Source of the DNA: Rhizobium sp. BT04
GTDB taxonomy: Bacteria > Pseudomonadota > Alphaproteobacteria > Rhizobiales > Rhizobiaceae
Reading direction: 5' to 3'
Length of the DNA: 64,000 nucleotides
Assembly: GCF_030053135.1 (NCBI RefSeq)
Contig: NZ_CP125652.1
Location: 2,929,001-2,993,000 of the forward strand
Each line of letters opens with the position of its first letter. Position 1 is the first letter of the stretch. Made by a program: the position numbers and the translations under genes. Below, piece by piece: positions 1 to 64,000 of this stretch. The notes under the pieces were generated by a model that saw only the letters and a program-made list of their open reading frames with translations, searched no databases and was not told the origin of the DNA.

Positions 1-816
1 GGTGAGATCTCCAAGAAGTTCTCGCCGAAGATCGGCCAGCAGGGCTGCATCGTCATCGACAATTCGTCGGCCTGGCGTTACGATGCCGACGTGCCGCTGA
101 TCGTGCCGGAAGTGAACCCGGATGCCATCAGCCAGTTCACCAAGCGCAACATCATCGCCAATCCGAATTGCTCGACCGCCCAGCTGGTGGTGGCGCTGAA
201 GCCGTTGCACGACTTCGCCAAGATCAAGCGCGTCGTCATCTCGACCTACCAGTCGGTCTCCGGCGCCGGCAAGGACGGCATGGACGAGCTGTTCAACCAG
301 ACGCGCGCCGTCTTCGTCGCCGATCCGATCGAGAACAAGAAGTTCACCAAGCGTATCGCCTTCAACGTCATCCCGCACATCGACGTCTTCATGGAGGACG
401 GCTACACCAAGGAAGAGTGGAAGGTGCTGGCCGAGACGAAGAAGATGCTCGACCCGAAGATCAAGGTGACCTGCACGGCGGTGCGCGTGCCGGTCTTCAT
501 CGGCCATTCGGAATCGGTCAACATCGAGTTCGAAAACGAGATCACCGCCGACCAGGCCCGCGACATCCTGCGCGATGCGCCAGGTTGCCTCGTCATCGAC
601 AAGCGCGAGAACGGCGGCTACATCACGCCTTATGAATCCGCCGGCGAGGATGCGACCTACATCTCGCGCATCCGAGAAGATGCGACGGTTGAAAACGGCC
701 TCAACATCTGGGTGGTTTCCGACAATCTGCGCAAGGGTGCGGCATTGAACGCCATCCAGATCGCCGAGCTGCTCGTCAATCGCGGCCTTGTCAAGCCGCG
801 CAAGCATGCCGCCTGA
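1..816 (+). CDS. asd: Aspartate-semialdehyde dehydrogenase, 5' end missing
   Basis: Catalyses the NADPH-dependent reduction of aspartyl phosphate to aspartate semialdehyde, the branch point to lysine/diaminopimelate, threonine and methionine. The reading frame is open from base 1, so the N-terminal NADP-binding part lies outside the window; 271 codons plus stop remain. The catalytic-cysteine motif NPNCST is visible (Cys codon 169-171), followed by a typical dimerisation domain with the HSESVNIEFE stretch and a normal C-terminus. It is followed by an intrinsic terminator, so it looks like the end of its transcription unit. Family identity is clear; the true start cannot be seen. Confidence 0.95.
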   Translation, partial: GEISKKFSPKIGQQGCIVIDNSSAWRYDADVPLIVPEVNPDAISQFTKRNIIANPNCSTAQLVVALKPLHDFAKIKRVVISTYQSVSGAGKDGMDELFNQTRAVFVADPIENKKFTKRIAFNVIPHIDVFMEDGYTKEEWKVLAETKKMLDPKIKVTCTAVRVPVFIGHSESVNIEFENEITADQARDILRDAPGCLVIDKRENGGYITPYESAGEDATYISRIREDATVENGLNIWVVSDNLRKGAALNAIQIAELLVNRGLVKPRKHAA

Positions 817-841
817 CACCATTTGTAAACCATAATGTGTT

Positions 842-871
842 AAAGCCCTGCTGATGAAGGCAGGGCTTTTT
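842..871 (+). terminator. Intrinsic terminator after asd
   Basis: An 8-bp perfect stem (AGCCCTGC at 844-851 pairing with GCAGGGCT at 860-867) with an 8-nt loop, followed by a T run, 28 bases after the asd stop. This is a classic rho-independent terminator for the rightward transcript. Confidence 0.85.
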
Positions 872-963
872 GCCGAGCCGTAGGCGCCCTTATCCATAAG
901 CGCTGACTCAAAGGTGATCGTGACAAGGTCGCTTTCGGCTGGCATTCTGCCCGGCGTCAAGCC

Positions 964-1068
964 AAGCTATGCCGCCTGAAACCGTGCAGCGGTTTTGGGA
1001 CAACGGCAGGAACAGAACGAAGATTTAGGGCGCGTCGCATGGCTCCGATCGGCCGCGGCGCGCTTCAG
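964..1068. repeat. Mosaic intergenic repeat, copy 1 (diverged)
   Basis: Shares the block GTGCAGCGGTTTTG, then a CAACG segment, an AAGA(T/C)TTA-like segment and a right end GCGCGCTTCAG with the best copies at 21196-21300 and 58202-58305. The left end is diverged (GCTATGCCGCC instead of GAGCATGTCGC). It lies just upstream of the lytic transglycosylase gene, so that gene's promoter or leader must overlap or follow the repeat. Confidence 0.6.
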
Positions 1069-1090
1069 CAGACCGGAAGCGGGGTTTCTC

Positions 1091-1915
1091 ATGCGCATGA
1101 CAACATTCCTTCTGGCCGCGTTAACGACAGCCGGCGTCCTCCACGCGCTGCCGGCAGCGGCCCAGGGCGCCCAATGCGGCAACAATAGCAGCGGTTTCAC
1201 CGCATGGGTCGCCGACTTCAAGGAGGAAGCGGCGGCAAATGGGGTCAGCCGTTCGGTCCTCGACCGCGCCTTCGCCAACGTCAATTACAACAAACCGACG
1301 ATCGCCGCCGACCGCGGCCAGAAGAGCTTCAAACTCTCCTTCGACGCTTTCATGCAGAAGCGCGGCGGTGCCACCGTCATCTCCCGCGGCCGTTCGATGA
1401 AGGCCGCCAACCAGGCACTTTTTGCCTCGATCGAGCGCCGTTTCGGCGTTCCTGCCGGCCCGCTGATCGCGATCTGGGGCATGGAGACCGGTTTCGGCAG
1501 CTATATGGGCAACCAGCATACGCTGTCGGCTGTTTCGACCCTTGCCTATGACTGCCGTCGTTCGGATTATTTCACCGACCAGCTCTATGCCGCGCTCCAG
1601 CTCGTCTCCGAGGGTTATCTCAGCCCGCAGGCGAAGGGCGCTGCCCATGGTGAAATCGGCCAGACGCAGTTCCTGCCGCGAAATGTCGTACGTTTCGGCG
1701 CCGACGGCGACGGCGACGGCCGCGTCGACATGGTCGGTTCCCGCGCCGATGCCCTGGCCTCGACGGCGAATTTCCTCAAAGGCCACGGCTGGCGCGCCGG
1801 CGCCGGTTATCAGCCGGGTGAGCCGAATTTCGTCGCCATCCAGGGCTGGAACGCCGCCAGCGTCTATCAGCAGGCAATCGCCTATATCGGCCAGCAGATC
1901 GACGCCGGCAGATAG
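1091..1915 (+). CDS. Lytic murein transglycosylase (MltB/SLT_2-like), secreted
   Basis: Cleaves the MurNAc-GlcNAc bond of peptidoglycan with formation of 1,6-anhydro ends, in the periplasm. The 274-residue product starts with a signal peptide (MRMTTFLLAALTTAGVLHAL, cleavage near PAAAQG). The catalytic glutamate is in IWGMETGFG (about residue 132), and the family GEIGQTQFLP motif and an aspartate-rich DGDGDGR loop follow. A longer frame begins at 995, but the ATG at 1091 gives the signal peptide directly at the N-terminus. The stop codon is formed by the first bases of the adjoining repeat. No peptidoglycan-binding domain is visible at the C-terminus. Confidence 0.88.
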   Translation: MRMTTFLLAALTTAGVLHALPAAAQGAQCGNNSSGFTAWVADFKEEAAANGVSRSVLDRAFANVNYNKPTIAADRGQKSFKLSFDAFMQKRGGATVISRGRSMKAANQALFASIERRFGVPAGPLIAIWGMETGFGSYMGNQHTLSAVSTLAYDCRRSDYFTDQLYAALQLVSEGYLSPQAKGAAHGEIGQTQFLPRNVVRFGADGDGDGRVDMVGSRADALASTANFLKGHGWRAGAGYQPGEPNFVAIQGWNAASVYQQAIAYIGQQIDAGR

Positions 1916-1985
1916 TGCATGTCGCCTGGGGCGTGCGCAGCGGTTCCGGGATAACGACATGCATAAAACAAAAGGCCTTTAAGCC
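1913..1985. repeat. Mosaic intergenic repeat, copy 2 (left half only)
   Basis: TAGTGCATGTCGCC, GTGCGCAGCGGTTCCGGGAT and AACGACATGC match the left half of the repeat at 21196-21300; the right half is absent and replaced by a short palindrome (AAAGGCCTTT) and the terminator. The first three bases of the repeat are the stop codon of the lytic transglycosylase gene. Confidence 0.65.
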
Positions 1986-2005
1986 TTCGTCAGCACCAAT
2001 ACGCG

Positions 2006-2033
2006 AAAACGCCGCTGCGATATGCGGCGTTTT
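2006..2033. terminator. Bidirectional terminator between convergent genes
   Basis: A 10-bp perfect stem (AAAACGCCGC at 2006-2015, GCGGCGTTTT at 2024-2033) gives an A-run/T-run on both strands. It sits between the lytic transglycosylase (rightward) and the GGDEF gene (leftward) and touches the stop codon of the latter. Confidence 0.8.
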
Positions 2034-3653
2034 TCATATGCGGGAATCAAAGCCGCTGCCGGAGGCCGTCTTGCGGCGCTCCTCCTGCGCCGGCACGGTC
2101 GGCCCCGAAACGACGCAGTTGCGGCCGGAGGCCTTGGCGGCGTAGAGCGCCAGATCGGCGCGTTTGACCAGATCCTCGAAGTTCCGGTTGGCGGCTTCAT
2201 TTGCCCGGCCGGCGCATCCGAAACTCGCCGTCACCTTGAGCACATCGCCGCTCGGCAAGGGGATTTCCGCCGCCTCGATCGCCAGCCGCACACGCTCGGC
2301 AACGATGGCGGCATCGTCGGGCGTCGAATCCGGCAGAAGCGCCAGGAACTCCTCCCCGCCGTGGCGCACCAGCAGATCGAAGGAACGGAAATTCTCGCGC
2401 GCAACGCCTGCGACCTGCCGGAGCACGGCATCGCCGGCATCATGGCCGTTGAGATCGTTGATCTTCTTGAAATGATCGAGGTCGAAGAGCACGACGGAGA
2501 TCCAGCGCGACCCGTGCTCGGCCTGTGTGAGAAGCGCCGATGCGGCGACCTCGAAGCCGCGCCTGTTGTAAAGGCCGGTCAGAAGGTCTGTCTGAGCGGC
2601 ATTGCGCAACTCGCCCACCAGCGTCTCGCGATCGCGCGTCAGCCGGTCGATCAGGCGCAGGCCTCTTGACGCCAGCACCATGACCAATGTCGCGAGAATC
2701 AGCAGGCCGGCGCACAGCGCCAGGATCCGCGTCAAGTGGAGGTGCGAGCGCGTCGAAAGGCTTTCGCCGGTCTCGTGAATATCGTTTGCGGCCTCGACCA
2801 TCTTCTTCTGCAGGAAGGTCATGCGTTCGCTCTGCGCGGCGGCCCAGATATCGCGCACTTCACGCGTTGGCCGCGATCCGGCAAGGATGGCATCGGTGAT
2901 CGCATTCGCCTTCACCTGGTCGCTGCGACCAAGATAGGCAACGATGTCGCCCACGATCGCCGCTGCCGAATGAAAGACCATGTGGTCCATGCCCTCACCG
3001 AGCATGACCTTGCCCTGCACGAAAAGCTCCACCGGAAATCTGGTGGAAACGCCGTGATCGAGGTAGCGGGTGCCGACACCGGTAATCAGCCTTTCGCCGT
3101 AATAGGTCAGCAGGATGCCCATCAGCTGGTTGGATTTCTCAAGCAGTACCGGATCGCTGATCAGTGGTGAAAGCGCATCGACGACGGCAAGCTGCGTGAG
3201 AGCCGCATACCAGTAGATGGAACCGGGATCGCTGCCGGCATAACGGCCCTGGTCGACGGCACTGCGCGCGGCGATGATACGGCTATAGGCAAGGCTGAGA
3301 ATTGATAATTCGCTGACGAGGCCCTCGTCGAGCGTATCGCGGGAGGGCAGGCTGGCATAAAAAGCGAGGCGCTCGCGATCGAGCGTCACCCGGCTTCGTT
3401 GCATGTCGGCGGCAGTCACGCTGGTCGGACGTGCGAGGTAGAGGCGGGTGGCGCCGATTTCACTCAGGATTTCTGTGGCGGCGATCGACCCGCCGCGGGC
3501 AAGCACATCGGCGAATTGCCGGTCCTTCTCGAGATCCCTGTACTGCCTGACTGAAGTCCGTATGACGATGACGCCTTCAATGAGCATGAAGACGAAGGGC
3601 AGCATAATGGCGGCCAGGATAACCTTTTTGATGGTTTCGAACTTCATCGCCAA
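2034..3653 (-). CDS. Membrane-bound GGDEF protein, probable diguanylate cyclase
   Basis: Predicted to make cyclic di-GMP from two GTP. The 539-residue protein has an N-terminal membrane helix (about residues 10-32), a roughly 275-residue extracytoplasmic region with no domain I recognise, a second membrane helix (about 309-330) and a C-terminal GGDEF domain. The active-site motif is GGEEF (432-436), compatible with activity. An RxxD product-inhibition site (RSFD, 423-426) sits the canonical five residues upstream. The loop between the helices is probably a periplasmic sensor. A second ATG lies two codons after the chosen start and would change little. Carbonic anhydrase lies upstream on the same strand, 89 bases away; I see no functional tie. 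Confidence 0.9.
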   Translation of the reverse strand: MAMKFETIKKVILAAIMLPFVFMLIEGVIVIRTSVRQYRDLEKDRQFADVLARGGSIAATEILSEIGATRLYLARPTSVTAADMQRSRVTLDRERLAFYASLPSRDTLDEGLVSELSILSLAYSRIIAARSAVDQGRYAGSDPGSIYWYAALTQLAVVDALSPLISDPVLLEKSNQLMGILLTYYGERLITGVGTRYLDHGVSTRFPVELFVQGKVMLGEGMDHMVFHSAAAIVGDIVAYLGRSDQVKANAITDAILAGSRPTREVRDIWAAAQSERMTFLQKKMVEAANDIHETGESLSTRSHLHLTRILALCAGLLILATLVMVLASRGLRLIDRLTRDRETLVGELRNAAQTDLLTGLYNRRGFEVAASALLTQAEHGSRWISVVLFDLDHFKKINDLNGHDAGDAVLRQVAGVARENFRSFDLLVRHGGEEFLALLPDSTPDDAAIVAERVRLAIEAAEIPLPSGDVLKVTASFGCAGRANEAANRNFEDLVKRADLALYAAKASGRNCVVSGPTVPAQEERRKTASGSGFDSRI

Positions 3654-3742
3654 TCGCCACGGTGATCAAAATGTCGGTCGTGTGCGACCAATTGCCGGCA
3701 GCTTAGCAACAATTCTTAAAAAACTGATAAACCAGCCTATCC

Positions 3743-4384
3743 CTAGATCTCGGGACGAATGAAGTCGCGTGTCTCGGCGTCCATGACCCACAGTTCACCT
3801 GTAGAGATGTCGAACCAGGCGCCGTGAAGATGCATTTTTCCTGCGTCCTCAAGCGCCTTGATATCGGGGAAGGTTCTGAGATTGTTGATCGAATTGCGGA
3901 TGGAGACACGCTCCAGCGCCGTCTGCCGCTCAGCGGCCGTCATCACGTCGTTGCTCTGGATCTGCTCGGCGGCGGGCTTGACCAGCGACATCCAGCGGCC
4001 GATGAAATCGCCGGGCGACAACGGCTCGGCATTCGGGTCGAGTGCAGCGCGAATGCCGCCGCAACGGCCATGACCCATCACGACGATATCCGAGACCTTC
4101 AACGCCTGCACCGCAAATTCGAGCGCGGCCGAGGTCGAATGAAAATGACCGTCCGGCTCATAAGGCGGCACCATGTTGGCGACGTTGCGGATGACGAAGA
4201 GTTCGCCCGGGCCGGCATCGAAGATTAACTCCGGTGCTGCGCGCGAGTCCGAACAGGCAACGACCAGCGTATGGGGACTCTGACCGTTTTCGGCAAGCTG
4301 CCGATACCTGTCGCGGGCGTCTGCATAACGCCCGTTCATGAAGTTGCGGTAGCCGTCCAGAAGTGGTGTTGGAAAACGCTGCAT
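3743..4384 (-). CDS. Beta-class carbonic anhydrase
   Basis: Interconverts CO2 and bicarbonate with a zinc ion in the cytoplasm. Zinc ligands and the catalytic pair are all present: ACSDSR (Cys44, Asp46, Arg48) and MGHGRCGG (His105, Cys108). Length is 213 residues, normal for the family. The frame is open to a GTG at 4429, but the ATG at 4384 (AGAAGG just upstream) matches the usual MxRFPxxLLxGYRxF start of the family, so I chose it. It lies in the same direction as pdxY, 72 bases downstream of it. Bicarbonate feeds acetyl-CoA carboxylase and other carboxylases. Confidence 0.9.
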   Translation of the reverse strand: MQRFPTPLLDGYRNFMNGRYADARDRYRQLAENGQSPHTLVVACSDSRAAPELIFDAGPGELFVIRNVANMVPPYEPDGHFHSTSAALEFAVQALKVSDIVVMGHGRCGGIRAALDPNAEPLSPGDFIGRWMSLVKPAAEQIQSNDVMTAAERQTALERVSIRNSINNLRTFPDIKALEDAGKMHLHGAWFDISTGELWVMDAETRDFIRPEI

Positions 4385-4456
4385 GCCTTCTGGATTAGCG
4401 CGGGCGGAAGACAAGATCAACTGCTGCACCGCAAAATGCCTGCATCGGCAAATGCG

Positions 4457-5332
4457 TCATTTTTTCCGCCGCTGCGCCGGGTGCACAAGCCGGCGCATCT
4501 GCACCATGGCCATCGGCGTCGAAAGGCTGGATGCATCGCTTGCCAGCATCAACTCGTTGCTGCCGCGCTTGACGGCGCGCGCCAGCACCTCGAAGACGCT
4601 GGCCGTGGCAAGTTGCAGCGCCTTTTCGTCCTCCAGACCGGAAAGCAGACGCGACAGGAAGACCGCGGCGAGCAGGTCGCCGAGACCGTTCGGCGGATTT
4701 TCGACGACGCGGTGTTCGGCCAGAAGCGCGTGCCGGCCGGAAAGATAGAGATTGCCGGTACCGCCAGCCATCATCGGCACGGCCGAAGTCACGAGCATAC
4801 GCGACGGCCCGAGCGCCAGCGCCGCCTCCATGATCGCACTGTTGTCTTCGAGGGCTGCGCCCGAAAGCCATGCGAGCTCGTAGCGGTTCGGCGTCGCCAG
4901 CGAGGCGAGCGGAATGAGATGATCGCGAATGGCCTCGGCGGTCGCTTCCGGCACGTAGAGGCCGCCGAGATCGCCCATGACGGGATCGCAGACATAGGTG
5001 AGCTCGGGATTATTCTGCCTGAGCGCAGCGATCAGCCGGGCGACGGAGCGTGCCTGGGCGGCATTGCCGAAATAACCCGAAAGCACCGCCTTGACTTCGC
5101 CGATCCATGGCGCGCGGATCAGATCGTCGATCGCCGCGTCGAAATCGGCTTCCGCAAATGTCAGCCGCGTCGAGCGGCCGTGGCCGGGATGCCAGGGCAG
5201 CACCACGGTCGGCAGGGCCCAGACCGGATGACCGAGCGTCTCCAGCGCAAAGACAGCCGCGCGGTTTCCGACCGAACCACGCACCACATGGCTGGAGATG
5301 ACGATGACTGCGCCCGCTGCATTTTCCGACAT
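4457..5332 (-). CDS. pdxY: Pyridoxal kinase
   Basis: Phosphorylates pyridoxal to pyridoxal 5'-phosphate in vitamin B6 salvage. The 291-residue product is of the ribokinase-like PdxK/PdxY family: an N-terminal SSHVVRGSVGNRA segment, CDPVMGD in the middle (DPVMGD is the family signature), TPNRYELAWLSG and a late GLGDLLAAVFLSRLL anion-hole/catalytic-base region (the family GTGD motif appears here as GLGD). It is divergent from the glutamate dehydrogenase gene across a 276-base gap. Identity at the family level is strong; pyridoxal versus pyridoxine preference cannot be read from sequence. Confidence 0.88.
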   Translation of the reverse strand: MSENAAGAVIVISSHVVRGSVGNRAAVFALETLGHPVWALPTVVLPWHPGHGRSTRLTFAEADFDAAIDDLIRAPWIGEVKAVLSGYFGNAAQARSVARLIAALRQNNPELTYVCDPVMGDLGGLYVPEATAEAIRDHLIPLASLATPNRYELAWLSGAALEDNSAIMEAALALGPSRMLVTSAVPMMAGGTGNLYLSGRHALLAEHRVVENPPNGLGDLLAAVFLSRLLSGLEDEKALQLATASVFEVLARAVKRGSNELMLASDASSLSTPMAMVQMRRLVHPAQRRKK

Positions 5333-5608
5333 GATATCAAGGTCCGAATGATGATGGCGTTTGATGATCTTTTTGACGCCACGCTGTCAACCATTCTTCA
5401 CGTGAGCATGGAAATGTGCGGCGAAGCGAAAAGTCGGAAGAAGGGCCGTCCCGTTCGTTTTGGCCACGAAAGCGGAAAAATCTCTAACGATTTCCCATTT
5501 TCGGCGTCAAAAAGCACCAAAACTATCCTTCAGGCCGCTATTTTAGAGATTTTTTCGAGGAATCTTCTGCTAGCTTGCAGAAAATCAGTCTATTGCGGGA
5601 GGCGATCC
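5333..5608. promoter_or_regulatory. Divergent pdxY / glutamate dehydrogenase intergenic region
   Basis: 276 bases with no gene. It is more AT-rich than its neighbours in its right half and contains two inverted repeats: 12-bp arms AAAAATCTCTAA (5476-5487) and TTAGAGATTTTT (5543-5554), and TTCTGC-N6-GCAGAA (5565-5582), the latter 26 bases before the dehydrogenase start. A GGGAGG ribosome-binding site is at 5598-5603. I read it as the promoter and operator region of the dehydrogenase; which protein binds is unknown. Confidence 0.5.
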
Positions 5609-8600
5609 ATGGCTGCCAGAAACAATCCGAAACGGGAAAAGCAGATCGAAGGTGCGCGCAAGATCGCCAAGGCGACCGGCGAGGCCCATCTCGATCCGGA
5701 AATCCTTTTCGGTCGGGCCAGCAACGACGATCTCGAACTCTATACGGCTGAGATGCTCGCGCTCTCCGCCGTGCATTCCGCCAAGGAACTCGCCGCCTGG
5801 AACGGCAAGGCGCCGCGCGTCAGCATCAACACCATTGCCGACGTCACGCCTGACGGCATCGCCGTCTCGGTGCTTTCGGTCACCGATCGGAACATGCCCT
5901 TCCTCTATGAATCGGTCATGGGGGAGGTGACGAGCACCCACCGCGACCTGTTCATGGCCGTGCATCCCATCCTGGTGATCGAAAAAGGCAAGCCGCCCGC
6001 GCTTTATTCCGCCGATCACCCGAGCGATCCGGCCGCGCGCGTCAGCCACATCCAGCTCCATATCGCCCCGCTCAATTCCGCCCAGGCCGCCGATCTCGTC
6101 AAGCGTATCGAAGCCGTGCTGGAACAGGTCCGCCTGTCGGTCTCCGACTGGAAGCCGATGCTCTCCAAGCTCGATGGAGTGATCGCCGAGCTTTCGGCCA
6201 ACGGCGCCGGCCGCAGGAAGGCCGAACACGCCGAGGCGATCGCCTTCCTGACCTGGCTGCGCGACGAGAATTTCACCTTCCTCGGCATGCGCGAATATGT
6301 CTATTCAGGCAAGGGTTCCGACGCCAAGGTCGAGCGCGACAAAGGCGCCGGCCTCGGCATCCTCTCCAACCCCGATGTTCTCGTGCTGCGCACCGGCAAG
6401 GACGCCGTGACCACGACACCGGAGATCCTCGCCTTCCTCGACGGGCCTGATTTCCTGATCGTCACCAAGGCGAACGTGAAATCGATCGTCCATCGTCGCG
6501 CCTATATGGATTATGTCGGCGTCAAGCGTTTCGACGCTGAGGGCAATGTCACCGGCGAGCTGCGCATCGTCGGCCTTTTCACCTCGACGGCCTATACTTC
6601 GCTCGCCGCAGAAATCCCGCTGCTTCGCTCCAAGATCGAGAAGGTGAAGGAGCATTTCGGCTTCGATCCGATGAGCCATTCCGGCCGCATGCTCGACAAC
6701 ACGCTGGAATCCTATCCGCGCGACGACCTATTCCAGATCGATACGGCGCTGCTTGCGAGCTTTGCCGAACAGATCAACGATCTGGCCGACCGGCCGCGCG
6801 TACGCGCCCTGCCGCGAATCGACCATTTCGACCGCTTCGTCTCGGTGATCGTCTACGTGCCGCGTGAGGAATATGATTCGATCGTGCGCGAGCGCATCGG
6901 TGCCTATCTGAAGACCGTCTATGACGGCCGCGTCTCCGCCTATTACCCGGCTTTCCCGGAAGGCGGCGTGGCGCGCGTGCATTTCATCATCGGCCGCTCC
7001 GGCGGCAAGACGCCACGCATTCCGCAGGCAAAGCTCGAGCAGGTGATCCGCGAAATCACCGCCCGCTGGGACGATCGTTTCGAGGCTCTCGCCGGCGCCA
7101 AGGCGCCGAAGATATCGGTCGACCAGGCCTTCCAGGATTCCTTCACTCCGGAGGAAACCGTGGCCGACCTCGCCGATATCGGCGCCTGCGCCGCCGGCGA
7201 GCCGCTCCGCATCCAGTTCTATCATCGCCAGGAAGAACAAGGCCGTACCCTCTCGCTGAAGATCTTCCACGCCGGCGGCCAGCTGGCGCTGTCGCGCCGC
7301 GTACCGCTTCTTGAGAATCTCGGCTTCAATGTCGTCAGCGAACGCACCTTCGACATCGGGGTTCCGGCCGCTGACGGAGAAATGAAACTCGTCGTGCTGC
7401 ACGATATGGAGCTCGAGACCCGCAACGGCGGCGAAATCGATCTGCAGCGCTACGGCGCCGCCCTGGAAGAAGCCTTTGTCGCCGCCTTCGCCGGCACGAT
7501 CGACAATGACAGCTTCAACCGGCTGATCCTTTCGGCCGGGCTCTCGGCGCGCGAGACGAATGTGCTGCGCGCTTATGCCCGCTATCTCCGCCAGGCCGGC
7601 ATCGCTTATTCGCAGGATTATATCGCAACGACGCTCGACAAATATCCCGATGTCGCCGCCGCCATTTTCCAGCTGTTCCATAACACGCTTGACACCAGGC
7701 TTTCGGAGAAGGCCCGCGTCAAGAAGCTTGCCGAACTGCACCAGGCGATCGAAGCCGAGCTTGCCGACGTGCCGAGCCTTGACGACGACCGTATCCTGCG
7801 CCGCTACGTCAATATCGTCGATGCGACGCTGCGCACCAATTATTTCCAGAAGAACCCGGACGGCTCGCCGAAGCCGATGCTGGCCTTCAAGCTCGATCCG
7901 CACCTGGTAGACGGGTTGCCGGAGCCGAAACCCTTCCGCGAAATGTTCGTTTACGGCGTCGAAGTCGAAGGCGTGCACCTGCGCTTCGGCAAGGTGGCGC
8001 GCGGCGGCCTGCGCTGGTCGGATCGCGCCGAGGATTACCGCACCGAGGTGCTCGGCCTGGTCAAGGCCCAGCAGGTGAAGAACGCGGTCATCGTGCCGGT
8101 CGGCGCCAAGGGCGGATTCTATCCGAAGAAGCTTCCCGTCGGCGGCAGCCGCGACGAGATCTTCAATGCCGGCCGCGAGGCCTACAAGACCTATATCCGC
8201 ACGCTGCTGTCGATCACCGACAATATATCGGGCGCCGATATCGTGCCGCCGAAGGATACGGTCAGGCTCGACGGCGACGACCCCTATTTCGTCGTCGCTG
8301 CCGACAAGGGCACAGCAACCTTTTCCGACACCGCCAATGCGCTGGCGCAGGAAGCCGGCTTCTGGCTGGACGACGCCTTCGCCTCCGGCGGCTCGGCCGG
8401 TTACGACCACAAGAAGATGGGCATCACCGCTCGTGGCGCCTGGGAAACCGTGAAACGGCATTTCCGCGAAATGGACATCGATATCCAGACGACGCCCTTC
8501 ACCGTCGCCGGCGTCGGCGACATGTCGGGCGACGTCTTCGGCAACGGCATGCTGCTCTCTCCGAAGATCAGGCTCATCGCCGCCTTCGATCACCGCGACA

Positions 8601-10384
8601 TCATCATCGATCCCGATCCGGACATGGAAAAGACGCTTGCCGAACGCCAGCGGCTCTTCGACCTGCCGCGTTCGAGCTGGCAGGACTTCGACAAGAGCGT
8701 GCTTTCGAAAGGGGCGATGATCATTTCCCGCGCGGCGAAGTCGGTCACGCTGACGCCGGAAGCGGTTGCCGCGATCGGTATCGACAAGGCAGTGGCGACA
8801 CCCTTCGAGATCATGACGGCGATCCTGAAGAGCCCGATCGACCTGCTCTGGTTCGGCGGCATCGGCACCTATGTGAAGGCGCCCTCCGAAACCGACACCG
8901 AAGTCGGCGACCGCGCCAACGATCCGATCCGCATCACCGCGACTGATGTGCGCGCCAAGGTGATCGGCGAGGGCGCAAACCTCGGCGTCACCCAGAAGGG
9001 CCGCATTGCATACGGCCTCAAGGGCGGGCGCTGCAACTCCGACGCCATCGACAACTCGGCCGGCGTCAACACCTCGGACGTCGAGGTCAACATTAAGATC
9101 GCGCTGGCCGCCGCCATGCATGACGGACGCCTGACGCGTGCAAAACGCGACCAGCTTCTTTCCTCGATGACCGACGAAGTCGCGACCCTGGTGCTGCGCA
9201 ACAACTACCTGCAGTCGCTGGCGATCTCGCTGACGGAGCGCAAAGGCACTGCAAACGGCCTGGAACTTGCGCGTTTCATGACGGTTCTCGAAGGCGCCAA
9301 GCAGCTGAATCGCAAGGTCGAGACGCTGCCGGACGACCAGACTCTCGCCGAACGTTATGCCGCCGGTAAGCCGCTGACCCGGCCGGAAATCGGCGTGTTG
9401 GTGTCCTATGCCAAGATCGTGCTCTTCGATGCGCTGGCCGCCAGCGATCTGCCGGACGATCCCTATTTCACTTCGACGCTTTCGAATTATTTCCCCGTCA
9501 AGATGCAGAAGTCGAACGCCGGCGATATCGCCGGCCATCGGCTGAAGCGCGAAATCATCGCGACGGTGCTCGCCAACGAGGCGATCAACCGCGGCGGACC
9601 GAGCTTCACCGTCGCCATGATGGACGCAACGGCGGCTTCCGCACCGGAAGTCGTGCGTGCGGCGATCGTTGCCCGCGACGGTTTCGACCTGACCCGGCTC
9701 TGGGCTGAAACGGATGCTCTCGACGGCAAGATATCGGGTGAGATGCAGAATCGCATCTACGAGGAAATCAGCCACAGTTTTATCGTGCTGACGCGCCTGT
9801 TGCTGAAAACGGGCATGACCAAGGCTGATATGGCAGAAGTGATTAGCCGGCTGCAGGCGGCTCTGAAGAAGCTGAAAACCGCCTTCGCCGGACAGGTGGC
9901 CAGCGAGGTCGCCGTGCGCCAGGCGGAGTACAGCCAGGCGGGCCTGCCCGAAAAACTCGCGGCCGAGATCGCCGGCCTCCCGATCTTCGCACTGGTGCCG
10001 GAGATCATGCAGATCGCCGAGCGCACCGGCGAACCCCTGGTGCGCGCCGCCGAGAACTACATCGCCGTGTCGCAGACTTTTCGTATTGCGCGGCTGCTGG
10101 CGGCGGGCGGCCGGATCCTCACCTCAGACCACTACGAGAATCTGGCGCTTGCCCGCAGCATTGACCAAATCGCCAGCGCAAGGCGCGACATCGTCATCTC
10201 GGCGCTGTCCGAGCACGGCAAGGAAAAGCTTCCCGTTCAGGCCTGGCATGCGCAGGATCGCATCCGCATCAACCGTATCCTCGAGGAGCTTTCAAGCCTC
10301 AGCGACGGCGGCGATCCCAACCTTGCGCGTATTACCGTTGCTGCAGGTATCCTGACCGATCTTGCGCGCGACCGGGCGAGGTGA
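5609..10384 (+). CDS. gdhB: NAD-specific glutamate dehydrogenase, large (about 180 kDa) type
   Basis: Oxidatively deaminates glutamate to 2-oxoglutarate and ammonia with NAD, a catabolic entry to the TCA cycle. The 1591-residue length is typical of the large L-180 class. The N-terminal half carries the ACT-like regulatory segments of this family. The catalytic region is around residues 790-1200, with GKVARGGLRWSDRAEDYRTE, KGGFYPKKLP and VVAADKGTATFSDTAN, and the Rossmann part contains GDMSGDVFGNGML and KVIGEGANLGVT. An open frame extends back to 4271, but that segment is antisense to pdxY and the carbonic anhydrase; ATG 5609 has a good GGGAGG site. The MFS gene starts 23 bases after the stop. 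Confidence 0.95.
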   Translation: MAARNNPKREKQIEGARKIAKATGEAHLDPEILFGRASNDDLELYTAEMLALSAVHSAKELAAWNGKAPRVSINTIADVTPDGIAVSVLSVTDRNMPFLYESVMGEVTSTHRDLFMAVHPILVIEKGKPPALYSADHPSDPAARVSHIQLHIAPLNSAQAADLVKRIEAVLEQVRLSVSDWKPMLSKLDGVIAELSANGAGRRKAEHAEAIAFLTWLRDENFTFLGMREYVYSGKGSDAKVERDKGAGLGILSNPDVLVLRTGKDAVTTTPEILAFLDGPDFLIVTKANVKSIVHRRAYMDYVGVKRFDAEGNVTGELRIVGLFTSTAYTSLAAEIPLLRSKIEKVKEHFGFDPMSHSGRMLDNTLESYPRDDLFQIDTALLASFAEQINDLADRPRVRALPRIDHFDRFVSVIVYVPREEYDSIVRERIGAYLKTVYDGRVSAYYPAFPEGGVARVHFIIGRSGGKTPRIPQAKLEQVIREITARWDDRFEALAGAKAPKISVDQAFQDSFTPEETVADLADIGACAAGEPLRIQFYHRQEEQGRTLSLKIFHAGGQLALSRRVPLLENLGFNVVSERTFDIGVPAADGEMKLVVLHDMELETRNGGEIDLQRYGAALEEAFVAAFAGTIDNDSFNRLILSAGLSARETNVLRAYARYLRQAGIAYSQDYIATTLDKYPDVAAAIFQLFHNTLDTRLSEKARVKKLAELHQAIEAELADVPSLDDDRILRRYVNIVDATLRTNYFQKNPDGSPKPMLAFKLDPHLVDGLPEPKPFREMFVYGVEVEGVHLRFGKVARGGLRWSDRAEDYRTEVLGLVKAQQVKNAVIVPVGAKGGFYPKKLPVGGSRDEIFNAGREAYKTYIRTLLSITDNISGADIVPPKDTVRLDGDDPYFVVAADKGTATFSDTANALAQEAGFWLDDAFASGGSAGYDHKKMGITARGAWETVKRHFREMDIDIQTTPFTVAGVGDMSGDVFGNGMLLSPKIRLIAAFDHRDIIIDPDPDMEKTLAERQRLFDLPRSSWQDFDKSVLSKGAMIISRAAKSVTLTPEAVAAIGIDKAVATPFEIMTAILKSPIDLLWFGGIGTYVKAPSETDTEVGDRANDPIRITATDVRAKVIGEGANLGVTQKGRIAYGLKGGRCNSDAIDNSAGVNTSDVEVNIKIALAAAMHDGRLTRAKRDQLLSSMTDEVATLVLRNNYLQSLAISLTERKGTANGLELARFMTVLEGAKQLNRKVETLPDDQTLAERYAAGKPLTRPEIGVLVSYAKIVLFDALAASDLPDDPYFTSTLSNYFPVKMQKSNAGDIAGHRLKREIIATVLANEAINRGGPSFTVAMMDATAASAPEVVRAAIVARDGFDLTRLWAETDALDGKISGEMQNRIYEEISHSFIVLTRLLLKTGMTKADMAEVISRLQAALKKLKTAFAGQVASEVAVRQAEYSQAGLPEKLAAEIAGLPIFALVPEIMQIAERTGEPLVRAAENYIAVSQTFRIARLLAAGGRILTSDHYENLALARSIDQIASARRDIVISALSEHGKEKLPVQAWHAQDRIRINRILEELSSLSDGGDPNLARITVAAGILTDLARDRAR

Positions 10385-10407
10385 GACAGTCCGCGGAAAA
10401 GGAGCGG

Positions 10408-11796
10408 ATGTTGAATCGCATTGACTGGACAGGAACGCAGCCGCCGAAGGCCACGGAGAAGGGCATCTGGGGGTGGATGTTCTTCGATTGGGCAGCGCAG
10501 CCCTTCTTTACCGTGGTCACCACCTTCATCTTCGGGCCCTATTTCGTTTCCCGCCTGACCGATGACCCGGTGTCCGCGCAGGCGACGTGGAGCAACATGG
10601 CGACGATCTCCTCGGTGATCATCGCCCTGCTGTCACCCGTTCTCGGCTCGATTGCCGACCAGTCCGGCGCCCGCAAACCCTGGATCGGTTTCTTCGCGAT
10701 CATCAAGATCGCCAGCCTTTTCGGCTTGTGGTTCGCCGCGCCCGGTTCGCCTGTACTCTATCCCGTTATTTTCATGATCCTCGCCTCGATCTCGGCCGAG
10801 TTTTCGATCGTCTTCAACGATTCGATGATGCCGCGCCTGGTCGCCAAACACGAGGTCGGCAAGCTCTCCAACACCGCCTGGGGGCTCGGTTATCTCGGCG
10901 GCATAATCGTGCTCATTGCCGTCGTGACGCTTTTGGCGGCGAGCCCTGAGACCGGCAAGACCATCCTCGGCCTCGATCCGCTTTTCGGTCTCGATCCGAA
11001 GACCGGCCAGGATGCCCGCATCACCGGGCCGATCTCGGCCGTCTGGTATCTGATTTTCATCCTGCCGATGTTTTTCTTCACGCCGGATGTCGGCAGAGGT
11101 CTGCCCTTCATCACCGCCGTCCGCTCCGGCCTGCGGGAACTCAAAAACACGCTTGCCGAACTGAAGGAACGCCGCGGCATCCTGAGATTTCTCATCGCCC
11201 GGATGATCTATCAGGATGGCGTCAACGGCCTGCTGATCCTTGGCGGCGTCTTCGCGGCCGGCATGTTCGGCTGGGCGACGATCGAGATCGGCATCTACGG
11301 CATCATCTTGAACGTCGTCGCAATCTTCGGCTGCCTGATCGCCGGCCGCATCGACAAGGGCGTCGGTTCGAAGGTGACCGTCGTCATCAGCCTCACCATG
11401 CTGCTTCTCGCCACGATCGGCATCATCTCGACGGGGCCGGGTTACACCCTGTTCGGACTGATACCGCTGCCGACGGCGGATTCCGGCGGCCTCTTCGGCA
11501 CCGCAGCGGAGAAGGCCTATATTCTCTATGGTCTGCTGATCGGGTTCGCTTTCGGGCCGGTGCAGGCCTCGTCGCGCTCCTATCTCGCCCGCAGCGTCAG
11601 CCCGGAGGAAGCCGGCCGCTATTTCGGCATCTATGCGCTTTCGGGGCGCGCCACGAGTTTCATGGCGACGCTGCTCTTCTCGCTGATGACCTATATCAGC
11701 GGATCGCCGCGGCTCGGAATGGCGACGCTGATCCTGTTCCTTGCCGGCGGGCTGGTGCTGTTGATCCGCACGCCCTATCCGGCCAATCGGGCATAA
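10408..11796 (+). CDS. MFS permease of the UMF1 (Atg22-like) family
   Basis: An integral membrane transporter of 462 residues with about 12 hydrophobic segments. The N-terminal WGWMFFDWAAQPFFTVVTTF stretch is the hallmark of the UMF1 family, whose eukaryotic relative Atg22 exports amino acids from vacuoles. The large cytoplasmic loop between the halves contains ELKNTLAELKERRG. Start chosen at ATG 10408 because AAAAGGAG lies just upstream; a GTG at 10381 overlapping the dehydrogenase stop is possible. Co-transcription with the glutamate dehydrogenase is likely, which hints at amino-acid transport, but the substrate is not readable from sequence. Confidence 0.85.
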   Translation: MLNRIDWTGTQPPKATEKGIWGWMFFDWAAQPFFTVVTTFIFGPYFVSRLTDDPVSAQATWSNMATISSVIIALLSPVLGSIADQSGARKPWIGFFAIIKIASLFGLWFAAPGSPVLYPVIFMILASISAEFSIVFNDSMMPRLVAKHEVGKLSNTAWGLGYLGGIIVLIAVVTLLAASPETGKTILGLDPLFGLDPKTGQDARITGPISAVWYLIFILPMFFFTPDVGRGLPFITAVRSGLRELKNTLAELKERRGILRFLIARMIYQDGVNGLLILGGVFAAGMFGWATIEIGIYGIILNVVAIFGCLIAGRIDKGVGSKVTVVISLTMLLLATIGIISTGPGYTLFGLIPLPTADSGGLFGTAAEKAYILYGLLIGFAFGPVQASSRSYLARSVSPEEAGRYFGIYALSGRATSFMATLLFSLMTYISGSPRLGMATLILFLAGGLVLLIRTPYPANRA

Positions 11797-11798
11797 CA

Positions 11799-11818
11799 AC
11801 CGGCCCCTCGAGGCCGGT
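11799..11818. terminator. Hairpin between convergent MFS and purH genes
   Basis: Perfect 7-bp stem ACCGGCC / GGCCGGT with a 6-nt loop, three bases after the MFS stop. No clear T run follows on either strand, so it is a weak terminator or simply a transcript-end hairpin. Confidence 0.4.
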
Positions 11819-11829
11819 CGGCCATACCC

Positions 11830-13446
11830 TCAGTGGCGGAAATGACGCATGCCGGTGAACACCATCGCGATGCCGTGTTCGTTGGCGGCATCGATGACTT
11901 CCTGGTCGCGCATCGAGCCGCCCGGCTGGATGACCGCCGTCGCCCCTGCCGCGATCATCGACAGAAGACCGTCGGCAAAAGGCAGGAAGGCTTCGGAGGC
12001 GACTGCCGAGCCATGCGTCATCGGCACGGCAAGGCCGAGCGCCTTGGCCGCCTCTTCAGCCTTCAGCGCGGCGATGCGGGCGGAATCGACCCGGCTCATC
12101 TGGCCGGCGCCGATACCGGCCGTCTGGCCGTCCTTGGCATAGACCACGGCATTCGATTTCACATGTTTGCCGACCTTGAAGGCGAACTTCATATCATCAA
12201 GCTCCTGCGCCGTCGGCGCGCGCTTGGTGACGACCTTCAGTTCCAGATCCTCGACCATCCCATTGTCGCGGCTCTGGACCAGCAGGCCGCCGGAAACGGT
12301 TTTCGCTGTCAAACCTGCAACACGCGGATCGGGCAGGCCGCCGGCTGACAGCAGCCGCAGGTTCGGCTTGCGGGCGACGATCGCCTTCGCTTCGTCGGTC
12401 ACATCGGGCGCGATGATCACTTCGGTGAAAAGCTTGACGATTTCCTCGGCCGTTTCGGCATCGAGCGTCCGGTTGAGCGCGATGATGCCGCCAAAGGCGG
12501 AAACGGAATCGCAGGCGAGCGCGCGGCGATAGGCCTCGACCAGGCTCGCTCCGGTGGCGACGCCGCAGGGGTTGGCATGCTTGATGATCGCGCAGGCCGG
12601 CGCCTTCTCAGGCAGGAACTCGGCGACGAGTTCGTAGGCGGCGTCCGTGTCGTTGATGTTGTTGTAGGAGAGCTGCTTGCCCTGGAGAAGAGCGGCTGTC
12701 GAAACACCCGGACGCTTCTCGCCGGTCACGTAGAAGGCGGCCTTCTGATGCGGGTTTTCGCCGTAACGCATCTCTTCCTTCAGCGCGCCGCCGATGACTC
12801 GGTGGCGCGGCGTGTCGATCGACAGCGCCTCGGCGAACCAGTTGGAGATCATTGCATCATAGGCGGCGGTGCGAGCATAGGCCTTGGCGGCCATACGCTG
12901 ACGGAAGGCATAGGCAGTCTTGCCGCCATCTGCGGAAAGCTGCTCCAGCAGCTCGGCATAATCGGCCGGATCGGTCAGGGTCGTCACATAGGCATGGTTC
13001 TTGGCCGATGCGCGGATCATCGCCGGACCGCCGATGTCGATATTTTCGACGGTAGTGGGATAATCGCCGCCGGCGGCGCGCACTTCTTCGAAGGGGTAAA
13101 GATTGATGACAGCGAGGTCGATGCCCTCGATGCCGTGTGTTTTCATCGCATCCTGGTGTTCGTCGTCGTCACGGATCGCCAGCAGGCCGCCATGCACCAT
13201 TGGGTGCAACGTCTTGACGCGCCCGTCCATGATCTCGGGAAAGCCGGTGATTTCGGAGACATCGGTGACGGCAAGGCCGGCCGCGGCAATCGCCTTGTAG
13301 GTGCCGCCGGTCGACAGCAGCCGCACACCTCTGGCCGACAAAGCCTGGGCGAGCTCAACGATCCCGGTCTTGTCGAAGACGGAGAGGAGCGCGGTCTTGA
13401 TTTCGACCTTGTCGGGGGCGGGGATCTTCTTGGAAATGACGGCCAT
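11830..13446 (-). CDS. purH: Bifunctional AICAR formyltransferase / IMP cyclohydrolase
   Basis: Performs the last two steps of purine synthesis, formylating AICAR with 10-formyl-THF and closing the ring to IMP. The 538-residue product has the N-terminal MGS-like cyclohydrolase domain ([34 protein letters not shown]) and the C-terminal formyltransferase domain ([31 protein letters not shown]-type [10 protein letters not shown]). The frame opens 17 codons earlier at 13497, but ATG 13446 has GGAGAAGG just upstream and matches the family start. The heparinase-like gene lies 107 bases upstream on the same strand. Confidence 0.96.
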
Positions 13447-13553
13447 GAAACCTTCTCCGTTCGGGCTTCGGGAGACATCCGCGAGGGACGTTCGCATGCT
13501 GGCGTCGCGTTAGCACAGCTTTGCCGCCGCGCAAACAGGCGTCAGCAAAGGAT

Positions 13554-15227
13554 CTAACCTTTGCGGGATAGGAACCAGCGGATTTCCGTCTTCTCGGCAA
13601 GATCGAAGTCGATCTCGATCTGATCCGAGCCGCAAATGCCGGAGCTGTCGGCAAAGAAGATATCCTCGGCGATCAGCACTTCATTACCGGGTGCCGAGAA
13701 CAGCCAGCTTTCGCCATCCGGCGCCGTCAGCAGCACGGATTCACTGTCGCTCTGATGCAGGACGATCGCGGGATGGATATGAAAGCGGGCGACAGCCTTC
13801 AGAGGTTCATCATGCTCATAGCCTTCCCGGACGACGAGCCGGTCGCGGCCTGTCACGATCGAGCCTGCGGCATTGAGTGTCAGTTCACGCTCGTGCAGCA
13901 CCCCGAACGCCCTGATATAACCGTCATGACTGAGCTTGATGCCGTCGCGCCCATCCTCCGTTTCGGCCCGTTCGACGGTGACTGTCTTGACCGGTTCGGT
14001 GATCGCGTGATTGAGGAACGGCGAAGGCGAAAAACGGCTGGACGAGGTGTCGTTGAGGATGACGGTCGAATGCGCCGCCGTCGTGCGCGCCATCTGGACA
14101 TAACGGTTCCCGGCAAATTTCGGCGAGCCGGAATTGACGATGAAGCGGTGGCGGCCGGACGACATCTCGAAGGAGAGGCTGCCGGCATGCACGGTCCGCA
14201 GTGCGCCGCCCGAAGGCGGCGTGCCGGCATCGGCAATGATCACCGTTTTTCCACCGGAAAGCCGCTGATAGCGCGAATGCGGCAAAGCCTTGAACGGCTG
14301 ACCGGCGGTTTCGTCATAACGCAGCACGGAGATCAGCTCGTTTGCCAGCGTCGAGGTCGCCCCGTTGAACAGCGCCAGATCCCCGTCCTGGTGGCGAAAG
14401 AATCGCAATGCCGGATATATGCGGTCGATGCCGGAGATCAGTTTCTGCGGCAGGTCATGGCCGAGATTGACATAGGTTTGCCTGAGCGGCAGCAGATCGA
14501 GCAGCAATTCCAGGCCGACTCGCGGATTGCGCGAGATGTGGCCGCCATCCGGCAGAATCTGGCTATCGAATTCGCGGTCGAGCGCCTGCGCAGCCCGTCT
14601 GAGGGTGGAGGCGCGCGTCGGCATGGCGACCGAGGCCATGGCGAGCGCGATGCGCAGCCGAAACAGCTCCAGGCCGCCAAGGGTATAGGGCGCCATGCGG
14701 TGCAGGAACCTCACCTGGAACGCCAGCGACTTCATGAAGCGGCGATAGAAGCTGCGGTCGGCATTCTGCAGGACGACGGGCGAATGCGACAACCAGGCAA
14801 TGACACGCTGGGCGGTGACGTCGATCTCCCAGGCAATCCCCTCCATGCGGCCGGCATGCATGGAAAGCCAGCTGTCGACGATCGCACGGGCGGCGGCCGA
14901 ACTGCGCTCCGTCTTGTTCGCCCGCATGTGCCGCAGCCAGCCGAAGCTGTGAAGGCGGGTGGCGAAGGGGCGCGAAGGCAGGGTGAAGGTGAAGGGCGAC
15001 TTTCCACCCGTTTCCAGCATGCGTCCGGCCAACAGAAACCGCCCGTTGAGAATTTCGTCGGCCACATGCGTATCGATGCTGCGCAGATCGGTCGGCGCGA
15101 CGATCAGACGCTCGGGGACCTTAATCGAATGGCGAGAGAGCTTCAGGCGCAGCAACGCGACGCGGCGCAAGGCGCGCCGCCAAGCCTCCCGAACATACAT
15201 GCTCGCAAAACGCCGACCGGACTGCAT
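13554..15227 (-). CDS. Heparinase II/III-like protein
   Basis: A 557-residue protein related to heparinase II/III polysaccharide lyases: an alpha-helical toroid N-terminal half (FGWLRHMRANK, WLSMHAGRMEGIAWE, LPDGGHISRNPR) followed by a beta-rich C-terminal half with the conserved RFIVNSGSP and ARTTAAHSTVILND motifs. No signal peptide is evident, which is unusual for an extracellular lyase. Members of this family sit next to purH in many alphaproteobacteria, but their substrate is not established as far as I know. Start is uncertain: an internal ATG at 15200 is equally plausible. Confidence 0.8.
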   Translation of the reverse strand: MQSGRRFASMYVREAWRRALRRVALLRLKLSRHSIKVPERLIVAPTDLRSIDTHVADEILNGRFLLAGRMLETGGKSPFTFTLPSRPFATRLHSFGWLRHMRANKTERSSAAARAIVDSWLSMHAGRMEGIAWEIDVTAQRVIAWLSHSPVVLQNADRSFYRRFMKSLAFQVRFLHRMAPYTLGGLELFRLRIALAMASVAMPTRASTLRRAAQALDREFDSQILPDGGHISRNPRVGLELLLDLLPLRQTYVNLGHDLPQKLISGIDRIYPALRFFRHQDGDLALFNGATSTLANELISVLRYDETAGQPFKALPHSRYQRLSGGKTVIIADAGTPPSGGALRTVHAGSLSFEMSSGRHRFIVNSGSPKFAGNRYVQMARTTAAHSTVILNDTSSSRFSPSPFLNHAITEPVKTVTVERAETEDGRDGIKLSHDGYIRAFGVLHERELTLNAAGSIVTGRDRLVVREGYEHDEPLKAVARFHIHPAIVLHQSDSESVLLTAPDGESWLFSAPGNEVLIAEDIFFADSSGICGSDQIEIDFDLAEKTEIRWFLSRKG

Positions 15228-15383
15228 ATTCTATTGTCTATTGACCCTCGTGGTTAAGAATAGGTGAAAAGTGGCCGATTTCATCGCCCGCAATGAATTA
15301 ATTCGTGACAAGGTTCGAATATACGCAAATTAATGCGCTTCCCCGGAGATCACGCCGCGATTTTAGAAGAACAACATGCATGA

Positions 15384-15408
15384 CACGAGGCCTGTGAAGC
15401 GCCTCGTG
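15384..15408. other. Hairpin between rsmB and the heparinase-like gene
   Basis: Perfect 8-bp inverted repeat CACGAGGC / GCCTCGTG with a 9-nt loop, 36 bases beyond the rsmB stop. No T run follows, so it may be a processing or stability hairpin rather than a true terminator. The rest of the 217-base gap (15228-15444) holds nothing else I recognise, apart from an AT-rich stretch around 15290-15335 that could carry the promoter of the heparinase-like gene. Confidence 0.35.
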
Positions 15409-15444
15409 GGCTCACAGATTCGCCGCGAGTGCTGAAGTCTGCAG

Positions 15445-16833
15445 TCAGGCCACGCGCCGCAGCACGGCGGCATAGAAGCCGTCGAGGCCGGAGGCAATGC
15501 CATCGGCCGTCTTCAACATGGTGGGAAGCGTGCGGAATTCGCCGAGCGGCGTGATCGCCACTTCGAGGCCGGGCCAGTCGCCGGCGCCGATCGGAACGCG
15601 CTCGACGGTATGAGTATCGGCGAGGACACGGGCGACCACCTCTTCGCCTTCGGCGGGATCGAGCGAGCAATTCGAAAAAACCAGCGTTCCATCAGGCTTC
15701 AGCAATGTCAGCGCATGGCGCAGCAACCGTTCCTGCAGTGCCGCCAGCCGGGCGATATCCTCAGCGCCCTTGGTCCACAGCACGTCGGGATGCCGGCGTG
15801 TCGTGCCGGTGGAAGAGCAGGGGGCATCGAGCAGGATCGCATCGAAACGCTCTGCCGGCGCGAATGTCGTCAGATCTGCTGCAATTGTCTCGGCTTTCAG
15901 GCCGAGCCGATCGAGATTGGAACGCAGCCGTCTTAGCCGGCTTTCCGACTGGTCGAGCGCGGTGACTACACCGCCGGCAAGGATGAGCTGCGCCGTCTTG
16001 CCGCCGGGGGCGGCGCACAGATCGGCGGTGCGTTTGCCCGAGAGGTCGCCGAAAAGCTTCGCCGGGATGCTGGCTGCCGCATCCTGCACCCACCATGCGC
16101 CCTCGTCGAAGCCTTCGAGCGAAGGGATGCCGCCGTCGAAGGCAGCAAGCCGAACGCCGCCCGTCGGCAGGGCAACGCCGTTCAGCCGCTTCGCCCAGCC
16201 TTCGGGGTCGGACTTGACGGTAAGATCGATCGCCGCCGGCTCAAGCTGGGATTCGGAAATCGCCAGCGCCGCGTCCCGGCCATAGGCCTTTTCCAGCCTG
16301 GCGATGAACCAGGCCGGCATCGGCGCGACCTTGCCGATCTCGTCGAGCACCTGCTGCTTCTCGCGGCCGAGCCGGCGAAGAATGGCATTGACCAGCTTGG
16401 CGAAACGCCGATTGCGCGGATCCTGATTGGCCTGCTCGACGGCAAGATCGACGGCCGAATGATCGGGCACGTCGAGATAGAGGATCTGCGCCGCACCGAT
16501 TGCGAGCACATGGTGCAGCGCCCGTGCCCCTTCCGGCAGCGGCGATTCCAGCAGCGCTGTAATCGCGGCATCGATACGCGGCAGATGGCGCAGCGTCGTG
16601 TTCAGGATCGCGCGGACCAGCGCCCGGTCGCTTTCGCCGAGCGCTCGGTAGGCGGGGTTGCCGTGTTCATGGTCGAGAGCGCCATCGAGCGGCAGTTTGC
16701 GATCGACGACGGCAGCAAGAATTTTTGCCGCCGCGGCGCGCGCCTGCATGCCGGGTTTTGCCGGCGCGGATCGCTCGGTCGAGGGCTTGTGTTTGCGGAA
16801 TGGTTTCTTCGTGCCGTCTGAATTCAAGACCAT
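15445..16833 (-). CDS. rsmB: 16S rRNA m5C967 methyltransferase (RsmB/Sun/Fmu family)
   Basis: Methylates a cytosine of 16S rRNA with S-adenosylmethionine. The 462-residue protein has an N-terminal NusB-like RNA-binding domain (about 30-165; [20 protein letters not shown]) and a C-terminal Rossmann methyltransferase domain with [13 protein letters not shown] (SAM binding), [15 protein letters not shown] (first cysteine) and [15 protein letters not shown] (catalytic cysteine). The ATG at 16833 has AAAAGG just upstream and overlaps the end of htpX by 10 bases, suggesting translational coupling. Confidence 0.92.
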
Positions 16834-17786
16834 GGACCTTTTGGCGGTTGTGAACCACCGCGACCAAGGCCCGTATCCGGAACAGAGCGCGATTTGCGCG
16901 ACGGATTAGCAGCCCGAACCGGCGGCGTCGAGACGTTCATGCCGCCCTGCGCCATGTCCTGCAGCGCCGCGATGCGGTTTTCCGTGTCCGGATGGGTGGA
17001 AAACAGATTGTCCATGCGCTCGCCGGAGAGCGGGTTGATGATGAACATATGCGCCGTCGCCGGGTTGCGCTCGGCATCCTCGTTCGGCACGTGGGCGGCA
17101 CCGCGGGCGATCTTGCCGAGTGCCGAAGCGAGCCACAGCGGATTGCCGCAGATTTCGGCGCCACGGCGGTCGGCCGAATATTCGCGCGTCCGGCTGATCG
17201 CCATCTGCACCAGCATGGCGGCCAGCGGCGCCACGATCATCGCGACGAGGACTCCGACGAAGCCGAGCGGGTTGTTATTGTTTTCACGGTTGCCGCCGAA
17301 GAAGAAAGCGAAGTTGCCGAGCATCGAGATCGCGCCGGCAAGGGTTGCCGTGATCGTCATCGTCAGCGTGTCGCGGTTCTGGATGTGGGCGAGCTCATGC
17401 GCCATCACGCCTGCGACTTCCTCGGGAGACAGGGCACTGAGCAGGCCGGTCGAGGCGGCGACGGCAGCATTGTCGGGATTGCGGCCAGTGGCAAAGGCAT
17501 TCGGCTGCGGGCTGTCGTAGAGATAGACCTTCGGCATCGGCAGGCCGGCGTTGCGGGCGAGATCGCGGACGATCGCAAAGAATTCCGGCGCGTTACGCTC
17601 ATCGACCTCCTGGGCGCGATAGGCCGAAAGCACCATGCGGTCGGAATTCCAGTAGGAGAAGAAATTCATCCCGGCGGCAATGACGAAGGCGATCATCATG
17701 CCGGCCCGACCGCCGATCAGAAAGCCGACAAACATGAAAAGCGCCGTCATGAAGGCAAGCAACATGGCAGTGCGAACGAGGTTCAT
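16824..17786 (-). CDS. htpX: Membrane zinc metalloprotease HtpX
   Basis: Inner-membrane M48 protease that helps degrade misfolded membrane proteins. The 320-residue product has two N-terminal membrane helices (about 5-25 and 28-46), the zinc site HELAH (130-134) and a later pair of hydrophobic segments (about 145-165 and 178-200) with the downstream glutamate-bearing SADRRGAEI. The C-terminal tail (about 290-320) is basic and low-complexity. It is divergent from the DUF1674 gene and overlaps rsmB, an arrangement common in rhizobia. Confidence 0.93.
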
Positions 17787-17896
17787 TGTGAATCTCCATC
17801 TCCAATTTCGCCGTCACAAGCTTTCAATCGCGGCATCGGCGCATTATGATTTGGTTATTCACCAGCCATTTTCAATATTTCCGGCAGGAGAAGCCC

Positions 17897-18121
17897 ATGC
17901 AGGAAGCCGATAACGACAATAGCGAAACCCCGACGGCCGAGGGATCGGAGCCGCTGCGCAAGGGACTGTCTCCGGCTGCGCAGCGCGCCCTTGCCGAAGC
18001 CGAGGAGCGGCGCAAGAACCAGAAGCCGCTGGAGCTGCCGCCGGAGACCGGCGGCCGCGGTGGAGCCGAGCCCGCGCGCTTCGGCGATTACGAGATCAAT
18101 GGCCGGGCAATCGATTTCTAA
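17897..18121 (+). CDS. Small DUF1674 protein, SdhAF4-like
   Basis: A 74-residue soluble protein. The C-terminal GGRGGAEPARFGDYEINGRAIDF matches the conserved end of DUF1674, the family that includes the eukaryotic succinate dehydrogenase assembly factor 4. The first half is acidic, then helical and charged (AAQRALAEAEERRKNQ). Start chosen at ATG 17897 with CAGGAGAAG upstream; an upstream ATG at 17846 would add 17 residues without a ribosome-binding site. A role in flavoprotein assembly is an inference from the family; no sdh genes are in the window. Confidence 0.8.
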   Translation: MQEADNDNSETPTAEGSEPLRKGLSPAAQRALAEAEERRKNQKPLELPPETGGRGGAEPARFGDYEINGRAIDF

Positions 18122-18195
18122 GTGGATCGAAAACAGGCCTCCGGCTTCGTCCGGGTATGACAAGACCGCCAGCCATATACAATGTGTGAAAGTGA

Positions 18196-18222
18196 GCCGC
18201 TCCGGGAACAAAACGGAGCGGC
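18196..18222. terminator. Hairpin between DUF1674 gene and acetyl-CoA synthetase
   Basis: Perfect 9-bp stem GCCGCTCCG / CGGAGCGGC with a 9-nt loop in the gap between two convergent genes. A short TTCTGT follows on the plus strand. Likely transcription end for one or both genes. Confidence 0.5.
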
Positions 18223-18229
18223 TTCTGTA

Positions 18230-20185
<1,956 letters not shown>

Positions 20186-20307
20186 GCAACTCCTCCTCAT
20201 GGGACATGCGACGGGCCACCGGCAAAACGGGCCCGGACTTGAAATCACGGCAATTCATAGCAGTTCGCATCGCCACGGCAATTAGACGAAGGTCATTTCA
20301 TTTCGGA

Positions 20308-20339
20308 AGAATTGCAATTCTGCGACAGTGCGGTTATAT
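20308..20339 (+). promoter_or_regulatory. Probable promoter of trcR, with a palindrome over the -35 box
   Basis: TTGCAA (20312-20317), 16 bases, then TTATAT (20334-20339) resembles a rhizobial sigma-70-type promoter about 75 bases before the trcR start. The -35 box lies inside a perfect 14-bp palindrome AGAATTGCAATTCT (20308-20321), a plausible operator. Both statements are from inspection only. Confidence 0.4.
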
Positions 20340-20414
20340 AGCGGCATATTTCCCGGACATTGTGGTGACAATCCACGGACCGCGACCGGCGCGGACGATA
20401 GAAGGACTATATCC

Positions 20415-21119
20415 ATGGCTCAAACACTGCTCATGCCGAAGGCGACAGCCATCTGGCTCGTCGACAACACGGCACTGTCTTTCGATCAGATCGCGCAGTT
20501 CTGCAAACTGCATCCGCTCGAAGTCAAGGCGATCGCCGACGGCGAAGCGGCGCAGGGCATCAAGGGCCTCGACCCGATCTCGACAGGCCAGCTTTCCCGC
20601 GACGAGATTGCCCGCGCCGAAGCCAATCCGAACCACAAGCTGAAGCTTTCCGAACCGAAGGTGCGCGTACCGGAATCCAAGCGCCGCGGCCCGCGTTATA
20701 CGCCGGTTTCCAAGCGTCAGGACCGCCCGAACGCCATTCTCTGGCTCGTCCGCAACCACCCTGAGCTGAAGGACGCGCAGATTTCCCGCCTCGTCGGCAC
20801 CACGAAATCGACCATCGAGCAGATCCGCGAGCGCACCCACTGGAACTCCGCCAACCTGGCGCCGATGGATCCGGTAACGCTTGGCCTTTGCAGCCAGATC
20901 GATCTCGACATGGAAGTGGAAAAGGCTGCCAAGGGCCGTCCGCTGCCGACCGCCGCCGAGCTTGGCGCGACGCTGCAATCGGCTCAGGAAACCGAGCGCC
21001 TGACCCCGAGCTACGAGCGCGAGGAGGAAAAGGAAAAGGAAATCGACGCCGACGCCGTCTTCCGCAAGCTGAGCTCGCTGCGCTCCGCGCCGAAGGACGA
21101 GGACGACGATCAGTACTGA
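20415..21119 (+). CDS. trcR: DUF1013 protein, TrcR-type cell-cycle regulator
   Basis: A 234-residue soluble protein of the alphaproteobacterial DUF1013 family, annotated in databases as the cell-cycle transcriptional regulator TrcR. It contains two helix-turn-helix-like segments: TAIWLVDNTALSFDQIAQFC near residue 10-30 and NAILWLVRNHPELKDAQISR near 110-130, each followed by a recognition-like helix (GTTKSTIEQIRE). The C-terminus (about 200-234) is highly charged and acidic, EEEKEKE then KDEDDDQY. Start ATG 20415 agrees with the family. It is flanked by divergent acsA and a strong terminator, so it is monocistronic. Confidence 0.85.
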   Translation: MAQTLLMPKATAIWLVDNTALSFDQIAQFCKLHPLEVKAIADGEAAQGIKGLDPISTGQLSRDEIARAEANPNHKLKLSEPKVRVPESKRRGPRYTPVSKRQDRPNAILWLVRNHPELKDAQISRLVGTTKSTIEQIRERTHWNSANLAPMDPVTLGLCSQIDLDMEVEKAAKGRPLPTAAELGATLQSAQETERLTPSYEREEEKEKEIDADAVFRKLSSLRSAPKDEDDDQY

Positions 21120-21137
21120 GATATTGAGTATCTCACG

Positions 21138-21176
21138 AAAAACCCCGCCGGTATGAGCTGACCGGCGGGGTTTTTT
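21138..21176 (+). terminator. Strong intrinsic terminator after trcR
   Basis: Perfect 15-bp arms: AAAAACCCCGCCGGT (21138-21152) and ACCGGCGGGGTTTTT (21161-21175), 8-nt loop, then more T. It works in both directions and lies between trcR and the convergent flagellin gene. Confidence 0.9.
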
Positions 21177-21195
21177 GTTGCGGATTGGCTGTTTC

Positions 21196-21300
21196 AGAGC
21201 ATGTCGCGCAAAAGTGTGCAGCGGTTTTGCGATAACGACATGCGTCAAACCAAGACTTCAAGCGCGGGGAGCGAATCTGAAAGATCGCGACGCGCTTTAG
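21196..21300. repeat. Mosaic intergenic repeat, copy 3 (best example)
   Basis: About 105 bases: AGAGCATGTCGCG, GTGCAGCGGTTTTGCGATA, AACGACATGCGT, AAGACTTCAAGCGCG, GCGAATCTGAAAGATCGCG, CGCGCTTTAG. The left half is bracketed by GCATGTCG / CGACATGC (hairpin) and the right half by AAGCGCG / CGCGCTT (second hairpin). The family looks like the RIME-type intergenic mosaic elements of rhizobia. Its right end runs into the flagellin stop codon. Confidence 0.8.
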
Positions 21301-22232
21301 CTGCGGAACAGGGTCAGGATGTTCTGCGCCGAACTATTGGCGATCGAGAGCGACTGGACGGCAAGCTGCTGCTGCGTCTGCAACGCCGAGAGCTTGCTTG
21401 ATTCCTCTTCCATATCGGCGTCGATCAGGCGGCCGACGCCGGAGTCGATCGAATCGCGAAGACCGCTGACGAAATTTTCCTGCAGCTGGATGCGGGTCGA
21501 GATCGAGCCGAGGGCCGAGCCGGCGGCGGTCATGGCGCCGAGAACCAGTTCGACACCCGTCAAGGCTCCATCGAGCTGGCCCTGGGTGAAACCGGTAATG
21601 TCAAGATCATAGATCGACGCCATGACGATCACGGTGCCGCCATAGGTTCCGTTGAAGGCCGTGCCGATGATGCCGCTTGACGTCTCGATCGCACCGGTAC
21701 TCGTCATGCCGAAGAGCACGTTTCCAAGCGTTCCTGCATCGAGCACGTAGTCCGTCATCTTGACCGAGACGGCATTGCTGCCATCGCGGGCGAAGGAGGA
21801 AACGACGCTCTTCGTACCGGAAGCGCCGGCGACCCAGTTTTCACCGGAGAAAGACGCCGACTGGGCGATGCTGAGCAGCTGCTCCTGCAGCTGGTCGAGC
21901 TCCTGCTGGATCTTCGTCTTGTCGACGCCTTTTTCGGTGGCGGCGACGATCTTGGCCTTGATGTCGCTGACGATATCGAGCGCGCTTGACATGGCCGAAT
22001 AGGCAGTATCGACCTTGGCCGCGCCAAGCCCGAGCGCGTCGGAAACGGCCGAAAGAGCCTTGTTGTCCGAACGCATGGTGGTGGCGATCGACCAGTAGGC
22101 GGCGTTGTCGGACGCCTTTTCCACCCGATAGCCCGAGGAAACGCGACCCTGAGTGTCCTTGAGGCTATCATTTACGCCGCCCAAAGTCTGCAGCGCTGCC
22201 ATGGCAGCGTTGTTGGTAAGGATGCTTGTCAT
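21297..22232 (-). CDS. Flagellin, not linked to a flagellar cluster
   Basis: Structural protein of the flagellar filament, 311 residues. The N-terminal D0/D1 region (MTSILTNNAAMAALQTL, SSGYRVEKASDNAAYWSIAT) and C-terminal D1/D0 region (LGSISTRIQLQENFVSGL, DADMEEESSKLSALQTQQQL) match rhizobial flagellins; the variable middle is short. The frame opens 32 codons earlier, but the family start is ATG 22232. No other flagellar gene is in the window. Rhizobium species carry several flagellins, some outside the main cluster, so this is probably a minor one. The last codon and the stop lie inside the adjoining repeat. Confidence 0.93.
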   Translation of the reverse strand: MTSILTNNAAMAALQTLGGVNDSLKDTQGRVSSGYRVEKASDNAAYWSIATTMRSDNKALSAVSDALGLGAAKVDTAYSAMSSALDIVSDIKAKIVAATEKGVDKTKIQQELDQLQEQLLSIAQSASFSGENWVAGASGTKSVVSSFARDGSNAVSVKMTDYVLDAGTLGNVLFGMTSTGAIETSSGIIGTAFNGTYGGTVIVMASIYDLDITGFTQGQLDGALTGVELVLGAMTAAGSALGSISTRIQLQENFVSGLRDSIDSGVGRLIDADMEEESSKLSALQTQQQLAVQSLSIANSSAQNILTLFRS

Positions 22233-22324
22233 GATCCGTTCCACACTCTTGGAGAAAGGGCATTCCGGACTCCAGCGCCGTGCGTCTTCAGACGCGCAAA
22301 GGGCGCTGTAGCACTTCAACTGCC

Positions 22325-22366
22325 GCATAATTTTCCTTAGATCGATCCCGATTTAAGGAATTATGC
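22325..22366 (-). promoter_or_regulatory. Inverted repeat upstream of flagellin
   Basis: GCATAATTTTCCTTA (22325-22339) pairs imperfectly with TAAGGAATTATGC (22354-22366). It lies 93-134 bases before the flagellin start, in a 253-base gap after prpE that is AT-rich and should hold the flagellin promoter. I could not identify a specific promoter type. Confidence 0.35.
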
Positions 22367-22485
22367 AGTAGGCCGGTAACGGCGAGCGCGTCATGCAAAG
22401 CCTGCTATGCAAGCCATCGCCGTTAACAAATGCTTGCATTGATATAGTTAACAATTCCTCAATTAGCCTTAGCGAAAGTTTAATT

Positions 22486-24396
22486 TCACATCGGCAGGGA
22501 GCCCAGACCGCGCCGGCGCAGCGCCTCGGCGATTTCCTCCAAAATCGTTGGATCATCGATGGTTGCGGGCATTTTCCAGGGCATGCCGTCGGCGATCTTC
22601 TGCATCGTGCCGCGCAGGATTTTGCCGGAGCGTGTCTTCGGCAACCGGTTAACGATGATGGCCGTCTTGAAGGCGGCGACAGGCCCGATCGATTCGCGAA
22701 TCATCGTCACGACCTCTGATTCGATTGCTGTCGTGTCACGCGATACATTCCGCTTCAGCACCAGGAAACCGCACGGCGCCTGGCCCTTCAGCGCATCGAT
22801 CACACCGATGACCGCGCATTCGGCGACGTCGGGATGGCGGGCGCAGACCTCCTCCATCGCCCCGGTCGAGAGGCGATGACCGGCGCAATTGATGATGTCA
22901 TCGGTACGCGACATGATGAAGAGATAACCGTCCTCGTCGACATAGCCGGCGTCGGCCGTCTTGTAGTAACCCGGAAACTCGTCGAGATAGGCCGATCGGA
23001 AACGGTCGTCGGCGTTCCAGAGGGTCGGCAGGCAGCCGGGCGGCAAGGGCAATTTCACGACGATATTGCCGAGCGTTCCCGCCTCGATCGGATGGCCGGC
23101 ATCGTCGAGCACCCCGATCTCATAGCCTGGCATCGGCAGCGCCGGCGAACCATGCTTGACGGGAAGGGCGCCGAGGCCGAGCGGATTGGCGGCGATCGGC
23201 CAGCCGGTCTCCGTCTGCCACCAGTGATCGATGACGGGTATGGCGAGCATGCGCTCCGCCCATTTCAGCGTCTCCGGGTCCGCCCTCTCGCCGGCGAGAA
23301 ACAGCCCCCGCAAATCCGGCATCGGATACTGACGCATCAGTTCCCCGTCGCCATCGTCCCGGCGGATGGCGCGGAATGCCGTCGGCGCCGTGAAGAGCAC
23401 CCGCACATGATGCTCCGAAACGACCCGCCAGAAGGCGCCGGCATCCGGTGTGCCCACCGGTTTTCCTTCGAAGATCACGGTGGTTACGCCTGAAATCAGC
23501 GGGGCATAGACGATATAGGAATGTCCGACGACCCAGCCGATATCCGAAGCCGTCCAGAAAACCTCGCCCGGCTTCAAACCGTAGATATTGCGCATCGACC
23601 AGTTGAGCGCGACCAAATGGCCGCCATTGTCGCGCACGACTCCCTTCGGCTGGCCCGTGGTGCCGGAGGTATAGAGGATGTAGAGCGGATCGGTCGCCTT
23701 GACGGAGACGCAGGTGACCTCGGCGCCGCGATGCCGCGCCACCGCGGCCTCGAAATCCTCATCGCGTCCGTCAATGAGATCTGCCGGAAGCTCCGGCCGC
23801 TGCAACACAAGACAGCGCCCCGGCTTCGAACGCGCGATCTCGATCGCCTGGTCGACCAGAGGCTTGTAGGCGACGATGCGGCCGGGCTCGAGCCCGCAGC
23901 TTGCGGTGATCACCAGCTTCGCACTGCAATCGTCGATGCGGGCGGCAAGCTCGCTCGCGGCAAAGCCTCCGAAGACGACGGAGTGAACCGCACCGATGCG
24001 GGCGCAGGCGAGCATCGAAAACACCGCCTGCGGGACCATCGGCATATAGAGGATCACGCGATCACCTCTGCCGATGCCGAGGTTGACCAGTGTCGCGGCG
24101 ATGGCCTTTACCTCGTCAAGCACCTCGCCATAGCTGAAACGGCGTTTGTCACCGGTCATCGCGCTGTCGAAAATAACAGCTGTCTCGCCGCCGCGTCCGG
24201 CGATGACATGCCGGTCCAGACAATTGTGGCAGGTGTTGGTTTCCGCCCCTTCGAACCAGCGGCCATAGACCCCGGCATCCGGCGAAAAAACCCGCTCCGG
24301 CGGTTTGAACCAGTCGATCTCGGCGGCTGCTTCGCGCCAGAAGGCTTCGGGATCGCGTTTCCAGGCCGCGTAGACCTGATGATAGCCGTTCTGCAT
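22486..24396 (-). CDS. prpE: Propionyl-CoA synthetase-like acyl-CoA synthetase
   Basis: Adenylate-forming enzyme of 636 residues that likely activates propionate or another short acid to its CoA thioester. Motifs: N-terminal YHQVYAAWKRDPEAFWREAA, P-loop YTSGTTGQPKGVVRDNGGH (the RDNGGH form is typical of PrpE rather than Acs), WWQTETGWP, YYKTADAGYVDEDGYL and C-terminal [13 protein letters not shown] with the regulatory lysine. ATG 24396 follows GGGGAGGAG. It sits 76 bases downstream of yggS on the same strand. No propionate-catabolism partner is nearby, so the substrate is inferred from family motifs. Confidence 0.87.
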   Translation of the reverse strand: MQNGYHQVYAAWKRDPEAFWREAAAEIDWFKPPERVFSPDAGVYGRWFEGAETNTCHNCLDRHVIAGRGGETAVIFDSAMTGDKRRFSYGEVLDEVKAIAATLVNLGIGRGDRVILYMPMVPQAVFSMLACARIGAVHSVVFGGFAASELAARIDDCSAKLVITASCGLEPGRIVAYKPLVDQAIEIARSKPGRCLVLQRPELPADLIDGRDEDFEAAVARHRGAEVTCVSVKATDPLYILYTSGTTGQPKGVVRDNGGHLVALNWSMRNIYGLKPGEVFWTASDIGWVVGHSYIVYAPLISGVTTVIFEGKPVGTPDAGAFWRVVSEHHVRVLFTAPTAFRAIRRDDGDGELMRQYPMPDLRGLFLAGERADPETLKWAERMLAIPVIDHWWQTETGWPIAANPLGLGALPVKHGSPALPMPGYEIGVLDDAGHPIEAGTLGNIVVKLPLPPGCLPTLWNADDRFRSAYLDEFPGYYKTADAGYVDEDGYLFIMSRTDDIINCAGHRLSTGAMEEVCARHPDVAECAVIGVIDALKGQAPCGFLVLKRNVSRDTTAIESEVVTMIRESIGPVAAFKTAIIVNRLPKTRSGKILRGTMQKIADGMPWKMPATIDDPTILEEIAEALRRRGLGSLPM

Positions 24397-24472
24397 CTGC
24401 TCCTCCCCAGGATATGCAAGTGTTAATCTAGGCAGAGGGGAAGGGAACAGGAAGCCCGACCAAAGCAGCGTA

Positions 24473-25132
24473 TTAGCGTGCGCCGAAAATAGCCGATCCG
24501 ACCCGCACGCTGGTGGCGCCAAAGGCGATCGCCGTCTCGTAATCGCCCGACATGCCCATCGAAAGTTTTTCGACGCCGCATTTGAGCGCGAGCCTGGCCA
24601 GCAGGGCGAAATGCGGCCCGGGATTTTCCTCCGCCGGCGGAATGCACATCAAACCTTCGATAGAAAGGCCAAGCTCGTCGCGGCAGAGAGAGACGAAGGC
24701 TGGCGTGTCGTCAGGAGCGATGCCGGCCTTCTGCGGCTCGAGCCCGGTATTGACCTGGATGTAGAGCCGCGTCTTTTTGCCTTGCCGCTTCATCTCCTCA
24801 GCAAGCGCGCGGGCGATCTTTTCCCGGTCCACCGTCTCGATGACATCGAAAAGCGCTACCGCGTCGGCCGCCTTGTTCGATTGCAGCGGTCCGATCAGAT
24901 GCAATTCGATATCCTGCTGCTCGGCTTTCAGCGCCGGCCACTTGCCCTGGCTCTCCTGCACCCGGTTCTCCCCGAAAAGGCGCTGGCCGGCTTCGATGGC
25001 TGGACGGATCGCTTCCGCCTCGAAGGTTTTCGACACCGCGACGAGCCGAACGGAACCGGCTGGACGACCCGCCTGGCGTTCCCCGGCGGCAATCCGCGTC
25101 CGCACGTCGTTCAAGCGCTGTTGAAGTTCCAT
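24473..25132 (-). CDS. yggS: YggS-type PLP homeostasis protein
   Basis: A 219-residue single-domain (beta/alpha)8 PLP protein with no enzymatic activity known in the family; it tunes vitamin B6 and amino-acid pools. The PLP lysine is in VAVSKTF near residue 37; FGENRVQE, LIGPLQSNKA, VNTGLEPQKAGI and LSMGMSGDYETAI are the family signatures, ending in VRVGSAIFGAR. Start chosen at ATG 25132, eight codons inside the open frame, because it matches the family. Divergent from leuS. Confidence 0.93.
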   Translation of the reverse strand: MELQQRLNDVRTRIAAGERQAGRPAGSVRLVAVSKTFEAEAIRPAIEAGQRLFGENRVQESQGKWPALKAEQQDIELHLIGPLQSNKAADAVALFDVIETVDREKIARALAEEMKRQGKKTRLYIQVNTGLEPQKAGIAPDDTPAFVSLCRDELGLSIEGLMCIPPAEENPGPHFALLARLALKCGVEKLSMGMSGDYETAIAFGATSVRVGSAIFGAR

Positions 25133-25333
25133 CGTTCTGCCTCGACATTTCCGCATGAGAGTGATGGCAATGAACTAGCCAGCCATTCTGTGCTTGCCAA
25201 GACCCGCTACCGCGAAATCGCCCGGCCAGGATCAAGATCGGGCGCTTGCAGCGCCTGCAAAACTTGACGCTACGGTGGTTTCATGGTGAAGGTCTCGACC
25301 AACCTCCCCTGATTTTCCGGAATATCGAATACA

Positions 25334-27953
<2,620 letters not shown>

Positions 27954-27964
<11 letters not shown>

Positions 27965-28463
27965 TATCACCCGCAAGGCCGGCGTCGCCATGATCCTTGC
28001 CGCCGCGGCTTTTCTCTCTGCCTGCCAGGTCCGGCCGCTTTACTCCGAGAACTCAGGTGTGGTTGAGAAACTGTCTTCCGTCGGCTTTTCCGAGGCAGGC
28101 AGCCGGGTCGAGCAGCAGGTTCGAAATCGCCTGATCTTCCTGGCGTCACGTGGTGCCGGCGAAGCGGTAAACCCGCAATACCAGGTCGAACTACACGCCA
28201 CAGCGGCGGTTGCCGATACGCTGCTCGCCGAATCCTCCGACACGTCGAAAGCCGGTCGTGTGACCGTCACCGTCACCTACACGCTGCGTGCGACGACCGA
28301 CAATCATGTCATCAAGGCGGGCAGCCGCGCGACCACGGCGCTGGTGGATTTCCCGGACCAGGAATTCGCCAAGCAGCGGGCAATCCGTGATGCCCAGAAC
28401 CGCGCGGCGGATCAGGTGGCGGAATTTGTGGGAGCCGATATCGCCGCTGCGCTCAGCCGCTGA
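27954..28463 (+). CDS. lptE: LPS-assembly lipoprotein LptE
   Basis: Outer-membrane lipoprotein that plugs the LptD barrel in lipopolysaccharide export. The 169-residue product has a short signal peptide with basic TRKAG and a lipobox LSAC (Cys24), followed by the QVRPLYS start of the mature protein typical of alphaproteobacterial LptE. The only in-frame start that keeps the basic signal-peptide head is TTG 27954 (the preceding in-frame codons include a stop at 27948); AAAGGA lies 7 bases upstream. The order leuS-lptE-holA is conserved in many proteobacteria. ATG 27990 would leave almost no n-region. Confidence 0.9.
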
Positions 28464-28473
28464 GGGCTGAGAT

Positions 28474-29514
28474 GTGGCGGAGATAAAATCCCACGAATTT
28501 GAGACCTTCCTGCAGAAATCAGCCGGGAATTATCGGATCTTCGTCATTTACGGGCCGGATCGCGGCCTCGTTTCCGAACGTGCTGGTCAGCTTGCCGGCA
28601 AGACTGGTGTCGCGCTTGATGATCCCTTCTCGCTGACCAAACTCGATATCGGCGACCTGCAGAAGGATCCCGGACGATTGGTCGACGAGGTTCAATCTAT
28701 CGGATTGTTCGGTGGCGAGAAACTGATCTGGATCCGCGGCGCCGCCAATGAAAAATATCTAGTCGATCCCTTGGCGCTGCTCGCCGAAAAACCACTTGAA
28801 GCCGCCCATCTGATCGTGGAAGCCGGAGACTTGAAGAAGGGCTCCCTGCTTCGCAAGACAGCCGAGACGGCGCGATCGATCATGATGATCCCGTCTTACG
28901 CCGATGACAGCCGCGCCCTGAATGCCTTGATCGACATGGAACTTGGCGCAGAAAAGCTCGGCATCACGCCGGCTGCGCGCCAGGCGCTGATCGCATTGAT
29001 CGGCGGCGACCGTATCGCTTCCCGCAACGAGGTGCGTAAACTTGCCCTCTATTGTCGCGGCTTCCCCACGATCGAAGAACATCACGTTACCGAAATAATC
29101 GGCGATGCGAGCGCGATCTCGGTAGACGATGCCGTCGATGCCATCCTGAGTGGCGATCTCAACGCCTTTCTGCACGCCATGCAGAAGATCAGCAGCTCGA
29201 AAACCGCGATCTTTCTGGTGCTGCAGGCCTGCCTCAAGCAGTTTCAGCTTCTCGACACCATGCGCGCCGAAATGGAAGAAAAACGCCTGCAGGCGCCTCA
29301 GGTCATGCAGACGCTGGGTCGTCATCTGCATTTCCGCCGCAAGCCGATCATAGAACAGGCCCTACGGCATTGGACCGCGGAGAACATCGCTCGTGAATCC
29401 AGTCGTCTGCAGGCCGCGATTCTGCAAAGCCGGCGGCGGCAGGTTCTTGAAGACAGCGTTGCGATGCAGACGCTTCTCTCCACCACCCTTCAATCCGTTC
29501 GCAAATCCGCCTAG
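28474..29514 (+). CDS. holA: DNA polymerase III delta subunit
   Basis: Opens the beta sliding clamp in the clamp-loader complex. The 346-residue protein matches the HolA family: N-terminal IYGPDRGLVSERA (no Walker lysine, as expected of delta), FSLTKLDIGDL, SIGLFGGEKLIWIRG, then LVLQACLKQFQLL and the C-terminal collar domain. GTG start at 28474, ten bases after the lptE stop, in the same operon as leuS-lptE. It ends convergently with parB. Confidence 0.92.
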   Translation: MAEIKSHEFETFLQKSAGNYRIFVIYGPDRGLVSERAGQLAGKTGVALDDPFSLTKLDIGDLQKDPGRLVDEVQSIGLFGGEKLIWIRGAANEKYLVDPLALLAEKPLEAAHLIVEAGDLKKGSLLRKTAETARSIMMIPSYADDSRALNALIDMELGAEKLGITPAARQALIALIGGDRIASRNEVRKLALYCRGFPTIEEHHVTEIIGDASAISVDDAVDAILSGDLNAFLHAMQKISSSKTAIFLVLQACLKQFQLLDTMRAEMEEKRLQAPQVMQTLGRHLHFRRKPIIEQALRHWTAENIARESSRLQAAILQSRRRQVLEDSVAMQTLLSTTLQSVRKSA

Positions 29515-29562
29515 CGACCGGGAGTGCGGGGCCGCCTAAATCAGCTCGACGGCGGCCCGCTC

Positions 29563-29652
29563 TATGCGTGTCGCTCGGAGTGGGCAGGGTTCTGGAATAA
29601 AGACATGCGTGGAAAAAACCGCGTCGCATGAAGTTTGATGCGACGCGCTTTG
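29563..29652. repeat. Mosaic intergenic repeat, copy 4, merged with a terminator
   Basis: ATGCGTGTCGCTC, GTGGGCAGGGTTCTGGAATA and AAGACATGCGT match the left half of the family; the right half ends in the shared GCGACGCGCTTT, but its inner bases now form a perfect hairpin. It fills most of the gap between holA and parB. Confidence 0.6.
29611..29646 (-). terminator. Intrinsic terminator of parB inside the repeat
   Basis: Perfect 9-bp stem GCGTCGCAT (29621-29629) / ATGCGACGC (29638-29646). Read on the minus strand, the stem is followed by GG and TTTTTT, a good rho-independent terminator for the parA-parB transcript. Confidence 0.75.
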
Positions 29653-29653
29653 A

Positions 29654-30535
29654 CTACCGCCTCTCAAGCAAGCGGCAGATTTCCTCGAGCTGCTCAAGCG
29701 ACTTGTAGGAAATTTTAATCTGGCCACCGCTGGTCTTGTGATTGATCGAGACATCAAGGCCGAGCGCATCGGAAAGCGTTCGCTCCAAGGCCAGCGTGTC
29801 GGAATCCTTCTGATCTCGCCGCAACGCCGGCTGCTGCGGCTCCGATTGCGCCTTGATATTGTTTTGCGCCAGCTTTTCCGCGTCACGGACCGACATGCCC
29901 TTGGCGACGATCGTGCGGGCAAGGCTTGCCGGGTCGGGGGTAGAAACCAGCGCGCGGGCATGACCAGCCGACAGGCTGCCGGCGGCAAGCATGTCGCGCA
30001 CGGGATCGGGCAGTTTCAACAGGCGCAGGGAGTTGGCGACATGGCTGCGGCTTTTGCCGATGATTTCGCCGAGATCATTCTGGGTATAGCCATACTCGGC
30101 AATAAGCTGCTCATAACCCAGGGCTTCTTCAAGCGCATTGAGATCCGCTCGTTGTACGTTTTCGACAATGGCGATCTCCAACGCCGTCTTGTCGTCGACA
30201 TCCCGGATAATCACCGGGATCTCAATCAACCCGGCCAGCTGGGCTGCTCGCCAACGGCGTTCGCCGGCAATGATTTCGTATCGGTCCCGGTCCATCGTTC
30301 GCACGACGATCGGCTGCACGATCCCGTGCTGGCGAATAGAACTTGCAAGATCATGCAGTTCAGCGTCATCAAAAAAACGACGGGGATTGCGGGGATTGCG
30401 GCTGACAAACTCGATCGGGATCATTCTGTCGGCACTGACAGTCCGCTCAGCTTCCACCGGGACAGGCTGATCCATTTCCCCAATCAGCGCTGCAAGGCCA
30501 CGGCCCAATCGCCTCTTCGATACGTCGTCATTCAT
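29654..30535 (-). CDS. parB: Chromosome-partitioning protein ParB
   Basis: CTP-dependent clamp that loads at parS sites and segregates the origin with ParA. The 293-residue protein has the N-terminal LGRGLAALIG tail that contacts ParA, the ParB/Srx core with GERRWRAAQ and ENVQRADLNALEEA, a central helix-turn-helix (QNDLGEIIGKSRSHVANSLR) and a C-terminal dimerisation domain (about 240-293). It lies 32 bases downstream of parA. Four parS-like sites are nearby at 31964, 33923, 33950 and 40389. Confidence 0.96.
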   Translation of the reverse strand: MNDDVSKRRLGRGLAALIGEMDQPVPVEAERTVSADRMIPIEFVSRNPRNPRRFFDDAELHDLASSIRQHGIVQPIVVRTMDRDRYEIIAGERRWRAAQLAGLIEIPVIIRDVDDKTALEIAIVENVQRADLNALEEALGYEQLIAEYGYTQNDLGEIIGKSRSHVANSLRLLKLPDPVRDMLAAGSLSAGHARALVSTPDPASLARTIVAKGMSVRDAEKLAQNNIKAQSEPQQPALRRDQKDSDTLALERTLSDALGLDVSINHKTSGGQIKISYKSLEQLEEICRLLERR

Positions 30536-30567
30536 GATCTACACTCACCTACGCTCCTGATATGATA

Positions 30568-31362
30568 TTAGGCGGCCAGCCTTTGACGTTCCCTTTGGAT
30601 GACCTCGGAGGCCAGCTGCAGATAGGCCTGACTGCCCGCGCATTTCAGATCATAAAGAATAGCCGGCTTGCCGTAGGAGGGCGCCTCGGAAACCCGGACA
30701 TTGCGCGGAATTAACGTGTGATAAACCTTTTCGCCGAGATGCGTGCGAACATCATTGACCACTTGCTGGGCAAGATTGTTGCGCGCATCGAACATCGTCA
30801 GGACGATCCCTTGAATATCCAGGCGCGGATTAACCGTCCGACGAACCTGGCTGACGGTCTCAAGCAACTGGCTCAACCCCTCCAGCGCGAAGAATTCACA
30901 CTGCAGCGGCACTAGCACGGAATGCGCTGCCGCCATGGCATTCATCGTCAGCAGATTGAACGACGGCGGGCAATCCAGAAGAATATAGGAAAACGCCATT
31001 GCCTCGGGCGACGACAGCGCCTTGCGCAATTTGAACACCCGGTCGCTCTGCTGCGAAATCTCCATCTCGATACCAAGCAGATCCATCGTCGAAGGAACAA
31101 TGAAAAGGTTCGGCACTGCTGTTTCGAGGGTGACGTCAGTGATGCTACGCTCCCCCACCATAAGGTCATAGGAGGAGAGTTTCCGGTCGCGGCGATCGAT
31201 GCCGAGGCCGGTGCTGGCATTACCCTGCGGATCGAGATCGACGATCAAGACACGCTCACCGATAGCGGCAAGGGCCGTTGCCAGATTGATCGCGGTGGTG
31301 GTTTTACCAACGCCGCCCTTCTGATTTGCGATGGTGATTATTCGGTGTCGTTCGCCAGCCAT
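30568..31362 (-). CDS. parA: Chromosome-partitioning ATPase ParA
   Basis: Walker-type ATPase that binds the nucleoid and pulls ParB-bound origins. 264 residues; deviant Walker A NQKGGVGKTTT (13-23) with both lysines, VDLDPQGNASTGLG (Walker A'), LLDCPPSFNLLTMNA (Walker B) and the C-terminal RNVRVSEAPSYGKP segment typical of chromosomal ParA/Soj. It follows rsmG by 19 bases and precedes parB by 32, one leftward operon. Confidence 0.96.
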   Translation of the reverse strand: MAGERHRIITIANQKGGVGKTTTAINLATALAAIGERVLIVDLDPQGNASTGLGIDRRDRKLSSYDLMVGERSITDVTLETAVPNLFIVPSTMDLLGIEMEISQQSDRVFKLRKALSSPEAMAFSYILLDCPPSFNLLTMNAMAAAHSVLVPLQCEFFALEGLSQLLETVSQVRRTVNPRLDIQGIVLTMFDARNNLAQQVVNDVRTHLGEKVYHTLIPRNVRVSEAPSYGKPAILYDLKCAGSQAYLQLASEVIQRERQRLAA

Positions 31363-31381
31363 TGCAGCAATATCCGATCTG

Positions 31382-31999
31382 TTAAACCAAGCGCCGGAGA
31401 TTTGATATTTCCAAAATAACAGATTCCTGCTCGACGGCGCTCTTATGTTCTAACAGATCGAATTCCCACCGACCACGTGCTTTGTCGATTTCCCTCAGGT
31501 AATCCCGGCCTTTATGAAAAAAGCCACGACAATTGTCATTGCCTAGCATCCAGGGGGCCGAATATCCGATCAGTCCGTCGAGATCGGCGAGAGCTCGGGC
31601 GGAAATTGCGCCGCAATCGCGGATTTCGACAGCCGCATCCTCGATTCGGATAGGATGCACGCTCCCGCGCGCATCCGTCTCCCGCAGCGCCGTCCGCAGA
31701 AACGCTGCTTTTTTGTGGTTGCTCTCGACCAGGTGGACCCACCCGTCCCGCAATTCAGCCAAGTAGATCGCGGTAATCACCCCGGGGAAACCGCCGCCGC
31801 TTCCAAGATCGACCCAAGTGGTCGGTTGCGGATGGATCTGAAAAATCTGGCTGCTATCGGCGATATGCCGATGCCATAGATCATCAAGCGTCGACGGCGC
31901 CACCAGATTGATGGTTTTAGCCCACTTCTGAAAGAGCGTTGCGAAGTGCTGGAGCCGTTCCTGTGTTTCACGTGAAACACGCAAGCCGTTTAATTCCAT
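31382..31999 (-). CDS. rsmG: 16S rRNA m7G527 methyltransferase
   Basis: Methylates guanine 527 of 16S rRNA; loss in other bacteria gives low-level streptomycin resistance. 205 residues, SAM-binding motif [12 protein letters not shown] near residue 68 and the family [14 protein letters not shown] segment. Its N-terminal residues VSRET are encoded by a perfect parS site, as is seen in rsmG of many bacteria. It lies between mnmG and parA in the classic origin-proximal order. Confidence 0.95.
31964..31979. promoter_or_regulatory. parS site 1 (perfect)
   Basis: TGTTTCACGTGAAACA, an exact match to the bacterial parS consensus, lies inside the 5' end of rsmG. It is the expected ParB loading site. 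Confidence 0.95.
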
Positions 32000-32023
32000 T
32001 CTGAAAGACTCTCAATCTGGTAA

Positions 32024-33901
32024 TCAGGCAGTCTGACGTGTCGAAGAATGCAGTCGACGCAGGTGCACAAGCAGCAACGCGATGGCTGCCGGCGTCATAC
32101 CCTCGACAATGGCAGCCTGGGCAATGTTGAAAGGCCGCACTGCATTCAGCTTCAGCTTGAGTTCGTTCGACAGGCCGGCGAGGGCGCCGTAGTCAAAATC
32201 GGCGGGGATCTGCCGTTCCTCGTCGCGCTGCTGATCGGCAATGGCGGATGCCTGCCTATCCAGGTATACTGAATAACCCGCTTCGATTTCCAATGCTTCC
32301 GCAATCTTTGGTGCGATTCCGGCAAGGGCCTCCGGCCAGACATGCCGAAGCGCGGCAAAATCATAATTTGGATAAGATAGAAGATCATACGCCGTTCGGC
32401 GCTGGCCATCTAGATTGATATTCAAGCCGGCGCGTCGCGCCTCGTTCGGCGTCACCGCCAGCGATTGCAGCAGTGCTCGGCCGGCGCCGATATCCGTCTG
32501 ATAGGCGGTAAATCGCCGCTGGCGCTCGCTGCTGACGCAGCCCAGCTGCATTGCCAACGGGGTCAGGCGCATATCGGCATTGTCAGCGCGAAGCGTCAGG
32601 CGGTACTCCGCCCGGGAGGTGAACATTCGATACGGTTCCGTAACGCCACGGGATGTCAGATCGTCGATCATCACGCCGATATAGGAGCTGGTTCGGCTAA
32701 AATGGAACGGCTCCGAATCGTTGCTTCGCAACGCAGCATTCAGTCCCGCCGCCAAGCCCTGCGCCGCTGCTTCCTCATAGCCAGTGGTGCCGTTGATCTG
32801 GCCGGCGAGGAAGAGACCTTTCAGCCGCTTGACCTCCAGCGACGGTGTCAGCTCTCGCGGATCGACATGGTCATATTCGATCGCATAACCCGGTTGGAGA
32901 ATCCGAGCTTTTTCGAGACCGGGAATCGTCTTGATAAATTCGGCTTGGACCTCCGCCGGAAGAGAGGTCGAGATCCCATTCGGATAGACGGTATCGTCAT
33001 CGAGCCCTTCGGGTTCCAGAAAGACCTGATGTCCATCGCGTTCGCCGAACTTTACCAGCTTGTCTTCGATAGACGGGCAATAGCGCGGACCGACACCCTC
33101 GATCTGACCGGAATACATCGCCGATCGCATGATGTTGTCGACAATGACGCGGTGCGTTGCGTCAGTTGTCCTGGTGACCCCACACTCGATCTGCGGGGTG
33201 GTGATTGCGTCGGTCATAAACGAGAAGGGGATAAGGTCTGCATCAGCCGCCTGACGGCCCACCGCTTGCCAGTCGATCGTCTTTCCATCCAGCCGCGCCG
33301 GCGTTCCGGTTTTCAACCGCCCCAACTGCAGCCCGAGCCTGGCTAGGGTGGCGGACAATCCAATCGAAGGGGCTTCACCGACGCGGCCGGCCGGTGTTTT
33401 CTCCGAACCGATATGAATGAGCCCGCGCAAGAAGGTGCCGGTGGTCAAAACCACTGCGGGCGTCCTGAAGGTCCGGCCATCCTTCATGACAACGCCGGTG
33501 ACCCGTCCATCGGCAATGTCCAGATCAAACGCGTCACCCTCGACGATATCTAGGCCGGGCGTCGCTTCGATCGCCGCCAGCATCGCCAGACGATAGAGTT
33601 TCCGATCGGCCTGCGTCCGTGGACCGCGGACTGCGGCGCCTTTCTTCTTGTTCAACATCCGGAATTGAATGCCTGCGGCGTCGGCAACGCGACCCATCAG
33701 ACCATCCATGGCATCGATCTCACGCACCAGGTGGCCTTTGCCGAGCCCGCCAATCGCCGGATTGCAGGACATCACGCCAATCGTATCCCGCCTATGGGTC
33801 ACCAGAGCGGTTTTAGCACCGAGGCGCGCAGCCGCATTGGCAGCCTCCGAACCCGCATGGCCGCCACCGATGACGATCACATCGTAGACATTGTCGCTCA
33901 T
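32024..33901 (-). CDS. mnmG: tRNA uridine-34 carboxymethylaminomethyl enzyme MnmG
   Basis: FAD-dependent enzyme that, with MnmE, modifies the wobble uridine of certain tRNAs. 625 residues: N-terminal FAD motif [19 protein letters not shown], the family blocks [20 protein letters not shown] and [28 protein letters not shown] near the FAD, and the C-terminal helical domain that binds MnmE. I chose ATG 33901 (GGAG six bases upstream); the open frame continues to 33949 and would translate a parS site. It is followed 24 bases later by rsmG. Confidence 0.95.
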
Positions 33902-33922
33902 CTCAAACTCCATTCCAGCAGA

Positions 33923-33938
33923 CGTTTCACGTGAAACC
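33923..33938. promoter_or_regulatory. parS-like site 2
   Basis: CGTTTCACGTGAAACC: the central 14 bases GTTTCACGTGAAAC are a perfect match to parS; only the outermost base on each side differs. It lies in the short gap between mnmE and mnmG. Confidence 0.85.
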
Positions 33939-33949
33939 CGAGGGCTCAA

Positions 33950-33965
33950 GGTTTCACGTGAATCA
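33950..33965. promoter_or_regulatory. parS-like site 3
   Basis: GGTTTCACGTGAATCA matches parS at 14 of 16 positions. It starts 11 bases after site 2 and overlaps the stop codon of mnmE (33963-33965). The close pair may act as one unit. Confidence 0.7.
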
Positions 33966-35282
33966 TTTGCCGATACAAAACTCCGAAAAGATCACCCCGA
34001 GCAGCTGCTCGACATCAACTCTTCCGGTAATCCTACCCAGATATTCCGCCGCGGTTCGCAGCTGTTCGGTCCGCAATTCAAGATCCACGCCTGTTTCTGA
34101 AATCGCCGCGTCCAGCGCCAATAAACATTTCGCTAGCGAATCCTTATGCCGTTGCCGGCTCGGGATCGCCATGGGCAGGCCGCCGAAACGTTCGGCGACT
34201 AGAGTGCCGATCAACCGCCGCAACTCCGGCAGACCATCGCCCGTCGCCGTCGAGATCTGGAGGTCATATCGACCTGTGCCGACATCGATGAGATCCTTTT
34301 TCGTACCGACAGTAACATGCGGCAAGGCCTGGTCCAAGTCGTCGGGGATCAGGGGATTTGCCATGTCGACCAGCAACAGAACGAGATCGGCATCACGCAG
34401 CGCAACGCGGGCGCGGCGTACGCCTTCCATTTCGACCCTGTCTTCCGCCTCCCGAAGGCCCGCAGTGTCGTAGAGCTTGATCAGGTAACCGTCAATGTCG
34501 AGATCAACCTGCAGAACATCGCGCGTCGTTCCGGCGAGCTCCGTGACGATCGCCACGTCGCGGCGTGCCAGAGCGTTCAGCAGGCTGGATTTCCCCGCAT
34601 TCGGCGCGCCGGCGATGACGACCTTGAAGCCATCCCTGATGACCTCGCCCGCCGACGCCGCAGCCAAGTGTTCTGTGATCTCGGTGCGAAGCTTTGCCAT
34701 ATTGGCCCAGACCATGTCCGACACCGAGCCGGGAACATCGTCCTCATCGGGAAAATCGAGTTCCGCTTCGATCAGCGCCCGGGCTCGCGTCAACCGTTCC
34801 GCCCACGAATCGTAAATGGCGGAAAGCCCGCCGGCGCTATGCTCGATCGCAAGGCGTCGCTGCATCTCGGTCTCGGCGCCGATCAGATCGGCCAAGCCTT
34901 CGACCTCGACGAGATCAAGCTTGCCATTTTCAAAAGCCCGGCGCGAGAACTCGCCCTCGACCGCCATCCGCACACCTGGAACCGCGCCAAGCGCGTGAAA
35001 CAGCGCCGCCAGCACGGCTCGGCTGCCATGGATCTGCAGCTCGGCGACATCCTCGCCGGTAAAGGAATTCGGGGCCGGAAAAAACAGTACGAGGCCATTG
35101 TCGATCGGCTGGTTGTTACGAGTCCGAATCGTTCTGTAAGAAGCATGCCGGTCAACCGGCACCGATCCGACCAGCCTGGTCAACAGTTCCCGGGTCGCCG
35201 GGCCACTGATGCGAACGATCGAAACGCCCGAGGGCGGGGAACCACTCGAGAGCGCAAATATCGTATCAGTCAACATGGCCAT
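33963..35282 (-). CDS. mnmE: tRNA modification GTPase MnmE
   Basis: Partner GTPase of MnmG in wobble-uridine modification. 439 residues: N-terminal folate-binding domain ([18 protein letters not shown]), a helical domain, the inserted G domain with G1 GAPNAGKSS (225-233), G2 GTTRD, G3 DTAGLRE and G4 TKKD, and the invariant C-terminal CIGK. Two close starts, ATG 35282 (MAMLTDTI) and ATG 35276 (MLTDTI), cannot be separated by ribosome-binding site. rho lies upstream on the same strand beyond a repeat. Confidence 0.95.
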
Positions 35283-35370
35283 ATCACTGGTCCGTCGGTT
35301 GGAATCCGAATTGATCCCTCTCAAATGGAAAAAGCTGGCGACATCGTGACGATGTCTCCAGCTCTGATCA

Positions 35371-35469
35371 TTGCGTGCCGCCCCGGCAGTGGGCAGCAGT
35401 TCCGCACGACATGCGTAAAACAAGGAGCCAAAGCGCATCGCATCGATCGAGTCAACGCCAGGCGCTTAA
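35371..35469. repeat. Mosaic intergenic repeat, copy 5 (diverged)
   Basis: Segments GCGTGCCGC, GTGGGCAGCAGTTCCGC, ACGACATGCGTAAAACAA and a right end AGGCGCTTAAG match the family in order. It occupies the gap between rho and mnmE, where it would separate the two transcription units. Confidence 0.6.
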
Positions 35470-35487
35470 GCTGAATCCGGCTAAGGA

Positions 35488-36753
35488 TTACGTATTCATC
35501 GAGTCGAAGAAGTCGGAATTGTTCTTCGTCTGCTTGAGCTTGTCGATCAGGAATTCGATCGCATCCGTCGTGCCCATCGGCGCCAGGATACGGCGAAGCA
35601 CGAAGATCTTCTGCAGATCCTGGCGTGGAACAAGGAGGTCCTCCTTGCGGGTGCCGGACTTCAGGATGTCCATCGCCGGGAAGATGCGCTTGTCGGCGAC
35701 CTTGCGGTCGAGAACGATTTCCGAGTTGCCGGTACCCTTGAACTCTTCGAAGATGACTTCATCCATACGGCTGCCGGTATCGATCAGCGCCGTGGCGATG
35801 ATGGTCAGTGAGCCGCCTTCTTCGATATTACGTGCCGCGCCGAAGAAGCGCTTCGGCCGCTGCAGGGCGTTGGCATCGACACCGCCGGTCAGGACCTTGC
35901 CGGAAGAGGGAACGACGGTGTTGTAGGCGCGGCCGAGGCGGGTGATCGAATCGAGCAGGATGACGACATCGCGCCCATGCTCGACCAGGCGCTTCGCCTT
36001 TTCGATAACCATTTCCGCCACCTGGACGTGGCGCACAGCCGGTTCGTCGAAGGTCGAGGAGATGACTTCGCCCCGGACGGAGCGCTGCATGTCGGTCACT
36101 TCCTCGGGGCGTTCGTCGATCAGCAGGACGATGAGGTAGCATTCCGGATGGTTTGCCGTGATCGAGTGCGCAATGTTCTGCAACAGCACGGTCTTACCGG
36201 TGCGGGGAGGCGCCACGATCAATCCGCGCTGGCCCTTGCCAAGCGGCGCCACCAGATCGATCACACGCGGCGACAGATCCTTGGAAGTGGGAATATCGAG
36301 TTCCATCTTGAAACGCTCGTTCGGATAGAGCGGCGTCAGATTGTCGAAGTGAACCTTGTGACGGATCTTTTCCGGATCGTCGAAATTGATGGTGTTGACC
36401 TTGAGCAGCGCGAAATAACGCTCGCCTTCCTTCGGTCCACGGATCGGTCCCTCGACCGTATCGCCGGTTTTCAGGGAGAAACGGCGAATCTGCGACGGCG
36501 AGATATAAATATCGTCGGGACCCGGCAGATAGTTTGCATTGGCGGAACGCAGGAAACCAAACCCGTCCTGCAGCACCTCGACGACACCTTCGCCGATAAT
36601 TTCGACATCCTGGCTGGCGAGCATTTTGAGGATGGCAAACATCAGCTCCTGCTTGCGCATCGTGCTGGCATTCTCGACCTCGAGCGATTCGGCGAAAGCC
36701 AGAAGATCCGTCGGGGATTTGCTCTTAAGTTCCTGAAGCTTCATTTCAGCCAT
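35488..36753 (-). CDS. rho: Transcription termination factor Rho
   Basis: Hexameric RNA-dependent ATPase that ends transcription. 421 residues: N-terminal Rho-N helix domain ([20 protein letters not shown]), the cold-shock-like RNA-binding domain with GFGFLRS, and the RecA-like ATPase with Walker [13 protein letters not shown], Walker [17 protein letters not shown] and the Q/R-loop regions ([21 protein letters not shown]). ATG 36753 chosen; the frame stays open for 50 codons upstream but that part is not family-like. The 197-base upstream gap may hold a leader for autoregulation, known for rho elsewhere. Confidence 0.97.
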
Positions 36754-36933
36754 GAAGTGACCAATACTCTTTTCAATTTCAAAGGGGAAAGGCGATGTTG
36801 GGTCGTATTCGGTACTGCGAAGGGCTCGCAGACGACTGAACTCTACACACATGCCACGTAGATGAGATGCGCGGAAAATAGCGACTCGTGATCGCTGCCG
36901 CAAGAGGGCTGCTTAAAATGAAGCAAATTTAAC

Positions 36934-36954
36934 CTGAGGGTGATTTTGCCTCAG
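36934..36954 (-). terminator. Weak hairpin at the end of hemJ
   Basis: CTGAGG (36934-36939) pairs with CCTCAG (36949-36954), overlapping the hemJ stop; on the minus strand an AT-rich TTAAATTT follows. It could end the hemE-hemJ transcript, though six base pairs is short. Confidence 0.3.
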
Positions 36955-37487
36955 AATGGCTTCACCACGACGAGGATCACGATGACGATCATCAGCACTG
37001 TCGGCGCCTCGTTCATGAACCGCCAATAACGGGCGGAACGGCGATTTTCATCCCGCTCGAACGCTCCGACCGCGCGGCTGAAAAACATATGAACGCCGGT
37101 CAACAATACGACGAGACCGATCTTCGCATGCAGCCAGCCACCCTGGAATCCATAGACCGACCAGGCGAGATAGAGGCCGAAAATCCAGGTCAGCATCATT
37201 GCCGGCGTCATGATGATTCGAAGCAGCCTGCGCTCCATCACCTTGAAGGTTTCCGATTGCACCGAACCCGGTTCGGCATCGGTGTGGTAGATGAACAGCC
37301 GCGGCATATAGAACAAGCCGGCCATCCAGGAAATGACCGCAATGATATGCAGCGCCTTGATCCAGAGATAGAGATTGTCGGGATTCCAGGCGAAAAGCCC
37401 GACCGCCATCAGCGCGAAGAAGGCCAACGCAAAATGGGCTCGGCGCCGGGCGTACGCGCCGGGTCTCCGGTCCGTCTGCCTTTCCAT
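36951..37487 (-). CDS. hemJ: Protoporphyrinogen IX oxidase HemJ
   Basis: Membrane enzyme oxidising protoporphyrinogen to protoporphyrin in heme synthesis. 178 residues with four hydrophobic segments and the family stretches LYLWIKALHIIAVISWMAGL (conserved His) and FYMPRLFIYH, then RRLLRIIMTPAMMLTWIFG and a C-terminal RFMNEAPTVLMI. The ATG at 37487 begins two bases after the hemE stop, so translation is probably coupled. The pairing with hemE, an earlier step of the same pathway, supports the call. Confidence 0.9.
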   Translation of the reverse strand: MERQTDRRPGAYARRRAHFALAFFALMAVGLFAWNPDNLYLWIKALHIIAVISWMAGLFYMPRLFIYHTDAEPGSVQSETFKVMERRLLRIIMTPAMMLTWIFGLYLAWSVYGFQGGWLHAKIGLVVLLTGVHMFFSRAVGAFERDENRRSARYWRFMNEAPTVLMIVIVILVVVKPF

Positions 37488-37489
37488 CG

Positions 37490-38536
37490 TCACGCGCCCC
37501 CACGCATCCACCCACCCCGCACGCGATCGACCAGCAGCCGCACATGCTCGGGATCGGCCTGCGGCGTGATGCCGTGACCGAGATTGAAGATCAGCGGCCC
37601 ATTGCCGAGATGCTGCAGAATATCGTCGATACCCTCTTCCAGCGCCCGGCCGCCGGCAACGACGCGCATCGGATCGAGGTTGCCCTGCACCGGCCCGTCT
37701 TTCTGAAGCTCAGCGGCAAAGGCCAGCGGTACCGACCAGTCGAGGCCGATCGCATCGGCGCCGGTCCTCTGGCGATAGGACTTCAGCTGGTAACCGGCGC
37801 CCTTGGCAAAGGCAATGATGCGCGCCTTAGGCCGCCGCGATTTGACCGAAGCGATCATTCGCGCGACCGGCCGGAGCGCGAAGGACTCGAATTCCTTCTC
37901 ACCGAGAACGCCGGCCCAGGAATCGAAGATCTGCACGGCATCGGCGCCGGCATCGATCTGAGCGACAAGATAATCGGCCGAGACGTCGGCCAGCAGCATC
38001 AGGAGATGCTCGAAGGCGCGGGGATACCTGTAGGCGAAGAGGCGGGCAGGCGCCTGATCCGGCGTGCCGTGACCGGCGATCATATAGGTCGCAACCGTCC
38101 AGGGCGCGCCGCAGAAGCCGAGCAGCGTCGTCTCATCAGGCAGTTCCCCACGCAGCCGCCGCACCGTCTCCAGAACCGGCCTGAGATAATCGACAACCTC
38201 TTCGCCATTCAATCTGCCGATACCCTCTTCATCGATCGGATCCATCTCCGGGCCGTGGCCTTCGGTAAACCGGACATTCCGTTTCATCGCGTCGGGGATG
38301 ACCAGGATATCGGAAAACAGAATGGCGGCATCGAAGCCGTAGCGGCGGATCGGCTGCAATGTCACTTCGACGGCATGATCGGGCGTGTAGCAGAGATCGA
38401 GGAAACTTCCGGCCTTTGCCCGTGTCTCTCGATATTCCGGGAGATAACGTCCCGCCTGTCTCATCAGCCAGAGAGGAGGAGGGGAGAGGCTTTCGCCATC
38501 CAGAACCCTCATGATCTTTCGGCGCGTGTCGCTCAA
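37490..38536 (-). CDS. hemE: Uroporphyrinogen decarboxylase
   Basis: Removes four carboxyl groups from uroporphyrinogen III. 348 residues with the signature [41 protein letters not shown] and the C-terminal [16 protein letters not shown]. The frame begins at TTG 38536 with AGGGAAG upstream; ATG 38512 eight codons later is an alternative. It is the last leftward gene before the proposed replication origin, the same neighbour as at the Caulobacter origin. Confidence 0.95.
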
Positions 38537-38937
38537 GCGCTTCTTCCCTATAAAAAATCAAAGATATTTTAAAAGGTTTCTATTTCTTAGAGTCGGTGTC
38601 TATCAAGGATTAAAATCCATCCACCGCCGATGCCATTTGTCGCGTGCCGGCAAAAAACATCGCAGCGATTTTCCTCATTCTGCCGAAATTCCGGGGAGAA
38701 GCCGAATCTGAAAATGATTCCAAATCCTTCTGGGCGGCCGATTTTCCCAGCGCTTGTGGATAAGCTGTGGACCAGTTCCGGCAAACTCAACCTGTTCCCC
38801 GTCATCCACAGAGCCTGCTGAAACCGATCTGCAAAATTCGAAATGTGGATAAGCCGGCATGTTTTCCCTTGCCCGAGACGGCCTCGCCGCCGTAGCTCTG
38901 TTTCATCCAGTCTTTTCAACAGGCAGCGGAAAATAGC
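38537..38937. other. Putative chromosomal replication origin (oriC)
   Basis: A 401-base gene-free gap between divergent hemE and ppsR. It holds two perfect DnaA boxes on the minus strand (TGTGGATAA at 38755-38763 and 38844-38852), one near-match on the plus strand (TCATCCACA, 38802-38810) and a weaker TGTGGACCA at 38766-38774. An AT-rich block at 38546-38590 next to hemE could be the unwinding element. GANTC (CcrM) sites are at 38590, 38704 and 38716. The origin of Caulobacter lies between hemE and the ppsR-family gene, and genes here change direction at this point. It also contains the promoters of both flanking genes. Not proven by sequence alone. Confidence 0.8.
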
Positions 38938-39759
38938 GTGGAGAACAGAACGAACTTCTTTCATCTGCATCTGATTTCTGACTCAACGGGAGAGACTCTG
39001 ATCTCCGCCGGCCGCGCCGCATCGGCACAGTTCCGATCGGCTCAGCCGATCGAACATGTCTATCCGCTGATCCGCAACCGCAAACAGCTGCTGCCGGTTC
39101 TGCAGGCGATCGACGAGGCGCCGGGCATCGTGCTCTACACGATCGTCGACCGGGAGCTTGCGAGCCTGATCGACGAGCGCTGCGTCGAAATGGGTGTCGC
39201 CTCGGTGAACGTGCTGGAGCCGGTGATGAATGCCTTCCAGATCTATCTGGGCGCCCCGTCGCGCCGCCGGGTCGGCGCCCAGCATGTGATGAATGCCGGC
39301 TACTTCGCGCGGATCGAAGCGCTGAATTTCACCATGGATCACGACGACGGTCAGATGCCGGACGACTACAACGATGCCGACGTCGTTATCATCGGCATCA
39401 GCCGCACGTCGAAAACACCGACCAGCATCTACCTCGCCAACCGCGGCATCAAGACGGCGAACATTCCGATCGTCTATGGCGTGCCCTTGCCGGAGAGCCT
39501 GTTCATCGCGAGCAAACCGTTGATCGTCTGCCTGATCGCCACCACCGACCGTATTTCCCAGGTGCGGGAAAACCGTGTGCTCGGGGCGACGCAGGGTTTT
39601 GATCGCGAACATTATACCGACCGCGCCGCGATCTCCGAGGAGCTGAAATATGCCCGCTCGCTCTGCGCCCGCCACAACTGGCCGCTGATCGACGTTACGC
39701 GCCGCTCAATCGAGGAAACCGCCGCGGCAATCGTTGCCCTGCGCCCGAAGCTGCGCTAA
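38938..39759 (+). CDS. ppsR: PEP synthase / PPDK regulatory protein (kinase-pyrophosphorylase)
   Basis: Bifunctional regulator (DUF299 family) that phosphorylates and dephosphorylates a threonine of phosphoenolpyruvate synthase or pyruvate phosphate dikinase. 273 residues; N-terminal [11 protein letters not shown] and the P-loop-like [18 protein letters not shown] are family signatures. Start is GTG 38938; no earlier start fits. The homologue flanks the origin in Caulobacter and Rickettsia. Which dikinase it controls here cannot be told from the window. Confidence 0.92.
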
Positions 39760-39791
39760 GCGCTGACCGAAGCCGGCAGCCCGAGGAAGCC

Positions 39792-40391
39792 ATGATACCC
39801 AAACTCATCCTTGCGTCATCGAGCCCCTTTCGACGGATGCTGATGGAAAATGCCGGTCTATCCTTCGAGGCGCATGCCGCCAACATCGATGAAAGAGCGG
39901 TCGAAGCCCCGCTGGAAAACGCCGGCGCAACGCCGGATGCCGTCGCCCTTGTCCTGGCCAAGGCCAAGGCCGAGGATGTCGGCAGCCGTTTTCCGGACAG
40001 CTTGGTTATCGGTTCGGATCAGACGATGTCGCTTGGCGACCGGGTCTTTCATAAGCCGAAAGACATGGTCGACGCGGCGAATCACCTTCAAGCCCTTTCG
40101 GGAACGACCCACCGACTGAACAGCGCTGTCGCAATCGTCAGCAATGGCGTGGTTCTGTGGCAGCATCTCGCCCATGCGGAACTGACGATGCGGCCGTTGA
40201 CGGCGGATTTCATCGCCAGGCACCTGGCACGCGTCGGCGACAGGGCGCTTTCCAGCGTCGGCGCCTATCAGTTGGAGGGTGAGGGCATTCAGCTTTTCGA
40301 GAAAATCGAGGGTGATTATTTCACCATTCTCGGCCTGCCGATGCTGCCGCTCTTGAAAAAATTGCGAGATCTCGGAGCGATCGATGGGTGA
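39792..40391 (+). CDS. maf: Maf family nucleoside triphosphate pyrophosphatase
   Basis: Hydrolyses non-canonical or specific nucleoside triphosphates to monophosphates; some members affect septum formation. 199 residues with [31 protein letters not shown] (catalytic aspartate region), HKPKD and [20 protein letters not shown]. Which nucleotide it prefers is not readable. Its last eight bases overlap the start of aroE. Confidence 0.9.
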
Positions 40392-41241
40392 TTCACGTGA
40401 AACATTCGGACCGGAAGCGTTTGTCACGGGCTTTCCTATCAAACACTCGCGCTCGCCGTTGATCCACGGATATTGGTTGAAGACGCTCGGCTTGCCAGGC
40501 AGCTACCGCGCCCATGAAGTGGCACCCGAGGCCTTTGCCGATTTCATCGCCACGCTGAAAGATGGCAGCTCCGGCTTCGTCGGCGGCAATGTCACCATTC
40601 CCCACAAGGAACTGGCTTTCACGCTCGCCGATAAGCCGGATGCCTTGTCGCGTGAACTCGGTGCTTCGAATACGCTCTGGCTGGAGGATGGCGTCCTGCA
40701 TGCGACGAATACCGACGGTCGCGGCTTCACTGCCAATCTCGACGAACGTCATCCGGGCTGGGACCGGCATGACACGGCGGTCGTCTTTGGCGCCGGCGGT
40801 GCCAGCCGGGCGATTATCCAGGCGGTCCGCGATCGCGGTTTCAGGGAGATCCACGTCGTCAATCGCACCGTCGAACGGGCGCGTGAGCTGGCGGACCGCT
40901 TTGGCCCGAAAGTTCGGGCCCACCCGGCCGGCGCACTTGCCGAAGTCATGAAAGGCGCCGGTCTCTTCATCAACACCACCTCGCTCGGCATGGACGGCGA
41001 GGCCGCACCGCACCTCGATTTCACGCCGCTTGCAGCCGATGCCGTCGTTACCGATATCGTCTATATCCCGCTGAAGACGCCGATCCTGGTGCAGGCGGAA
41101 GCGCAGGGATTTCCCGTCGTCGATGGTCTCGGCATGCTTCTGCACCAGGCCGCGCCGGGCTTCGAGAAATGGTTCGGCCAGCGTCCGGTCGTCGACGCGG
41201 CACTGCGCGAGCTTATCATCGCCGATATGGACGGGCACTGA
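40384..41241 (+). CDS. aroE: Shikimate dehydrogenase
   Basis: NADPH-dependent reduction of 3-dehydroshikimate, fourth step of aromatic amino-acid synthesis. 285 residues: HSRSPLIH (shikimate binding), NVTIPHKE with catalytic Lys75, NTDGRGF, the NADP motif GAGGASRA and the C-terminal [14 protein letters not shown]. It overlaps maf by 8 bases and coaE by 1. Its codons 2-7 contain a parS site. The trp genes at 55-58 kb use the same pathway's product. Confidence 0.95.
40389..40404. promoter_or_regulatory. parS-like site 4
   Basis: TGATTCACGTGAAACA matches parS at 15 of 16 positions. It spans the maf stop and the start of aroE, and is the only parS found on the right side of the proposed origin. 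Confidence 0.85.
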
Positions 41242-41852
41242 TGCTGACGATCGGCCTCACCGGCTCCATCGCCATGGGAAAATCGACGGCGGCAAAGCTC
41301 TTCGCCGAGGCGGGAATTCCGTTGAACGATTCCGATGCCGTGGTCCACGATCTCTATACCGGTGAGGCTGCACCCCTGGTGGATGCTGCTTTTCCCGGCA
41401 CAATGAAGGATGGTGCGGTCGACCGGCATGAGCTCGGCCGCCAGCTTGCTCTTGATCCCGACGGCTTCAAACGGCTGGAGGCGATCGTCCATCCGCTGGT
41501 TCGCAAACGCGAGACGGAATTTCTGGCGCGACAGCGCGCCGCTGGCGCCGAGATGGTATTGCTCGATATTCCTTTGCTCTTCGAAACCGGCGCCGAGGAA
41601 AGAGTCGACGTCATCGTCGTTGTCAGCGCCGATCCACAGATTCAGCGCCAGAGGGTGCTTGCGCGACCAGGGATGACCGAGGAAAAATTCGATATGATTC
41701 TCTCCCGTCAGACGCCGGACGCCGAAAAGCGCCGCCGGGCCGATTATCTGATCGACACCAGCCAGAAGATCGCAGTCACGAGAAAACGAGTGCTCGAGAT
41801 CGTCGCCGACCTGAAAACGCGGATTGCCAAGGGAGATTTCCGGAATGCGTGA
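41241..41852 (+). CDS. coaE: Dephospho-CoA kinase
   Basis: Last step of coenzyme A synthesis. 203 residues, P-loop GSIAMGKST near residues 8-16, NDSDAVVHDLY, LLDIPLLFETG and VVSADPQIQRQRVLAR are typical. The ATG shares its A with the aroE stop (TGATG), and the end overlaps dnaQ by 8 bases. The open frame starts earlier, but only from 41241 is the sequence family-like. Confidence 0.95.
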   Translation: MLTIGLTGSIAMGKSTAAKLFAEAGIPLNDSDAVVHDLYTGEAAPLVDAAFPGTMKDGAVDRHELGRQLALDPDGFKRLEAIVHPLVRKRETEFLARQRAAGAEMVLLDIPLLFETGAEERVDVIVVVSADPQIQRQRVLARPGMTEEKFDMILSRQTPDAEKRRRADYLIDTSQKIAVTRKRVLEIVADLKTRIAKGDFRNA

Positions 41853-42564
41853 GATCATCTTCGATACGGAAACCACCGGCCTCGACAACCGCGCCGACCG
41901 CATCATCGAAATCGGCGGCATCGAGCTCTTCAACCATTTCCCCACAGGCAACGTGATCCATATCTTCATCAATCCGGGAGATCAGAAGGTTCATCCGGAT
42001 GCGCTCGCCGTGCACGGCATCACCGACGAGTTCCTGAAGGACAAGAAGCCTTTCGCCGACGTTGCCGAAGAAATCCTGACCTTCTTCGGCGATGCCAAGT
42101 GGATCGCCCACAACGCCACCTTCGATATGGGCTTCATCAATGCCGAATTCGCGCGGATCGGTTTGCCGCCGATCCTGCCGGAGAGGGTGGTCGATACCCT
42201 GTCGATGGCGCGGCGCAAACATCCGATGGGGCCGAATTCGCTCGACGCGCTCTGCCGGCGCTACGGCATCGACAATTCGCACCGCACTAAACACGGCGCA
42301 CTGCTCGACTCCGAATTGCTTGCCGAAGTCTATATCGAGATGATCGGCGGCAGACAGGCAGCCTTCGGCCTGAGCACTGCTACGTCAGGCCAGAACGGTC
42401 GCGGCGATAGGGTAGAAGAAGACGATGTGGTGATCGCATCAGTGCTCGAGCGGCCCCGGCCGCTCGCCCCGCGCCTCAGCCAGTCCGAGGCGCAGGCCCA
42501 TGAGGCGCTCGTCGCCAAGCTCGGCGATAAAGGCATCTGGGCCAAATACGCCAACCTCGATTAA
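41845..42564 (+). CDS. dnaQ: DNA polymerase III epsilon subunit (3'-5' exonuclease)
   Basis: Proofreading subunit of the replicase. 239 residues; Exo I FDTETTGLD (Asp7, Glu9), Exo II HNATFDMGF (Asp94), Exo III HGALLDSELLAEVY (His/Asp). The C-terminus (about 185-239) includes the flexible linker to the alpha subunit. It starts inside the end of coaE and is followed by a strong hairpin. The order aroE-coaE-dnaQ-secB is common in alphaproteobacteria near the origin. Confidence 0.95.
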   Translation: MREIIFDTETTGLDNRADRIIEIGGIELFNHFPTGNVIHIFINPGDQKVHPDALAVHGITDEFLKDKKPFADVAEEILTFFGDAKWIAHNATFDMGFINAEFARIGLPPILPERVVDTLSMARRKHPMGPNSLDALCRRYGIDNSHRTKHGALLDSELLAEVYIEMIGGRQAAFGLSTATSGQNGRGDRVEEDDVVIASVLERPRPLAPRLSQSEAQAHEALVAKLGDKGIWAKYANLD

Positions 42565-42582
42565 ACCAGCCCTCAATTGAAA

Positions 42583-42605
42583 ATGCCCGGGACTTGCCCG
42601 GGCAT
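42583..42605. terminator. Hairpin between convergent dnaQ and secB
   Basis: Perfect 9-bp stem ATGCCCGGG / CCCGGGCAT with a 5-nt loop, between the dnaQ and secB stop codons. There is no long T run, but the stem is GC-rich and well placed for both transcripts. Confidence 0.6.
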
Positions 42606-42632
42606 CCGCATGTCAGAACAGAAAAGATCCGC

Positions 42633-43115
42633 TCAGTTCGGAACGGCCTGAACCTTGGCGCGGGCCTGTTCTTCGGCAACGCGCTGAGCGAACATCTGCG
42701 TGAAGTCGATCGGGTCGATCATCAGCGGCGGGAAACCACCGTTGCGGGTGACGTCGGCGATGATCTGACGGGCGAAGGGGAAGAGCATGCGCGGGCACTC
42801 GATGAAGAGAACCGGCAGCATGTGTTCCTGCGGGAAACCGGCAACGCGGAAGACGCCGCCATAGGCGAGCTCGGTATGGAAAACCGTCTTGTCGCCGTCC
42901 TTGGCTTCGGCATTCAGCGATAGCACGACATCGAAATCCGTGTCCGAAAGCGGATTGGCGTTGACGTTCACATTGATATTGATCGTCGGCGCCTTGTCGC
43001 GGGCCTGCAGCGAACGCGGCGCACCCGGATTTTCGAAGGAGAGATCCTTGGTATATTGCGCAAGGATCGAAAGGGTGGGGCTGGCCGCACCGTTGCTGTT
43101 GTTATCGTCTGCCAT
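42633..43115 (-). CDS. secB: Protein-export chaperone SecB
   Basis: Holds pre-proteins unfolded and delivers them to SecA. 160 residues; [18 protein letters not shown] and the beta-strand [11 protein letters not shown] match the family, with the C-terminal [23 protein letters not shown] 43115 follows GAGGAAAAG. The acidic N-terminal ADDNNSNG stretch is common in alphaproteobacterial SecB. fxsA lies 138 bases upstream on the same strand. Confidence 0.95.
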
Positions 43116-43182
43116 TGGCTTTTCCTCGAGGGGCATGGGAATGGTGCCGCCATCTAACATTTCAGGGAAGGGCTTACAACCC

Positions 43183-43221
43183 TGGGCGCTTGGCCTGAGC
43201 GCTTGGTCTGAGCGCCTGACC
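43183..43221. repeat. Three tandem 13-bp repeats between fxsA and secB
   Basis: TGGGCGCTTGGCC, TGAGCGCTTGGTC and TGAGCGCCTGACC lie end to end. They are 68-106 bases upstream of the secB start. No ORF covers them. They may be operator repeats or simple slippage products. Confidence 0.6.
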
Positions 43222-43253
43222 GGGGCTTGGCGCGGTTGATCGGTCGAAGCGCC

Positions 43254-43769
43254 TCAATCGCCGAGATGTTTGCCGGACCACGGCGAGTTGCGGTCCGGTT
43301 CCCTATGATAGTCCTCGTCGTCGAGATCCACCACCTTCGAGTTTGGTTTGCGGTCGCGGAAATCGGGTTGCGGGCCGGAGGAAAAGCCGCCCTTGGCATT
43401 GACGACGACGAAGCGTTTGGCGATTGCCCGCCAGACGAGATCGCGCACCGGTGGAATGAGAATGAGGATCGCGATCAGATCGGTGAGGAAGCCGGGAATG
43501 ATCAGGAGCAGCGAGGCGATGACGTTCATCGCCGGCCGCAACAGGTCGCGGCCCGGCATCACCCCGTTTCGTCCTTCACTCGACATGCGGCGCAAAATAC
43601 CGATGCCCTGCCGGCGCAGCAGAACCACCCCGGCAACGAAGCCCAGCATGACGAGAGCAAGCGTCAGCCCCAATCCGATTGCCCGGCCGACGACGACGAA
43701 ACCGGCGATTTCGGCGAGCGGCAGCAGCAGAATGAAAGCTGGCAGGATCGAAAAACGCATGGTCGTCAT
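43254..43769 (-). CDS. fxsA: FxsA family membrane protein
   Basis: 171-residue cytoplasmic-membrane protein of the FxsA family, known in E. coli for relieving F-plasmid exclusion of phage T7; its normal job is unclear. Hydrophobic segments at about 8-25, 28-48 and 80-105; LLPLAEIAGFVVVG and LLLIIPGFLTDLIAILILIP are typical. The C-terminus (125-171) is hydrophilic and acidic. ATG 43760 is a possible alternative start. Divergent from the Tim44-like gene. Confidence 0.85.
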   Translation of the reverse strand: MTTMRFSILPAFILLLPLAEIAGFVVVGRAIGLGLTLALVMLGFVAGVVLLRRQGIGILRRMSSEGRNGVMPGRDLLRPAMNVIASLLLIIPGFLTDLIAILILIPPVRDLVWRAIAKRFVVVNAKGGFSSGPQPDFRDRKPNSKVVDLDDEDYHREPDRNSPWSGKHLGD

Positions 43770-43822
43770 GTCCCGGGCTTGCCGGTCTCCTCTTGGGCGC
43801 CGGCGAAGATGCCAGCCATCAT

Positions 43823-43850
43823 TTGAATCATCTGTATAGGCAGACTATAT
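43823..43850 (+). promoter_or_regulatory. Probable promoter of the Tim44-like / mltA / smr / xre operon
   Basis: TTGAAT (43823-43828), 16-base spacer, CTATAT (43845-43850), close to the rhizobial sigma-70 pattern, with about 36 bases left to the ATG at 43893. Confidence 0.45.
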
Positions 43851-43892
43851 GGGAGTACAAATCAGAGATGTTAACGGCGGCTGCGATACGAT

Positions 43893-44597
43893 ATGAGTTC
43901 GAACGACTTCATCACATTATTCTTCCTGGTGGCGGCTGTGCTGATTTTCTTTCAGTTGCGCTCCGTGCTCGGGCGTCGCACAGGAAATGAGAAGCCGCCG
44001 CGCGATCTCTATACGCCACGGGACGCAGCACCGGCCGAGGCCGCCGATGGCGGCAAGGTCGTGACGCTGCCGCGCCGCGATGCGACGACGGAGGACGAGG
44101 ATCGCTTCGCCGCCATCGATGCCGTCGCCGCGCCGGGAACGCCCCTCAATGAATCGCTGCGCGCGCTGAACAAGGCTGATCCCGCCTTCAGCCCGAAGGA
44201 GTTTCTGAACGGCGCCCGCATGGCTTACGAGATGATCGTGATGGCCTATGCCGATGGCGACCGGAAAACCCTGAAGAACTTGCTGTCCCGCGAAGTCTAT
44301 GACGGCTTCGATGCGGCGATCGGCGAGCGCGAAGCCCGGGGCGAGAAGGTGAAGTCCACCTTCGTCGGCATCGACAAGGCCGAAATCACCCACGCCGAGA
44401 CGAAGGGCAGCGAAGCGCAGATCACCGTGCGCATCATCAGCCAGCTGATTTCGGCCACCTACGACAAAGCGGATGTGCTGATCGAAGGCGACGCCGAAAA
44501 CGTCGCCGAGGTCAACGATCTCTGGACCTTCGCCCGCGACACCCGCTCGCGCGATCCGAACTGGAAACTCGTGGCGACCGAATCGGAACATGAGTGA
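43893..44597 (+). CDS. Tim44-like domain protein (TimA-type)
   Basis: 234 residues with one N-terminal membrane helix (about 5-24, FITLFFLVAAVLIFFQLRSV), a charged linker rich in Pro/Ala/Asp, and a C-terminal Tim44-like domain (about 95-230; EFLNGARMAYEMIVMAYADG, LWTFARDTRSRDPNWKLVAT). Mitochondrial Tim44 anchors the import motor; in Caulobacter the bacterial homologue TimA is membrane-bound. The bacterial role is unclear. Its stop overlaps the next gene by 8 bases. Confidence 0.88.
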   Translation: MSSNDFITLFFLVAAVLIFFQLRSVLGRRTGNEKPPRDLYTPRDAAPAEAADGGKVVTLPRRDATTEDEDRFAAIDAVAAPGTPLNESLRALNKADPAFSPKEFLNGARMAYEMIVMAYADGDRKTLKNLLSREVYDGFDAAIGEREARGEKVKSTFVGIDKAEITHAETKGSEAQITVRIISQLISATYDKADVLIEGDAENVAEVNDLWTFARDTRSRDPNWKLVATESEHE

Positions 44598-45729
44598 CCA
44601 CGCATCGGACTTCGTCCTGCAGGCCATAAGCTTTGACAATTTGGAAGGCTGGAAGGATGATGATCCCTCCGGCCTTTTTGAGGTCATGCGGCGCTGCCGG
44701 CGGCAGATCACCGATGTCAAACCCTACCGCACCGGATCGCTTGGCCTGAGCGCGGAAGATCTGCTGCCGCTTCTCACGGCCGCCGAAGATTTCACGCCGT
44801 CATCTCCGGCATTGGCGCGCGCCTTTTTCGAGACGCATTGTCGGCCCTTCCTGATCCGCCGCAAGGATGGCAATTCCGGCTTCGTCACCGCTTTCTACGA
44901 ACCTGATATCGAGGTGTCGGAGCGGCCGGACGAAACTTTCCGTTTCCCTTTCTACCGTCGCCCGGACGATCTGATCGATCTCGACGACGACAATCGTCCC
45001 GCCGGGCTCGATGGGTCCTATGCTTTCGGGCGTCTGCATGACGGCCGCATCGGCGCCTATCCGGATCGCCGCGCCATCGATCAGGGCTTTCTCGAAGGCC
45101 GGGGCCTCGAAATCGCCTGGGCGAAATCGAAGGTCGATGTCTTCTTCGTGCATGTGCAGGGTGCGGCCCGCCTGCGTTACAGCGATGGCCGCATCGGCCG
45201 CATCACCTATGCGGCGAAAGCCGGCCACGCTTTTTCGGCGATCGGCAAGCTGCTGATCGACCGAGGCGAGATTGATCGTGCCGACATCTCGATGCAGACG
45301 ATCCGTGCCTGGCTGGCGCGCAATCCCGAGCGGGTGGACGACGTGCTATGGCATAACCGCTCTTATATTTTCTTCCGTGAAGCGCCCTCGCAGGCTTTCA
45401 GCCTGCGAACCGACGATCCTGAGGCAGGTCCGATCGCCGCGGCCAAGGTGCCGCTTCTCGCCGGCCGTTCCCTTGCGGTCGACCGGATGATCCATACGTT
45501 CGGCTTTCCCTTTTTCATCCGCGCCGAAAGTCTTGTCCATCTCGATCACGGCCGGCCCTTTCGCCGGCTGATGCTGGCGCTCGATACCGGCTCGGCAATC
45601 GTCGGCCCGGCGCGGGGTGATATCTTTACCGGCTCGGGGGATATGGCCGGAGAAAGTGCCGGCACCGTCCGCAACGACGCCGATTTCACCATTCTCATTC
45701 CCAAGGCCGCCGCCGGAAGATTCGACTGA
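44590..45729 (+). CDS. mltA: MltA/3D-domain lytic transglycosylase without visible signal peptide
   Basis: Membrane-bound lytic transglycosylase A family, cutting peptidoglycan glycan strands. 379 residues: MltA domain (about 95-250; NSGFVTAFYEPDIEVS, DRRAIDQGFLEGRGLEIAW, VHVQGAARLRYSDG) and C-terminal 3D domain (about 275-370) with three aspartates (LALDTGSAIVG, RGDIFTGSG, DADFTILIPK). The N-terminus (MSDHASDFVLQAISFDNLEG) begins right at the mature domain: no signal peptide or lipobox is encoded and the frame has no earlier start. Overlaps the previous gene by 8 bases and the next by 1. Confidence 0.88.
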   Translation: MSDHASDFVLQAISFDNLEGWKDDDPSGLFEVMRRCRRQITDVKPYRTGSLGLSAEDLLPLLTAAEDFTPSSPALARAFFETHCRPFLIRRKDGNSGFVTAFYEPDIEVSERPDETFRFPFYRRPDDLIDLDDDNRPAGLDGSYAFGRLHDGRIGAYPDRRAIDQGFLEGRGLEIAWAKSKVDVFFVHVQGAARLRYSDGRIGRITYAAKAGHAFSAIGKLLIDRGEIDRADISMQTIRAWLARNPERVDDVLWHNRSYIFFREAPSQAFSLRTDDPEAGPIAAAKVPLLAGRSLAVDRMIHTFGFPFFIRAESLVHLDHGRPFRRLMLALDTGSAIVGPARGDIFTGSGDMAGESAGTVRNDADFTILIPKAAAGRFD

Positions 45730-46292
45730 TGGCTAGGGATCGCAAACTCAGTGCGGATGAGAGGATCCTCTGGGGCAAGGTTGCCCGCAGCACGCGGCCG
45801 ATGCCCGGCAAGGCGGGTGAGTTGACCGAACTGGACGCTTTTCTCGCCGAAGCGGCGGCCGAGCAGGAGAAGGCCGAAAAACAGGCGCCGGTATCACCCA
45901 TGCCGCTGCAGCCGACAGCACCGGCGACGGCGAAACCGTCCGCCGGGGTGCATCATCCGCTGGAAAAACCGGTCAAGCGGAAGATCGCCAAGGGCCGGCT
46001 GGCGCTCGAAGCGCGGATCGACCTGCACGGGCTGGTGCAGAGCGAGGCTCACGCGATCCTTCTCGATTTCCTGATCCGCGCCCACGAGCGCGGCATGCGC
46101 CATGTGCTTGTGATAACCGGCAAAGGCAGCTCGATGGGCAGCGACGGCGCGCTGAAGCGGGCCGTGCCCCTCTGGTTCTCGAAGCCGGAATTTCGCTACC
46201 TGATCTCCTCCTATGAAGCGGCCGCACAGCATCATGGCGGTGAGGGCGCTCTCTATATCCGTCTGTCGCGGCGGCATGGGGAGAGGTCATGA
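45729..46292 (+). CDS. Smr domain protein
   Basis: 187 residues: a basic N-terminus, a Pro/Ala-rich linker (about 50-85) and a C-terminal Smr domain (about 95-185) with ARIDLHGLVQSEAHAILLDF and HVLVITGKGSS. Smr domains are found in nucleases such as MutS2, and stand-alone forms are suspected nucleases; the activity here is not shown. TGATGG overlap with mltA and a 4-base ATGA overlap with the XRE gene indicate one operon. Confidence 0.85.
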   Translation: MARDRKLSADERILWGKVARSTRPMPGKAGELTELDAFLAEAAAEQEKAEKQAPVSPMPLQPTAPATAKPSAGVHHPLEKPVKRKIAKGRLALEARIDLHGLVQSEAHAILLDFLIRAHERGMRHVLVITGKGSSMGSDGALKRAVPLWFSKPEFRYLISSYEAAAQHHGGEGALYIRLSRRHGERS

Positions 46293-46666
46293 CTCCGTTC
46301 GGAGAGGCGGTTCGCCGGCTGAGAGCGCGCAAAGGTGTGTCGCAGAAGGAGATGGCGGAAGCGCTGAACGTCTCTCCCGCCTATCTCTCGGCGCTCGAAC
46401 ATGGCAAGCGCGGCGTGCCGACATTCGATCTGCTGCAGCGCATCGCCGGTTATTTCAACATCATCTGGGATGAGGCCGAGGAACTGTTCCTGCTCGCCCG
46501 CTCGTCCGACCCGCGAGTCGTGATCGACACCTCCGGCCTGCCCCCCGAATATACCGAATTTGCCAATCGGCTGGCGCGCCAGATTCGCAACCTTGACAGC
46601 GCCGAGATCGGCCGGTTATCCGCTCTTCTCGAAAATGACGGCAAAGGCGACGGAAAAGCGTCATAA
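46289..46666 (+). CDS. XRE family transcriptional regulator
   Basis: 125-residue regulator with a single helix-turn-helix (about 8-62: VRRLRARKGVSQKEMAEALN, VSPAYLSALEHGKRGVP) and a C-terminal helix region with GLPPEYTEFANRLARQIRNL. It is the last gene of the Tim44-like/mltA/smr operon, overlapping smr by 4 bases, and precedes gyrB by 135 bases. Targets are unknown; autoregulation of this operon or regulation of gyrB are guesses from position. Confidence 0.88.
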   Translation: MTPFGEAVRRLRARKGVSQKEMAEALNVSPAYLSALEHGKRGVPTFDLLQRIAGYFNIIWDEAEELFLLARSSDPRVVIDTSGLPPEYTEFANRLARQIRNLDSAEIGRLSALLENDGKGDGKAS

Positions 46667-49237
<2,571 letters not shown>

Positions 49238-49248
49238 TTGATGTTTCG

Positions 49249-49290
49249 AAACAAAAGCCCCGCCATCCCTGGATGGCGGGGCTTTTGTTT
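49249..49290. terminator. Strong bidirectional terminator after gyrB
   Basis: 20-bp perfect arms (49249-49268 and 49271-49290) with GCCCCGCCATCC / GGATGGCGGGGC at the core and A/T runs at the ends. Serves gyrB and the convergent nitroreductase gene. Confidence 0.9.
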
Positions 49291-49317
49291 GCGCGATTGG
49301 CTTGAATTCGGCTTCGC

Positions 49318-49917
49318 TCAGTTCGCAACGAAACGGCCGTTGAAGGCGACCTCGGAGAGCGGTTTGCGCTGACTGGGGAATTCGCGCGCCTGATTGCGTT
49401 CGGACAGGACACTCTTGTCGGCGAGACGGCCGAGGGCAATGCCGGCTTCGACCCGATAACCCTCGGGAATGGCGAACGTCTTACTGATTTCCTCGTGTTT
49501 GATGCCGCCCATGCCATGGGCATAGAACCCGGAGAGGCGGGCTTGAAGCGCCAAATATCCCCAGGCCGTGCCGGCGTCGAAGGAATGGGTATAGCTCGGC
49601 TTTTCCTCGCCGGAACCGGCGACCCCGGTAAAGGCGCGCGACACGACGAAGATCAGTGCTGACGCATTCTTAGCCCACTCTTGGTTGGCATCGACGAGCA
49701 ATGCGACGAATTTCTCCCAATGCTTCGAGCCTTTCAGGGCATAGATGAAGCGCCAGGGCTGTTGATTGGACGAAGACGGCGCCCAATGGGCAGCGTCGAG
49801 CAGGCTGAGCAACTGTGCCTCCTCGATGATTTCGCCGGTGAAGGCGCGCGGTGACCAACGGTCGAGAAACATCGGATCGATCGGATATTGAGATTCGCGG
49901 TTATTGCTCTTCGTCAT
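49318..49917 (-). CDS. Nitroreductase family oxidoreductase
   Basis: FMN-dependent NAD(P)H oxidoreductase family, 199 residues. Conserved features: PMFLDRWSPRAFTGE at the N-terminus, the FMN-binding WAPSSSNQQPWRF, FDAGTAWGYLALQARLSGFY and GIALGRLADK. Physiological substrate unknown (quinones, flavins or nitroaromatics are all possible). It is transcribed toward gyrB and lies 45 bases after the DUF2218 gene, probably in one unit with it. Confidence 0.85.
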   Translation of the reverse strand: MTKSNNRESQYPIDPMFLDRWSPRAFTGEIIEEAQLLSLLDAAHWAPSSSNQQPWRFIYALKGSKHWEKFVALLVDANQEWAKNASALIFVVSRAFTGVAGSGEEKPSYTHSFDAGTAWGYLALQARLSGFYAHGMGGIKHEEISKTFAIPEGYRVEAGIALGRLADKSVLSERNQAREFPSQRKPLSEVAFNGRFVAN

Positions 49918-49962
49918 GGCTGTTCCGGAGGTTGGGGGCAGAAATTCGAATCGGGGTGCGGG

Positions 49963-50247
49963 TCAGTTCGTCCAGGTGATGTCGAGTTCCTCGCGAAAGG
50001 CGAAGCGCTTCAGATGATCGTCGATGACATCATGCATTCTTCGCTGTTGCGAGGGATCGGTGACGGAAAGTGTCATGGTCAGCGCCGCATCGTCGGCGGA
50101 AAACGTCACCTCGGCTGTATCGCTGAACGGCACCCGGCCCTTCACGGGATCGAAATCGACGCTGAACTTGTGGCTCCAGTGTTTGCAGAGTTGCTGCAGG
50201 TAGCGGCTCGCATGTTCGGTCCGCACGACGGCTTTGGAGAGATGCAT
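49963..50247 (-). CDS. DUF2218 protein
   Basis: 94 residues, soluble. SKAVVRTEHASRYLQQLCKH followed by HKFSVDF and a beta-rich middle is the DUF2218 pattern, a family of unknown function often near iron or siderophore genes in other bacteria (none here). Start chosen at ATG 50247 from the family pattern; ATG 50268 is possible. The longer open frame to 50589 is antisense to the next gene and is not real. Confidence 0.8.
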   Translation of the reverse strand: MHLSKAVVRTEHASRYLQQLCKHWSHKFSVDFDPVKGRVPFSDTAEVTFSADDAALTMTLSVTDPSQQRRMHDVIDDHLKRFAFREELDITWTN

Positions 50248-50421
50248 TTTCGACGAACTCCACTTCATCTTGTATCCCGGAGTCATATTTCCTGCGTCCT
50301 CGGCTTGGCAAGCGCGGCATCGTCGCAGTTTGGGTGTACAGAGTGTCTTCCTAAAAGCGGCCTTACGCCGGCGCCGAAGCAGGATAATGAGCGCTTCAGT
50401 CAATCGATCGGAGAGTTGCGC

Positions 50422-51375
50422 ATGCTGGTGAATGGAAAATGGACGGAAGACTGGCAGCCCGTTCAGGCCAAGGATGAAAAGGGCGGCTTTATCAGGCAGA
50501 CCTCGAGTTTCCGCAACTGGGTGACCCCGGATGGCAGCGCCGGGCCGACGGGCGAGGGCGGCTTCGAAGCCGGCGCCGGCCGTTATCATCTCTATGTCGC
50601 CTATATCTGCCCCTGGGCGTCACGCACCCTGATCGGCCGCAAGCTCAAGGGCCTCGACGATGTCATTTCCGTCTCCGTCGTCGAACCGCTGCTGAGCAGA
50701 GAGGGTTGGCGCTTCGGCGATTATCCCGGCGCAACCGAGGATCACGTCAACGGCACGACCTATCTGCATGAAATCTATACGAGAGCGTGCGTCGATTTTA
50801 CCGGCCGGGCCACCGTACCGGTTCTCTGGGACAAGCAGCGAAAGACCATCGTCAACAATGAATCCGCCGATATCCTGCGCATGCTGAACGGCGGCTTCGG
50901 CGACCTGGCAAAAAACCCGATTGATCTTTACCCGGCGGAAAAACGCATCGAGATCGATGCTTTCAACGACCGCATCTATTCGGCCCTGAACAATGGCGTC
51001 TACCGCGCCGGTTTCGCCACCACGCAGCTTGCCTACGAAGAAGCTTTCGCCGATGTCTTTGCCTGCCTCGACTGGGTCGAGCCGCAGCTGGAGGATCGGT
51101 CCTTTCTCTTCGCCGATCATCCCACCGAAAGTGATATCCGGCTCTTCGTAACCCTTGTGCGCTTCGACGTCGCCTATCACGGCCTCTTCAAATGCAATCT
51201 GCGCCGGCTTTCCGACTATGCCAGCCTGCGCGCCTTTTGCCGCCGCATGCTGGATTGGCCGGGCATCGCGGAAACGGTAAATCTCGACCACATCAAGCGC
51301 GGTTATTATTCGATCGAAAGCCTCAACCCGACAAAGATCGTTCCTGCCGGCCCTGAACTGGCGGAGGTTTTTTGA
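50422..51375 (+). CDS. yqjG: Glutathionyl-hydroquinone reductase (Xi-class GST)
   Basis: Reduces glutathionyl-hydroquinones to hydroquinones using glutathione. 317 residues; the N-terminal thioredoxin-like domain holds the YICPWASR motif with catalytic Cys63, the same position as in E. coli YqjG, and NNESADILRMLN binds glutathione; the C-terminal all-alpha domain has RFDVAYHGLFKCNLRRL and DHIKRGYYSI, specific to this class. ATG 50422 with GGAGAG upstream. Divergent from DUF2218. Confidence 0.9.
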   Translation: MLVNGKWTEDWQPVQAKDEKGGFIRQTSSFRNWVTPDGSAGPTGEGGFEAGAGRYHLYVAYICPWASRTLIGRKLKGLDDVISVSVVEPLLSREGWRFGDYPGATEDHVNGTTYLHEIYTRACVDFTGRATVPVLWDKQRKTIVNNESADILRMLNGGFGDLAKNPIDLYPAEKRIEIDAFNDRIYSALNNGVYRAGFATTQLAYEEAFADVFACLDWVEPQLEDRSFLFADHPTESDIRLFVTLVRFDVAYHGLFKCNLRRLSDYASLRAFCRRMLDWPGIAETVNLDHIKRGYYSIESLNPTKIVPAGPELAEVF

Positions 51376-51525
51376 AGCGTGACGCCGAAGGGATGGTGGC
51401 AGCTTTGGCAGAAAATCATCCGAATCGCAGAAAGCCGTACCGCTTGGCGGCAAAGCCGTAATGACACCGGTGAATAATTCGTTCATAGGTGGCTGCAAAT
51501 CCGTTTTCGATGAGGAGGAAATTCC

Positions 51526-52368
51526 ATGAAGCTGATGCGTGTTGGCGAAGCAGGCAATGAAAAACCCGCGCTTCTCGATGCCGATGGCAAGATCCGCGAT
51601 CTCTCCGGCCATGTCGCCGATATCGGCGGTGAAGCCATCACGCCGGCAGGTCTTGCAAAGATTGCGGCGATCGATCCACAGAGCCTTCCGGAGCTTGCCC
51701 CCGGCCGCATCGGCGCCTGCGTTGCCGGCACCGGCAAATTCATCTGCATCGGCCTCAATTTCTCCGACCACGCCGCCGAAACCGGCGCCACCGTGCCGCC
51801 CGAGCCGGTGATCTTCATGAAGGCGACCTCGGCCATCGTTGGCCCGAACGACACCGTGCGGATTCCGCGCGGTTCGGAAAAGACTGATTGGGAAGTCGAA
51901 CTCGGCGTCGTCATCGGCAAGACCGCGAAATATGTCAGCGAGGCCGACGCGCTCGACTACGTCGCCGGCTACTGTGTTTCTCACGATGTTTCCGAGCGCG
52001 CCTTCCAGACGGAACGCGCCGGTCAGTGGACCAAGGGCAAATCCTGCGACACTTTCGGACCGATCGGTCCCTGGCTGGTCACGAAGGACGAGATCGCCGA
52101 TCCGCAAAACCTCGGAATGTGGCTGAAGGTCAACGGCCAGACGATGCAGAACGGTTCGTCCAAGACCATGGTCTATGGTGTCGCCCACATCGTTTCCTAT
52201 CTCAGCCAGTTCATGTCGCTGCATCCAGGCGACGTGATCTCCACCGGAACGCCGCCCGGCGTCGGCATGGGCATGAAACCGCCACAATATCTCAAGGATG
52301 GCGACGTCGTCGAACTCGGCATCGAAGGTCTCGGCACGCAGAAGCAGAGCTTCGTAGCGGATCGTTAA
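51526..52368 (+). CDS. Fumarylacetoacetate hydrolase (FAH) family protein
   Basis: 280-residue metal-dependent enzyme that cleaves or decarboxylates 2,4-dioxo acids. FICIGLNFSDHAAETG, the metal-binding DWEVELGVVIGK, SHDVSERAFQTERAGQW with KGKSCDTFGPIGPWLV, and STGTPPGVGMGMKPP are the family core. The N-terminal 65 residues match the sub-group that includes sugar-acid and ureidoglycolate-type enzymes. The exact substrate cannot be assigned. Strong GAGGAGG site before ATG 51526; the 150-base gap before it shows nothing else. Confidence 0.85.
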   Translation: MKLMRVGEAGNEKPALLDADGKIRDLSGHVADIGGEAITPAGLAKIAAIDPQSLPELAPGRIGACVAGTGKFICIGLNFSDHAAETGATVPPEPVIFMKATSAIVGPNDTVRIPRGSEKTDWEVELGVVIGKTAKYVSEADALDYVAGYCVSHDVSERAFQTERAGQWTKGKSCDTFGPIGPWLVTKDEIADPQNLGMWLKVNGQTMQNGSSKTMVYGVAHIVSYLSQFMSLHPGDVISTGTPPGVGMGMKPPQYLKDGDVVELGIEGLGTQKQSFVADR

Positions 52369-52411
52369 CGACGCTTTCTGCTGAGAAACTTAGGTTTTCC
52401 AGTCGATAATG

Positions 52412-52440
52412 ATGCCGGAGAGTCACTTCTCCGGCATTTC
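52412..52440 (+). terminator. Intrinsic terminator after the FAH gene
   Basis: Perfect 10-bp stem ATGCCGGAGA (52412-52421) / TCTCCGGCAT (52428-52437) with 6-nt loop, followed by TTCTTGT. Confidence 0.75.
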
Positions 52441-52462
52441 TTGTGCGGGTCTGGTTCGTCCA

Positions 52463-52477
52463 TGTTGCTGTGCAACA
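52463..52477. promoter_or_regulatory. Palindrome upstream of phaZ, possible PhaR site
   Basis: TGTTGC-TGT-GCAACA, a perfect 6-bp inverted repeat with 3-base spacer, 97 bases before the phaZ start. PhaR/AniA regulators of PHB genes are reported to bind TGC-rich inverted repeats, so it is a candidate operator. No regulator gene is in the window. Confidence 0.4.
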
Positions 52478-52573
52478 AAAAACTGTTAGTCTGCGTGACG
52501 TGCCCGCGTAACGGAAAGAGGCGATGCCTTTCAATCGGCGTCATCTTTTCGATGGAGAAAGGTGGCGCCGTCC

Positions 52574-53851
52574 ATGTTTTATCAGCTTTATGAATTGAAC
52601 CATGCCGCCATGGCGCCGTTTCGCGCCGCGGCCGATATCATGCGATTTGCCTATGCCAATCCGCTGAACCCGTTTTCCCATACGCCGTTCGGCCGGACGA
52701 TGACGGCAAGTCTCGAAATGTTCGAACGCACGACGCGCCGCTACGGCAAGCCCGAATTCGGACTGAATCAGACGACGATCGGTGACCAGCCGGTGTCTGT
52801 CCGTGAAGAGGTCGTCTGGTCGCGCCCCTTCTGCAACCTCCTGCATTTCTCCCGCAATGTTCCGCCCGCCCGCGGTAATGACCCGCGCATCCTGATCGTC
52901 GCGCCGATGTCCGGCCACTATGCCACGCTGCTGCGCGGCACGGTGGAGGCGCTGCTGCCGAATGCCGATGTCTACATCACCGACTGGATCGACGCTCGTA
53001 TGGTGCCGATGACGGAAGGCAGGTTCGATTTCGACGATTACGTCGACTATGTCATCGAGATGCTGCATTTCCTCGGTCAGGACACGCATGTCATCGCCGT
53101 CTGCCAGCCCTCCGTTCCGGTGCTGGCCGCCGCCGCGGTGATGGAGGAAGCCAATGATCCGCTTTCACCGTCGTCGATGACGCTGATGGGTGGTCCGATC
53201 GATACGCGCATCAATCCGACGGCGGTCAACAAGCTTGCCCAGGAGCGCTCGCTGCAGTGGTTCTCCGACAATGTCATCATGAACGTGCCCTGGCCGCAGC
53301 CGGGCTTCATGCGCCCTGTCTATCCGGGATTCCTGCAGCTTTCGGGCTTCATGTCGATGAATCTCGATCGCCATGTCGTCGCCCACAAGGAATTCTTCAT
53401 GCATCTCGTGAAGAACGACGGCGAACCGGAAAAACATCGCGATTTCTACGACGAATATCTCGCCGTCATGGATCTGACCGCCGAATTCTACCTGCAGACG
53501 GTGGAGCAGGTCTTCATCAAGCATGCGCTGCCGAAGGGCGAGTTGATGCATCGCGGCAAACGCGTCGACCCGGCAGCGATCCGCAAGGTGGCGCTGCTGA
53601 CCGTCGAGGGCGAGAATGACGACATCTCCGGCGTCGGCCAGACAAAGGCGGCGCAGACCATCTGCGTGAACATTCCTGAAGATATGCGCATGCACTATCT
53701 TCAGCCGGATGTCGGCCATTATGGTGTTTTCAACGGCTCGCGGTTCCGCCGCGAGATCGCGCCGCGCATCATCAATTTTGTCCGAGAGCATTCCCGTTCC
53801 GCCGTCAAGCCTCGGGTGCCGCGTGTCATCAAGGGCGGTCGCACCGCCTGA
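52574..53851 (+). CDS. phaZ: Intracellular poly(3-hydroxybutyrate) depolymerase
   Basis: Degrades stored PHB granules inside the cell. 425 residues of the PhaZ intracellular family (alpha/beta hydrolase): MFYQLYELNHAAMAPFRAAA start, ILIVAPMSGHYATLLRGTVE, and VIAVCQPSVPVLAA where the catalytic nucleophile is a cysteine (Cys177) instead of the usual lipase-box serine; the late HYLQPDVGHYGVFNGSRFR supplies the histidine. GTG 52562 is an alternative start with a closer ribosome-binding site. The mobilised hydroxybutyrate can feed the acetoacetyl/acetyl-CoA pool. Confidence 0.93.
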   Translation: MFYQLYELNHAAMAPFRAAADIMRFAYANPLNPFSHTPFGRTMTASLEMFERTTRRYGKPEFGLNQTTIGDQPVSVREEVVWSRPFCNLLHFSRNVPPARGNDPRILIVAPMSGHYATLLRGTVEALLPNADVYITDWIDARMVPMTEGRFDFDDYVDYVIEMLHFLGQDTHVIAVCQPSVPVLAAAAVMEEANDPLSPSSMTLMGGPIDTRINPTAVNKLAQERSLQWFSDNVIMNVPWPQPGFMRPVYPGFLQLSGFMSMNLDRHVVAHKEFFMHLVKNDGEPEKHRDFYDEYLAVMDLTAEFYLQTVEQVFIKHALPKGELMHRGKRVDPAAIRKVALLTVEGENDDISGVGQTKAAQTICVNIPEDMRMHYLQPDVGHYGVFNGSRFRREIAPRIINFVREHSRSAVKPRVPRVIKGGRTA

Positions 53852-53996
53852 TTTAGGGGTATCTGAATTAGCAAAACGGATTCAAGGCTTTGTCCGATTT
53901 CGCGGGCAATCGTCTTGAAGGCGGTTGTTGCGGTAACCACATCGATTTCAGCGTTCGGTATTCTGCCGGGCGCGGAAAGCGAGGGATACCCGCACG

Positions 53997-54431
53997 ATGA
54001 ACCAGTCAGCATTGCTTCGACCGGATTGGACTCCGGCTACCATTGCCCTGATGATTCTCGGCTTCATGGTTTTCTGGCCTCTGGGTCTTGCCATGCTTGC
54101 CTACATCATCTTCGGCGACCGTCTGCGCGGCTTCAAGCGTGACGTCAATGAGGCGACCGATGGCTTCTTTGCCTCCTGCCGCCGTTCGAACGGCCGTCAC
54201 CGCCCGCACTTCTCGACCGGCAACGTCGCCTTCGACGACTGGCGCAAGGCCGAGATCGATCGGATCGAGGAAGAGCGCCGCAAGCTCGACGAAATGCGCG
54301 AGGAATTCGACGCTTACATGCGCGAACTTCGCCGCGCCAAGGACCAGGAAGAGTTCGATCGCTTCATGCGTGACCGCAGGAACGCCAAGCGTGACGACAA
54401 TGGCCCGGTCGCTGAATACCAGACGCCGTGA
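53997..54431 (+). CDS. DUF2852 membrane protein
   Basis: 144 residues: one or two closely spaced hydrophobic stretches (about 13-40, TIALMILGFMVFWPLGLAML), then a cytoplasmic-looking region with a long charged helix (about 85-125, EIDRIEEERRKLDEMREEFD) likely to form a coiled coil. Matches the alphaproteobacterial DUF2852 family of unknown function. ATG 53997 has GAGGGA upstream. The 145-base gap before it shows no other feature. Confidence 0.82.
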   Translation: MNQSALLRPDWTPATIALMILGFMVFWPLGLAMLAYIIFGDRLRGFKRDVNEATDGFFASCRRSNGRHRPHFSTGNVAFDDWRKAEIDRIEEERRKLDEMREEFDAYMRELRRAKDQEEFDRFMRDRRNAKRDDNGPVAEYQTP

Positions 54432-54451
54432 AGGCCTGAACGCTGAAAATC

Positions 54452-54477
54452 ACCGGCATCTTCCGATGCCGGTTTTT
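54452..54477 (+). terminator. Intrinsic terminator after DUF2852 gene
   Basis: Perfect 9-bp stem ACCGGCATC / GATGCCGGT with TTCC loop and TTTTT following. Confidence 0.85.
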
Positions 54478-54516
54478 CTATGTCCGTTCCCCCCGCGAAT
54501 CGGATAGAAAACACCC

Positions 54517-55275
54517 ATGTTCTCGCTTCTGAAAACACGGCCGAAAGCCCGCAAACCGGCTCCGCCCGAAACGCGGACGCTTGACGTGGCCGGCCGGCTC
54601 ATGCCGCTGACCATCAAGCAGCACGACCGGGCGACGCGCATCACCTTGCGCATCGAGCCGGGCGGCCGGGCCTTGAAGATGACGGTGCCGAAAGGTCTTG
54701 CTGCGCGCGAGGTCAATGCATTTCTCGATCGCCACCAGGGCTGGCTGCTCACCAAACTCGCCAAGTTTTCGACCGATGCCGGCCTGCGCGACGGCGGCGA
54801 AATCCTTTTTCGCGGCGTTTCCCATCGGATCCAGCATAGCGGCAGCCTGCGCGGCCTGACGGAGGCGGTTTTGATAGACGGCAGGCCGGTGCTGCGGGTC
54901 AGCGGCATGCCGGAACATGTCGGACGGCGCATCGCGGCCTTTCTCAAGAAGGAAGCGCGCGCCGACCTCGCAAGACTGGCAACCATGCATGCCGGAACGA
55001 TCCGAGCGCCGATCCGCTCGATCGCGATGAAGGATACCCGCAGCCGCTGGGGCTCTTGCTCGTCGGAGGGAAATCTGAGTTTTTCCTGGCGCATCGTCAT
55101 GGCGCCGCCCTCGGTGATCGATTATCTCGCCGCCCACGAAGTTGCCCATCTCAAGGAAATGAACCATGGTCCGCACTTCTGGGCGCTTTGCCGGAAGCTT
55201 TGCCCCGGTATGGACGAGGCAAAGTCCTGGCTGAAGCGGCATGGCAGCCAGCTGCATGCCATCGATTTCGATTAG
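54517..55275 (+). CDS. SprT-like/YgjP-type zinc metalloprotease
   Basis: 252-residue protein of the YgjP (DUF45, M48-related) family. RSRWGSCSSEGNLSFSWR and the zinc motif HEVAHLKEMNH (His207, Glu208, His211, His217) followed by HFWALCRKLCPG are the family core. Function is not established; relatives act as proteases in DNA-protein crosslink repair or are uncharacterised. The stop codon TAG is formed by the first bases of the palindromic element that follows. Confidence 0.85.
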   Translation: MFSLLKTRPKARKPAPPETRTLDVAGRLMPLTIKQHDRATRITLRIEPGGRALKMTVPKGLAAREVNAFLDRHQGWLLTKLAKFSTDAGLRDGGEILFRGVSHRIQHSGSLRGLTEAVLIDGRPVLRVSGMPEHVGRRIAAFLKKEARADLARLATMHAGTIRAPIRSIAMKDTRSRWGSCSSEGNLSFSWRIVMAPPSVIDYLAAHEVAHLKEMNHGPHFWALCRKLCPGMDEAKSWLKRHGSQLHAIDFD

Positions 55276-55388
55276 AGCGCCGCGTGTCCCATGGACGCGC
55301 CAAGGACGCTCTATCATTTCAAGTCTGCCTATAACCGCGAAAATCGGAACCGATTTTCGCGGTTATAGGCAAAACGAAAGCCGCTCTA
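55273..55388. repeat. Palindromic mosaic element bounded by TAGAGCG / CGCTCTA
   Basis: A 116-base element whose ends are inverted (TAGAGCG at 55273-55279, CGCTCTA at 55382-55388). Inside are a first module that also ends in CGCTCTA (55308-55314) and a second module that is an almost perfect palindrome: 21-bp arms at 55327-55347 and 55350-55370 with a 2-base centre (core CGCGAAAATCGG / CCGATTTTCGCG). It fills most of the gap between the metalloprotease gene and trpF. Confidence 0.8.
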
Positions 55389-55448
55389 AATACAGCTTTC
55401 CATGCAAATTGGCTCGACTCTTGCCGCATTTCGTGTCACTTCGCTGCC

Positions 55449-56117
55449 ATGAAACCGGATATCAAGATCTGTGGCTTGAAGACGCCTGAAGCTGTCGATC
55501 GCGCGCTGAAACGCGGCGCGACCCACATCGGTTTTATCTTTTTCGAAAAGAGCCCGCGCTACATCGAGCCGGACCTGGCGGGTAAACTTGCCGAGCCCGC
55601 GCGCGGCAAGGCAAAGATCGTCGCCGTCGTCGTCGATCCCACCAATGACGAACTGGATGAGATCGTCTCGCTGCTGAAGCCCGATATTCTGCAGCTCCAC
55701 GGTAATGAGAGCCCCGAACATGTGCTGACCATAAAGGCGCTCTATGGTCTGCCTGTCATGAAGGTTTTTTCGGTGCGCACGGCCGATGATCTGAAGCGCG
55801 TAGAGGCCTATATCGGTATCGCCGATCGCTTCCTCTTCGATGCAAAAGCGCCGAAGGGCTCCGAATTGCCGGGCGGCAACGGCATTTCTTTCGATTGGAG
55901 CCTCCTCAGCTGGCTTGACGGCAGCATCGACTACATGCTTTCCGGCGGGCTGAACAAGGACAATGTCGCGGATGCGCTGGCGAACACCAAGGCACGTGGT
56001 ATCGACGTCTCCTCGGGAGTCGAAAGCGCGCCTGGCGTGAAGAGCGTCGCAATGATCGATGAATTTTTCGATGCGGTCGAAGAGGCGGATGCGCCTGTCA
56101 TGGCCTCAGGGAGTTGA
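55449..56117 (+). CDS. trpF: Phosphoribosylanthranilate isomerase
   Basis: Third step of the tryptophan branch. 222 residues, (beta/alpha)8 barrel with the catalytic cysteine in [10 protein letters not shown] (Cys8), [20 protein letters not shown] (catalytic aspartate) and [10 protein letters not shown]. First gene of trpF-trpB-trpA, with trpB starting two bases after its stop. Confidence 0.95.
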
Positions 56118-56119
56118 GA

Positions 56120-57340
56120 GTGAACGAAACGCCTAAACCGAATTCCTTCCGTTCCGGGCCTGATGAAGACGGCCGTTTCGGCATCTATGGCGGTCGTTTC
56201 GTTGCCGAAACGTTGATGCCTTTGATTCTCGATCTTCAGGACGAGTGGAACAAGGCGAAGAACGACCCGGCATTCCAGGCCGAATTGAAGCATCTCGGCG
56301 CGCATTATATCGGTCGCCCGAGTCCGCTCTATTTCGCCGAGCGGCTGACGGCCGAACTCGGCGGCGCGAAGATCTATTTCAAGCGCGAGGAGCTGAACCA
56401 CACCGGCTCGCACAAGATCAACAATTGCATCGGCCAGATCCTGCTCGCCAAGCGTATGGGCAAGACCCGCATCATTGCCGAAACCGGCGCCGGCCAGCAT
56501 GGCGTCGCCTCCGCCACCGTTGCCGCCCGCTTCGGCCTTCCCTGCGTCGTCTATATGGGCGCCACCGACGTCGAGCGTCAGGCGCCGAATGTTTTCCGCA
56601 TGAAGCTGCTCGGCGCGGAAGTCAAACCGATCACGGCCGGCAGCGGCACGCTGAAGGACGCCATGAACGAGGCGCTTCGCGACTGGGTCACCAATGTCGA
56701 GGATACCTATTACCTGATCGGCACGGCGGCTGGTCCGCATCCCTATCCGGAAATGGTCCGCGATTTCCAATCGGTGATCGGAACCGAAGCGAAACAGCAG
56801 ATGCTGGCAGCCGAGGGCCGCCTGCCGGATCTCGTCATTGCTGCCGTCGGCGGCGGTTCGAACGCGATCGGCATTTTCCATCCCTTCCTCGATGATCCCA
56901 CCGTCAAGATTGTCGGCGTCGAAGCCGGCGGCAAGGGCCTGCAGGGCGACGAACATTGCGCTTCGATCACCGCCGGCTCGCCGGGTGTGCTGCACGGCAA
57001 CCGCACTTATCTGCTGCAGGATGGCGACGGCCAGATCAAGGAAGGCCATTCGATTTCGGCCGGTCTCGATTATCCCGGCATCGGCCCGGAACATTCCTGG
57101 CTGAACGATACCGGCCGCGTCGACTATGTGCCGATCATGGATCACGAAGCGCTCGAGGCGTTCCAGATCCTGACCCGTCTGGAAGGCATCATCCCGGCGC
57201 TCGAGCCCTCGCACGCGATTGCCGAGGTGATCAAGCGCGCCCCGAAGATGGGCAAGGACGAGATTATCCTGATGAACCTCTCCGGCCGCGGCGACAAGGA
57301 TATCTTTACCGTCGGCAAGATTCTGGGAATGGGACTGTAA
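56120..57340 (+). CDS. trpB: Tryptophan synthase beta chain
   Basis: Condenses indole and serine to tryptophan. 406 residues, PLP lysine in [31 protein letters not shown] (phosphate loop) and [15 protein letters not shown]. Start chosen as GTG 56120 with GGGAG eight bases upstream; TTG 56114, overlapping the trpF stop, is the alternative. Confidence 0.96.
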
Positions 57341-57343
57341 GAC

Positions 57344-58183
57344 ATGACCGCACGCATGGACAAACGCTTTGCCGAGCTGAAGGCCGAGGGCCGTCCGGCG
57401 CTTGTGACCTATTTCATGGGCGGCGATCCTGATTACGATACCTCGCTCGGCATCATGAAGGCGCTGCCGGAGGCGGGCTCCGACATCATCGAGCTCGGCA
57501 TGCCTTTTTCCGATCCGATGGCCGACGGCCCGGCGATCCAACTCGCCGGTCAGCGTGCGCTGAAAGGCGGCCAGACGCTGAAGAAGACGCTGCAGCTGGC
57601 GGCCGATTTCCGCCAGACGAATGACGCGACGCCGATCGTGATGATGGGCTACTACAACCCGATCTATATTTATGGCGTTGAGAAATTCCTCGACGATGCG
57701 ATTGCGGCCGGCATCGACGGCCTGATCGTTGTGGATCTGCCACCCGAGATGGATGACGAACTCTGCATCCCGGCGATCCGCAAGGGCATCAATTTCATCC
57801 GCCTGGCGACACCGACGACGGATGAGAAGCGCCTGCCGAAGGTTTTGAAGAACACCTCCGGTTTCGTCTATTACGTCTCCATGAACGGCATCACCGGTTC
57901 GGCACTGCCCGATCCGTCGCTGGTGTCCGGCGCGGTCGAACGCATCAAGCAGCATACTAAACTGCCCGTCTGCGTCGGCTTCGGCGTCAAGACGGCGGAA
58001 CATGCGAAGGTCATCGGCGCTTCGGCTGATGGCGTCGTCGTCGGCACGGCGATCGTCAATCAGGTCGCAACCAGTCTGACGGCCGACGGCAAGGCAACGG
58101 CGGACACGGTTCAGGCGGTTGCAACGCTGGTGCGCGGCCTTTCCTCGGGAACCCGTTCGGCGCGCCTTGTTGCTGCCGAATAG
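57344..58183 (+). CDS. trpA: Tryptophan synthase alpha chain
   Basis: Cleaves indole-3-glycerol phosphate to indole, channelled to TrpB. 279 residues; catalytic glutamate in [17 protein letters not shown] along with its aspartate, [10 protein letters not shown], and [10 protein letters not shown]. Begins three bases after trpB. Confidence 0.96.
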
Positions 58184-58201
58184 TTTGCCCACATTGGCAT
58201 T

Positions 58202-58305
58202 GGAGCATGTCGCCCAAAGGCGTGCAGCGGTTTTGCGGCAACGACATGCGGGAAACAAAGACCTCAAGCGTGGTACGCGAATCTGAAGGCTCGGGAAGCG
58301 CTTAG
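58202..58305. repeat. Mosaic intergenic repeat, copy 6
   Basis: Nearly full copy: GGAGCATGTCGCCC, GTGCAGCGGTTTTGCGGC, AACGACATGCG, AAGACCTCAAGCG, GCGAATCTGAAGGCTCG, AAGCGCTTAG. Very close to copy 3 at 21196-21300. It lies between trpA and accD inside what is otherwise one operon, 19 bases before accD. Confidence 0.8.
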
Positions 58306-58324
58306 TCAATCAGGAGTATTCGAG

Positions 58325-59230
58325 TTGAACTGGATCACCAACTACGTTCGCCCGCGGATCAATTCCATGCTGGGCCGTCGCGAAGTGCCGGAGAACCTCT
58401 GGATCAAGTGCCCGGAGACCGGCGAGATGGTCTTCCATAAGGACCTGGAAGGCAACAAATGGGTCATCCCGGCCTCCGGTTATCACATGAAGATGCCGGC
58501 GAAGGCCCGCCTGGCCGATCTTTTCGACAATGGCGAGTTCGAATCGCTGCCGCAGCCGAAGGTCGCCCAGGACCCGCTGAAATTCCGCGATTCGAAGAAA
58601 TATAGCGATCGCCTGCGCGACAGCCGCCTGAAGACCGAACAGGAGGATACGATCCTCGCCGGGCTCGGAAAGGTGCAGGGTCTGAAGCTCGTGGCGGTCG
58701 TGCATGAATTCAACTTCATCGGCGGTTCGCTCGGCATGGCCGCCGGCGAGGCGATCGTCAAAGCTTTCGAACGTGCGACGTCCGAAAAGTGCCCGCTGGT
58801 GATGTTCCCGGCGTCCGGCGGCGCGCGCATGCAGGAAGGCATCCTGTCGCTGATGCAGCTGCCGCGCACGACCGTTGCCGTCGACTTGCTCAAAGAATCC
58901 GGCCAGCCCTATATCGTCGTCCTGACCAACCCGACGACGGGCGGCGTCACCGCCTCCTACGCCATGCTCGGCGATATTCACCTGGCCGAACCGGGCGCTG
59001 AAATCGGCTTTGCCGGCAAGCGGGTGATCGAGCAGACGCTGCGTGAAAAACTGCCTGAAGGCTTCCAGACCTCCGAATATCTGCTGGAGCATGGTATGGT
59101 CGACATGGTCGTCAAACGGCACGACATTCCGGAAACGCTGGCGCGTCTGCTGAAGATCCTGACGAAGAAGCCGGTTTCGGCGGCGAATGATATGAATAGC
59201 GGCGCGATCGCTCTGGCGGCGAGCGCCTGA
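58325..59230 (+). CDS. accD: Acetyl-CoA carboxylase carboxyltransferase beta subunit
   Basis: With AccA transfers the carboxyl group from biotin to acetyl-CoA, first step of fatty acid synthesis. 301 residues with the crotonase fold: [44 protein letters not shown] and [15 protein letters not shown] start at 58325 with AGGAG upstream. The N-terminal zinc ribbon is degenerate: where E. coli has four cysteines only the first remains (IKCPETGEM, then [11 protein letters not shown]). The trp-accD-folC order is common in alphaproteobacteria. Confidence 0.95.
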
Positions 59231-59281
59231 TAACCGACAAGCAGGCGGGGTGCCGAATTGATACCCAGGGGCCAAACCGCG

Positions 59282-60610
59282 GTGAGTGAGGCAGCACAGG
59301 AGATCGACAAGCTCATGGGATTGCATCCCAAGGGCTTCGACCTGTCTCTCGATCGCATCACCCGTCTTCTCGATCAACTCGGCAATCCGCACAGGAGATT
59401 GCCGCCGGTGATCCATGTCGCCGGCACCAACGGCAAGGGGTCGGTCACCGCTTTCTGCCGCGCACTGCTCGAAGCCGGCGGCTACAGCGCTCACGTCCAT
59501 ACCTCGCCGCATCTCGTCAATTGGCACGAGCGTTATCGCATCGGTGTGGCGGGCGGGCGCGGGCAGCTTGTCGATGACGCCGTCTTTGCCGAGGCCCTGC
59601 GTCGTGTGGCCGATGCCAATGCCGGACAGCATATCACTGTCTTCGAAATCCTGACGGCGGTCACCTTCATCCTGTTTTCCGAACATCCGGCCGATGCCGC
59701 CATCATCGAAGTCGGTCTCGGTGGCCGGTTCGATGCCACCAATGTCATTTCCGATCCGGCCGTCTCGGTGATCATGCCGATCTCGCTGGATCACCAGCCC
59801 TATCTCGGCGACAGGGTCGAACTGATCGCCGCCGAAAAGGCCGGCATCATGAAGCCGGGATTTCCCGTCGTCATCGGCCATCAGGAATATGATGCAGCCC
59901 TCGACGTCCTGATGTCGACAGCCGAGCGGCTGCATTGCCCGAGCGCCGTCTTCGGGCAGGATTTCATGGCGCATGAGGAATATGGCCGGCTCGTCTATCA
60001 GGACGAATTCGGCCTTGCCGACCTGCCGCTGCCGCGCCTTCCCGGCCGCCACCAATATGCCAATGCCGCCGCCGCCATTCGGGCCGTCAAGGCGGCGGGT
60101 TTCACCGTCACCGAGACGATGATGGAAAAGGCGATGAGTTCTGTGGAGTGGCCGGGCCGGCTGCAGCGGCTGAGCGAAGGCCGGCTGCTCTCGCATGCGC
60201 CAGCCGGCGCTGAAATCTGGATCGATGGCGGGCATAATCCCGGCGCCGGCGAGGTGATCGCCGAAGCCATGGCCAATTTCGAGGAACGCCAGCCGCGGCC
60301 GCTTTTCCTGATCATCGGTATGATCAACACCAAGGATCCGGTCGGCTATTTCAAGGCCTTTGCCGGTCTGGTCGAGAAGGTCTTCTGCGTGCCGATCCGC
60401 GGCAGCGAAGCGACGATCGACCCGGTGATATTGTCGAATGCCGCCTATGATGCCGGCCTCGTTGCCGAACCGATGTCGACGGTCGGCGACGCGCTGGAAG
60501 CCATCAAAGCCGTCCTCGATCCGGAGGCATTGCCGCCGCGCATCCTCGTCGGCGGCTCGCTCTATCTCGTCGGCGATGTGCTGTCCGACAACGGCACGCC
60601 CCCGAAATGA
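59282..60610 (+). CDS. folC: Folylpolyglutamate / dihydrofolate synthase
   Basis: Adds glutamate to dihydropteroate and to folates. About 442 residues: FDLSLDRITRLLDQLGNP, the P-loop VAGTNGKGSVTAF, HTSPHLVNWHERYRI, EVGLGGRFDATN, ISLDHQPYLG and DGGHNPGAGEV. GTG 59282 fits the family start (MSEAAQEI); TTG 59258, eight codons earlier, is the alternative. It closely follows accD and is closed by a terminator. Confidence 0.93.
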   Translation: MSEAAQEIDKLMGLHPKGFDLSLDRITRLLDQLGNPHRRLPPVIHVAGTNGKGSVTAFCRALLEAGGYSAHVHTSPHLVNWHERYRIGVAGGRGQLVDDAVFAEALRRVADANAGQHITVFEILTAVTFILFSEHPADAAIIEVGLGGRFDATNVISDPAVSVIMPISLDHQPYLGDRVELIAAEKAGIMKPGFPVVIGHQEYDAALDVLMSTAERLHCPSAVFGQDFMAHEEYGRLVYQDEFGLADLPLPRLPGRHQYANAAAAIRAVKAAGFTVTETMMEKAMSSVEWPGRLQRLSEGRLLSHAPAGAEIWIDGGHNPGAGEVIAEAMANFEERQPRPLFLIIGMINTKDPVGYFKAFAGLVEKVFCVPIRGSEATIDPVILSNAAYDAGLVAEPMSTVGDALEAIKAVLDPEALPPRILVGGSLYLVGDVLSDNGTPPK

Positions 60611-60624
60611 AGGCTGCGAAATGA

Positions 60625-60652
60625 AAAAAGCCCGGTCGAAGCCGGGCTTTTT
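60625..60652. terminator. Bidirectional terminator between folC and trxA
   Basis: Perfect 11-bp stem AAAAAGCCCGG (60625-60635) / CCGGGCTTTTT (60642-60652) with 6-nt loop; A/T runs on both sides serve both convergent genes. Confidence 0.88.
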
Positions 60653-60684
60653 CATCAATGGGATATCAGCAAGGGCGATATCAA

Positions 60685-61005
60685 TCAGGCAGCGTTCGAA
60701 ATCCAGTTCGAAAGAGCGGTCTTCGGCTTGGCGCCGACCGAAATATCGGCCACTTCGCCACCCTTGAAGATTGCAAGCGTCGGGATGGAACGAACACCGA
60801 ACTGGGCGGCGAGTTCCGGGTTCTCATCGATATTCAGCTTGGCAACCTTGACCTTGCCTTCCAGCTCGACGGCGATTTCTTCCAGGCTCGGAGCAATCAT
60901 CTTGCACGGGCCGCACCATTCAGCCCAGAAATCGACGACGACGGGTTCTGCGGATTCCAGAACTTCCGACTGGAAGTTATTGATATCGACTTTCACGGTA
61001 GCCAT
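60685..61005 (-). CDS. trxA: Thioredoxin
   Basis: Small disulfide reductase, 106 residues, active site WCGPC (30-34) in [20 protein letters not shown], cis-proline in SIPTLAIF. The frame is open for 54 codons upstream, but ATG 61005 follows AAAGGAG and fits the family. It lies 71 bases downstream of addA. Confidence 0.96.
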
Positions 61006-61076
61006 GGGCTGCTCCTTTACCTCGGGTGTTGAACCACATGTGATGGTGCGGTGCCGAATTTTCAATGTCCGGTATT

Positions 61077-64000
61077 TCACTTTGTCTTGACTGCTGCAAG
61101 CGCCAAACCGAGCGCTGCTTCGCTCAGCGTGTAGAGCGAGCCATTTTCCGTATAGACAAGCATGCAATCGATCCGCTTGTCGGGATAGAGCGGCGTCAGG
61201 ATTTCGCGATAGATCGCCAGCTGCGCCCGGTGCGCGAAGGGGATGGCCTCTTCCGTTGCCGGCGGTACCCGGTTGGTCTTGTAGTCGAGAATGACGACGC
61301 GATCGGCAAGAACGGCAAGCCGGTCGATGCGGCCGGAGACGGCATAGCGCCGGTCTTCGAGCGTCAGGGTTCCCATGATCGAGACTTCGGGCTGGGCCTG
61401 CGCCCCGAGCACGGCCTGCAGGCCCTCCTCGTCCAATAGTTTCAGAACCGAATCGACAAGTTTGCGCCGTTCGGCTTCCGGCCAGAACCGAGCCGCCCGC
61501 TCGGCATAGCGGCTCGCCGCATAGGGCCGCTCGCCAGGTGGAATTTCGGGAAGCGCCTGCAGCATGCGATGGATCAGCCTGCCCTTCTCCAGCGAACGAT
61601 CGCTGCGCTCCTTCTCGGTAAACAGCGGTGAGACGACGAGCAGGCCGCCCTCGTCTTCATCGATGATCGTCCCGGCGCCGGAGGGGCTGAGCGGCCGGGG
61701 CAGCTCAGCCTGCGGCGGCAACGGCCGCAGCAGGCCGTCCGGCAGCGTCTCCTCGCTGTCACGCTGCTCGCTGCGGTCGGTCCGCTCGAAACTCCGTTCC
61801 ACCCGTGGCACGCGCCATTTGATACCTGGCCATTCGCCGTCGGGACCGGAGAATGTAGTCGCTTCCACATGCGGATGGTCGTGGCTGAGTGCCGCCGAAA
61901 TCATCATATGCCAGGTGTCGTTGTTCACCCGCACGCCACGATAGCCGCAGACGACTAGCCGGTCGGCAGCACGCGTCATGGCGACATAGAGCAATCGGCG
62001 GTATTCTTCCTCCGCCAGGATCTGGATCCGCGCCGCATCGTCCTGCGTCAGCGAATTGGAAAGATCCGAGACTGGAACCCAGGCGGGCATCGGCGGCTCG
62101 TCGGCATCGGTCTCGATAAGGCGAAGCTTGGGCAGATGGGTATGGGTGAAGGCCTTCGAACCGCCGTCGACCAGGAAAACGATCGGTGCTTCCAGGCCCT
62201 TGGAGGCATGCACCGTCATGATCCGCACTTCGTTGCGTCCCTTGTCCTGCTCGCGCTTCACCACGGGCGCTTCGAGCTCCAGCGTCGAGATGAAGGATTG
62301 CAGCCCGGGAAGACTGGAACTCTCGTGGTCGAGCGTGAAGGTCAGGAATTCGTCGAGGATATCGCTGACCTCTGTGCCGAGCCGGGCAAGGAATTGCCGT
62401 CGCCCGCCCTGGCTGCCCAGAACACGCGCAAAGAAATCATGAACCGACAGGCTCCTGGATTGCCGAAGGAACAGCTCTAGCTTCTCGACAGCAGCGCGGA
62501 AGCGTTCGGTGCCGTCGGCGGCGAAGCTTTTGAGGTGGCTCCAGACGCTCTCATTGTCGCCGCGCAGGCCGGCAATCGCAAAGATGTCGTCCTCGGAGAG
62601 ATCGAAAAGCGGGCTCTTCAGCACGGCGGCGAGCGAAAGATCGTCTTCCGGCAGCAGCAGGAAACGGCCCAGCGCCAGCAGATCCTGCACGGCGATATGG
62701 CTGGTCAGCAACAGCCTGTCGGCGCCGGCGACCGGAATGTCGCCGCGGCGCTTCAAGGCGCGCGTCAAAGCATTGACGAAGGCGTCGCGCTTGCGCACCA
62801 GCACCAGGATGTCGCCGGCTTCGATCAGGCGCTCCTTGCCCTTGTCGACGATCGTTTCACGCCCGACGAGGGTACCGATCGAATGGGCGATCCGTCGTGC
62901 CAGGATTGCCGCCGGCGCGCTTTCCGGCGTCGCATCGAAGGGCGCCGTCCAGTCCTCCTCCTTCACCACCGCTTCCGGCGCGACCATGTCCCAGAGATCG
63001 ACGGCGCCGGGATGTCCGATGCGGCTGGAACGATGCACGACCGGTTCGCCGACAGCGCTGAGACCGCGCGCATTGTCCGATGTCCTGAAGATCTCGTCGA
63101 CGGCTTCGAGCACGTCGGCGGTCGAGCGGAAGGAGAGCGGCAGCCGGACCGAGGAAAAGCTCTGGCCGCTGTCGGAGACACGCCGCCGCGTCCGATCGCT
63201 CTCCTCGGAAAAACGCTCGGGCCGGGCGCCCTGGAAGGAATAGATCGACTGTTTCTCGTCGCCGACGGCAAACAGCGTGCGCACGATCGGCCGGGCGCTT
63301 TCGCCGGAGAAGAAATCCTCGGCGAGCGACTGGATGACGCTCCACTGGATCGGGCTGGTGTCCTGCGCCTCGTCGACGAGGATATGGTCGATGCCGCGAT
63401 CGAGCTTGTAGTGGATCCAGGGGCCGACGCCGCTTTTCGTCAAAAGGTCGGCGGTACGGGTGATCAGATCCTCGAAATCGAGCTGGCTGCGCTGCTTCTT
63501 CAGTTCCTCATAGTCGCGGTCCAGCCGGTCGGCGAGCACGAGTGCCGCATGTGTCGCGCCATACATCCGCATCAGTTTCAGCCGGTCACGGCTGGCGGCG
63601 ACATGCGTGCGGGCAGTGGCAATAGCGGCCGCCAACTGCGGTGCCTCGGCAAGCATGGCCTTGACTGAGAATTGCGAGTCCGCCTTCGGCTCGCCTTTCG
63701 CTGTCAGAAAGATTTTCTCGAGAAACTGAGCGCGCCTTGCGTCATCGCGTTCCCGCCCGGCTAGCCTGAGGCCGTAGGCAACCTCCTGCGCCTTGGCGCC
63801 ACCCTTCTGGTCGGCAAGCGAGAGATAGAGCTCCAGCATGCCGCCCGAAAGCTCCGGCAAAGGCCAATATTGCGCCGCGATCCGGCTTTCCGTGTCGCCG
63901 GCGGCAAGGCCGAGCTTTTGGCGCAGGACCTTCTCCACGCCGCCCTGCTGTTCGGCCGTTGCGGTGAAACGACGGATGGCGTTGCGGTTGGCGACGATAT
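61077..64000 (-). CDS. addA: Double-strand break repair helicase/nuclease AddA, N-terminus missing
   Basis: Subunit of AddAB, which processes DNA ends for recombination. The frame is open at the right edge of the window, so the N-terminal Walker A region is missing; 973 residues are visible. Seen in order: [14 protein letters not shown], Walker [29 protein letters not shown] (motif III), [20 protein letters not shown] (motif V), [17 protein letters not shown] (motif VI), and the C-terminal RecB-type nuclease with [11 protein letters not shown] and VILDYKTNR (catalytic Asp and Lys). addB would be expected further upstream, outside the window. Confidence 0.93.

Follow-up and report, generated by a model that had tools for sequence, protein, structure and literature searches.

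A family-conserved sequence block in the probable chromosomal replication origin of Rhizobium, between hemE and ppsR

The intergenic region between hemE and a ppsR-family gene in a Rhizobium chromosome almost certainly represents the origin of replication (oriC), and its best-kept part is a short block which, judging from sequence comparison, is probably an unwinding-side element of Rhizobiaceae origins. The analysis covered a window of 64 kb, the whole stretch of DNA examined here (positions 2,929,001–2,993,000 of contig C6, which has 4,676,374 bp; the genome comprises 6.99 Mb in 7 contigs). An origin at this place had been proposed in the initial annotation of the window, and location, DnaA boxes, lowest duplex stability, strand skew and conservation all agree with it. 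As an origin the gap is ordinary and expected for the group, and its location was foreseeable from relatives; for specialists, the points of interest are the block at 38576–38613, its misfit with the DnaA-trio rule and its methylation site. The block provides a simple handle for locating origins in draft genomes of the family, as well as a defined target for studying how rhizobial origins open and are timed without CtrA boxes. The features of the region are collected in Table 1.

Table 1. Coordinates of features in and around the hemE-ppsR gap (positions in the window).
Feature	Position	Strand	Remarks
parB (29654–30535) and parA (30568–31362)	29654–31362	-	Pfam ParB_N/HTH_ParB, AAA_31/CbiA
parS-like palindrome, perfect	31965–31978	no strand	motif scan
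parS-like site, perfect	33924–33937		motif scan
parS-like site, 1 mismatch	33951–33964		motif scan
hemE, uroporphyrinogen decarboxylase	37490–38536	-	Pfam URO-D, E 1.4e-109
hemE-ppsR intergenic region, proposed oriC	38537–38937	no strand	401 bp
Least stable 50 bp, proposed DNA-unwinding region	38540–38589	no strand	nearest-neighbour sum -54.3
Family-conserved origin block, best-kept part of gap	38576–38613	+	37 genus rows
Block core TTCTTAGAGTCGGT (family consensus TTCTWWGASTCKGT)	38584–38597	+	
GAGTC, CcrM-type GANTC site in core	38590–38594	+	37/37 genus rows
DnaA-box-like repeat CAAGGATTA in block	38604–38612	+	4 mismatches from TGTGGATAA, by eye
Further GANTC sites: GAATC 38704, GATTC 38716	38704–38720		position not fixed in genus
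DnaA box, perfect	38755–38763	+	at most 1 mismatch in 31/37 genus rows
DnaA box, 1 mismatch	38802–38810	-	at most 1 mismatch in only 5/37 genus rows
DnaA box, perfect, best kept	38844–38852	+	at most 1 mismatch in 37/37 genus rows
Weak DnaA box TTTTCAACA, 2 mismatches, just before ppsR	38913–38921	-	
ppsR-family gene, Kinase-PPPase	38938–39759	+	Pfam PF03618, E 3.2e-87
parS-like site, 1 mismatch	40390–40403		motif scan

Pfam assignments and strands bear out the gene order first described, with the reading direction flipping at the gap from hemE, read leftward, to ppsR, read rightward. HemE of the window shows 93–96% identity to its counterparts in loci assigned by name to Rhizobium leguminosarum, R. 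phaseoli and R. esperanzae, which suggests that the organism is a Rhizobium from this group. The other Pfam assignments in the window include Rho, Maf, shikimate dehydrogenase, CoaE and an exonuclease. The ppsR-family gene is taken here as the one called COG1806/DUF299 in the literature. The likeness to the setting in Caulobacter that had been pointed out holds for the gene pair identified by Pfam, the origins of Caulobacter and Rickettsia being placed between hemE and COG1806 in a passage of PMC1914354. The proximity of parAB and parS was also confirmed, the perfect parS-like sites lying 4.6 and 6.6 kb from the gap. The scan of the window with an assumed parS consensus yielded 8 strand matches (4 sites) against 0.69 expected (0/100 shuffles). 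Three of the parS-like sites lie left of the gap, and the one at 40390–40403 lies right of it, where maf and aroE adjoin.

As had been stated, the gap is the only gene-free stretch of more than 300 bases in the window. Two larger apparent gaps both contain ORFs, the first being filled by the coaE ORF (41169–41852) and the second holding an ORF at 60685–61167 that is thioredoxin-like by eye. An alignment of the genus was built with 37 rows (the own genome and 36 relatives), and the gap measures 398–403 bp in all 36 rows that have both borders (own genome counted). An antisense ORF at 38587–38970 was not counted as a gene, because it is interrupted at varied places among the 36 genus relatives. 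In the hemE start region (38510–38536), the ATG at codon 9 is absent from 3 of 36 genus rows (L046, L056 and L066), and an upstream TTG/GTG start is therefore favoured. A 901-bp region was matched in 59 of the 61 genomes searched (own included), the distant ones matching chiefly in the hemE coding sequence. In two related genomes (G009 and G018), contigs of more than 4 Mb begin within hemE or within the gap, as though the molecule had been cut open at the origin. No direct or inverted repeats were reported for 38500–39000, and an Rfam search of 38000–39500 with E up to 5 returned a single miRNA match, far below the gathering score.

The two perfect DnaA boxes (TGTGGATAA) that had been listed at 38755 and 38844 are both present, and the near box at 38802 was found to carry one mismatch and to lie on the opposite strand. 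Among 1000 dinucleotide shuffles of the gap, none reached its two perfect boxes, none reached its three boxes with at most one mismatch, and one reached its six boxes with at most two mismatches. The perfect box occurs only 11 times in the whole 6.99-Mb genome (28 times for the reversed control); the two perfect boxes of the gap start 89 bp apart, and the next closest pair in the genome is separated by 18 kb. As the dnaA gene is 446 kb away, this cluster does not belong to a dnaA promoter. A regular box spacing of about 40 bases, claimed earlier, did not hold up: the starts are 47 and 42 bases apart with the middle box reversed, and conservation of such spacing is contradicted by the middle box, which keeps at most one mismatch in a small minority of genus rows (Table 1). 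The weak box just before ppsR, absent from the initial annotation, has at most two mismatches in 37/37 genus rows and a single mismatch in 4 of them. Perfect DnaA boxes are missing altogether from 14 of the 37 genus gaps and from 56 of 80 family stretches, and 6 of these 80 are without even a one-mismatch box. A second well-kept stretch, 38862–38873 (TTTTCCCTTGCC; TTTTCCACTTGCC in many relatives), is partly DnaA-box-like and sits between the 38844 box and ppsR.

The AT-rich block that had been marked at 38546–38590 was verified, with 22% GC against 61% for the window. Nearest-neighbour calculation gave -54.3 for 38540–38589, against a window mean of -77.7 (sd 4.5), and no less stable 50 bp exists in the 64 kb. 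This minimum adjoins the conserved block in the window. A stability scan of the family (one 480-bp stretch per row, 75 rows) revealed that the least stable 50 bp is centred between -60 and +10 bp of the start of the block core in 63/75 rows.

Strand skew was sampled along the chromosome in 40 stretches of 20 kb from C6 (about one per 110 kb) and two from the window, 42 in all, with C6 taken as circular for the fits. Mean GC skew is -0.026 in the 22 samples left of the gap and +0.005 in the 20 samples right of it. Of the two-switch models for GC skew, the best has its switches at 0.67–0.78 Mb and 2.76–2.87 Mb and accounts for 55% of the variance. On the circle, 0.63 Mb is opposite the gap, and the switches fit an origin at the gap with a terminus opposite. 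When GC and TA skew were combined, the best fit had a switch at 2.54–2.65 Mb and the third best at 2.98–3.09 Mb. In an equal-arm origin scan of 234 positions, the gap comes 9th by GC skew and 3rd by TA skew, and the cumulative skew within the window shows no minimum at the gap. As to the chromosomal GC-skew minimum expected here in the initial annotation, the samples agree with an origin at 2.967 Mb and do not pinpoint it, the resolution of the sampled skew being only some hundreds of kb. No dif-like site was found with an E. coli pattern, and the terminus was therefore not located independently.

Within the gap, the conserved block runs over 38576–38594 (GTTTCTATTTCTTAGAGTC) and 38604–38613 (CAAGGATTAA), where no base is kept in fewer than 97% of the genus rows; it had been listed before only where it overlaps the AT-rich block. 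The middle of the gap has drifted to about 40–70% agreement with the window per 20-bp stretch in the genus rows, and the only other kept run of at least 7 bases is TCAACAG at 38916, a part of the weak box. The block core is complete (14/14) in 37/37 genus rows; among 3000 letter-shuffled stretches, none reaches 14 and 3 reach 13. The right half of the block contains DnaA-box-like repeats, which are clear in some relatives and decayed in the window: the repeat at 38604 corresponds, by eye, to TGTGGATTA in L156 (1 mismatch) and TGTGGATTC in L148 (2 mismatches).

The core was then scored in 80 family genomes drawn from 146 with a hemE match among 151 searched, and the score was 14 in 64 genomes, 13 in 5, 12 in 6 and at most 11 in 5. 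The TTCTWWGASTCKGT form was derived from the genus rows and the first 60 of these genomes, of which 53 have the complete core; the second batch of 20, which was selected for remoter relatives and reduced genomes and had no part in defining the pattern, was less favourable (11/20). By our own count, the 80 genomes come from 73 genera, 60 of which have at least one sampled genome with the complete core, and four further family genomes outside the 80 have cores of 14, 13, 14 and 14 at a hemE beside ppsR. Three family genomes of 1.1–1.5 Mb (L152, L159 and L293), with core scores of 9, 10 and 11, have a block that is lost or altered. From other families of the order, 12 genomes (from 24) were scored for the core, which reaches 13 in one and at most 11 in the rest. 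Outside the family, the longer block pattern was found in 0/288 genomes of the class. As far as these samples go, the element is a feature of the window's GTDB family and not of the class. Its conservation among relatives is partly shared ancestry. A family-wide conserved origin block is not named in the portions of open-licence PMC text searched, and we do not claim that the block is undescribed.

The block is also specific to its locus. With up to 3 mismatches allowed, the 18-mer TTTCTATTTCTTAGAGTC occurs once in the own genome, as a perfect match at the gap. Scanning of the longer pattern TTCTWWGASTCKGTKNNNNNCNNGGATTA over a public genome collection detected at least 119 stretches, and 80 loci were examined among the matches listed. 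In 77 of these 80 the hit is 45–176 bp from hemE (measured from the first aligned hemE residue), 2 are contig ends next to ppsR, and the exception is an Omnitrophota MAG (L174) with neither hemE nor ppsR in the locus, so that 79/80 loci among the matches listed fall in the hemE-ppsR region; about one chance hit is expected by our estimate from information content. Two genomes carry duplicated hemE genes. At the copy on the ppsR side, the core scores 14 and 13 of 14 and there is one perfect DnaA box; at the other copy, in both genomes, the score is 10 of 14 and no box with at most one mismatch is present. Because core and boxes occur only at the ppsR-side hemE, the element is tied to the origin locus more than to hemE; as both genomes are of one genus, they count as one evolutionary event. 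Two records, L193 (labelled Bacillus subtilis SK6B4) and L212 (Parasphingorhabdus MAG), contain a rhizobial-type hemE, the origin block and ppsR, and are probably mislabelled or contaminated.

The gap holds three GANTC sites, only one of them inside the block, and this one is nearly invariant: of the 75 family rows whose core scores at least 12, 72 have GASTC. In 64-bp stretches around the core, 184 GANTC were counted in 75 family rows (shuffle mean 36.2, maximum 50 in 200). Alignment on the core itself accounts for one site per row, and 1.45 per row are left when that site is discounted. Pentamers of the same letters in the same stretches number 55 (CTNAG), 48 (AGNCT), 33 (TCNGA), 13 (GTNAC), 1 (CANTG) and 1 (ACNGT). 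A second GANTC lies 8 bp before the core site in 21/57 rows, and there are more on the AT-rich side. A RAMA-domain gene, taken as CcrM-like, is present in the own genome and in 80/80 family genomes; as a marker of CcrM, the domain matched only in Caulobacter among 14 control genomes. Since the genomes without the block have the gene too, its distribution gives no support for or against a coupling of block and CcrM, and no co-loss of the two was seen among the 80 family genomes, the three small genomes with a lost or changed block retaining the gene. GcrA-like gene(s) were also detected in the own genome. In Caulobacter, CcrM acts only indirectly on replication according to a passage of PMC10073500. 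Methylation control of the origin via the block is speculative.

Taken together, these features suggest how initiation might proceed at the gap. DnaA would bind the boxes at 38755–38852 and the weak box at 38913, and a DnaA oligomer would form on, or be brought to, the left-hand block at 38576–38613, so that DnaA itself would be the reader of the block. The AT-rich 38540–38589 would then melt and enable helicase loading, and replication forks would depart both ways from the gap.

The role of the block in unwinding has to be weighed against other readings of the same sequence. Within an oriC at the gap, the block could mainly be the promoter or operator of the leftward hemE, without a direct part in unwinding, for instance in a GcrA/CcrM-type form with GANTC between -35 and -10; we give this a minor but appreciable chance. 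The block is 46–48 bp from the hemE start in 36/36 genus rows and beside hemE in 77/80 named loci among the matches listed; read leftward, CTTGAT, 17 bases and AATAGA have a weak sigma-70 look by eye, and the genome has both CcrM-like and GcrA-like genes. A passage of PMC8959179 indicates that hemE transcription matters for replication in Caulobacter, and both roles could coincide. However, among the matches listed, the 77 named loci have the block at anything between 45 and 176 bp from hemE, and the six -35-like positions are only partly kept in the family (49–51% at three, 69–88% at three); by contrast, nine of the fourteen core positions are kept at 96–100%. The second hemE copy in the two genomes of one genus is also without the block, which stays by ppsR and the boxes. 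A further reading denies the gap its origin function: it would only be a regulatory region of hemE and ppsR, with replication starting elsewhere nearby. DnaA boxes can regulate genes, and the skew cannot separate the gap from sites a few hundred kb off. Yet the genome has no other pair of perfect boxes closer than 18 kb, the stability minimum and the family-wide constraint are both located at the gap, and related origins lie at the same gene pair in the passage of PMC1914354, all of which makes a purely regulatory gap highly improbable.

Another rival reading is that the block is the canonical DnaA-trio unwinding system (BUS) of Pelliciari et al. 2021 (PMC8287927), whose rule asks for at least three NAN trios no more than 16 bp from a DnaA box that carries up to two mismatches. 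The outline of the block is BUS-like, with box-like repeats, a short spacer and then the AT-rich side, and TTATTATTAG-like tracts stand at the block position in the family relatives L292, L295, L296 and L298, as does TTTTTATTAG in L076, a genome of another family. The rule is satisfied somewhere in 11/37 genus gaps (30%), but letter-shuffled gaps satisfy it nearly as often (mean 21%), and 65/75 family rows have C in place of the middle A that the second trio requires. In the gap of the window itself, no DnaA-trio or BUS was found by the published rules on either strand. A canonical BUS is therefore quite improbable for the block. As TTATTATTAG-like tracts occur in a few lineages, the Rhizobium block may have descended, with changes, from a trio tract. 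It is conceivable, though rather unlikely, that a family-specific element has replaced the DnaA-trio, with the T-rich core and the near-invariant CcrM site opening Rhizobiaceae origins in a manner tied to methylation.

The chromosomal origin of Sinorhizobium meliloti is reportedly adjacent to hemE and equipped with DnaA binding sites (Sibley, MacLellan and Finan, 2006). The gap resembles it in both of these features. It is also alike in having no CtrA motif, as a passage of PMC4433202 states for the S. meliloti origin, and in S. medicae, the sister species of S. meliloti, the same block lies 49 bp from hemE (L215). CtrA of Brucella was not found to bind the origin according to the passage concerned of PMC2877005. 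The Caulobacter crescentus origin (Cori) and the gap share the location between hemE and the COG1806 gene, DnaA boxes and an AT-rich stretch, which in Cori is the opening region (passages of PMC1914354 and PMC8959179). They differ in CtrA boxes: the passage of PMC8959179 describes five in Cori, whereas the gap has no exact TTAA-N7-TTAA and a single one-mismatch site at 38558. Caulobacter-type CtrA boxes were accordingly rejected for the gap, which agrees with the rhizobial pattern in having no exact CtrA box. A Caulobacter-type origin RNA, CcnA (PMC8959179), was considered for the gap and then dropped; the passage in question concerns S. meliloti. For IHF, which has a site in Cori, the gap has one candidate site with a single mismatch at 38601, its letters only partly kept in the family. 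The ori sequences described in the relevant passage of PMC1914354 are similar only among closely related bacteria.

BUS origins of the B. subtilis type and the gap both have box-like repeats by an easily melted region, but the gap does not follow the trio rule; the words Caulobacter, Rhizobi and Sinorhizobium are absent from the main text of PMC8287927. A likeness of the window block to the 13-mers of E. coli oriC was judged too weak, 21/500 shuffles being as good, and the best of the four sequences compared was that of L076, from another family (4/500 shuffles). The Dam (GATC) sites of E. coli oriC and the GANTC sites of the family are both concentrated at the unwinding side, although the methylase differs. 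If the family-specific element does open these origins, the methylation state of the core would link their opening directly to the cell-cycle methylase, and the block would be an alphaproteobacterial counterpart of the E. coli oriC Dam sites, among bacteria in which CtrA does not bind the origins studied.
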